From Thermococcus sp. EP1 (GTDB lineage: Archaea; Methanobacteriota_B; Thermococci; Thermococcales; Thermococcaceae), in the NCBI RefSeq assembly GCF_001317345.1, contig NZ_JXCG01000002.1, positions 1-35,072 on the forward strand: a stretch of DNA of 35,072 bases. The letters run 5' to 3'. Below the pieces are notes generated by a model. The model saw nothing but the letters and a program-made list of their open reading frames with translations, was not told the DNA's origin and ran no database searches. Position 1 is the first letter of the stretch. Each line of letters opens with the position of its first letter. The position numbers and the translations under genes are program-made. This document shows, in pieces, positions 1 to 35,072 of the stretch.

Positions 1-1
1 G

Positions 2-1126
2 GATGCTGAGGAGTGGAAAGGTGGTGGCGGTGACGTTAATGCAGTGATAGCTGGAGTAGCTCCAAGAGTCTATGATCTATTAGCTCCAGAAGGCTTTAAG
101 CCTACTCAAGAAGAGCAATTAAACAGTTATGATGCCGAAAATCAAAAGAGAGCAGTGGTGAAAATGATACCTGTCACAACAAGTACAAATGTAATAATTG
201 AGGTTGATGATCCCCAGGGAGATGATCATGGACCTGGCACATATACTTACGCTACAAACAAAGTGTTTGTTCCAAATCACCTTGATTTACTTAAATTTAA
301 AATGCTTGACACAGGGGAGACTTACACTTTAGAGTTCTACTTTGCAGAACTGGGAGGTAATCCATGGAATGGGCCTAATGGTTTTAGTTTGCAGATTATT
401 GAAGCGTACTTTGACTTCAAGGATGGTGGAAATTCATCTGCCATTAAAATGTTCCCAGATGGCCCTGGTTCAAATGTAGATCTCGACCCTGAACACCCAT
501 GGGATTTAGCATTAAGGATAGCTGGTTGGGACTACGGAAATATAATAGTCCTTCCAAATGGGGAATCAATTCAAGGGGAATTGAAGATCTCCGCCGATCC
601 TACTAAGAACGCAATAATTGTTGAAGTTCCAAAGAAGTATCTTGAGATCAACAAGGACTATGGAGTATGGGGAGTAATTCTCGTTGGTTCTCAGGATGGT
701 TATGGGCCTGATAAGTGGAGGCCTATAGCTGTCGAAGCTGAAGAGTGGAAGGGTGGCGGTGGAGACGTTAATGCAGTGATAGCTGGAGTAGCTCCAAGAG
801 TCTATGATCTATTAGCTCCAGAAGGATTCAAACCTACTCAAGAAGAACAATTAAACAGTTATGATGCTGAAAATAACAAGAGAGCAACAGTGAAAATGGT
901 ATTGTGGGTGAGGGGAGCTGAAGAAAAACCCACGGAAACTGAAACACCAACTGAGACAGAAACCCCAACTGAAACTTCTCCTACGACCACTTCACCAACA
1001 ACAAGTTCTCCAACAGAATCCCCAACATCACCAACCGAGTCGCCAACAGAGACTGGTGGAATCTGTGGCCCAGCAGTATTCCTTGCACTACTCCTAACAC
1101 CATTAGCATTAAGAAAAAAGAGGTGA
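2..1126 (+). CDS. apu: Amylopullulanase, C-terminal part (5' truncated by window edge)
   Basis: This reading frame is open from the first bases, so the gene begins upstream of the window. What is seen is a beta-rich region of the DOMON/glucodextranase C-terminal type (roughly window residues 55-245), flanked by two near-identical 54-residue stretches. A Ser/Thr/Pro/Glu linker follows, then a CGP-CTERM tail (TGGICGPA, a hydrophobic stretch, RKKR). Family knowledge: thermococcal amylopullulanases carry an N-terminal GH57 domain that cleaves alpha-1,4 and alpha-1,6 bonds of starch and pullulan outside the cell, with such accessory domains behind it. The GH57 part is not visible here, so identity rests on the C-terminal architecture and on the MalK gene 66 bases downstream, an arrangement I recall from the maltodextrin locus of Pyrococcus furiosus. 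Another large secreted glycosidase with the same tail is possible. Confidence 0.75.
   Translation, partial: DAEEWKGGGGDVNAVIAGVAPRVYDLLAPEGFKPTQEEQLNSYDAENQKRAVVKMIPVTTSTNVIIEVDDPQGDDHGPGTYTYATNKVFVPNHLDLLKFKMLDTGETYTLEFYFAELGGNPWNGPNGFSLQIIEAYFDFKDGGNSSAIKMFPDGPGSNVDLDPEHPWDLALRIAGWDYGNIIVLPNGESIQGELKISADPTKNAIIVEVPKKYLEINKDYGVWGVILVGSQDGYGPDKWRPIAVEAEEWKGGGGDVNAVIAGVAPRVYDLLAPEGFKPTQEEQLNSYDAENNKRATVKMVLWVRGAEEKPTETETPTETETPTETSPTTTSPTTSSPTESPTSPTESPTETGGICGPAVFLALLLTPLALRKKR
5..166 (+). repeat. Coding direct repeat, copy 1 (54 residues)
   Basis: This stretch is almost identical to 737-898, exactly 732 bases (244 codons) downstream in the same reading frame. It contains GVAPRVYDLLAPEGFKPTQE in both copies. 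The spacing implies that a whole module of about 244 residues was duplicated inside the amylopullulanase gene, with the first copy lying mostly upstream of the window. Confidence 0.9.
737..898 (+). repeat. Coding direct repeat, copy 2 (54 residues)
   Basis: Second copy of the stretch at 5-166. Differences are few and mostly at third codon positions until the last dozen codons, where the copies begin to diverge (ENQKRAVVK against ENNKRATVK). This points to a fairly recent duplication or ongoing gene conversion between the two modules. Confidence 0.9.
1022..1078 (+). repeat. Surface-anchor cassette, inverted copy A
   Basis: These 57 bases encode the end of the Ser/Thr/Pro/Glu linker and the GGICGPAV start of the CGP-CTERM signal of the amylopullulanase. 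They match the reverse complement of 29439-29495 at 53 of 57 positions by hand alignment. All four differences are synonymous third-position changes. Confidence 0.9.
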
Positions 1127-1192
1127 TTCATCCCCTTTTACTTTTTAATAATTCTTATAAGGCGTTAAATAAAATGAGAGAGGTGGCTAGAG
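1127..1192 (+). promoter_or_regulatory. apu terminator and malK promoter/RBS
   Basis: After the apu stop there is a T-rich run (about 1129-1148) suited to archaeal oligo-T termination. A TATA-like element TTCTTATAAGG follows at about 1151-1161, and a ribosome site GAGAGGTGG at 1177-1185, eight bases before the malK ATG. The element is close enough to the start that the leader would be very short. I see no TATCAC-N5-GTGATA motif (the thermococcal sugar-regulator site) in this gap. Confidence 0.5.
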
Positions 1193-2311
1193 ATGGCTGA
1201 AGTTAAGCTTGAAGGGGTTTGGAAAATATTTGATGGTGTTGAGGCAGTTAAAGATCTTGATTTAAAAGTTAGAGATGGTGAATTCATGGTTCTTCTTGGG
1301 CCAAGTGGATGTGGGAAAACTACTACTCTTAGGATGATAGCTGGTCTAGAAGAGCCCACGAAGGGTAGGATTTTTATTGGAGAGAGACTTGTAGCAGATG
1401 CGGAGAAAGGTGTTTTTATTCCTCCTAAAGATAGAGACATTGCCATGGTTTTTCAAAGCTATGCACTTTATCCCCATATGACAGTTTACGACAATATTGC
1501 TTTTCCATTAAAATTAAGAAAGGTTTCCAAGCAGGAGATTGATGAGAGGGTTAGAGAAGTAGCAGAACTTCTTGGTTTAACTGAACTCTTGAAAAGAAAA
1601 CCTAGAGAACTGTCAGGTGGTCAAAGGCAGAGAGTGGCCTTGGGTAGAGCAATTGTTCGGAAACCACAAGTTTTTCTCATGGATGAGCCATTATCAAATC
1701 TTGATGCAAAGTTAAGAGTTAGAATGAGGGCTGAGCTTAAAAAGCTCCAGCGTCAGCTTGGAGTAACCACCGTCTATGTTACACATGATCAGGTTGAGGC
1801 CATGACTATGGGTGATAGAGTTGCTGTCATGAATTTTGGTGTTCTTCAACAAGTTGGTTCACCTGATGAGGTATATAACAGACCGGCTAACGTTTTTGTC
1901 GGTGGATTTATTGGATCACCTCCAATGAACTTCTTAGAGGGTACGGTTACTCCCGATGGCTTTGTAAGCTTCGGGGCTTTCAAGTTAAAACTGCTTCCAG
2001 ACCAAGTAAGAGCACTTGAAGAGTTGGGATATGCTGGTAAGGACGTTCTTTTTGGATTTAGGCCTGAGGATGTTTATGATGCATTGTTTGCTCAAGTGAA
2101 GATTCCTGGAGAGAATATGGTTAGGGTTAAAGTAGATATTGTTGAGAATTTAGGTGGAGAAAAGATTGTTCACTTAAGAGTTGGGGATTTAAGCTTTATT
2201 GGTAAATTCCCTCCTGAATCTTTGGTTAAGGAGGGACAAGAGGTCGATGTTGTTTTTGATATGAAGAAGATTCACATCTTTGATAAGAGAAGTGAAAAGG
2301 CAATATTCTGA
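1193..2311 (+). CDS. malK: Maltodextrin/maltose ABC transporter ATPase MalK
   Basis: ATP-hydrolysing subunit of an ABC importer, acting on the cytoplasmic face and normally paired with MalF/MalG-type permeases and a binding protein. Visible motifs: Walker A GPSGCGKT (residues 36-43), Q-loop Q88, signature LSGGQ (140-144), Walker B FLMDEP (161-166), and the H-loop in VYVTHDQ. A C-terminal regulatory OB domain of the MalK/UgpC type follows from about residue 235. The length of 372 residues equals that of the structurally known Thermococcus litoralis MalK. It directly follows the amylopullulanase, so its likely substrates are the maltodextrins that enzyme releases. The permease genes are not in the window and presumably lie upstream of apu. 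The start is supported by the GAGGTGG ribosome site. Confidence 0.95.
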   Translation: MAEVKLEGVWKIFDGVEAVKDLDLKVRDGEFMVLLGPSGCGKTTTLRMIAGLEEPTKGRIFIGERLVADAEKGVFIPPKDRDIAMVFQSYALYPHMTVYDNIAFPLKLRKVSKQEIDERVREVAELLGLTELLKRKPRELSGGQRQRVALGRAIVRKPQVFLMDEPLSNLDAKLRVRMRAELKKLQRQLGVTTVYVTHDQVEAMTMGDRVAVMNFGVLQQVGSPDEVYNRPANVFVGGFIGSPPMNFLEGTVTPDGFVSFGAFKLKLLPDQVRALEELGYAGKDVLFGFRPEDVYDALFAQVKIPGENMVRVKVDIVENLGGEKIVHLRVGDLSFIGKFPPESLVKEGQEVDVVFDMKKIHIFDKRSEKAIF

Positions 2312-2346
2312 AAAGTTTTTTAACCTTTCTTTTTCTTGTATTTTTC

Positions 2347-2763
2347 ATGAGTTTTGAGGAGATAGCTATATTTTTAAATGATAGACACCCAAAAGGAAAG
2401 CTAATAGAGGTAGGAGTGGGATTTAACTTTAAAGTTGCCTTAAAACTAAAAAAGCTAGGAAGAGAGATTATCGTTGTAGATTGGAATCCAAAAGCTGTTA
2501 AAAAAGCCAAAGAACTTGGTCTTAAGGCATGTATTGACAATATATTCTCTCCTAACTTAATCATCTATAGAGATGCTGAGGTAATATATTCAATTCGACC
2601 GACTCCAGAGCTTATTAAACCCATTTTAGAATTAGGAAAAACCCTGAAAATCCCAGTATATATTGTTCCATTTTCTCTTGATGGCATGCCAAGATTTTTG
2701 AAGCTTGAAAACTATAGAGGAATTCCTATATATGTATGGAACCCTCATCAAAAAGATATATAA
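2347..2763 (+). CDS. UPF0146 family protein
   Basis: A 138-residue archaeal protein of the uncharacterised UPF0146 family. The N-terminal half reads like a class I methyltransferase-type Rossmann fold: LIEVGVGFNFKVALKL (about residues 18-33) resembles the SAM/NAD glycine-rich loop, followed by an acidic residue after strand 2 (IVVDWNP, about 46-52). There is no obvious catalytic motif such as NPPY, and the protein is short for an active methyltransferase. It lies 35 bases after malK, with a T-rich run between them, and 30 bases before the phosphohexomutase gene. The start ATG has only a weak ribosome site, so the N-terminus is moderately certain. Function is unknown. Confidence 0.75.
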   Translation: MSFEEIAIFLNDRHPKGKLIEVGVGFNFKVALKLKKLGREIIVVDWNPKAVKKAKELGLKACIDNIFSPNLIIYRDAEVIYSIRPTPELIKPILELGKTLKIPVYIVPFSLDGMPRFLKLENYRGIPIYVWNPHQKDI

Positions 2764-2793
2764 AGCAAGTTCCAACATTAGCATGGTGGTGAC

Positions 2794-4164
2794 ATGAGAC
2801 TATTTGGTACAGCGGGAATTAGGGGGCCTATTCATTCAAAGATCACACCAGAGCTTGCTTTAAATGTTGGAAAAGCTCTCGGGACGTATATCGACAAGGG
2901 GACAGTGGTAGTTGGTAGAGATGCTAGGACATCAAGTATAATGCTTGAAAATGCCTTAGTGAGTGGACTGCTAAGCACAGGGATTGACGTACTCAGAATA
3001 GGTTTTGTGCCAACTCCAATGTTAGCATGGGCTACTAACAAGCTTGGAGATGCAGGAGTCATGATAACCGCATCACATAATCCGCCAAGTGATAATGGTA
3101 TCAAAGTGTTCAATGAAAAGGGGATTGAATTCTTTTTAGAACAGGAAGAAGAGCTGGAAGAAATTATATTCTCTCAGAGTTATAAAAAAAGCCCGTGGGA
3201 TCATATTGGGACGGCAAGGGACTTGAATCTAAAAGACCAGTACATTGATGAGATATTGGGATATGTAAATCACGAAACCAAGCTTAAAGTACTCTTGGAC
3301 ATGGGCAATGGGGCTGGAAGCTTAATAACTCCCTATCTGCTGAGAAAAATGGGGGCGAAGGTTGTAACTTTGAATGCTCATCCTGATGGATATTTTCCCG
3401 GTAGAAAATCAGAGCCAAGATATGAGAATATTGCCTACCTAAGTAACCTTGTAAGGGAACTTGGATTTGATCTTGCAATTGCTCAAGATGGTGATGCAGA
3501 TAGGATAGCGGTTTTTGATGAAAAAGGGAACTATGTAGAGGAAGATACTTTGATAGCTTTGTTTGCACGGTTGTATGCTCAGGAACACAAAGGTGGTAAC
3601 ATAGTGGTCTCAATAAACACATCTTTTAGGATAGACAAAGTAGTTGAAGAGGAAGGAGGAAGGGTATACCGGGTTCCATTGGGGCAACTACATGATGGAA
3701 TAAAGAAATATAATGCCATATTTGCATCAGAGCCTTGGAAGTTCATTCATCCAGAGTTTGGGTTATGGATTGATAGCTTTGTTACAATTGGATTGCTTTT
3801 GAAGATAATAGATCAAGAAGGCAAGCCTTTCTCTGAAATAATCAAAGATATTCCAAAGTATTATCTAATCAAAAAGAATGTTAAGTGTCCTGAAGAAATA
3901 AAGTATCAAGTTGTAGAAAAAGCAAAAGAACAGTTGCAGGAGCTTTTAAGTGATCAGATCGAGGAGGTAATAACAATTTCTGGAATGAGGTTAAATCTTA
4001 AAGATGGCTCTTGGGTACTTGTAAGGCCAAGCGGAACTGAACCAAAAATAAGAGTTGTCGTTGAGGGGATTACAGAAAAAAGAAAGGAAGAGCTCTTTAA
4101 TTTAGCATATAACTTAGTTACTCGGCTCGTTTTAGAGTTCTCTGGCCGGTCGAAGGGTTCTTAA
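2794..4164 (+). CDS. glmM: Phosphohexomutase (phosphoglucosamine/phosphomannomutase type)
   Basis: Alpha-D-phosphohexomutase superfamily enzyme that moves the phosphate between C6 and C1 of a hexose (glucosamine, mannose or glucose), feeding nucleotide-sugar synthesis for glycans and glycolipids. Motifs are complete: active-site phosphoserine loop TASHNP with S94, metal-binding DGDADR (232-237), and C-terminal phosphate-binding RPSGTEPKIR (411-420). The sugar-specificity loop reads ASEPWKF rather than the common GEESGH, so the substrate cannot be fixed by eye; archaeal GlmM-type enzymes are the nearest match I recognise. Length (456) is normal. The 3' end overlaps the convergent hydrolase gene by 33 bases. 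The ribosome site GGTGGTGAC lies just before the ATG. Confidence 0.88.
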   Translation: MRLFGTAGIRGPIHSKITPELALNVGKALGTYIDKGTVVVGRDARTSSIMLENALVSGLLSTGIDVLRIGFVPTPMLAWATNKLGDAGVMITASHNPPSDNGIKVFNEKGIEFFLEQEEELEEIIFSQSYKKSPWDHIGTARDLNLKDQYIDEILGYVNHETKLKVLLDMGNGAGSLITPYLLRKMGAKVVTLNAHPDGYFPGRKSEPRYENIAYLSNLVRELGFDLAIAQDGDADRIAVFDEKGNYVEEDTLIALFARLYAQEHKGGNIVVSINTSFRIDKVVEEEGGRVYRVPLGQLHDGIKKYNAIFASEPWKFIHPEFGLWIDSFVTIGLLLKIIDQEGKPFSEIIKDIPKYYLIKKNVKCPEEIKYQVVEKAKEQLQELLSDQIEEVITISGMRLNLKDGSWVLVRPSGTEPKIRVVVEGITEKRKEELFNLAYNLVTRLVLEFSGRSKGS

Positions 4165-4947
4165 TTTTATATCTTTTCTTTCCATCTTAACTTTAAACCC
4201 TTCTTTTGCAATTAGAGTTTTCACTCCGGTGACGTTTTCTATAAATTTGGCTTCTTTATAGGGGTTTGCAAAATGCATTTTCATTCCTATATGACTCATG
4301 ATCAGCATTTCTGGTTTTTGTTTCATGTCTTTTAGCATATAAATTGTATCTTCAGTACAGAGATGATAGGGTATCTTCATGTTTGTTGGTCGTGTAACTG
4401 AGGCAATTAGTAATCTGACTCCATTATATATCTTTTTTAAATCATCAAAATATTCTGTGTCGGGGATATATCCAATTTTCCCGAACCGTGTTTTTAATAT
4501 GAATCCTATAGCAGTAGGATCTGAATGTATTGTAGGGGTTATTGTCATTTCGTCTTCTCCAAGTTGTATTCTCTCTCCTGGGTTGGGAATATGGATTTCT
4601 TCTAAGGAATCTAAATGATACTTGGAAATTGCGGGAGTATGTTCATCATCCCCATAGACAACACTTTTTGAAGCTATTAGGGTGCCACGTCTTTTTGTAA
4701 CTCCTACAGTCATTCCTTCTACCATAATCTCCGAGTCATTACAATGATCTGTATGTCTGTGAGAAACAAAAAGCACATCTATCTTTCTCGGATCTATTTT
4801 ATACCTCCATGCACGTACTAGAGCTCCTGGTCCTGGATCTACATAGATTCGCTTGCTGGTATTAATAAAAAACCCGCCAGTAGGGCGAAACTGTGTTATT
4901 GTGATAAATCTCCCGCCGCCACTGCCTAGAAAGATTATCTCAACCAA
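4132..4947 (-). CDS. Metallo-beta-lactamase-fold hydrolase
   Basis: A 271-residue MBL-fold protein. The metal-binding motif is intact: SHRHTDH with H63, H65, D67 and H68. Further likely ligands are the histidine in THSDP (about 141), the aspartate in IPDTEY (about 162) and the histidine in MSHIGMKMH. The N-terminus FLGSGGGRFITITQ is typical of the tRNase Z/PhnP-like branch, but the tRNase Z exosite arm is not evident, so the substrate (RNA, nucleotide or phosphodiester) is open. The gene runs opposite to glmM and its last eleven codons overlap the glmM 3' end. It diverges from the OPT transporter gene across about 250 bases. Confidence 0.8.
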   Translation of the reverse strand: MVEIIFLGSGGGRFITITQFRPTGGFFINTSKRIYVDPGPGALVRAWRYKIDPRKIDVLFVSHRHTDHCNDSEIMVEGMTVGVTKRRGTLIASKSVVYGDDEHTPAISKYHLDSLEEIHIPNPGERIQLGEDEMTITPTIHSDPTAIGFILKTRFGKIGYIPDTEYFDDLKKIYNGVRLLIASVTRPTNMKIPYHLCTEDTIYMLKDMKQKPEMLIMSHIGMKMHFANPYKEAKFIENVTGVKTLIAKEGFKVKMERKDIKLRTLRPAREL

Positions 4948-5200
4948 TTTACCTCCCTCCGCTTTTTAGCGATATTAATAGTTATAGTAATCGTGTATAT
5001 AAGTTCTATGGAAATTCTTTGATTAATTGATGAACATTACTTCACATATAATTTCATCGTTGCAGTATTTTAGACATTTTTGCATATTATTATTGTAATA
5101 TGGTCCAATAATTTATATTGATGTGATATTCATATAACCGAAAGTATTTTATATAAGCCAGATATATCCTAAGTGCCAATAAAATGCGGAGGTGTCCAGT
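4948..5200 (+). promoter_or_regulatory. Divergent intergenic region with OPT promoter and RBS
   Basis: AT-rich spacer between the divergent hydrolase and transporter genes. For the transporter there is a good archaeal promoter: BRE CCGAAAGTA at 5138-5146 and TATA TTTTATATAAG at 5147-5157, predicting transcription from about 5178. A ribosome site GCGGAGGTG at 5186-5194 follows. I see no gene or structured RNA in the rest of the spacer. Confidence 0.6.
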
Positions 5201-7087
5201 GTGGAGTTTAAACCATACGTTCCACCTGAGAAATCTTTACCAGAATATACAATCAAGGCGTTTATTTTGGGAATAATTCTCTCCATAATTATGGGTGCAG
5301 CAAATGCATACCTTGGTATGTATGCGGGTATGACTGTTAGTGCTAGTATTCCGGCAGCAGTTATATCTATGGCAATATTAATGGCGTTCAAGGACAGGAA
5401 TATCCTTGAGAATAACATGGTTCAAACAGCAGCTTCAGCAGGTGAATCCTTGGCAGCAGGAGTTATATTTACATTTCCAGCGTTAGTGGTTTTGGGAACA
5501 TACACAGAGTTTCCTTACTGGTTAATCACAATCATAGCGGCGTTAGGTGGTTCACTAGGTGCTCTCTTCACAATAGTGATTAGAAGAGCATTTATAGTTG
5601 AGGAGAGGCTCCCCTATCCAGAGGGTACAGCTTGTGCTGAGGTCCTTATTGCAGGAGACAAAGGAGGCTCTCATGCAAAGCCAATTTTTGTTGGTGGTAT
5701 TTTTGGCGGTCTTTACAAACTCTTAGGAAGTTCTGGTCTATGGGCCCCAGCTGTTGAAACTGCCAAATTTGTTGGTAGGAGAGTCTTATATTTAGGAAGT
5801 GATCTCTCAGCGGCCCTCTTGAGTGTTGGATATATTGTGGGGTTAAATATTGCCTTCTTAGTTTTCTTAGGTGGTGCAATTGCATGGTTCATTGCGATTC
5901 CACTCTATGTAGCTAAAACTGGAAATCCAGATGGGCTTAGTGCCTTGGATCTTGCATGGGTAACATGGAGTACTAAGATAAGGTATATGGGAGTTGGCGC
6001 AATGGTCGTTGGTGGCCTATGGAGCCTTATAAAACTCAGAGGGCCAATCTCAAGAGGTATAAAAGCTGGACTTGAAGCAACTAAAAGAAAGCAAAGTGGT
6101 GAAATAATCCTTAGAACTGAAGAAGACATGCCAATGACCACAGTACTCATGTTAATAGCAGCATTTGTAGTGCCATTGTTCCTTCTATATGCCAACTTAA
6201 TAGATTCTGTCGGGATAGCAGCCGTTATGGCAGTCATAATGCTTATTGTCGGGTTCTTCGGAAGTTCTATTGCCGGATACCTTGCTGGTGTTGTAGGATC
6301 ATCAAACAACCCAGTGTCAGGTATTACAATAATGAGTTTGCTTTTCACTGCACTAGTTCTTAAGGCTCTTGGGCTTAGCGGGCCAGAGGGTATGACTGCC
6401 ACAATTCTCGTAGCAGCAGTAATTTGTACGGCAGCTGCTATTGCTGGAGATACTATGCAGGATTTAGCAACAGGACATATTGTTGGTGCAACTCCAAAGA
6501 GACAGCAGGTCTTTGAGGTAGTTGGAACATTTACAGCTGCCTTAGTCATGGCTCCAGTACTTAACCTTCTGATAAAGGCTTATGGTATTGCTGGGACTCC
6601 TACAGCTAAAGAAAATGCTTTAGCAGCACCTCAAGCATTCCTCATGGCCAAAGTTACAGAGGGTGTATTTACCGGAACTCTTGAGTGGAACATGGTCTTC
6701 ATTGGTGCTGCAATTGCCATAGCCCTAATAGTACTCGATGAGATTTTGGCTATGAAAAACTCAAAGTTCAGAACTCCAGTTATGCCCGTTGCTGTAGGAA
6801 TTTATCTTCCCTTGAGCTTGGGCGTCCCAATATTCATTGGTGGTCTTTTAAGATGGCTTGTGGGAAGAGCCAGAGGAAGCAAAACAGAAGAAAAACCAAC
6901 CGACGCAGGAGTCCTTGGAGCAGCTGGGTTGATAGCTGGAGAAGCATTGATGGGTATATTCTTCGCAGGGTTAATAGTAGCAAACAAAGCTCCCTCAATT
7001 GGTTTCAGCAGTGATATCATTGGAGTAGTCTTCCTTGGTATTATAGCAGTGTGGCTCTTCCTTACTGGCAAGAAAGAAGTTGAATGA
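5201..7087 (+). CDS. OPT-family oligopeptide transporter
   Basis: Large polytopic membrane protein (628 residues from this start) with roughly 14-16 hydrophobic segments. The conserved N-terminal part reads ILSIIMGAANAYLGMYAGMT and is followed by RLPYPEGTACAEVLIAGDKG, hallmarks of the OPT family (COG1297 branch). Such proteins are proton-coupled importers of oligopeptides or metal chelates; substrate cannot be read from sequence. Start choice: a GTG at 5192 also fits the frame, but it lies inside the ribosome site GGAGGTG, whereas GTG at 5201 is six bases after it and is the better start. The next gene is an M20 peptidase, suggesting uptake followed by hydrolysis of small peptides. A T-rich run at 7089-7110 may end the transcript. 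Confidence 0.9.
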   Translation: MEFKPYVPPEKSLPEYTIKAFILGIILSIIMGAANAYLGMYAGMTVSASIPAAVISMAILMAFKDRNILENNMVQTAASAGESLAAGVIFTFPALVVLGTYTEFPYWLITIIAALGGSLGALFTIVIRRAFIVEERLPYPEGTACAEVLIAGDKGGSHAKPIFVGGIFGGLYKLLGSSGLWAPAVETAKFVGRRVLYLGSDLSAALLSVGYIVGLNIAFLVFLGGAIAWFIAIPLYVAKTGNPDGLSALDLAWVTWSTKIRYMGVGAMVVGGLWSLIKLRGPISRGIKAGLEATKRKQSGEIILRTEEDMPMTTVLMLIAAFVVPLFLLYANLIDSVGIAAVMAVIMLIVGFFGSSIAGYLAGVVGSSNNPVSGITIMSLLFTALVLKALGLSGPEGMTATILVAAVICTAAAIAGDTMQDLATGHIVGATPKRQQVFEVVGTFTAALVMAPVLNLLIKAYGIAGTPTAKENALAAPQAFLMAKVTEGVFTGTLEWNMVFIGAAIAIALIVLDEILAMKNSKFRTPVMPVAVGIYLPLSLGVPIFIGGLLRWLVGRARGSKTEEKPTDAGVLGAAGLIAGEALMGIFFAGLIVANKAPSIGFSSDIIGVVFLGIIAVWLFLTGKKEVE

Positions 7088-7159
7088 ATTCTTTTCTCTT
7101 TTTTATTGTTTAACAAAAATCACTTTAAAGATTGTGAGAAATTAAAGGTGGTGATGTGG

Positions 7160-8422
7160 ATGAATATTGCAGCTGTTTCTAAAGAAATAGAGACTCTTAG
7201 AGATGAAATGGTGGAAACACTAATAGAACTCATAAAAATCCCCGCAATTAGTCCTGATAGTGATGGGGAGGGAGAATACGATAAGGCAATGAAACTTCTT
7301 GAAATAATCAAAGACTGGCCGTTTGACAAGATTGAACGCTATGATGCTCCAGATAAGAGGGCCAAAAATGGTGTTAGGCCAAATATCTTGGCATACTATT
7401 ATGGAGAAAAGGGTGAAGAGAGCCCAAGATTATGGATTCTCACTCATCTAGATGTTGTTCCACCTGGAGATTTGAGTAAGTGGACTGTCACAAAGCCATT
7501 TGAGCCTGTAGTGAAGGATGGCAAAATTTATGGACGAGGCAGTGAAGACAATGGCCAGAGTTTAGTTGCATCTCTTTACGCTGTTAGAGCATTAATGAAC
7601 CTTGGGATAAGACCTAAGAGAACTATAATATTGGCTTTTGTAAGTGATGAAGAAACTGGTAGTAAGTATGGATTAGAGTGGTTAATGAAAGAACACCCAG
7701 AACTCTTTAAAAAGGATGACCTTGTTTTAGTGCCGGATGGTGGAAATGAAGAGGGAACATTTGTAGAAATAGCGGAAAAAAGCATTCTCTGGATGAAAAT
7801 TAAAGTTAAGGGTAAACAAGTTCATGCAAGTATGCCTGGGTTAGGATTGAATGCCCATCGTGTTGCTCTTGATTATGCAAAAGAGCTTGACGAGTTTCTC
7901 CATGAGAAGTATAACGCAAAAGACAATCTGTTTGATCCACCAGAGAGCACTTTTGAGCCCACAATGGGAGGTAATCCAAGCGATGCACCAAACATAGCTC
8001 CAGGGGAGCATGAGATAGTCTTTGATTGTAGAGTTTTACCACAATATGCTTTGGATGATATCTTAAGTGATGCTAAAAACCTTGCTAGAGAAATTGAAGA
8101 AAAATACAAAAAGGAAGTAAATGGCGAGGTTTTACCAAAAATTGAGTTAGAAGTCCTTCAGAGACTAGATGCACCAGAACCCACCCCAAAGGATAGTGAA
8201 ATAGTCAAACTTCTTCAAAAAGCCATAAAGGAGCTTAGGGGCAGAGAAGCTAAAATTGGAGGTATTGGTGGAGGAACCTTTGCAGCTTACTTTAGAAAAC
8301 TTGGAATTCCAGCGGTTGTTTGGGCTACGTTAGACGAAAGAGCGCATCAACCTAATGAATACGCAAAAATAGATAACATGATTGAGGATGCAAAAATAAT
8401 GGCTCTATTGGCTCTTCTTTGA
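7160..8422 (+). CDS. M20-family metallopeptidase/deacylase
   Basis: Cytoplasmic di-zinc hydrolase of the ArgE/DapE/carboxypeptidase group, 420 residues. Seen motifs: first metal ligand region LTHLDVVPPGD, bridging aspartate in GRGSEDNGQS, catalytic glutamates in SDEETGSKYG, further ligand in LVPDGGNEE, and the C-terminal histidine in ERAHQPNEY. A central dimerisation (lid) domain runs from about residue 215 to 330 (KVKGKQVHASMPGLGLNAHR). Pathway could be peptide or acyl-amino-acid cleavage; annotation as a biosynthetic desuccinylase is not justified from sequence. The ribosome site AGGTGGT at 7145-7151 favours ATG 7160 over the upstream TTG, GTG and ATG codons in frame. It follows the OPT transporter in the same direction. 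Confidence 0.88.
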   Translation: MNIAAVSKEIETLRDEMVETLIELIKIPAISPDSDGEGEYDKAMKLLEIIKDWPFDKIERYDAPDKRAKNGVRPNILAYYYGEKGEESPRLWILTHLDVVPPGDLSKWTVTKPFEPVVKDGKIYGRGSEDNGQSLVASLYAVRALMNLGIRPKRTIILAFVSDEETGSKYGLEWLMKEHPELFKKDDLVLVPDGGNEEGTFVEIAEKSILWMKIKVKGKQVHASMPGLGLNAHRVALDYAKELDEFLHEKYNAKDNLFDPPESTFEPTMGGNPSDAPNIAPGEHEIVFDCRVLPQYALDDILSDAKNLAREIEEKYKKEVNGEVLPKIELEVLQRLDAPEPTPKDSEIVKLLQKAIKELRGREAKIGGIGGGTFAAYFRKLGIPAVVWATLDERAHQPNEYAKIDNMIEDAKIMALLALL

Positions 8423-8498
8423 TATTCTCATCATTTAATCTTAACCTTTAAATTTTTCTTAGTTAGATTTATCTTATAAAAACGGAGGATGTTAATCC

Positions 8499-9245
8499 AT
8501 GCCTGGGTGGAAAGATGGAAAATTGGGCCTTCCAGTGAGAGAAGCAATTAAAATTTTCCCAGAACTTGGAAAATATATTGATAGTAGGGGTAGGCTAGAT
8601 CTTTCAAATAGGAAAGCTAGGATTTTATATAATAAAGCTGTTGCAAAGGCAGTTTTTGATATTGACATAGAATATCACCCCAATGGACTTATAACTACTC
8701 CAATCTCGAGGTTTATATTTCTAAAGACTTTTCTTAGAGGAGGAGAAAGAGTCTTGGAAATAGGGACTGGACATTCAGCTTTGATGGCAATTATGGCAAG
8801 CAAATTGTTTAATTGCAGTGTTTGGGCGACTGAAGTAAATGATGAGTTTTTTGAGTATGCTAAAGCCAATGTCCAAAAGAACAACGCTAAAGTTAAACTG
8901 ATTAAAAGCAATGGCGAGGTAATCGAGAGATTAATCCCAGAAGGAGAGAAATTTGATATAATATTCTCTGCACCTCCTTATTACGAGAGACCAACAAAGG
9001 GTGTTTTAACCCCAATTGAGGGGATTGGTGGGGGAGAATATGGAGAAGAATTTGCCGTAAGAATTCTAAGAGAAGCAAGGGAATACATGACTGAGAATGG
9101 TAAAGTTGCGCTTTTCCTTCCGGATAAACCAAGTTTGCTAAAATCTATTATCTCAAAGGCGGAGGAACTCAGTTATCTTCCAAAGGACATAAAGTTCAAA
9201 GTAGGCACGAGGTGGAGGCACTCACTAATTTTCTCTAGAGAGTAG
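8499..9245 (+). CDS. RlmF/METTL16-related adenine-N6 methyltransferase
   Basis: A 248-residue class I SAM-dependent methyltransferase. The SAM loop VLEIGTGHSALM lies at about residues 86-97, the acidic strand-2 residue in ATEVNDEF, and the catalytic motif SAPPYYE at about 157-163. The [NS/A]PPY/F motif with the preceding KFDIIFS is that of amino-methyltransferases, and the overall order matches the RlmF (23S rRNA m6A1618) and METTL16 group (Methyltransf_10). The archaeal target is unknown to me. The N-terminal extension (1-80) is likely RNA-binding. Ribosome site ACGGAGGAT lies ten bases before the ATG. Next comes a C/D-box sRNA and a second RNA methyltransferase on the other strand, so this is an RNA-modification neighbourhood. 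Confidence 0.8.
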   Translation: MPGWKDGKLGLPVREAIKIFPELGKYIDSRGRLDLSNRKARILYNKAVAKAVFDIDIEYHPNGLITTPISRFIFLKTFLRGGERVLEIGTGHSALMAIMASKLFNCSVWATEVNDEFFEYAKANVQKNNAKVKLIKSNGEVIERLIPEGEKFDIIFSAPPYYERPTKGVLTPIEGIGGGEYGEEFAVRILREAREYMTENGKVALFLPDKPSLLKSIISKAEELSYLPKDIKFKVGTRWRHSLIFSRE

Positions 9246-9278
9246 AAACCCTTATATCTTGGAATTTCTATAAGCTCA

Positions 9279-9344
9279 TGGCAGATGAGGAGAAAGCACC
9301 TCCACTGAGTATTGCGATGAAGAGACGCCCACGGTCTGATGCCG
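9279..9344 (+). ncRNA. C/D-box small guide RNA (candidate 1)
   Basis: Box order and spacing fit an archaeal C/D sRNA: C-like GATGA at 9284-9288, D' CTGA at 9305-9308, C' GATGA at 9316-9320, D CTGA at 9336-9339. Short terminal complements GGCA (9280-9283) and TGCC (9340-9343) can close the molecule. Guides upstream of D' and D are about 12-16 bases each. A TATA-like TTATAT at 9252-9257 lies about 27 bases before the 5' end. It sits in the gap between two RNA methyltransferase genes. Known role of the class: with L7Ae, Nop5 and fibrillarin it directs 2'-O-methylation of rRNA or tRNA. I could not assign the targets by eye. Confidence 0.75.
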
Positions 9345-9363
9345 AAATAAAATTAAGGGAATA

Positions 9364-10554
9364 TCACTTCATATCCTCTACGTGAAGAAACAGACATTTC
9401 AGGTACTCTGTATCTTTTGAGGCCATTAAAATTGGGTGATCTGGGGCTTGAGTTCTATAGGGCTCTACCATCTTTAGGAATTTACCCGCTTTTGCCGCAG
9501 CTGCTATTACCATATCCTTAAACATTTGCATGTCAACGTGTTGGGAGCAGGAAGCCGTTACCAGAATGCCTCCGTCTTTAACAAGTTTCAATCCCTGATA
9601 ATTTACGTTGAAGTATGCCCTGAGACCTCTTTTTAAGTCCTTTTCATGTTGTACAAATGCGGGAGGATCCAGTATAACTATATCAAACTTTTCTCCTTTC
9701 TTTTGCATTTTCTCCATAATGCCAAATGCGGAGCCCACTAAAAAGTCCATCTTATCCTCTACACCATTTAGCTTGGCGTTTTCTTTTGCTTGTTCTATTG
9801 CAGCAGGGGATTTGTCTACCGCAACAACTTTTTCGGCACCTGCAACTGCAGCGTGGATAGCAAAACCCCCTGTATAAGTAAATACATCAAGGACTCTTTC
9901 TCCACCCTTTATGTATTTTTCCAAAGCGATTCTATTTTCTCTTTGGTCTAGGAAAAATCCTGTTTTTTGGCCTCTCATATCAACAATAAATTTGGCTTGG
10001 CCTTCTTCAATAATGGTACGATATTTTTCTTTACCAAGAAGAACTCTTTCTATTTCTGGTAGGCCTTCCCTTCTCCTTGATCGTCCAGTATTTTTCTCAA
10101 ATATTGTTTCGATTTCGGGCTCAACTTCGAGAATAGCTTCTGCAACATCCATTTTGAATCTTTCCATCCCAGCACTTGAGATTTGGAGAGAGGCTATATC
10201 ATTAAATCTATCAACAATCAAACCTGGAAGGTAATCTGCTTCACCATAAACCATTCTGTAGGCTGTGTTATATCCTAAAATGTTTTTTCTGTACTCGTTT
10301 GCTTTTCTTATGCGCTCTTTGAAAAGCTCTTTATTAATTTCAGTATCTTTGTCTTTTGTGAGTAGACGGATCATGATATTTGAGTTCGGATTAGCAAAGC
10401 CTTTACCTAAAAATTTCCCTCCTCTTGAATAAACTTCCACAACATCTCCTGGTTTGATCTCGCCTTCAGTTCTCACTATACCTTTTTTGAAAATTATCAT
10501 CGCACCTTTTTCAATTGCCCTGTAAGCTTGAGCATCGATGTATACTTTTGCCAT
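9364..10554 (-). CDS. Class I SAM-dependent rRNA methyltransferase with PUA domain (RlmI-like, COG1092)
   Basis: A 396-residue protein. The N-terminal PUA-type RNA-binding domain (about 1-75) includes KGIVRTEGEIKPGDVVEVYS. A central EEHEH-like region follows (about 80-185, GEADYLPGLIVDRF), then a Rossmann methyltransferase domain with SAM loop VLDVFTYTGGFAIHAA (about 219-234), VAVDKSP, the motif LDPPAFVQ and the TASCSQHVD segment. This architecture matches the RlmI/PH1915 family, whose bacterial member makes m5C1962 in 23S rRNA; an archaeal target is assumed, not shown. Ribosome site GGGTGAG precedes the ATG. The gene ends 20 bases from the C/D sRNA on the opposite strand. Confidence 0.85.
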   Translation of the reverse strand: MAKVYIDAQAYRAIEKGAMIIFKKGIVRTEGEIKPGDVVEVYSRGGKFLGKGFANPNSNIMIRLLTKDKDTEINKELFKERIRKANEYRKNILGYNTAYRMVYGEADYLPGLIVDRFNDIASLQISSAGMERFKMDVAEAILEVEPEIETIFEKNTGRSRRREGLPEIERVLLGKEKYRTIIEEGQAKFIVDMRGQKTGFFLDQRENRIALEKYIKGGERVLDVFTYTGGFAIHAAVAGAEKVVAVDKSPAAIEQAKENAKLNGVEDKMDFLVGSAFGIMEKMQKKGEKFDIVILDPPAFVQHEKDLKRGLRAYFNVNYQGLKLVKDGGILVTASCSQHVDMQMFKDMVIAAAAKAGKFLKMVEPYRTQAPDHPILMASKDTEYLKCLFLHVEDMK

Positions 10555-10628
10555 TATGACTCACCCTTCTAAAGTTGAGACGATAGGTATTTAACTCTTG
10601 AGCTCTATATATTATACTGGTGAGTTCT

Positions 10629-10943
10629 ATGAACTTTGAAGTAATAAAAGAGTTTCTGGAAATGATTGGGGCAGGTTATACGGAGGTAGAGGGGGAAATA
10701 CATTTAGAACCAGAGGTTTTTTATGAAGTTTGGAAATATATCGGCCAACCAGAAATTAAAATGTATATTGTAGAGGATGAGATAGTAGAACTTGGCTCAT
10801 ATGATCCGCCCCAAATGAAATATACTGGAGCAAAGGTTATTAAAATAAAGAAAGCATATTTTGAGACTCTTGATGGGGTTAGAGTCGTTACGGACTTAGT
10901 TGAGTTTCAAAAAATACTAAAAGAGAAGAAAGAAATGTCTTAA
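10629..10943 (+). CDS. Small conserved protein of unknown function
   Basis: A soluble acidic protein of 104 residues with no family I can name with certainty. It begins MNFEVIKEFLEMIGAGY, includes an EPEVFYEVWKYIG segment, and ends in a lysine-rich helix (EFQKILKEKKEMS), suggesting a mixed alpha/beta fold. Start: GTG at 10620 is also in frame, but GGTGAG (10619-10624) looks like the ribosome site for ATG 10629. It diverges from the RlmI-like gene and converges with the TctA-like gene, ending 11 bases from its stop. Clean codon use and an intact frame support a real gene. Confidence 0.75.
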   Translation: MNFEVIKEFLEMIGAGYTEVEGEIHLEPEVFYEVWKYIGQPEIKMYIVEDEIVELGSYDPPQMKYTGAKVIKIKKAYFETLDGVRVVTDLVEFQKILKEKKEMS

Positions 10944-10954
10944 GGTTTCTGGTC

Positions 10955-12106
10955 CTATTTTATCATTATTTTCAACATTAGTACTCCCATACAAGTTGTT
11001 CTTTTTACTTTTAAGATAAGGGTTGTAGTTCCAAGTATAGTTGCCACTCCAAGCACCCCTATCCCTAATAGGCCATCAAAGTAGAAAGAGCCAGCTATTA
11101 TAAAGGACAATATTGAAATATTGAGAAGTTTGTAGTTTATCTTCTCTATTAATCTTCCTACCTTTTTGGAAATTAAGAGTCCATACAAATTGACAACACT
11201 TCCAACGGTTATTGTTATAATAAGCAATATGACAAATTCTTTGGAGTTTAGGGGATAGTAGTGATTCTTTATTAGAACTAAAATCCCATTTCTAGTTTTT
11301 CCAGTAGCATAAAAATTTGCTAAGCCAAATATGAAATTGGCAGTATTAACTGAGAATGAAATTGTTAAAAAGGCTCTTTCATCTTTAGATAGGAAACTTC
11401 CCAATAGCGCTGCTTGAGAAGATGTGAATGTGGGCAAAAGGGAAGCGAGCATGCCAAATAATGTTCCGAGGAAGGAATACCTCAAGAAATGTGTTTTTGA
11501 GAGTAGAATCTCACTTTCTCCTGGGGTTATTTTTTCATTATTTTTCAAAGAAAACAAGATAGCTGGAACACCAAACAACCCTACAAACAAGTGAAAATAA
11601 GGTTCTTTAAGAGGTAACTTATCACTAATAATTCCCAATATTCCAGCCATGCAAAATATAATAAGTGCATACACTTTTTTCATACCTTTTTCGGAGAATA
11701 TGATTAAACCTGCTAATAGGAATACAAAAATTCTTCCCACTGTTGGAGTGTAATATGGGGCCACCCAAAGATATATAGGAAGAAAAGTTAGAGAGAATAA
11801 AACTGCTAGAAAACTTGTTTTTAGTGAAATATTCACAACCTCAAGAGCTCTCCCCTGGAGGGCCAGCCTATGAGCTGGAAGAATACTTAAGGCAGTATCT
11901 TCCTCTGGAATTCCAAAAAATGTTGAGGGAAATGCATCTAGGAAAGTATGGGTTAGACCCATAGTATAAAGAAACACGACGTACAAAAATCCTTCCATTA
12001 TGCTATCCATACTCCCTATAATTGAAGCTAAGGTGTTTACATGTAGAGCAGGCGTTAATCCAGTAATGGTCCCAGCCAAAATTCCTAAGAATACTTCTCT
12101 AAGCAT
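10955..12106 (-). CDS. TctA-like (COG1784) membrane permease
   Basis: A 383-residue polytopic membrane protein with about 9-11 hydrophobic segments. The segment FFGIPEEDTALSILPAHRL (about residues 63-81) and the N-terminal GLTPALHVN fit the TctA/DUF112 fold in its single-gene archaeal form. Bacterial TctA is the large permease of tripartite carboxylate transporters that work with TctB and the binding protein TctC. Neither TctB nor TctC is seen here. The gene's first 22 bases overlap the end of the upstream OB-repeat gene, implying translational coupling and a shared task. Substrate is unknown. Confidence 0.78.
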   Translation of the reverse strand: MLREVFLGILAGTITGLTPALHVNTLASIIGSMDSIMEGFLYVVFLYTMGLTHTFLDAFPSTFFGIPEEDTALSILPAHRLALQGRALEVVNISLKTSFLAVLFSLTFLPIYLWVAPYYTPTVGRIFVFLLAGLIIFSEKGMKKVYALIIFCMAGILGIISDKLPLKEPYFHLFVGLFGVPAILFSLKNNEKITPGESEILLSKTHFLRYSFLGTLFGMLASLLPTFTSSQAALLGSFLSKDERAFLTISFSVNTANFIFGLANFYATGKTRNGILVLIKNHYYPLNSKEFVILLIITITVGSVVNLYGLLISKKVGRLIEKINYKLLNISILSFIIAGSFYFDGLLGIGVLGVATILGTTTLILKVKRTTCMGVLMLKIMIK

Positions 12107-13287
12107 AATTCATCCCCTGAGGGGATTTCAAAAGCTGGCATTCCTCTATAAGTAGAATGGAATCCAAATGCAGTTATGGTTAGATTTTCGTGTAAAGACA
12201 CCCCTAGAGACTTTGGGAGTTTTAATAGGATCCAGCATTTCCCATTAGTTATGTTGGCTATGCTAAAACCATTGGCGTATGTTTTTATCCAGCTTACCCT
12301 TCCATGGATTTTGCTTGGGATGTTGGGGAGGGACTGACAAATGGAATTTGATAATTTTTTTCTTGGTATTTTCACTCGACACTCAATGCAGTAAAGAGAG
12401 TTTTTTCGTCTTATGGCTTTAAATTCAATGATGTCTCCTAATTTAGCAGAAAACCCATAAAGCTTCAGGGAAGTACAATTTAATTTTAGATATCTAGTGG
12501 ATTTGGTAACTTGGCACACTCCATAAGCAATGTCTCCTATATTCTCTTTCCCAATTTCTGTTATGTTGGGTTTTCCAAGGAATTTTATATCAGAGTTATC
12601 CTCCACATAGAGAGTGAGAGTAGAATAAAGTTTTGCAATGCCTGTGATCTCTACAATATCACCAATTTTTAGTTCAGTTTTGTAAGGTAGGTAAACTTTG
12701 ATTTCTTCGCTTCCGTTCCATATTGTGGAGGGGTTTCTATTATCTAACACAACCCCTTTGATGACAAAAGGCATGTTGTTTTCGGGTCTCTTCGGAAATC
12801 CCTCTTGAGCATATCTGACTACGTAGAATTTTTTTCCATAGAATAGACCGTCAACTTTTACTATCTCTCCTTTAGAGACATTTAAACATTTGTTTAATTT
12901 TATTCTCTCAGGAAGTAGAAGATAGCAGGCACTTCCCTTCCAGAAAGTCCCGTTGAGTGTTTCTAGGGGCAATAATTCTGGAGAGACTTCTATGACTTCA
13001 AAAACATCTATTGTACTTTTTGAAGAGTCAATAGTCTTTCCCATGACCTTATATACTTTATTTGGTTCTAGGCCCTTGTGTATTATGATAGTTTCAGTTC
13101 CATTATAGAGCACGCTGAAGTCCCCTTTTGAGTAAACACATAGACCAATAAATTGGGCAATATCTTCTTTCTCGGCCTCATTTGGAGTGATTGCTGTTAT
13201 TTTTTCTGTTCCGATATAATGGAGCAGAGCAAGGGATAGAAAGGAGAGGATAATAAACACTATTTCAAGTTTTTTTAATTTAACCAT
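12085..13287 (-). CDS. Membrane-anchored extracellular protein of repeated OB-like segments
   Basis: A 400-residue protein with one N-terminal hydrophobic anchor (about residues 7-24, LEIVFIILSFLSLALL). The rest is predicted to be outside the cell and has several N-x-S/T sequons. By eye I count about five related beta-rich segments (near 42-105, 110-165, 172-240, 248-310 and 325-395). Each starts with a G.V/C-type strand and has the pattern 'G-hydrophobic-E/V.G', as in SKGEIVKVDGLFYG, KIGDIVEITGIAKL and KLGDIIEFKAI. This is typical of OB-fold domains. It overlaps the TctA-like gene by 22 bases. The TATA-like TTTTTAAGAC (about 13306-13315, minus) sits about 25 bases from the ATG, so the transcript may be leaderless. 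No known function. Confidence 0.7.
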   Translation of the reverse strand: MVKLKKLEIVFIILSFLSLALLHYIGTEKITAITPNEAEKEDIAQFIGLCVYSKGDFSVLYNGTETIIIHKGLEPNKVYKVMGKTIDSSKSTIDVFEVIEVSPELLPLETLNGTFWKGSACYLLLPERIKLNKCLNVSKGEIVKVDGLFYGKKFYVVRYAQEGFPKRPENNMPFVIKGVVLDNRNPSTIWNGSEEIKVYLPYKTELKIGDIVEITGIAKLYSTLTLYVEDNSDIKFLGKPNITEIGKENIGDIAYGVCQVTKSTRYLKLNCTSLKLYGFSAKLGDIIEFKAIRRKNSLYCIECRVKIPRKKLSNSICQSLPNIPSKIHGRVSWIKTYANGFSIANITNGKCWILLKLPKSLGVSLHENLTITAFGFHSTYRGMPAFEIPSGDELCLEKYS

Positions 13288-13375
13288 GGTAGATAGTAAT
13301 CCCTATGTCTTAAAAATCTTACTCTTGAAAGGTAAGAGAGCAAAAAAACAAATAATGTGTAAAATAAAAGTACAC

Positions 13376-14155
13376 CTATTCGATTTTAAGAACAATCCCC
13401 CTGTCAGTTATGTCGTAGGGGACCCAAGAAAGGAGATGCCTGGTTCTTCTCATCCCGTAGACTCTGAGATATCTTTGAAGGGTATGATTTTCCTCAAAGA
13501 GCCTCATTTCAATTATTCCGTCCACTATTGCCTTGATTATTGTCTCCACTTGGGGTTCTTCCACGCCGGAGTTCATTTCTATTATCCACACCTGTTTGTT
13601 CTTGTGAGAAAATGCCTTTAAGTCTTCTAAAAATTTGTATATCTCTTTTTTTTCAGTCTCGAAGAACATGGGGGTTAGAGATGAGATTATTCCTACTGTG
13701 AGAGGTTCTTCATTGTGTGGATTATTTAAAAGAATCCTTGTTGTGGTATCTTTAATTATGTCTATTATCTGACTAGTGTCCCTGATATCGGGAATTGCTT
13801 CCTCCGTAAAAGAAAATTTAGGACCCCCCCTGATTCTCTGAGTGTATGCATCTAAAAGGTGTAGCCTTTCATTTAAATGTGTAATAAAATTCCACCCGAA
13901 ATCTAGGGCATTACTTATGAATTCATAACGAGGAATGTCTACAAGGAGGCTGATTACATTGGCTCCGGAAATCAGCTGATTGTATATAAATTGGCTTATA
14001 AATGTTGTTTTGCCTGATTTGGGGTCCCCTATGAGGAGAACAACGCTACCTCGCGGAATCCCCCCCATTAATAAGGGGTCAATGATGTTTGTAGGAATCC
14101 GTTCAACTTTCTCTTCTAGCTCTGATCTGGCTAGTGGATTGTGGTATGGATTCAA
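13376..14155 (-). CDS. KaiC/RadA-like ATPase domain protein, probably catalytically degenerate
   Basis: A 259-residue RecA-fold protein homologous in layout to its upstream neighbour. Walker A GDPKSGKT is intact (43-50). But the catalytic glutamate pair of KaiC proteins (E66-E67 in the neighbour) is replaced by VDIPR (72-76), and the Walker B aspartate position reads VGIISS (154-159). The C-terminal segment YGMRRTRHLLSWVPYDIT matches the neighbour's KMRGTRHSMRKYPFEIT. This suggests a nucleotide-binding but weakly or non-hydrolysing partner. The start is TTG: the ribosome site GGGAGGGAG is six bases before it and no better start exists. The gap to the upstream gene is 15 bases, so they form an operon. 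Confidence 0.8.
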   Translation of the reverse strand: MNPYHNPLARSELEEKVERIPTNIIDPLLMGGIPRGSVVLLIGDPKSGKTTFISQFIYNQLISGANVISLLVDIPRYEFISNALDFGWNFITHLNERLHLLDAYTQRIRGGPKFSFTEEAIPDIRDTSQIIDIIKDTTTRILLNNPHNEEPLTVGIISSLTPMFFETEKKEIYKFLEDLKAFSHKNKQVWIIEMNSGVEEPQVETIIKAIVDGIIEMRLFEENHTLQRYLRVYGMRRTRHLLSWVPYDITDRGIVLKIE

Positions 14156-14170
14156 TTAAAACTCCCTCCC

Positions 14171-14920
14171 TTAATAAATCTCTCCACTTGGATAGACCAC
14201 GACTCCTTTGTTAGTTATTTCGAATGGGTATTTTCTCATTGAATGCCTGGTACCACGCATCTTCCTGACTAATAGGTATCTCTTTAGTTCTATGTTCTTC
14301 TCTTGAAGATCAAGAAGCACGACACCTCTAGAAATGTATTCTTCTATTCCATATTTGCTAATTTTACCTCCTTTAGGGTCGGGAGCCTCAGTTGTTAGAA
14401 GAGTTGTCACTCCCATCTCAAGGAGGATTGTGTTGAGTTTTAATAAAACTCCTCTAATTTCTCTTTCATCCTGGAGTCTAAATGCTATTGAGGGAATTGA
14501 GTCAATGACAAGTCTTTTTGCATTTATTGCTTTAACAACCCGATATATGTATCTTAAAAAGCTGTCGACATTTATAGTGTCCTCTAGTACAAATTTTTCC
14601 TCAGAGGGAATACCAGAAATAGAACTAACGCCATCCACTATGGCTATGAGCCCTTGTTTTTCATATTTCTCAAGATCCCATCCAAATTGGCCCATTTCTC
14701 TCCTAATATCTTTGGCTCTCTCCTCTAATGTGACAAAAACACCGGGTTCTCCATACTCCTCTGCTCCTTTGTAGATGTATTGGGCGACGAATGTTGTTTT
14801 TCCTGTACCAGTACTCCCTGTGATAAGGACGGTGGATTCTTCGGGGAAACCTCCTCCTATTAGATCGTCAAACCCCGGTATCCCACTTTTAACTCTTTTA
14901 GTTGGAAACGAGTTGGTCAT
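14171..14920 (-). CDS. KaiC-domain ATPase (single domain)
   Basis: A 249-residue archaeal KaiC-like protein. Seen: N-terminal VKSGIPGFDDLIGGGFP, Walker A GSTGTGKT (35-42), catalytic glutamates E66-E67 in VTLEERAKD, Walker B LVIDSIPS with D140, and the C-terminal KMRGTRHS motif (about 224-231) that contacts the neighbouring subunit's nucleotide in KaiC hexamers. Single-domain KaiC proteins in archaea are signalling or scaffold ATPases of mostly unknown role; no circadian function is implied. Start: GTG 14929 lies within the ribosome site, whereas ATG 14920 is correctly spaced after AAGGTGGG, so 14920 is chosen. It diverges from the primase operon. Confidence 0.87.
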   Translation of the reverse strand: MTNSFPTKRVKSGIPGFDDLIGGGFPEESTVLITGSTGTGKTTFVAQYIYKGAEEYGEPGVFVTLEERAKDIRREMGQFGWDLEKYEKQGLIAIVDGVSSISGIPSEEKFVLEDTINVDSFLRYIYRVVKAINAKRLVIDSIPSIAFRLQDEREIRGVLLKLNTILLEMGVTTLLTTEAPDPKGGKISKYGIEEYISRGVVLLDLQEKNIELKRYLLVRKMRGTRHSMRKYPFEITNKGVVVYPSGEIY

Positions 14921-15113
14921 AATTCCCACCTTGCAGTCAACTTAATTTGTTTCTAACTATTAAAGTTATTTAATATGAGAATATAAGGTTTTTGGAAATT
15001 TACTCATATTTGCTGACACTCATTGGAATATTTCTAATATTTTAATTGTTTTTTATAAGCCTAGGCAACAAAAGAGTTTTATTCTAATGTGAGCATTAAT
15101 AGGAGGTGGGTGG
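14921..15113 (+). promoter_or_regulatory. Divergent promoter region, KaiC-like operon and primase operon
   Basis: AT-rich spacer. Rightward, the element TTTTTATAAGCC at about 15050-15061 is a good TATA box. AGGAGGTGG (15101-15109) is the ribosome site for priL. Leftward, TATA-like sequences occur around 14961-14988, about 40-60 bases ahead of the KaiC-like ATG. No operator is evident. Confidence 0.5.
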
Positions 15114-16310
15114 ATGTTAGATCCGTTTGGAAAACATGCTCAGGAGATATTAAAAGAATTTGGAAGTATTAATGATCTATTAGAAGTTATTCCGAATTAT
15201 ATTGGTATTGATATGGCATTAGAACGGGTCAAATGGTTAAAAAGTGGGAAAGTTCCTCAACATGTTCTGAGACTTGATGAATGGAAGGACTTGACAAGCT
15301 TCTACGCCCTGTTGGGAGCGTTAGCGTTTTCTCCATATGGCTTAGAGATGGAACTTGTTAAAGAAGCAAATTTGAGAATCTACCTAGCAAAGATAGAAAA
15401 GTCGAGAAATTTTGCGGAACTAGCATTACCCCTGGAAAAGGTGCAGAGGGATGAACTTCCCAGAAAAGACAGAACCATACTTGAAAAAAGTTTACATGAA
15501 GAACTACCGTCTGAGGAGAAGGAGAAATACCTTCTGCAGTACAAGATTGCATTAAAAGATTTTTTAATGCTTAATGAGGATTCTCTCAAAGGCTTTTATA
15601 TAAGACGGGGATACGTGTACCTTAATAGATCTCAACTCATTGAGCTGTGGAAAAAAAGCTTTGAAAGGAATATGGAGAGGGCAGTTAACATACTCTATGA
15701 AATTCGAGAGGAACTACCACAATATTACATGGAATTGTATTCGGGGCTAAGTGAAATTGCTAGAGAGAGGTTTAAGGAGAGGCTTGAGAGACTTGGAAGT
15801 GCAACAGCCCAGCCACTACGTTTTGAGCTCTTTCCTCCTTGTATTAAGATAGTTTTAAATGGTGTACCCAGTGGTTTGAGAAACTATGGAATAACAGTCC
15901 TTTTGACCTCCTTTTTGAGCTACGCTAGAATATGCCCAAATCCCTCTAAGAGAGATGTTAAAGTAAAAGACTGTATAAAGGATTTAAAAGTCATCAAGGA
16001 AGAGATTTTACCTGTAATAGTCCAAGCGGGTAATAGGTGCAGTCCACCATTATTTCAAGATCAACCAAATGAAATTAAGAATATATGGTACCATCTTGGC
16101 TTTGGGTATACTTTGGAACCGAGTTTAGAAGATAGTGGGAATTCTACTTGGTATTTCCCTCCTAACTGTGAGAAGATACGGGCCAGCGCTCCTCAACTTT
16201 GTAAGCCTGATAGGGATTGCAGGTATATTAGAAATCCCCTCACGTATTATCTGAGGAAGCTCTACTTAGAAAGTAAAAAAGAAAAATCAACGGGGGAGAA
16301 CAATGAGTGA
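15114..16310 (+). CDS. priL: DNA primase large subunit PriL
   Basis: Non-catalytic subunit of the archaeal-eukaryotic primase, which starts RNA/DNA primers at the replication fork and helps set primer length. The N-terminus (MLDPFGKHAQEI) and overall sequence match the thermococcal p46 subunit, and the length (398) is normal. The C-terminal domain of this family holds a 4Fe-4S cluster. Conserved-looking cysteines are C243 (FPPC), C309 (NRCSP), C352 (NCEK), C363 (LCKPD) and C369 (DCRY); the four ligands are probably among these. The gene overlaps priS by eight bases (ATGAGTGA), so the two subunits are co-translated. Confidence 0.93.
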   Translation: MLDPFGKHAQEILKEFGSINDLLEVIPNYIGIDMALERVKWLKSGKVPQHVLRLDEWKDLTSFYALLGALAFSPYGLEMELVKEANLRIYLAKIEKSRNFAELALPLEKVQRDELPRKDRTILEKSLHEELPSEEKEKYLLQYKIALKDFLMLNEDSLKGFYIRRGYVYLNRSQLIELWKKSFERNMERAVNILYEIREELPQYYMELYSGLSEIARERFKERLERLGSATAQPLRFELFPPCIKIVLNGVPSGLRNYGITVLLTSFLSYARICPNPSKRDVKVKDCIKDLKVIKEEILPVIVQAGNRCSPPLFQDQPNEIKNIWYHLGFGYTLEPSLEDSGNSTWYFPPNCEKIRASAPQLCKPDRDCRYIRNPLTYYLRKLYLESKKEKSTGENNE

Positions 16311-17331
16311 ACTCTTTAGAGAGATGAGTAAAGGAGAGAGGACAAAATATTATTCAGAGGAATGGAATGTACGGAAGATACCCTCCTTCATACTTAAAAC
16401 TCTTGAAAATAGGGAGTTTGGCTTTGATCATACTGGGGAGGGCCCTAATGATAGAAAAAACGTGTTCTACCATATAAAAGATTTAGAGGATTACATAAAG
16501 ATAACAGCCCCCTATTCGATCTATTCAAGCGTTGCTCTTTATGAAGAACCGAGAAATATGAAAGGATGGCTAGGAGCGGAGCTTGTTTTTGATATAGATG
16601 CAAAAGACTTGCCCCTGAAAAGATGCAATCATGAAACAGGGAAAGTATGTCCAATATGTTTAGAAGATGCCAAAGAGCTCACTAAAGATACTTTCATTAT
16701 ACTAAAGGAAGACTTTGGATTTGAGAATGTTCATCTTGTTTACTCAGGAAGAGGATATCACATAAGGGTTTTAGATGATTGGGCACTTAGTCTAGATTCA
16801 AAAGCAAGGGAGAAAATTTTAAATTATATTTCCAGTGCTGAAGAGATTGCTTTTGAGGATCTTCAAGAAAGGAGAATATTATTATCTTCTGGGTATTTCA
16901 GAGTATTTCGATTTAGATTTGGGTATTTCATTAAGCGTGTTTCTGAGTATCATTTGAGAAACATTGGTCTAAATAGGCGACAAATTGAACAGATACTCGA
17001 AAAGAAGGAGAATATATATAGGGATTTTGTAGAGAAAGGCATGTTAACTGCATTTCCTCGAGGAGTAGGATACAGAACACTTCTGAGACTTTTTAGTCTG
17101 TCAACTACTTTTTCTAAAGCTTATTTTGATGGTAGAGTTACGGTAGATATTAAACGGATTTTAAGACTTCCCTCATCTCTACATTCAAAAGTGGGTCTTA
17201 TAACTACATATATTGGGAACAATGAAAAGGATCTCGAAAAATTTGACCCATTTAAAAACGCGGTACCAAAATTCAGAGAAAAAGAAGTCAAAGAGGCGTA
17301 TAAGCTCTGGGTGGAGAAGTTGGAGGAGTAA
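16303..17331 (+). CDS. priS: DNA primase catalytic subunit PriS
   Basis: Catalytic subunit (342 residues) of the two-subunit primase. The metal-binding aspartates D97 and D99 lie in LVFDIDAKDL. The zinc knuckle CNHETGKVCPIC follows at about 110-121. The SGRGYHIRVLDDWA segment (about 148-161) is the nucleotide-binding S-G-R-G-H signature. Family knowledge: archaeal primases of this group can make both RNA and DNA primers. The start ATG lies within the end of priL. The order priL then priS, with a DMT transporter gene starting two bases after the priS stop, suggests one transcript from the 15050 promoter. Confidence 0.95.
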   Translation: MSELFREMSKGERTKYYSEEWNVRKIPSFILKTLENREFGFDHTGEGPNDRKNVFYHIKDLEDYIKITAPYSIYSSVALYEEPRNMKGWLGAELVFDIDAKDLPLKRCNHETGKVCPICLEDAKELTKDTFIILKEDFGFENVHLVYSGRGYHIRVLDDWALSLDSKAREKILNYISSAEEIAFEDLQERRILLSSGYFRVFRFRFGYFIKRVSEYHLRNIGLNRRQIEQILEKKENIYRDFVEKGMLTAFPRGVGYRTLLRLFSLSTTFSKAYFDGRVTVDIKRILRLPSSLHSKVGLITTYIGNNEKDLEKFDPFKNAVPKFREKEVKEAYKLWVEKLEE

Positions 17332-17333
17332 GC

Positions 17334-18191
17334 ATGCTTCAGGGTAGGGCTAAAATAATATTCTCGATGTTGATATGGGGCAGTGTAGGGGTTTTTGCTC
17401 GATACTCTGGATTAGATGGTTTAAAATTGGCCTTTTATAGAGTTCTTTTAGGGAGTATACTCCTTATTTTGATACATTCATTGAAGAATGCTGGTTGGAT
17501 TAAGGGAGCTTTTTTAAATGTGAGACCTAAGATTGGTTTGGTATTTCTATTGGGGTTTGTTTTGGCTTTAAATTGGGTATTTTTCTTCTCCGCAATTATG
17601 TATACTGACATAGCCAAGGCGACTCTTATCTATTATTTGGCGCCTATAATAGTAGTTATACTATCTTCAGTGTTTTTGAAAGAGAACATTACAAAAATAA
17701 GGATAGTTCTAGTATGTTTGGCTTTTTTAGGGGCTTTTTTAATAGGAAGCCAAACAGAGATGTCCCTTGGAAATAAGGACTTTGTTGGAATAATATTTGC
17801 TTTTTTGGGCGCAATTTTTTATGCGAGTGTAACTATTTTGGGTCGATATCTTAGGGAGATTGATAGTTCCAATCTAACATTTTTTCAGTTATTTTTTGCC
17901 ACGTTGATTCTTTTTCCTGTTCTAGTGAGTGTAGGAGATTTCCATGTTTCTTTAAACTCTTTCGTAGTGGTTATTTTTATAGCAATTATTCATACCGTTT
18001 TTGCACTTTTTATCTACATGGACGGCCTTAAAGAAGTTGAAGCTAATGAAGCAGCACTCTTAAGTTATCTTGATCCACTAAGTGCAATAGTTTATGCAGC
18101 GATACTTCTAGGAGAAATACCAACATTTAGAACTGTTATTGGGGGTTCACTAATATTGGTGGCTTCGTTTTTAGATATGAAAATGAAGTGA
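17334..18191 (+). CDS. EamA/DMT-family transporter
   Basis: A 285-residue inner-membrane protein with ten hydrophobic segments in two EamA repeats. The first begins IIFSMLIWGSVGVFARYSG and the second FVGIIFAFLGAIFYASVTI; the family-typical end is LLSYLDPLSAIVYAAILLGE. Members export amino acids, nucleotides or other metabolites; the substrate here is unknown. The ATG lies two bases after the priS stop with GGAGGAG just upstream, so it is part of the primase operon without an evident functional link. Its stop codon lies at the 3' end of the convergent RNase P RNA gene. Confidence 0.88.
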   Translation: MLQGRAKIIFSMLIWGSVGVFARYSGLDGLKLAFYRVLLGSILLILIHSLKNAGWIKGAFLNVRPKIGLVFLLGFVLALNWVFFFSAIMYTDIAKATLIYYLAPIIVVILSSVFLKENITKIRIVLVCLAFLGAFLIGSQTEMSLGNKDFVGIIFAFLGAIFYASVTILGRYLREIDSSNLTFFQLFFATLILFPVLVSVGDFHVSLNSFVVVIFIAIIHTVFALFIYMDGLKEVEANEAALLSYLDPLSAIVYAAILLGEIPTFRTVIGGSLILVASFLDMKMK

Positions 18192-18510
18192 GGGAGCTAT
18201 AGCCCGCCTTCTGTAAAAATGGGGCATTCGACTAAGCGGCCCACCACGGGACTCCCACCGGGAATTCATCGTCCCTAGCTTGGCCTTGCACCCCGCGGGA
18301 CGGCCGTTTCACCGTTCCCCCTCAAATCGTCTGCGGGTTAGCTCGGCCTTCGTTGCCGAAGGCCTTCACCGCTTTCATCCTCCTATTTGAGGGGACGTGT
18401 CGTTTCTGCGCCGTTGCCCTCCCTTTCGGGAGGTGCCTTACGACACCGCGGCCCCGGTGAGGTGGGCGGAACTTCCTCAGGCTTAATACCCGACAGCCCC
18501 AGCTCCCTCA
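18189..18510 (-). ncRNA. rnpB: RNase P RNA (archaeal type A)
   Basis: This GC-rich block in AT-rich DNA reads, on the minus strand, as an archaeal RNase P RNA, the catalytic RNA that removes tRNA 5' leaders. The 5' end GAGGGAGCT and the 3' end AGCTCCCTC pair as helix P1. The 5' region contains GAGGAAGTTCCGCCCACC, the conserved CRI segment. Internal GAAAGCGGTGAAGG and the 3'-proximal GCGGGCTATAGCTCCC match the conserved core. The size of about 322 is normal. A TATA box (minus-strand ATATTTATAACT, 18535-18546) lies about 28 bases upstream. The 3' end touches the stop of the convergent DMT transporter gene. Confidence 0.95.
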
Positions 18511-18531
18511 CTATTTAAGTTTAATAAAAGT

Positions 18532-18546
18532 AGAGTTATAAATATT
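18532..18546 (-). promoter_or_regulatory. rnpB promoter (TATA box)
   Basis: On the minus strand this reads ATATTTATAACTCT, a good archaeal TATA box, centred about 28 bases before the start of RNase P RNA. It lies just after the stop codon of the upstream 552-residue surface protein gene, so rnpB has its own promoter but could also receive read-through. Confidence 0.65.
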
Positions 18547-18551
18547 TTGGA

Positions 18552-20210
18552 CTATTTTTTCGGTAATTCTCTGTACTCTTTGATCTCGGGCTCTTTTGGT
18601 CTCTTGAACTTGCCTATGGGGGATCTTCTCTTGGGTTTTGGTCTCTCACGTCTTTTCTTTGAAGGTGCTGGTTTCAAATAGAGAATCAGTAATACTAAGA
18701 AGATTATTATGAGTAGTATGGCGATATATGTAAGAATATTTCTTTGTTGTGGGGCTGGAGTAGGAATAGTAGTGTTTGTTGTGGAAGTTGGAGGGGTTGA
18801 TGACTGTGAGGAAATGGAAGTTGGAGGAGCAGGAGGTTTTATCTCCAGATTTCCACTGATCTTCTGTTCCTTACTATTCTGTATCAGGGAAAACTCGTAG
18901 TATATCTTCTCTCCTATTGGAAATTCCATAGTAATATTCACGTAATTTTTTCCTGGAGATAGAGATAAGTCTCTTGATCCTTTGTGAATAGTTTCATTGA
19001 GCCTGAAGAATCTATAGGATAATTTAGTGGCCACTTCCTTCGAGTTGGCATTGCTGAGTGTTATGGAAAACTGGACTGTTGCCTTATTCTCGTTTAAGGA
19101 AATCTCTTTGTATAGTATATTCTCGATTTGTGGGTATGCAAGTACATTGTAGGAGATGGATTCCTGATCAAGAGTTATTTTTCCAAAGCTAATTTTGCTT
19201 ATGATTTTTTTGCTTCCTGGGGATAAAGAAGGTATCTCGTCTTGGATTATTGTACTTCCTTTTTCTATTTTGATAGCTTTTGTGGAGTTGTGTAAAAGCT
19301 CATTGTTGACTCCATAGACTTCTACAGTGTAATTAATTACAATGTCCCTTTCCGAAAACAGGGTTAGATATAGGGTATTTTTTTCATCTTCCATAACTTC
19401 TGTCTTTTCCAAAGAAATTGCTGTTAAATCCACTCCAAAGGTGATGTAAAAAACTTTTGAGAAAAGATATGTGCCTTTAGAATATTCTAACTTGTATATG
19501 AGTCTATATTCACCAGCTTGAAGGTCATATGGGATTGGGATCTCTACTTGAAGTGAGTTATCTCCTGGAGTCAGATTCATGGCTATATCTGTTTTAAGAT
19601 ATTGCTTTCCGTTTTTCTCTAAGTACGCTGTTCCGTTTATTGATACTGGAGAATTTTTGAGATTATGAACCGTAGAGTATATTACAATGGTCTCTCCGGT
19701 GAGTATTCTGTTTGTTTTAACTGACCGTTCTTTAACTTCAACAAAGGCCTCTTTGAACATTAGAGGTATATCTGTTATTTCAAGAGTAACTGGAATTTGT
19801 ATAACCCTGAGATCCCCAGAGCTTAAAAATCCCCAAAGGACCATGAAAAGTGTATACGTTCCTGGTTTGACACTTTCATTTACATAAATTTTATACCTCA
19901 AAGTTCTTTCTTCTCCTGACTTCCAATATGTATAGAGAACACCAGTAGATAGAGGCTCTCCGTCGGGTTTGTATATTTCCAGTGTGATTCCAGAGACCTC
20001 GTTGTTTTTGGAATCCAAAACGTAATATCTGCGAAACGTCACAATTTGAAAGTCTTTATCTGCATTGTTTATCAACGTTAGAGTTCCTTCTTTGTAGTCT
20101 CCCGAAATCAGGACTATTTTTTCTTCTAGAGTTGAGAATAGGAGGGTTTGTGAAGATACCATAGATGTGATCAGTAGGAGTACTATAAGGACTATAAGTT
20201 TCCTTCGCAT
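18552..20210 (-). CDS. Secreted, C-terminally anchored surface protein with beta-sandwich repeats
   Basis: A 552-residue protein with an N-terminal signal peptide (MRRKLIVLIVLLLITSMVSS). The long ectodomain has about four repeated beta-rich segments with motifs such as 'KPGTYTLFMVLWG', 'QAGEYRLIYKLEYS' and 'SPGKNYVNITMEF', typical of Ig-like/APHP-type domains. A Pro/Ser/Thr linker follows (about 460-485), then one membrane helix (YIAILLIIIFLVLLILYL, about 495-512) and a strongly basic, proline-rich cytoplasmic tail of about 40 residues. This is a type I membrane topology, unlike the CGP-CTERM anchors elsewhere in the window. Two small genes upstream on the same strand may be co-transcribed. 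No specific family recognised. Confidence 0.75.
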   Translation of the reverse strand: MRRKLIVLIVLLLITSMVSSQTLLFSTLEEKIVLISGDYKEGTLTLINNADKDFQIVTFRRYYVLDSKNNEVSGITLEIYKPDGEPLSTGVLYTYWKSGEERTLRYKIYVNESVKPGTYTLFMVLWGFLSSGDLRVIQIPVTLEITDIPLMFKEAFVEVKERSVKTNRILTGETIVIYSTVHNLKNSPVSINGTAYLEKNGKQYLKTDIAMNLTPGDNSLQVEIPIPYDLQAGEYRLIYKLEYSKGTYLFSKVFYITFGVDLTAISLEKTEVMEDEKNTLYLTLFSERDIVINYTVEVYGVNNELLHNSTKAIKIEKGSTIIQDEIPSLSPGSKKIISKISFGKITLDQESISYNVLAYPQIENILYKEISLNENKATVQFSITLSNANSKEVATKLSYRFFRLNETIHKGSRDLSLSPGKNYVNITMEFPIGEKIYYEFSLIQNSKEQKISGNLEIKPPAPPTSISSQSSTPPTSTTNTTIPTPAPQQRNILTYIAILLIIIFLVLLILYLKPAPSKKRRERPKPKRRSPIGKFKRPKEPEIKEYRELPKK

Positions 20211-20253
20211 AAATCTCCCCCTATATAGTTAGTATCTCAACAAATATAAAACT

Positions 20254-20520
20254 TCACATTAAAAGTAGGAAAATTCCAAGCACAGTAAAACCTACAAAGA
20301 ACAATAAGCTTGCTCTGTATAGTGGAAGTTTTGAAAATTGTCTCTTAACTAAAAGCGCTATGATAGTCAATAGAAGTCCATAAAATGATGCAAAAATTCC
20401 AAGGGCAATTTTAATCTCTACGTTGAAAATTAACATAATACCCAAAATAGCTCCAGCAAATACGGTTATCTGGGGGATTGTGAATAGATAATAGTTAAGT
20501 AATATTTTGTTATCATCCAT
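20254..20520 (-). CDS. Small three-helix membrane protein
   Basis: An 88-residue protein with three hydrophobic segments: about 15-33 (ITVFAGAILGIMLIFNV), 36-57 (ALGIFASFYGLLLTIIALLV) and 69-87 (ASLLFFVGFTVLGIFLLLM). A short basic loop (KRQFSKLPLYR) lies before the last helix. I do not recognise a family. The ribosome site GGAGTGAG lies at the end of the UPF0216 gene, whose stop is six bases upstream, so the two genes are translated from one message. The surface-protein gene follows 43 bases downstream, making an accessory membrane role possible but unproven. Confidence 0.65.
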   Translation of the reverse strand: MDDNKILLNYYLFTIPQITVFAGAILGIMLIFNVEIKIALGIFASFYGLLLTIIALLVKRQFSKLPLYRASLLFFVGFTVLGIFLLLM

Positions 20521-20526
20521 CTTCTC

Positions 20527-20934
20527 TCACTCCACAATAAATGCGTAGGTTGTTGTAGTAGGAAGTTTTTTTCGTATTTTTGGTAATAAGTAACGAGGAA
20601 GGATTATTTCAGTTTTTTCCTCTAGCATATCGTAGTTCCCAAGAATTTTTTCAATGATCTTTACAGCGACTTTACCCCTTACTCTAAAATATCCGTGCCA
20701 GGTGGTGGTGATTTCGAGGATTATTGGAATATATAAGAACTCTCTTTCGTGTTCTTCGATTAATGAGAGGATGTACTCGAGTTCCTCTCGTTTAAAATAG
20801 TGAAACTGGCCATCTTTAAGTTGCACTTTTGGTTCTTCCTCTTTAAGCAGTTGGGAAAGTTTTTTCCTACTTTTTGGAAGATGTACATTCAAACGGGAAA
20901 GTTCTTTCTGTATAATTTCATCATCTTTGGGCAT
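20527..20934 (-). CDS. UPF0216 (DUF61) family protein
   Basis: A 135-residue archaeal protein of the uncharacterised UPF0216/DUF61 family, recognised by LPKSRKKLSQLLKEEEPKV (about 19-37) and DGQFHYFKREELEYI (about 41-55), then a beta-rich C-terminal half with WHGYFRVRGKVAVKII. It is soluble, basic at the N-terminus and acidic in the middle. No enzymatic motif is visible. The start ATG has no ribosome site, but a TATA-like CTTTTTATTC (minus, about 20957-20966) is about 25 bases upstream, consistent with a leaderless transcript. Confidence 0.75.
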   Translation of the reverse strand: MPKDDEIIQKELSRLNVHLPKSRKKLSQLLKEEEPKVQLKDGQFHYFKREELEYILSLIEEHEREFLYIPIILEITTTWHGYFRVRGKVAVKIIEKILGNYDMLEEKTEIILPRYLLPKIRKKLPTTTTYAFIVE

Positions 20935-21154
20935 GTTTGAATTTTTGAAGGGAGAATAAAAAGGTTTTTCCTAAAATGCTATTGACATATATGTATCAAA
21001 AATATATGTGATCTGGTCTAGTTTTGTACATGAAAGTGTAACTCGGGATAGAAATTGCCATTTTGACAATAGTTCATTAGAAAAGCTTATATTAGAAATA
21101 TTGTATAAAAATGCTGGACAATAATGAAAATATTATCATTAAGGTGGGGTAAAA
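20935..21154 (+). promoter_or_regulatory. glnA upstream region with promoter and palindrome
   Basis: This is a 220-base spacer between divergent genes. TATA-like elements for glnA are CTTATATTA at about 21085-21093 (after GAAAAG) and TGTATAAAA at about 21100-21108. A hyphenated palindrome TAATGA-N8-TCATTA spans 21122-21141, just before the ribosome site AAGGTGGGG (21141-21149), so it would lie in the 5' leader or over the transcription start. It is a candidate operator or leader hairpin for nitrogen control. Confidence 0.45.
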
Positions 21155-22477
21155 ATGAACGATATCAAATCCGTTGCAAGAGGGTTTTCGGGTAAACCAC
21201 GTTTTCTCCAACTTGTTTTTGTGGATATAGATGGTATTGCTAAAGGTATGGAGGTGCCAATAGGGAGATACGAGGAAGTTATAACTGAAGGGATTTCATT
21301 TGATGGTTCATCAATTCCAGGATTCCAAGGAATAGAAGATAGTGATCTCACTTTCAAAGCAGATCCGGATACTTATGTGGAAGTACCGTGGGAAGGCGTG
21401 GCGAAGGTATTTGGATACATATACAAGGGCAATAAACCATATTATGCAGACCCGAGAAGAGTTTTGAAATCAGTCACTGAGGAGTTAGAAAAGGAGGGAT
21501 TAACGGCATATATAGGTCCAGAGCCCGAGTTCTATTTATTTGAAAAAAACGGCTCATGGGAGCTCAAACTTCCGGATGGGGGAGGTTATTTTGATTTAAT
21601 TAATCTAGACAAGGCAAGGGAGATTAAAAGGACAATAGCTCACTACATGCCATCCTTTAAGTTAATCCCAGAGGTTTTACACCATGAAGTGGGCCCCGGA
21701 CAGCATGAGATAGATTTTCGATTTGCCGATGCCTTAACAACTGCGGATAATATAATTCGATTTAAGTATCTGGTGAAGGCTGTTGCAGAGAGTTATGGCC
21801 TTTATGCCACATTCATGCCAAAACCCCTTTTTGGAAAGCCAGGTAATGGGATGCACCTCCACATAAGTCTTTGGGAAGGGAACAGGAATATTTTCATTGG
21901 AGAAAAAGGGTTAAGTGAAGAGGCCCTTTACTTTATAGGGGGGATCTTAGAACATGCAAAGGCTTTAACGGCAATCACAAATCCAACTGTTAACTCGTAT
22001 AAAAGATTAGTTCCAGGATATGAGGCACCCGTTTACATATCTTGGGGTTATGCAAACAGGAGTGCTTTAGTAAGGGTACCCGCATATAAAGGAAATGGTG
22101 CAAGAATTGAATATAGGTGTCCTGATCCGAGTGCGAATCCATATTTTGCATTTGCTGCAGTCTTGAAAGCTGGTATGGATGGAATAAAACAACAGATTGA
22201 ACCCTTTGCACATGTGGAGGAAAATGTTTATGAATTAGACGAGAAAAAACGAGCTTTATTAGGAGTGGATACTCTGCCTTCAACCTTAGAAGCCGCACTT
22301 GAAGCTCTTAGAAAAGACAAGGTTGTTAAAGGTGCACTTGGTGAAGCATATCACAACTTCATTAAGTATAAAACGGAAGAATGGAAGAGCTATCAGGAAT
22401 ATTTGGAGAAAAGTGGGATACCAATGAATACAATAGAAATCACTGAGTGGGAACTAGAGAGGTATTTTTATGTTTGA
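21155..22477 (+). CDS. glnA: Glutamine synthetase, type I
   Basis: ATP-dependent ligation of ammonia to glutamate; a cytoplasmic dodecamer and the main entry of ammonia at low nitrogen. The 440-residue protein has the full GSI motif set: FDGSSIPGF (about 49-57), the metal ligand region PEPEFYLF, EVGPGQHEID, NGMHLHIS, the loop NPTVNSYKRLVPGYEAPVY, the arginine motif RSALVRVP, and IEYRCPDPSANPY. It is of the shorter GSI-alpha type: the region of the adenylylation tyrosine of enteric GSI-beta is absent, so control is expected to be by feedback inhibition or by transcription. Ten bases at the 3' end overlap the convergent DMT gene. Confidence 0.96.
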   Translation: MNDIKSVARGFSGKPRFLQLVFVDIDGIAKGMEVPIGRYEEVITEGISFDGSSIPGFQGIEDSDLTFKADPDTYVEVPWEGVAKVFGYIYKGNKPYYADPRRVLKSVTEELEKEGLTAYIGPEPEFYLFEKNGSWELKLPDGGGYFDLINLDKAREIKRTIAHYMPSFKLIPEVLHHEVGPGQHEIDFRFADALTTADNIIRFKYLVKAVAESYGLYATFMPKPLFGKPGNGMHLHISLWEGNRNIFIGEKGLSEEALYFIGGILEHAKALTAITNPTVNSYKRLVPGYEAPVYISWGYANRSALVRVPAYKGNGARIEYRCPDPSANPYFAFAAVLKAGMDGIKQQIEPFAHVEENVYELDEKKRALLGVDTLPSTLEAALEALRKDKVVKGALGEAYHNFIKYKTEEWKSYQEYLEKSGIPMNTIEITEWELERYFYV

Positions 22478-23316
22478 TCTTTTTCCTTTTCTTCGATGTG
22501 AAGAATGAGTGATCCTAAAATTATGAAAATTGCTCCTATTATCTGTTTTAATGTTAAGACTTCGTGGAATATCGAGTAGGCCAAAATTAAAGCCACCACT
22601 GGTTCTATCGTAGATATGATGGATGCTTTACTAACTTCGACTTCCTGAAGGGCTCTATTGTAAAGAATATATCCCAAGAATGTGGGAAAGAATGCAAGCC
22701 CGAATAGGTATGGGATAGATTCATAGGGTACTTTAAAATTAGAAAATGGGGCTAAAAATAATGCTCCAAAACCGATCGTGTAAAGGAGAGCCTCTTCTGG
22801 TCTTTCACTTTTTACAGCAATTTTAGCCAAAATACCATAAAGTGCATATGTTAATCCAGAGAGCAGGCCTAACACTGTAGCGATCTTGTTACCATTCCAA
22901 TGATCAAGGTTCACAACTAAGAGGATTCCAAATATCGCCATGAGTAGCGCTAAAAGTTTTGTTGTGGTTATCTTCTCTTTAAATAGGAGATATCCTAAGA
23001 TGGTTGAATAAATGGGAGCGGAATACAGAAGAAGGACTGCGAAAGATACAGAGGAAATCTTTACTGTATAAAAGTATAGAATGTAAAACAGAAACACTGC
23101 AAAAAAACCGTAGAATGCGTAGAATGGCAGTCTGTACCTCTTTATTTGGAAACCATTTGAGTAGTTGTATGCTAGGAGGAGGGAAAATGCTATCAATGCT
23201 CTATAAAAGGTTATAGTAAATGGATCCAGATTAAACTGGTAAAGCAACTTTGCAAAAATTCCAAGAGTGCCCCACATACTTGCAGCTAAAAAAACTAAAA
23301 AATAGCCTCGTTTCAA
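22468..23316 (-). CDS. EamA/DMT-family transporter (second copy)
   Basis: A 282-residue ten-helix membrane protein, paralogous in layout to the one at 17334-18191. The first repeat is FLVFLAASMWGTLGIFAKLL and the second begins IATVLGLLSGLTYALYGILA; the family-typical end is SIISTIEPVVALILAYSIFHE. Its substrate is unknown; export of an amino acid is the usual guess for this family. It starts 12 bases after the nadE stop on the same strand, with a ribosome site AAGGAGGTAA just upstream, so it is likely in one operon with nadE. The 3' end overlaps glnA by ten bases. Confidence 0.87.
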   Translation of the reverse strand: MKRGYFLVFLAASMWGTLGIFAKLLYQFNLDPFTITFYRALIAFSLLLAYNYSNGFQIKRYRLPFYAFYGFFAVFLFYILYFYTVKISSVSFAVLLLYSAPIYSTILGYLLFKEKITTTKLLALLMAIFGILLVVNLDHWNGNKIATVLGLLSGLTYALYGILAKIAVKSERPEEALLYTIGFGALFLAPFSNFKVPYESIPYLFGLAFFPTFLGYILYNRALQEVEVSKASIISTIEPVVALILAYSIFHEVLTLKQIIGAIFIILGSLILHIEEKEKDQT

Positions 23317-23328
23317 GTCGTTACCTCC

Positions 23329-24093
23329 TTAAATTTCTGGCCCTACTGGAAGTCTGCGTTTATGTTCACTTTTTAGGATTAATGATTCTACATATTCCAC
23401 TTTTTCATGGGGGATATTTAGTTCTTCTGTGATTTTTTCTTTCTCCATCTTCAAGTCGATCAGTCTGTACAGAATCTCATCTAATTGTCTATATGTTATT
23501 CCCAGCTCGTCTTCGTCGCTCTGTCCTTCCCAAAGCCCTGCACTTGGTTTTTTATTTATTATTCTTTCTGGAACTCCTAAGACTTTTGCAATTTTCCAAA
23601 CCTCTGTCTTGTATAAGTTAATTAGCGGAGCGTAATCGCTTGCTCCGTCACCCCACTTAGTGAAATAGCCGGTCAAGAACTCACTTTTGTTTGACGTTCC
23701 TAAAACAAGGTAATTTCTAGAGTTTGCATGAGCATAAAGGAGAATCATTCTGGTTCTTGCCATCAAGTTTCCCCTGGAGACAGGATCCAACTCAAATCCC
23801 AAGCTCTTTTCAATTTCATCTACAATGTTTTTTATGGATATGACTTTGTACTTTATTCCAAGGGTTTTGCAAACTAAAATGGCGTCATCAAGGTCTTTGT
23901 TTTTATAATATGGCATTATGAGCCCTAAAACTCGCTCCTTTCCTAGCGCATTAACGGCAAGATATGTTACAGTTGCACTGTCTACTCCACCGCTTATTCC
24001 TATAACAACTCCTTTTGCTTTAGTTTCATTAACTTTGTCTTTTATGAATGATGTCAGTTTGTTAATAACTTCTTCATGGTTTAGCACTCTCAT
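23329..24093 (-). CDS. nadE: NH3-dependent NAD(+) synthetase
   Basis: Last step of NAD biosynthesis: adenylates deamido-NAD and amidates it with ammonia. The 254-residue protein has the N-type ATP pyrophosphatase P-loop SGGVDS (34-39), and later TSNKSE and [13 protein letters not shown], which bind deamido-NAD and pyrophosphate. There is no glutaminase domain, so free ammonia is the nitrogen donor. The ATG has an excellent ribosome site (GAAAGGAGGG). The upstream gene ends four bases before it. Neighbouring glnA also consumes ammonia, but it runs in the opposite direction. Confidence 0.93.
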
Positions 24094-24097
24094 CTCA

Positions 24098-24568
24098 TTA
24101 CCCTCCTTTCAATTCCTCCATAAATCTCACATATCCTACCAAACTTAGGGCACTTCCCACAAGCATCATAACAAACGCAATCCACGCGAGAGGAGCGTAG
24201 GGATAATCTACCCCTTCAACATTATAGGTGTAATTTACCTCTCCACTTTCTACATTTATTTGGGGTTGAGAGAGAGGGTTCAAACTCACAGACTCGTTTT
24301 TTAGCTTGTAAACATCAATTTTATTCCCATGGATGATAATTAATGAAGCATTTTGAGAATATAACATAAGGGTTCTGTTATTTATGAAATATTTTTTCTC
24401 AAACTGGGAATCTCCAAGTAAATGTTCTCCTGCTTGAAGATCTCCGCTCCAACTTCCACTTTTTGGAACTTCGTACATGGAGATGAGAGACAATATAATT
24501 GCCAAAAGCAAAAATAATAGGCCTACTCTTATTAAACGGTACTTTATGGCATCCATGAAAGTTACCAT
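24098..24568 (-). CDS. Two-helix membrane protein, unknown
   Basis: A 156-residue protein with membrane segments at each end (about 15-33, [18 protein letters not shown], and 126-147, [22 protein letters not shown]). The extracytoplasmic loop between them is about 90 residues, with several N-x-S/T sequons and beta-strand character. No family recognised. A GTG at 24580 is in frame but is part of the ribosome site GGGTGGT; ATG 24568 is the better start. It precedes nadE by four bases, so they are co-transcribed, though no functional link is evident. Confidence 0.65.
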
Positions 24569-24628
24569 GAAACCACCCACAACTCATTATTCAAAGCAAA
24601 ATATAAAGATTAAGGTAAGAGAAGAGAA

Positions 24629-25636
24629 CTAAATCTTTCCAGCTAGCCAGCACTCAACCCAGTGTTCGTGTTCATACTCGACTAATTGAGGATGTTTGAC
24701 GTCACAAAGTCCTTTTTCCATGTAGAGACATCTTGGGTGGAATCTGCATCCTGGTGGAATATTAGCTGCATTTGGAACTTCACCTTTAATTGGAACCTCT
24801 TTGATAATGTTTCTCCTCTCTGGTATTGGTTCTGGAACAGCAGCTAATAATGCCCTGGTATAGGGGTGGATTGGATTATCGATAACGACCTTTGCTGGAC
24901 CCATTTCAACTATTCTTCCTAGGTACATCACTGCGATATGATCTGCGAAGTATCTTGCTGTTGAAAGATCGTGTGTAATGTAGAGGTATGTAACACCCAT
25001 CTTTTCTTTAAGCTCCTTCATTAGTTCAAGAATTTCTGCTCTAATTGAAACATCAAGCATTGAAACTGGCTCGTCTGCAACAATGAATGTTGGGTTGAGG
25101 ATTAATGATCTTGCTATTGCCACTCTTTGTCTCTGACCACCTGAGAGCATGTGTGGATGTCTCCCTACGTAGTCCTCAGGTGGGACTATCTTTACCATTT
25201 CAAGGGCTTTATAGATGAGCTCTTCTCTTTCAGCTTTAGTCTCGCCAATACCGTGGATTAATAGTGGTTCTTCCAAAACGTTGTATATTCTGAATCTTGG
25301 GTTCATTGAAGAGAATGGGTCTTGGTATATCATTTGGACTTTTCTTCTATACGCCTTTATCTCTTCTTGAGTTTTTAGTTCGGTTACATCCTGTCCCTCT
25401 AAGTATATCCTACCATCAGTTGGTTCAAGAAGCTTCATTACTAGCTTTCCAGTAGTAGTTTTTCCACATCCGCTCTCTCCTACTAGAGCAAAGACCTCTT
25501 GCTTATTGACCTCAAAATTAACTCCATCGACAGCTCTGACAAATCTTTGTGCCTCTCCCCTAAGTCCCGCTAGTAATCCTCTCTTAATTGGGAAGTGTTT
25601 TTTGAGATTTTCAACTTTTAATACAGGCTCCGCCAT
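24629..25636 (-). CDS. Opp/Dpp-type ABC transporter ATPase (OppF-like)
   Basis: A 335-residue cytoplasmic ATPase of an oligopeptide or oligosaccharide importer. Walker A GESGCGKT lies at about 53-60, signature LSGGQRQRVAIAR at about 164-176, and Walker B FIVADEPVSMLDVS at about 184-197. The C-terminal oligo_HPY domain has the cysteine set PPGCRFHPRC, GLC and ECW, which in some relatives binds a metal or iron-sulphur cluster. It is the last gene of the cluster, with the OppD-like gene ten bases upstream. A T-rich stretch after its stop on the minus strand (about 24585-24625) could end the transcript. Confidence 0.9.
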   Translation of the reverse strand: MAEPVLKVENLKKHFPIKRGLLAGLRGEAQRFVRAVDGVNFEVNKQEVFALVGESGCGKTTTGKLVMKLLEPTDGRIYLEGQDVTELKTQEEIKAYRRKVQMIYQDPFSSMNPRFRIYNVLEEPLLIHGIGETKAEREELIYKALEMVKIVPPEDYVGRHPHMLSGGQRQRVAIARSLILNPTFIVADEPVSMLDVSIRAEILELMKELKEKMGVTYLYITHDLSTARYFADHIAVMYLGRIVEMGPAKVVIDNPIHPYTRALLAAVPEPIPERRNIIKEVPIKGEVPNAANIPPGCRFHPRCLYMEKGLCDVKHPQLVEYEHEHWVECWLAGKI

Positions 25637-25646
25637 TTTTCATCCC

Positions 25647-26606
25647 TCACAACAACCAGCATGCAGCATAGTGGTCTTTTTCAATTTCTTTCAACTCTGG
25701 AACTTGTTCTTTACATTGTTGCATTGCATATGGACATCTTGGGTGGAATCTGCATCCGCTTGGTGGCGTTATTAGGTTTGGTGGTTGACCTGGGATAAAT
25801 TCCAGTCTTTCAACGTCTTCATGTAATCTTGGAATTGCAGAGAGGAGTTTTTGTGTATACGGGTGGGCAGGTTCATAGTAAATCTTCTCACTGTCACCGA
25901 TTTCCACGATCTTTCCGGCATACATTATTGCTACCCTGTCACTAACTTCTGCTAAAATGCTCAGATCGTGGGTAATGAATATCATGGATAGACCAAGTTC
26001 CTTCTTTAATTTCTTCATGAGGTTTATGATTTGGGCTTGGACAACAACGTCTAGAGCAGTAGTGGGCTCGTCTGCAATGACAACCTCTGGGTCAAGCAGT
26101 AAAGCAGTTGCAATGACAACTCTTTGTTTCATACCACCACTAAGTTCGTGTGGATATCTATATACAATCTCTGGTGCAAGTCCTACCAGCTCTAAGTACT
26201 TCATAGCCCTGTCTAAGGCTTCTTCTTTTGTCATACCTTTATGGTAGATTAGTGGTTCTATCATTTGGTATCCTATTGTGTAAACGGGGTTCAATGCATT
26301 CATGGCACCTTGGAATATCATGGCGATCTTTTGCCACCTTACCTCTCTCCTAAGGACTTCTTCTGGTAATCCTACTATTTCTCTACCATCAATTTTTATG
26401 CTCCCACTGACAATTTTTCCTGGGGGTGTTGGCATTCCCATTAAAGTGAAACCTAAGGATGATTTTCCACATCCGCTCTCTCCTGCTAGCCCAAGCACTT
26501 CTCCTTTCTTGAGTTCAAAGGTGAGATTATCAACCGCTCTTACAGCACCTCGTGAAGTGAAGTAGTACATTTTAAGATCTTTAACTTCAAGTACATTCCT
26601 AGCCAT
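25647..26606 (-). CDS. Opp/Dpp-type ABC transporter ATPase (OppD-like)
   Basis: The second ATPase of the importer, 319 residues. Walker A GESGCGKS (about 40-47), signature LSGGMKQRVVIAT (about 152-164), Walker B VVIADEPTTALDVV, and the C-terminal oligo_HPY region with four cysteines (SGCRFHPRCPY, QQC, AACW). It pairs with the OppF-like protein as a heterodimer. Start: GTG 26615 overlaps the ribosome site GAGGTGG, while ATG 26606 is correctly spaced after it, so 26606 is chosen. The ribosome site itself lies across the stop codon of the permease gene, indicating tight coupling. Confidence 0.9.
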   Translation of the reverse strand: MARNVLEVKDLKMYYFTSRGAVRAVDNLTFELKKGEVLGLAGESGCGKSSLGFTLMGMPTPPGKIVSGSIKIDGREIVGLPEEVLRREVRWQKIAMIFQGAMNALNPVYTIGYQMIEPLIYHKGMTKEEALDRAMKYLELVGLAPEIVYRYPHELSGGMKQRVVIATALLLDPEVVIADEPTTALDVVVQAQIINLMKKLKKELGLSMIFITHDLSILAEVSDRVAIMYAGKIVEIGDSEKIYYEPAHPYTQKLLSAIPRLHEDVERLEFIPGQPPNLITPPSGCRFHPRCPYAMQQCKEQVPELKEIEKDHYAACWLL

Positions 26607-26616
26607 TTTATCCACC

Positions 26617-28059
26617 TCACAGTCTCTTCAGTCTTGGGTTAAGGACTCTATCTAATGATATACCAATCAACACGAAGGTAAATGCTACCAAGGTGATTGC
26701 TAGCCCAGGTGGAATAACCCACCACCAATATCCGTTGATTGTAGCACTTTGTGTCTGAGCGTCATAGAGGATCTGCCCCCATGTAACTGCAGTTGGATCA
26801 CCAAGTCCAAGGAAGCTGAGAGAAGCTTCTGTTAACACCGCTCCAGGAACGTTAAGGGCCATTGCAGCGAAAGCATAAGGCATGATTTGGGGCATTATGT
26901 GTTTGAAAATTATTCTTCCAGTACCAGCACCAAGGGCAATTGCTGCTTCTACGTATGTTTGCTCTTTAATCTGGAGAGCCATACTTCTGGCAACTTTTGC
27001 AATTCCAGTCCAGTAGAAGGCCACCATCAGGAATACTATTGTCCATAGGCTGACGTGTCCCTTAAAGGCTGCACCAAGGAGAATAAGTATTGGTAATGTT
27101 GGGATTGAGGCCCAGAATTCGTTAACTCTTTGCATGAACTCGTCTTTCCATCCTCCAAGATAGGCACTTGTAACTCCATAGAAAATACCAATAAGAACTG
27201 TAAGAACTGCCACTGTAACACCTACAGTAAGTGAAACTCTAGTTCCCCAGACGAGACCTGCCCATAAGTCTCTAGCTTTATAATCTGTTCCCATTAATCC
27301 ATATGTTCTTCCTGAGAGCACGATTTCTGTGTTGCTTAGATCTACTTGATCTCCTTCTTTGAATGTGAATATATCTACTTGGAATGTGTATGTTCCTTTA
27401 AGGGCTTCTGGATTAGTGAGGATACCCTCCTGAGCTTTTGCAAATATTACCTTCATTGTGTCCATAGTGCTTTTGAGAGTCTCTCCACTCTCAGCGATCT
27501 TTTGGGGATCTTCAAATTCAGAGGCCCAACGGAATACGGTGTTTCTCACTTTTCCGTCTTTTGCTAACTGATATATAGAACCCTCTCTCAAGTCAGTGTT
27601 GAGTAGTTCAATTTTAACTCCATCTGGTCTTACAAGGGTTATTATGATTTGTGCTGGGGAGTTTAGGTCTGTAAGTTTGACTCCTATATTCCTTATGATG
27701 ATGTCTGAAGGAGGCGTGTCATAATTATTTTCGTATGTAAACTCAAATCCATAATATTTCATTCCTCCGCCGATGTCTTCTCCTTCTGAGACTATTGTCA
27801 AATCATTGGATGTTAAAATTTCATGAGGGGCTAACTTCTTGGTAGTGAAATAATTATACCATACAGGTGGCACTGTGGTTGGATTTCCTTCCCAATATTG
27901 ACCCCATTTTTTGGGAATATCTGGCTCAGTTATATATGGAGCTCCAAGTGCAGTGACTATTAAAAGGAACAAAAGTACTAATCCGAATAATCCTCCTTTT
28001 TGTCTTCTAAATTCGAACCAGAACTCTTTCATACTTGCTTTTACGTCGACCCATCTCAT
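26617..28059 (-). CDS. Opp/Dpp-type ABC permease (DppC-like) with large extracellular insert
   Basis: Membrane permease of the importer, 480 residues against about 280-320 for ordinary DppC. After the first helix (about 24-42, GGLFGLVLLFLLIVTALGA) there is a soluble insert of about 205 residues (45-250) before the canonical DppC element GTDYKARDLWAGLVWGTRVS (from residue 257). The permease core with the EAA-type loop (EAAIALGAGTGRIIFKHIMP, about 366-385) then follows normally. By the usual topology the insert faces outside. It looks beta-rich (FEFTYENNYD, IIITLVRPDG, GTYTFQVDIFTF) and could contact the binding protein. The gene is spaced 11 bases from the DppB-like gene. Confidence 0.9.
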   Translation of the reverse strand: MRWVDVKASMKEFWFEFRRQKGGLFGLVLLFLLIVTALGAPYITEPDIPKKWGQYWEGNPTTVPPVWYNYFTTKKLAPHEILTSNDLTIVSEGEDIGGGMKYYGFEFTYENNYDTPPSDIIIRNIGVKLTDLNSPAQIIITLVRPDGVKIELLNTDLREGSIYQLAKDGKVRNTVFRWASEFEDPQKIAESGETLKSTMDTMKVIFAKAQEGILTNPEALKGTYTFQVDIFTFKEGDQVDLSNTEIVLSGRTYGLMGTDYKARDLWAGLVWGTRVSLTVGVTVAVLTVLIGIFYGVTSAYLGGWKDEFMQRVNEFWASIPTLPILILLGAAFKGHVSLWTIVFLMVAFYWTGIAKVARSMALQIKEQTYVEAAIALGAGTGRIIFKHIMPQIMPYAFAAMALNVPGAVLTEASLSFLGLGDPTAVTWGQILYDAQTQSATINGYWWWVIPPGLAITLVAFTFVLIGISLDRVLNPRLKRL

Positions 28060-28070
28060 CCTTCCTCACC

Positions 28071-29132
28071 TCATGTTTGCTGTGATGCACCAACTTTAAC
28101 TCTTGGATCGAGGTATCCATACGCTAGGTCTGCTATGATCATTGCTATTAAATATAGAGCAACTGTAACGAATGTTACACCCATTAGGAGTCTAGTTTCG
28201 TTTTGTTGTAGTGCAGTCCAATAAAGTCTTCCCATTCCTGGCCAGTTGAATACACTCTCGGTAATGATAGCACCACCAATTGAACCTAGAAGGCTGAAGA
28301 TTGTCATGGTAACTATAGGTGGAGCTGAAGCTCTGAGAGCGTGCCCATATATAACTTTCCTCTCAGGTACACCTTTGGCTCTTGCGGCCATGATAAAATC
28401 CTCTTGCATTGTACCAATCATAATATTTCTTGTTGTCCAAGCCCATCCACCGAATAAAACGAACACTATTGTGGTTACAGGAAGCACCATATGGTAAAGA
28501 ACGTCTAAGTAATACGCGACTCCTTCTTTTGGTGGCATTGAGGTCATTCCACCACTTGGGAACCACCCCATTTTGAATGAGAATATGAGGATTGATATCA
28601 TTCCGAACCACCACATTGGTATACTGCTTGTGACCATTGCTACTATTGAGACACCTCTGTCCAAGAAGCTCCCTGCCATTTGTGCTGCTTTAACACCTAA
28701 GAGTAGGCCTATGAATATAACAAATATTTGAGCTGTAGTGAAGAGGATAACAGTTCTGGGGATAGCTTTCGAAATTATTTTACTAACAGCAGTCTCACCA
28801 AATATCGGAGATTTGGTATTTCCAAAATTCAGCGTTAATGTGTCTTTCGTTCTTTGTACCACTCTAACCCAAAATGGCTTGTCTAATTCATAAACGTGAA
28901 TAAGTCTGTTGTATTCTCTTTGATACCATTCTTGAAGCTTTGCAGGATCGGCAGCCAATTGCCTTTGGAGTTCTGGATTTGACCTAAGTTTGAGGTTTAT
29001 TTGTTCCTGGATTGTTGATCTAATGTCCTCTTCTGCGACTTTCGTGAAGAGAACTGAAACTAGCAGGGTAACTAAAGCGAGAACTAGCAGTGCATTGAGA
29101 AGTCTAATTGTAATGTATCTACCATATCCCAA
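28071..29132 (-). CDS. Opp/Dpp-type ABC permease (DppB-like)
   Basis: The other permease subunit, 353 residues from the start chosen. First helix at about 8-28 (LLNALLVLALVTLLVSVLF), then the usual DppB periplasmic stretch (about 29-115, with VYELDKPFWVRVVQRTKDTL), then five helices. The EAA-type loop is DFIMAARAKGVPERKVIYGH. Start: ATG 29147 and GTG 29141 both overlap the ribosome site GGAGGTG (29145-29139). TTG 29132, six bases after it, gives the well-spaced start and the N-terminus MGYGRYITIRLLN, so TTG is preferred. It has its own promoter about 75 bases upstream. Confidence 0.88.
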   Translation of the reverse strand: MGYGRYITIRLLNALLVLALVTLLVSVLFTKVAEEDIRSTIQEQINLKLRSNPELQRQLAADPAKLQEWYQREYNRLIHVYELDKPFWVRVVQRTKDTLTLNFGNTKSPIFGETAVSKIISKAIPRTVILFTTAQIFVIFIGLLLGVKAAQMAGSFLDRGVSIVAMVTSSIPMWWFGMISILIFSFKMGWFPSGGMTSMPPKEGVAYYLDVLYHMVLPVTTIVFVLFGGWAWTTRNIMIGTMQEDFIMAARAKGVPERKVIYGHALRASAPPIVTMTIFSLLGSIGGAIITESVFNWPGMGRLYWTALQQNETRLLMGVTFVTVALYLIAMIIADLAYGYLDPRVKVGASQQT

Positions 29133-29390
29133 CTTACACACCTCCATTCAAATGTGTACATTAAGGCTTTTTATCATTCATCAACATTTTCAAGTCTGTA
29201 AAACTTTATATATTTTTCTATTTAATGCGCAATAAAAGGCTTATAAGTACAAGCAGAGACATAGAAACACGTTTAGATGCATATCAAAAGACAGTTCGTA
29301 AGTTTAATGAAAAATACACCAAACTTTTGAGAATTTTCCTTTGATAAAAGCAAATAGAAAAGAAATTAAAAATCTAAAGGAAAGAGGACC
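29133..29390 (-). promoter_or_regulatory. Gap between binding-protein and permease genes: terminator and dppB promoter
   Basis: Read on the minus strand, a T-rich stretch just after the binding-protein stop (about 29345-29388) suits oligo-T termination. Further on, GAAAAATATATAAAG (29219-29204) is a strong BRE/TATA promoter, with predicted transcription from about 29180 and a leader of about 50 bases. A second TATA-like element, ACTTATAAGC, lies at about 29240-29249. This lets the abundant binding protein be made separately from the membrane parts. The spacer also holds ATCAAAAGAC at 29282-29291 (plus strand), which recurs upstream of the binding-protein gene. Confidence 0.5.
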
Positions 29391-32162
29391 TCACTTTCTT
29401 TTTCTCAAGAGTAGTGGTACTAGTGCAAGGCCCACAAGTACAGCTGGACCACAGATTCCACCGGTCTCTGTTGGTGACTCGGTTGGTGATGTTGGTGATT
29501 CTGTTGGTGACTCGGTTGGTGATTCTGTTGGGGATTCGGTTGGTGATTCTGTCGGTGAGGTTGTGGGCTCTTTCTTTATGACAATTATTGTCTTCTTGTC
29601 AGTAAATGAGACAACGCCTTCCTCTAGTCCACCTTTTACGTAAACTTCGTACTTTCCAGCTTCCCAGTTGGCAGTTTCTGAGCCTGGGATTGTTATCTCA
29701 AAGTTTCCAGCTGTTGCAAGTTTGGCCTCTCCGCTGAAGACAGTTTGTCCTTGCTCGTTCTTCACTTCAACAAACACGAATCCCATGTCAGCTGGTTTGG
29801 TACCGGTCTCTGGGTACTCTTCGACCATGTTGGCCTTTATGGTTATTTTTACATCTTCGCCAGTGTTTATCTTGGTTGGAACATCGATTCCAGCAAGGTC
29901 AAGCTTTGCGAGTATTAGTTTCTCTTTCCAGTAGTCGAGATCGAATGGGTATGTTGGGTCTCTGAATGCTCTTAACTCAAGGAAGATCTTGTCTGGGTCA
30001 TACTTCTCGAGGTAGAATGGTCCGTTGCTTATTACTGCGTGACCTTTGCTGTTGATCCAATCGAGGATCTTGGTATATCCTTCACTTGGATCGCTAACGT
30101 CTCCGGCAATGGCGGGTGGGATAGCATTCTTGTTCTTCAGAGCTTCGAGGACTTTCTTCAAGTCAGCAACGTGGTCTGCTACGAGAAGGTCAAGCTGGGC
30201 GACTCCTTCTGCCTCCTCACTGAATGAGTATTTCTGGGATGCACCATATTCCTCTCCTTTTGCAACGAGTTCGCCCATTGAATAGAGGAGTTGCCATGGT
30301 AGTGAAGCCCAGAAGACGTTCATGTTGGCGGTAACGTCATCAGCAACTGGGTGTGTTAGGTCGCTGTAGACAACGTAAGTGTCCTCATCAACCCATTGGA
30401 TACCTTTAACTTTTGCAAGGCTCTCTGCGGCTGAAGAAAGCTTGTCATCATAATACACATCGTCGTCTCCGTCTTTGGTTGACCACTCCCATGTGAATGC
30501 AGCAGCGTACTTGATGTCGGCCATGCTCATTGGGTGTCCGTCATGCCAGTTGCCAAGCCTACAGTCGTAGGTAATTTTGACTTTTGCCTCTTCGCCAGCG
30601 TGGGCAACAACCCACTTGTCTTGCACTGTGTCGTAAATTACAGCATCATCTGGAACTGTAACTGGCCCTCTCTCAACCTTGTAGTCACATCTAACTGGGA
30701 TGTATGTTCCAGTTGCTAGGTCAGTGTACATAGCATAGTCATAGATTACTCTCCAAACTACTGCGCTGTAAACGTCATCAATACCTCCAATTGGGTTGAA
30801 GGCGCTCATGAAGAGTGCACCTGTTGCTGAGAATTCGGCTACTTTAACCACTTTGTCTGGGGTTTCAGGTGTTATGAGAGCCCATCTGCTCCATAATCCT
30901 GAGGAAACGTCTCTTGCAATTGCCTTGACTCTGTCTTTGTTGACTGGGAAGTATTCCCAGGTCTCGACAAGGAAGGTCTTTTGTGAGTCTCTTACACCAA
31001 GGGCCATTGAAATCTTCTGGAGGTCCCAGTATTGGTCAACGTTACCCTCTTCCATTTCGTAAGTCTTGCCGTTGAACTCAACACTACCAAGAACGAGCAT
31101 CTTGGTGACCTCTTCTTCAGTCATGTCATAAAGCTCGGCAAGTTTGTCAGGAGTGTTGTAGTACTTGAGTTGGAATGATTCTATGACGGCTTCAGCTCCT
31201 CCGAGTTCATCAATCAATTCTTTTACAGTTATTAAGTCACTTTCTGGCATGTGCCATCCTACTGCTGCGGGAAGCCATCCATACCAGCTTGTGTACCACC
31301 ATGCAGTGTAGTCGTCAGGCCACTTGATGTTAACTGTGGAAACCCAACCAGCAGTGTACATGCTCCATTGGAAGTTCTTTGGATCACCAGCATAAACAGT
31401 GCTTGAAGCTTTTCTTCTATCCCACAAGAGTCTCTCAACTTTGAAGCCCCAGAACTTCTCAATCAAGTCAGCAACGTAAAGACCAAGGTCTTTTCTGTGA
31501 TCTTCAATTCTTATGATGAACTTGAGTGTAACAGGCTCGCCCTCAAAGTACCAGAAGCCATCGTCACCTTTCTTAAGTTCATAACCTTGCTTTGCCAACT
31601 CATCAGCAGCTTTTTTCATAGCATCTTCAACAATCTTTTGGGCCTTTGCTAGGTCAGCAACGGCTGTGATTCCCATTGCTTTATAAACTGGTTCGAAGTA
31701 TGAGTTTGCACCAGTGCTTGGTCTTATACCACCGAGCATTGGTTGTCCTGAACCTTGGAGTATGTTTTGGACAATGTATTGTCTGCTTATGAGGAAGTTC
31801 AAAGCATATCTAACGTCTCTGATTGCAAATGGGTTGAAGTACTTTTTCTCACCAACAGTGACGAGGTATGGGCTGTCGTCATCGTGGACGGGGTTGACTT
31901 CAATGTCGTTGTAACCGCTTGCAGTCTTGATAAGGGTTAATTTATCAAGGACGTCTGAGGGCAAGTCTTGGAATGCCGCTCCTCCAACGCTCCAGAGGAA
32001 GATGTCTAGGTCTCCTTTTGCAACATCAGTAATACCTGTTTCTTCGTTTGTCCTAATACCAATGTAGAGAACGTCAGGTGCTGGACCCTTCTCAGCCGCT
32101 GCTAGAGGGCTTAGTACCATAACAAAAACAAACAACAATGCCAAAATTCCAGACCTCTTCAT
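29391..32162 (-). CDS. ABC transporter substrate-binding protein (SBP_bac_5 type) with CGP-CTERM anchor
   Basis: Extracellular solute receptor of the importer encoded downstream, 923 residues. A signal peptide (1-23, ending SPLAAA) has no lipobox cysteine. The body is a family 5 binding protein, long for the class (bacterial DppA about 530), with segments such as RDVRYALNFLISRQ, KITYDCRLGNWHDGHPMS and GHAVISNGPFYLEKYDPD. A small beta domain (about 780-860, DVKITIKANMVEEYPETG) follows, then repeated ESPT units and the CGP-CTERM tail (GGICGPAV, hydrophobic stretch, RKRK), which replaces lipid anchoring at the N-terminus. Substrate may be peptides or oligosaccharides; thermococcal Opp-type systems do both. 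TATA box at about 32242-32250, ribosome site AAGGAGG. Confidence 0.9.
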   Translation of the reverse strand: MKRSGILALLFVFVMVLSPLAAAEKGPAPDVLYIGIRTNEETGITDVAKGDLDIFLWSVGGAAFQDLPSDVLDKLTLIKTASGYNDIEVNPVHDDDSPYLVTVGEKKYFNPFAIRDVRYALNFLISRQYIVQNILQGSGQPMLGGIRPSTGANSYFEPVYKAMGITAVADLAKAQKIVEDAMKKAADELAKQGYELKKGDDGFWYFEGEPVTLKFIIRIEDHRKDLGLYVADLIEKFWGFKVERLLWDRRKASSTVYAGDPKNFQWSMYTAGWVSTVNIKWPDDYTAWWYTSWYGWLPAAVGWHMPESDLITVKELIDELGGAEAVIESFQLKYYNTPDKLAELYDMTEEEVTKMLVLGSVEFNGKTYEMEEGNVDQYWDLQKISMALGVRDSQKTFLVETWEYFPVNKDRVKAIARDVSSGLWSRWALITPETPDKVVKVAEFSATGALFMSAFNPIGGIDDVYSAVVWRVIYDYAMYTDLATGTYIPVRCDYKVERGPVTVPDDAVIYDTVQDKWVVAHAGEEAKVKITYDCRLGNWHDGHPMSMADIKYAAAFTWEWSTKDGDDDVYYDDKLSSAAESLAKVKGIQWVDEDTYVVYSDLTHPVADDVTANMNVFWASLPWQLLYSMGELVAKGEEYGASQKYSFSEEAEGVAQLDLLVADHVADLKKVLEALKNKNAIPPAIAGDVSDPSEGYTKILDWINSKGHAVISNGPFYLEKYDPDKIFLELRAFRDPTYPFDLDYWKEKLILAKLDLAGIDVPTKINTGEDVKITIKANMVEEYPETGTKPADMGFVFVEVKNEQGQTVFSGEAKLATAGNFEITIPGSETANWEAGKYEVYVKGGLEEGVVSFTDKKTIIVIKKEPTTSPTESPTESPTESPTESPTESPTSPTESPTETGGICGPAVLVGLALVPLLLRKRK
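29439..29495 (-). repeat. Surface-anchor cassette, inverted copy B
   Basis: This is the second copy of the 57-base block at 1022-1078, in opposite orientation about 28 kb away. It encodes the linker end and the GGICGPAV motif of the binding protein. Fifty-three of 57 positions agree, and all four changes are synonymous. Confidence 0.9.
29467..29560 (-). repeat. Coding minisatellite of 12-base ESPT units
   Basis: On the minus strand this is a head-to-tail array of about seven imperfect 12-base units encoding Glu-Ser-Pro-Thr. It forms the linker between the binding-protein body and its C-terminal signal. Such arrays change length easily by slippage. Similar but more degenerate units precede the anchor of the amylopullulanase (about 1005-1050). 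Confidence 0.85.
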
Positions 32163-32626
32163 TCACTTCGGCCTCCTTACATTTTTCCTTCAATATTGCA
32201 TGCCTTAGTGTATAATGGCATAAGAATATACATCAAAAGACCTATTTAAGAGTTACGTTTCTGTAAAACTTAACCCTATTATAATGAGCTGAGATGGGGC
32301 CTAAAAGAGAATCTTGTGCTTAATGCACATCAAACTTGCCTTGTGATATCAATAATGTCACTATGAGCAGAAATGCCAAAATTTCTGGGTAAAATAAGTA
32401 AAAAAGGTAAGAGAAAAGTGTAGAAATTAGAAAAAATCGTTTGGTCGGGTTTTGATGTTTAAATCTTGTATATTTTGACTGTTGTCTTAAGCTCTAAAAT
32501 AACAACCCAAGCTCTGACATACTGTCTAAGTGATCTATCATATTTCAGGGAGTTTTTGACCTTTTGACAATAAACACAGCGAAAAACTAATTTACTTAAG
32601 ACGTATCTTTGAAAGTGGTGATACCT
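32163..32626. other. Long non-coding spacer
   Basis: About 460 AT-rich bases with no open frame of coding quality on either strand. The left end holds the binding-protein ribosome site and promoter (minus-strand CTTAAATAG at 32242-32250) and ATCAAAAGAC at 32230-32239. A related ATCAAACTTG occurs at about 32328-32337. The right end holds a possible rightward promoter (GCGAAAAACTAATTTACTTAAG, from about 32579) for the next small gene. I see no repeat array or convincing structured RNA in the middle. Confidence 0.5.
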
Positions 32627-32666
32627 ATGAGGAGGGAGTGGGAAACCAATTGCTAGACAGAATGAA

Positions 32667-32966
32667 ATGAACTATTCTGAAATCGAAATTCTTGGTGAAA
32701 TCTTAAGAGAAGGCATTTACTGGGCCTATATGGGCCGGCCGTTTGAAGTGCTGCCGTTTTTGAGAGGTAAACTTTTGAGCAAAGCTGCAAGTCTCAATGG
32801 AAATAGTAAGGAAGCAGAAGTAAATGTTGAGAGAATTTTAAAAGAGCTTGAAGCTATGTACAAACAGATCAGCATGGCTAATAAAGTGGAGAAGAAACAG
32901 ATAGAGGAAATTTTGGCATATAAAGAAAAGTTTGCGGAATTTCTATTATTTGAGGAAGGTTTATAA
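32667..32966 (+). CDS. Small helical protein of unknown function; 5' end may be frameshifted
   Basis: A 99-residue, mostly helical protein (MNYSEIEILGEILREGIYWA, then a long charged helix around EVNVERILKELEAMYKQI). No family recognised. The ATG used here has no ribosome site. Forty bases upstream, GTGGTGAT (32615-32622) precedes an ATG at 32627 that opens MRREWETNC and then meets a stop at 32654. Skipping one base in the GGG at 32640-32642 would join that start to this frame as MRREWKPIARQNEMNYSE. The annotated start may therefore be only the downstream part of a frameshifted gene (natural or a sequence error). A C/D sRNA follows immediately. Confidence 0.6.
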   Translation: MNYSEIEILGEILREGIYWAYMGRPFEVLPFLRGKLLSKAASLNGNSKEAEVNVERILKELEAMYKQISMANKVEKKQIEEILAYKEKFAEFLLFEEGL

Positions 32967-32968
32967 GC
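32960..32968 (+). promoter_or_regulatory. Promoter (TATA box) for C/D sRNA 2
   Basis: TTTATAAGC, overlapping the stop codon of the preceding small gene, lies about 25 bases before the predicted 5' end of the sRNA. The preceding GAGGAAGG is a weak BRE. Confidence 0.5.
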
Positions 32969-32987
32969 CCAATTCTTTATTTTTTAT

Positions 32988-33043
32988 TGGGATGATGAGG
33001 GAGATTTCGACCGAGCGATGAGGAGACTCGCATGGTCTGACTA
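32988..33043 (+). ncRNA. C/D-box small guide RNA (candidate 2), predicted 16S rRNA guide
   Basis: Boxes: C GATGATGA at 32991-32998, D'-like CCGA at 33011-33014, C' GCGATGA at 33015-33021, D CTGA at 33037-33040. Guides are 12 and 15 bases. The D guide GACTCGCATGGT (33025-33036) is complementary, with one G-U pair next to the D box, to GCCAUGCGAGUC, a conserved archaeal 16S rRNA segment near E. coli positions 52-63. By the rule that the base paired five positions from the D box is methylated (guide A at 33032), the target is the U of CCAUG (about E. coli U56). From memory, Sulfolobus sR1 guides methylation in this same segment. A TATA box lies upstream. Confidence 0.85.
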
Positions 33044-33084
33044 CTCCTTAAACACACTCTTCAAGTTGGAAGTCATGCTCATCT

Positions 33085-33160
33085 CGAAAGTTTTATAAAT
33101 GGACTTCCTTTACTGCGTTAAGAGTTACGATAACAAAAAACCTCACTTCTTGGAGGTGGT
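33085..33160 (+). promoter_or_regulatory. Promoter and RBS of the zinc-ribbon/aEF1-beta operon
   Basis: BRE CGAAAG (33085-33090) followed by TATA TTTTATAAAT (33091-33100) is a textbook archaeal promoter, predicting transcription from about 33121. TTGGAGGTGG at 33150-33159 is the ribosome site for the zinc-ribbon gene. Confidence 0.7.
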
Positions 33161-33165
33161 TTGAA

Positions 33166-33339
33166 ATGGCTGAGAGCATACCTGTATGTACATCATGTGG
33201 AAAAGAGATAACCCCAAGAGAGCACGCTACACACTTTATATGCCCAAATTGTGGAGAAGAAATCATATGGAGATGTGAAAGCTGCCGCGTATTGGGAGTT
33301 ACATACACATGCCCTAAATGTGGATGGGAAGGACCTTGA
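33166..33339 (+). CDS. Small double zinc-ribbon protein (HVO_2753-like)
   Basis: A 57-residue protein with four CxxC knuckles: C8/C11 (CTSC), C26/C29 (CPNC), C37/C40 (CESC) and C49/C52 (CPKC), enough for two zinc sites. It begins [19 protein letters not shown] and ends KCGWEGP. This layout is that of the archaeal HVO_2753-type zinc-finger family. Biochemical role unknown; RNA or ribosome association is a common suggestion for such ribbons. It has a strong promoter and ribosome site, and the aEF1-beta gene begins 11 bases after its stop, so the two are almost certainly co-expressed, pointing to a translation-linked job. Confidence 0.85.
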
Positions 33340-33350
33340 GGTGAATAAAA

Positions 33351-33638
33351 ATGAGCGATTTCAATTTAGTTGGAGTTATTAGGGTCATGCCTACCGACCC
33401 AGAGGTAAATCTTGACGAGCTTGAAGCAGCGGTCAAAAAAGTACTCGAGGAGAAATTTGAAGGTAAATATGGGATATCCAAGGTTGACAGGGAGCCAATA
33501 GCTTTCGGATTGGTTGCACTTAAGGTCTATGTGCTTGGAAAAGATGCTGAGGGATATTCCTTTGACGAAGTTGCAGACGCTTTTAGAGAAGTAGAGAACG
33601 TGGAAAGTGCAGAGGTTGAAGCAGTATCAAGATTTTGA
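33351..33638 (+). CDS. Translation elongation factor aEF1-beta
   Basis: A 95-residue guanine-nucleotide exchange factor for aEF1-alpha: it swaps GDP for GTP so that the factor can deliver aminoacyl-tRNA again. The sequence matches the small archaeal form: N-terminal DFNLVGVIRVMPTDPEVNLD, central YGISKVDREPIAFGLVALKV, and the C-terminal end VENVESAEVEAVSRF. The length is usual for archaea, lacking the long N-terminal part of eukaryotic eEF1B. Ribosome site GAGGTGA precedes the ATG. T-rich sequence after the stop (33647-33665) is a likely terminator. Confidence 0.95.
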   Translation: MSDFNLVGVIRVMPTDPEVNLDELEAAVKKVLEEKFEGKYGISKVDREPIAFGLVALKVYVLGKDAEGYSFDEVADAFREVENVESAEVEAVSRF

Positions 33639-33737
33639 TCTTCAAAACTTTTTAAATTTTTAAATGTTCTCTATATATAGAATATCTTTCTGAATCCGAG
33701 CCATTATCAGAATTTAAAATAGTTAAAAGAAGGGGTT

Positions 33738-34760
33738 TTAAACTCCTATGTTCAAAACAGTTGTTCCTATTTTCTTGAGTTCATCAAGAAGTTCTTTAAG
33801 CTCATTCACTTCAATACTTTCATAGATGCTATTGTAATTGTTATCTGAACCTTCCTTGAGTTTTGCCAGTTCTCCAATTGCAGTGAAAAACTTTACATAC
33901 TCTTTATTCACTTCTTCAAAGGCTTCAGCTAGGTCGTAGATGTTTTCATAGACTTCTCTGTACATCTTTTCCTCAAATAGTCCGGTTATAAACTCATAAA
34001 CTGCTTCTAACCCAATGGTAAAGAGTTCCTCGTTATTCACTTCCAAGGCTTTTATCAAAGCAGTCCTTAATGCGGAAAAAGCTCTCTTGAAGTCATCTTG
34101 GGCGGCCCTTACCTCTGCCTCCACGATTTTCGTATTGACTTCTATCTCAGCATCCCTGGGACTTTTTAAGATCCTGGCGATTAGCTCCTCAGATTTTTCA
34201 TAATCCTCGGTTTCGTAATAGAAGTGAGCTAGATCCAGTAAGCTTATCAAGTAATTTTTCTCGTCACCGAGCTTGTTGAACATTTCACTGGCTTTTTTCA
34301 TCGTGGTTATTGCTTTATCTAATTCTCCAAGCTCAGCATAGTTTATAGCAATATGTGCTAGTGTTAATGCCTCTTCTCTCTTATTTCCAACTTCTTGTTC
34401 AAGCTTTAACAGTTCTTCATACGCCTTTATGGCCTTTTCTGGAATTCCAAAATGCTCATAGGCATCTGCAAGATGATATAGGGCATCTAAGTATTTCTCT
34501 CTTTCTTCCTTGTATTTCTCAGCAAGTTTCTTGTAAATCTCCATTCCTTTATCTAATTCACCTAAATGAGCATATATATGGGCAATTTCATGTGCAAGTT
34601 CATAAGCCTCAGGACCTTCACACTTTAAGATTAATGTTTCTACTTTTTCTAAGAACGCCCTAAGTTCGTCCTCATTTTCTATTTTTTCAAGATAATCATC
34701 AAGTATTTCGAGAATTTTTTGGCAATCTCTGCTTTCTAATGCGTTTTCAAACTCTTCCAT
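33738..34760 (-). CDS. Tetratricopeptide-repeat protein
   Basis: A 340-residue all-helical soluble protein made of TPR units. Recognisable repeats include AHEIAHIYAHLGELDKGMEIYKK (in part), ALYHLADAYEHFGIPEKAIK, LAHIAINYAELGELDKAITT and LLDLAHFYYETEDYEKSEEL. TPR arrays are protein-binding scaffolds; no enzymatic domain is present. Start: ATG 34802 is in frame, but ATG 34760 has the ribosome site CGGTGA five bases upstream, and the promoter elements (34793-34824) lie around 34802, so 34760 is preferred. It diverges from the thermosome gene, which hints at a chaperone link, but this is context only. Confidence 0.8.
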   Translation of the reverse strand: MEEFENALESRDCQKILEILDDYLEKIENEDELRAFLEKVETLILKCEGPEAYELAHEIAHIYAHLGELDKGMEIYKKLAEKYKEEREKYLDALYHLADAYEHFGIPEKAIKAYEELLKLEQEVGNKREEALTLAHIAINYAELGELDKAITTMKKASEMFNKLGDEKNYLISLLDLAHFYYETEDYEKSEELIARILKSPRDAEIEVNTKIVEAEVRAAQDDFKRAFSALRTALIKALEVNNEELFTIGLEAVYEFITGLFEEKMYREVYENIYDLAEAFEEVNKEYVKFFTAIGELAKLKEGSDNNYNSIYESIEVNELKELLDELKKIGTTVLNIGV

Positions 34761-34792
34761 AGTTTTCACCGATTTTTGCTTTGCTAAAAAGC

Positions 34793-34912
34793 TTAAAAAC
34801 ATTGACCGAAAAATTTATAAATAGCACAAAGGAATGCATAATCGGAATGCAAACACATTGTAACTAAAAGCAATCCTCCCACAAAAAACAAAAATATGGG
34901 AGGTGGGTGGAA
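34793..34912 (+). promoter_or_regulatory. Divergent TPR/thermosome promoter region
   Basis: Rightward: BRE CCGAAAAAT (34804-34812) plus TATA TTTATAAAT (34813-34821) for the thermosome, with transcription expected near 34842 and a leader of about 70 bases ending in the ribosome site GGGAGGTGGG (34898-34907). The same TTTATAAA core is symmetrical and can be read leftward for the TPR gene, though TTTTTAAGC (minus, about 34793-34801) is an alternative. Heat-shock regulator sites may lie between 34823 and 34890, but I could not identify one firmly. Confidence 0.6.
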
Positions 34913-35072
34913 ATGGCCCAACTTGCAGGACAACCAATTTTGATTCTACCTGAAGGAACTCAGAGATATGTTGGAAAGGATGCCCAGAGATTGAACATTC
35001 TTGCTGCAAGAATTGTGGCAGAGACAGTAAGGACTACCCTTGGTCCAAAGGGTATGGATAAAATGCTTGTTG
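34913..35072 (+). CDS. Thermosome (group II chaperonin) subunit, 5' part
   Basis: The first 53 codons of a chaperonin subunit, cut by the window edge. The sequence [20 protein letters not shown], then [33 protein letters not shown], is the classic CCT/TCP-1 N-terminus, including the ATP-binding [10 protein letters not shown]. The complete subunit would be about 545 residues and form a double-ring, ATP-driven protein-folding cage in the cytoplasm. Thermococcales have one or two such genes, differing in heat or cold induction; which one this is cannot be told from the N-terminus. Confidence 0.96.

Follow-up and report, generated by a model that had tools for sequence, protein, structure and literature searches.

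The closest described counterpart of the locus examined here comes from Methanococcus maripaludis, in which deletion of either MMJJ_13020 or MMJJ_13030 abolishes natural transformation and complementation restores it, according to a study that combined a transposon screen with in-frame deletions (PMC10133366). The two genes are adjacent and encode an OB-fold protein with one transmembrane helix and a TctA-like protein, respectively, the latter proposed by the authors as a possible DNA transporter. A TctA homologue is likewise required for natural transformation in Methanoculleus thermophilus, and a TctA-like protein was noted in T. kodakarensis and P. furiosus (PMC10133366). The SNase gene MMJJ_16440 is a further candidate for a role in transformation in M. 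maripaludis.

Two other systems are relevant to the comparison. Archaea have no recognised ComEC (PMC10133366), a protein in which the OB fold, DUF4131, is predicted to be located outside the cytoplasmic membrane and has been shown to bind DNA (PMC12455585). The second is the TctABC transporter; in archaea a stand-alone TctA is the usual state, and arCOG04469 had earlier been guessed to transport carboxylates (PMC5898192). The literature that we searched contained nothing that links the Thermococcales pair to competence beyond the mention of the TctA-like protein in T. kodakarensis and P. furiosus, and TctA was not mentioned in two recent Thermococcales papers included in the search.

We analysed a stretch of 35,072 nucleotides from Thermococcus sp. 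EP1 (contig NZ_JXCG01000002.1), hereafter referred to as the window, for which an earlier note made from the sequence had pointed to a gene for an OB-repeat protein overlapping a gene for a TctA-type permease.

Structure and sequence features of the gene pair

Table 1. Positions in the window of the gene pair, its overlap and the conserved upstream neighbours.
Feature	Position	Strand	Details
TctA-like polytopic membrane protein	10955..12106	-	383 aa, ATG; PF01970; arCOG04469/COG1784 type; proposed DNA channel
Overlap of OB gene and TctA-like gene	12085..12106	-	22 bases
OB-array protein	12085..13287	-	400 aa, ATG; N-terminal anchor and five OB barrels; proposed DNA-capture subunit outside the cell
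KaiC-like RecA-superfamily ATPase	13376..14155	-	Upstream conserved neighbour; missing in some Thermococcus loci
KaiC-like ATPase	14171..14929	-	Upstream conserved neighbour; PF06745 E 1.2e-81

The earlier note had described the first protein of the pair as 400 residues long, with one N-terminal anchor and about five OB-like segments predicted to lie outside the cell. The reading frame is present, and the AlphaFold2 model obtained from a 37-row alignment (pLDDT 90.6) agrees with this description in that a single N-terminal helix, at residues 2-27, is followed by a row of five OB-type barrels, each with five strands, at approximately residues 43-101, 109-163, 172-238, 253-307 and 324-396. The signal for these barrels is nearly absent from the sequence, with a sub-threshold match to PF01336 (E 0.018) as the outcome of the Pfam search, and 14 of 22 relatives matched PF01336 at E up to 0.1. 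No relative was found in phmmer and profile searches of the PDB sequences. When the model was compared with the PDB using Foldseek, the best neighbours were nucleic-acid binders with OB arrays, headed by the p204 HINab-dsDNA structure (E 3e-8) and followed by LEF-3 and BRCA2; these neighbours are suggestive only, because nucleic-acid binders make up most of the OB arrays of solved structure.

The location proposed for the OB segments agrees with several traits of the protein. It contains 8 N-glycosylation sequons against an expected 2.7 (the neighbouring genes have 0-2), as well as 10 cysteines, and K-rich residues precede the anchor, all of which would fit a position outside the cell. Together with a net charge of +13, the sequons and cysteines fit a secreted, disulfide-bearing ectodomain that may bind a polyanion, and the positive charge and the fold neighbours of the model are suggestive of nucleic-acid binding.

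The second protein matched PF01970 above the cut-off (E 1.9e-38) and its AlphaFold2 model was confident (pLDDT 92.8, pTM 0.91), yet Foldseek retrieved no match to this model from the PDB at E below 0.001, and phmmer and profile searches of the PDB sequences yielded no relative. It is placed in an archaeal branch of the arCOG04469 type, in which H22, N24, H79 and R272 are invariant; in the true TctA of a related genome these residues are replaced by T, T, Y and G. Searches for TctB (PF07331) and TctC (PF03401) gave no match in the window's genome, while the same searches were positive in G003, a related genome with a true TctABC. The suggestion that the permease is an orphan TctA holds as far as the family assignment and the missing TctB and TctC are concerned, but the OB gene regularly adjoins it and a stand-alone TctA is nothing unusual in archaea. 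We rejected the pair as a member of a TctABC system because TctB and TctC are missing and the four invariant residues are absent from a true TctA; the likeness is confined to the match of the membrane subunit to PF01970, and the window protein is also shorter (383 aa versus about 500).

Other PF01970 proteins were observed in these genomes. One of a different type, with about 463 residues, is encoded elsewhere in the window's genome (G000:C1:404054-405316), and proteins of this type are common to part of the genus and occur without TctB or TctC. A true TctABC cluster is located at G003:C1:1480814-1483480, where a stop interrupts the TctC frame.

Conservation of the pair in Thermococcaceae

Both reading frames on the minus strand are located as the earlier note had placed them, and the 22-base overlap between them is confirmed. 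The sequence GGGGATGA is situated just upstream of the TctA start codon, within the OB gene, and its presence along with the overlap is compatible with translational coupling of the pair. In 20 of the 21 Thermococcaceae loci measured, the two genes overlap by 19-31 bases. The OB protein was found in 36 of 37 Thermococcaceae genomes, the exception being a genome that is 78% complete and has a partial TctA, and in all 36 genomes with an OB match the TctA gene adjoins the OB gene. The pairing is therefore not due to chance, and the expectation that the two genes remain linked elsewhere is upheld by the gene-neighbour check in this family as well as in many other archaeal families.

The linkage is maintained while the sequence of the OB protein changes rapidly, with identities down to about 30% where the adjoining methyltransferase and KaiC genes hold about 70-90%. 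In three genomes of the Pyrococcus group (L032:6111-6803, L033:6202-6903 and L034:6527-7216) approximately OB4-OB5 have been lost, leaving a protein of 230 aa with about OB1-OB3, and TctA has been retained; these genomes represent a natural experiment on the number of OB domains. In one further Thermococcaceae genome the OB gene is divided into two ORFs.

Directly upstream of the pair in the window, and on the same strand, are two genes for KaiC-like ATPases (13376-14929), and such genes were identified upstream in 18 of 21 Thermococcaceae loci, although some loci lack one or both. The KaiC-like ATPases are possible partners of the OB and TctA proteins. We rejected them as an obligate part of the unit because three loci (L043, L045 and L048) contain the pair without them. 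In L048 the pair is located in another neighbourhood, which lacks the KaiC, primase and methyltransferase genes, and it therefore appears to move as a unit.

Additional copies were also seen. One genome with a normal pair, possibly a mixed assembly, has an extra OB gene (L031:6469-7668) that is 54% identical to the gene in the window and is positioned between two AAA-ATPase-like genes with no TctA beside it. Some Thermococcus genomes contain a second pair (L063:4668-8107, L064:3880-8186 and L065:3688-7979), in which an OB array overlaps a TctA-like gene as in the window, but with OB proteins of 703-992 aa, a TctA of 443 aa and an overlap of 4 bases. No second pair of this type was found in the window's genome.

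Recurrence of the pattern in other archaea

In a wide survey, TctA-like genes were present in 241 of 317 genomes. In many archaeal families other than the Thermococcaceae, the gene immediately upstream of TctA, often overlapping it, codes for an anchored OB protein, which may contain one domain (about 112-142 aa), two domains (209-223 aa) or three domains (311-323 aa). Using a non-iterated profile built exclusively from the Thermococcaceae OB proteins, we obtained matches at E up to 0.01 for 6 of 37 immediately upstream genes as compared to 2 of 558 other genes (Fisher p 1e-6). The iterated profile also picks up OB proteins that are not related to the pair, TiaS (L121, L088 and L081) among them, and these were discounted. 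All 30 candidate partners that we compiled matched PF01336, although this set includes one TiaS (L081, convergent) and a few genes that are not directly adjacent to TctA.

Many archaea have a TctA gene without an adjacent OB gene. Mapped onto the TctA tree, the OB link requires 11 changes, at least 4 of which are forced by well-supported branches, indicating that the link has been lost or gained repeatedly. No loci were returned by a search for related loci with the TctA protein alone, and an alignment-based TctA search reached only Methanococcales and near relatives. Since the OB protein diverges fast, the recurring pattern is missed by plain BLASTP.

Additional genes were seen next to some of these pairs. 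A membrane protein of 187-251 aa, the C-terminal part of which is apparently NfeD-like, is encoded just upstream of the pair in seven loci (L061, L091, L096, L097, L101, L122 and L123) and is a possible third component of the system. A stretch of about 4 kb in one archaeal genome (L120:1660-2004 and L120:3839-5667, both on the plus strand) contains an OB gene together with an SNase-like gene and TctA, and the C-terminus of this SNase (YVASKNSKIYHRPDC) is similar to the segment at the C-terminal end of MMJJ_13020.

Function of the pair

We consider it probable that the Thermococcales pair is a DNA-uptake apparatus for natural transformation and a split functional analogue of ComEC. In the mechanism that we propose, the anchored five-OB protein would capture incoming DNA outside the membrane and pass it to the TctA-like protein, which would provide the path for DNA across the cytoplasmic membrane, and the gene overlap would serve to keep the two subunits balanced. 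We infer that the pair may have the same role as in M. maripaludis, that its OB array would bind DNA and not saccharide, and that the actual conduit, as opposed to an accessory, would be the TctA-like protein.

The comparison with M. maripaludis was made in genome G328, which we take to be strain JJ because its coordinates agree with the published insertions: its TctA gene at 1,193,577-1,194,716 spans the insertion at 1,194,079, and the insertions at 1,193,041-1,193,089 fall within an OB gene immediately upstream. The TctA-like proteins of the window and of M. maripaludis are homologous, with 29% identity over 286 residues in BLASTP (E 1e-23), and the two loci also share the order of OB gene and TctA gene, their adjacency and the single N-terminal anchor of the OB protein. 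Orthology of the OB proteins is not established, since BLASTP detected no similarity between the window protein and MMJJ_13020 and the profile comparison was weak (hhalign probability 14%, E 0.002). MMJJ_13020 is a protein of 203 aa with one OB domain, as compared to 400 aa and five domains in the window, and it has a C-terminal YASK...YH...C...C segment that is absent from the window protein; moreover, the M. maripaludis genes abut whereas those in the window overlap. A secreted SNase (PF00565) was not matched in the window's genome, which is 95.9% complete, while it is present in genomes of the Pyrococcus group. Any nuclease step in the organism studied here must therefore differ, and the SNase is an accessory of the pathway rather than a defining part of the OB/TctA pair.

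The likeness to ComEC consists of an OB fold placed outside the membrane and a polytopic membrane channel, and MMJJ_13020, which matches PF01336 at E 5.5e-9, also shows a weak match below the cut-off to the DUF4131 domain of ComEC (E 6.5e-4). The pair differs from ComEC in that the OB fold and the channel are separate proteins, that the channel belongs to the TctA family and that a beta-lactamase-like nuclease domain is missing. We rejected the pair as a ComEC in the strict sense because the competence domain PF03772 was absent; it was found in none of 41 genomes, including that of the window, as compared to 10 of 14 control genomes.

Three other readings of the pair were considered. The earlier note had suggested a possible two-component transporter or envelope system with the OB array in the role of the binding protein, and an importer of carboxylates or other small solutes with the array in place of TctC would suit the family assignment of the permease and the earlier guess for arCOG04469 (PMC5898192). 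We regard this proposal as unlikely: TctB and TctC are missing from the genome, the permease is of the arCOG04469 type with invariant residues unlike those of a true TctA, and the M. maripaludis counterparts are essential for transformation. OB arrays are not known to act as solute receptors, which also counts against an importer. DNA uptake explains an OB array of the nucleic-acid type better than a small-solute importer does.

A role in the handling of surface polymers, such as glycans or lipid-linked oligosaccharides, is slightly less credible still. OB folds are able to bind oligosaccharides, and the array could in this case hold a saccharide while the substrate transported by the TctA-like protein would be lipid-linked or polymeric; in the Methanocaldococcaceae type of locus, a stand-alone TctA is followed by a gene for a polytopic membrane protein and flanked by a glycosyltransferase-like gene. 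Against this, the candidate partners all match PF01336, which is a model of the nucleic-acid type, the nearest folds are DNA and RNA binders and the phenotype in M. maripaludis is one of transformation. Export of DNA or RNA, or the loading of vesicles, seems very improbable. The same parts could work either way and the direction in Thermococcales is not fixed by this analysis, but the sole experiment on the pair concerns import.

A role in DNA uptake would bear on a family in which ComEC is missing although some members are naturally competent, among them the widely used T. kodakarensis and P. furiosus COM1. An OB/TctA transformation pair was already known from one methanogen; what is new is the five-OB form in Thermococcales. 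To the previous work (PMC10133366) we add the five-OB partner, its constant linkage to TctA and the recurrence of the pattern, whereby a pair described in one methanogen is extended to a pattern of an outside OB array and a TctA-like channel across many archaeal families. More tentatively, and with some doubt on our part, the pair might be the general DNA translocator of archaea without ComEC, an independently evolved second solution in which the number of OB domains varies from one to about nine by lineage and which in Thermococcales is possibly driven by the neighbouring KaiC-like ATPases. For Thermococcus and Pyrococcus, the pair, which nearly all of the searched Thermococcaceae genomes contain, is a testable candidate DNA channel that consists of two adjacent, deletable genes.
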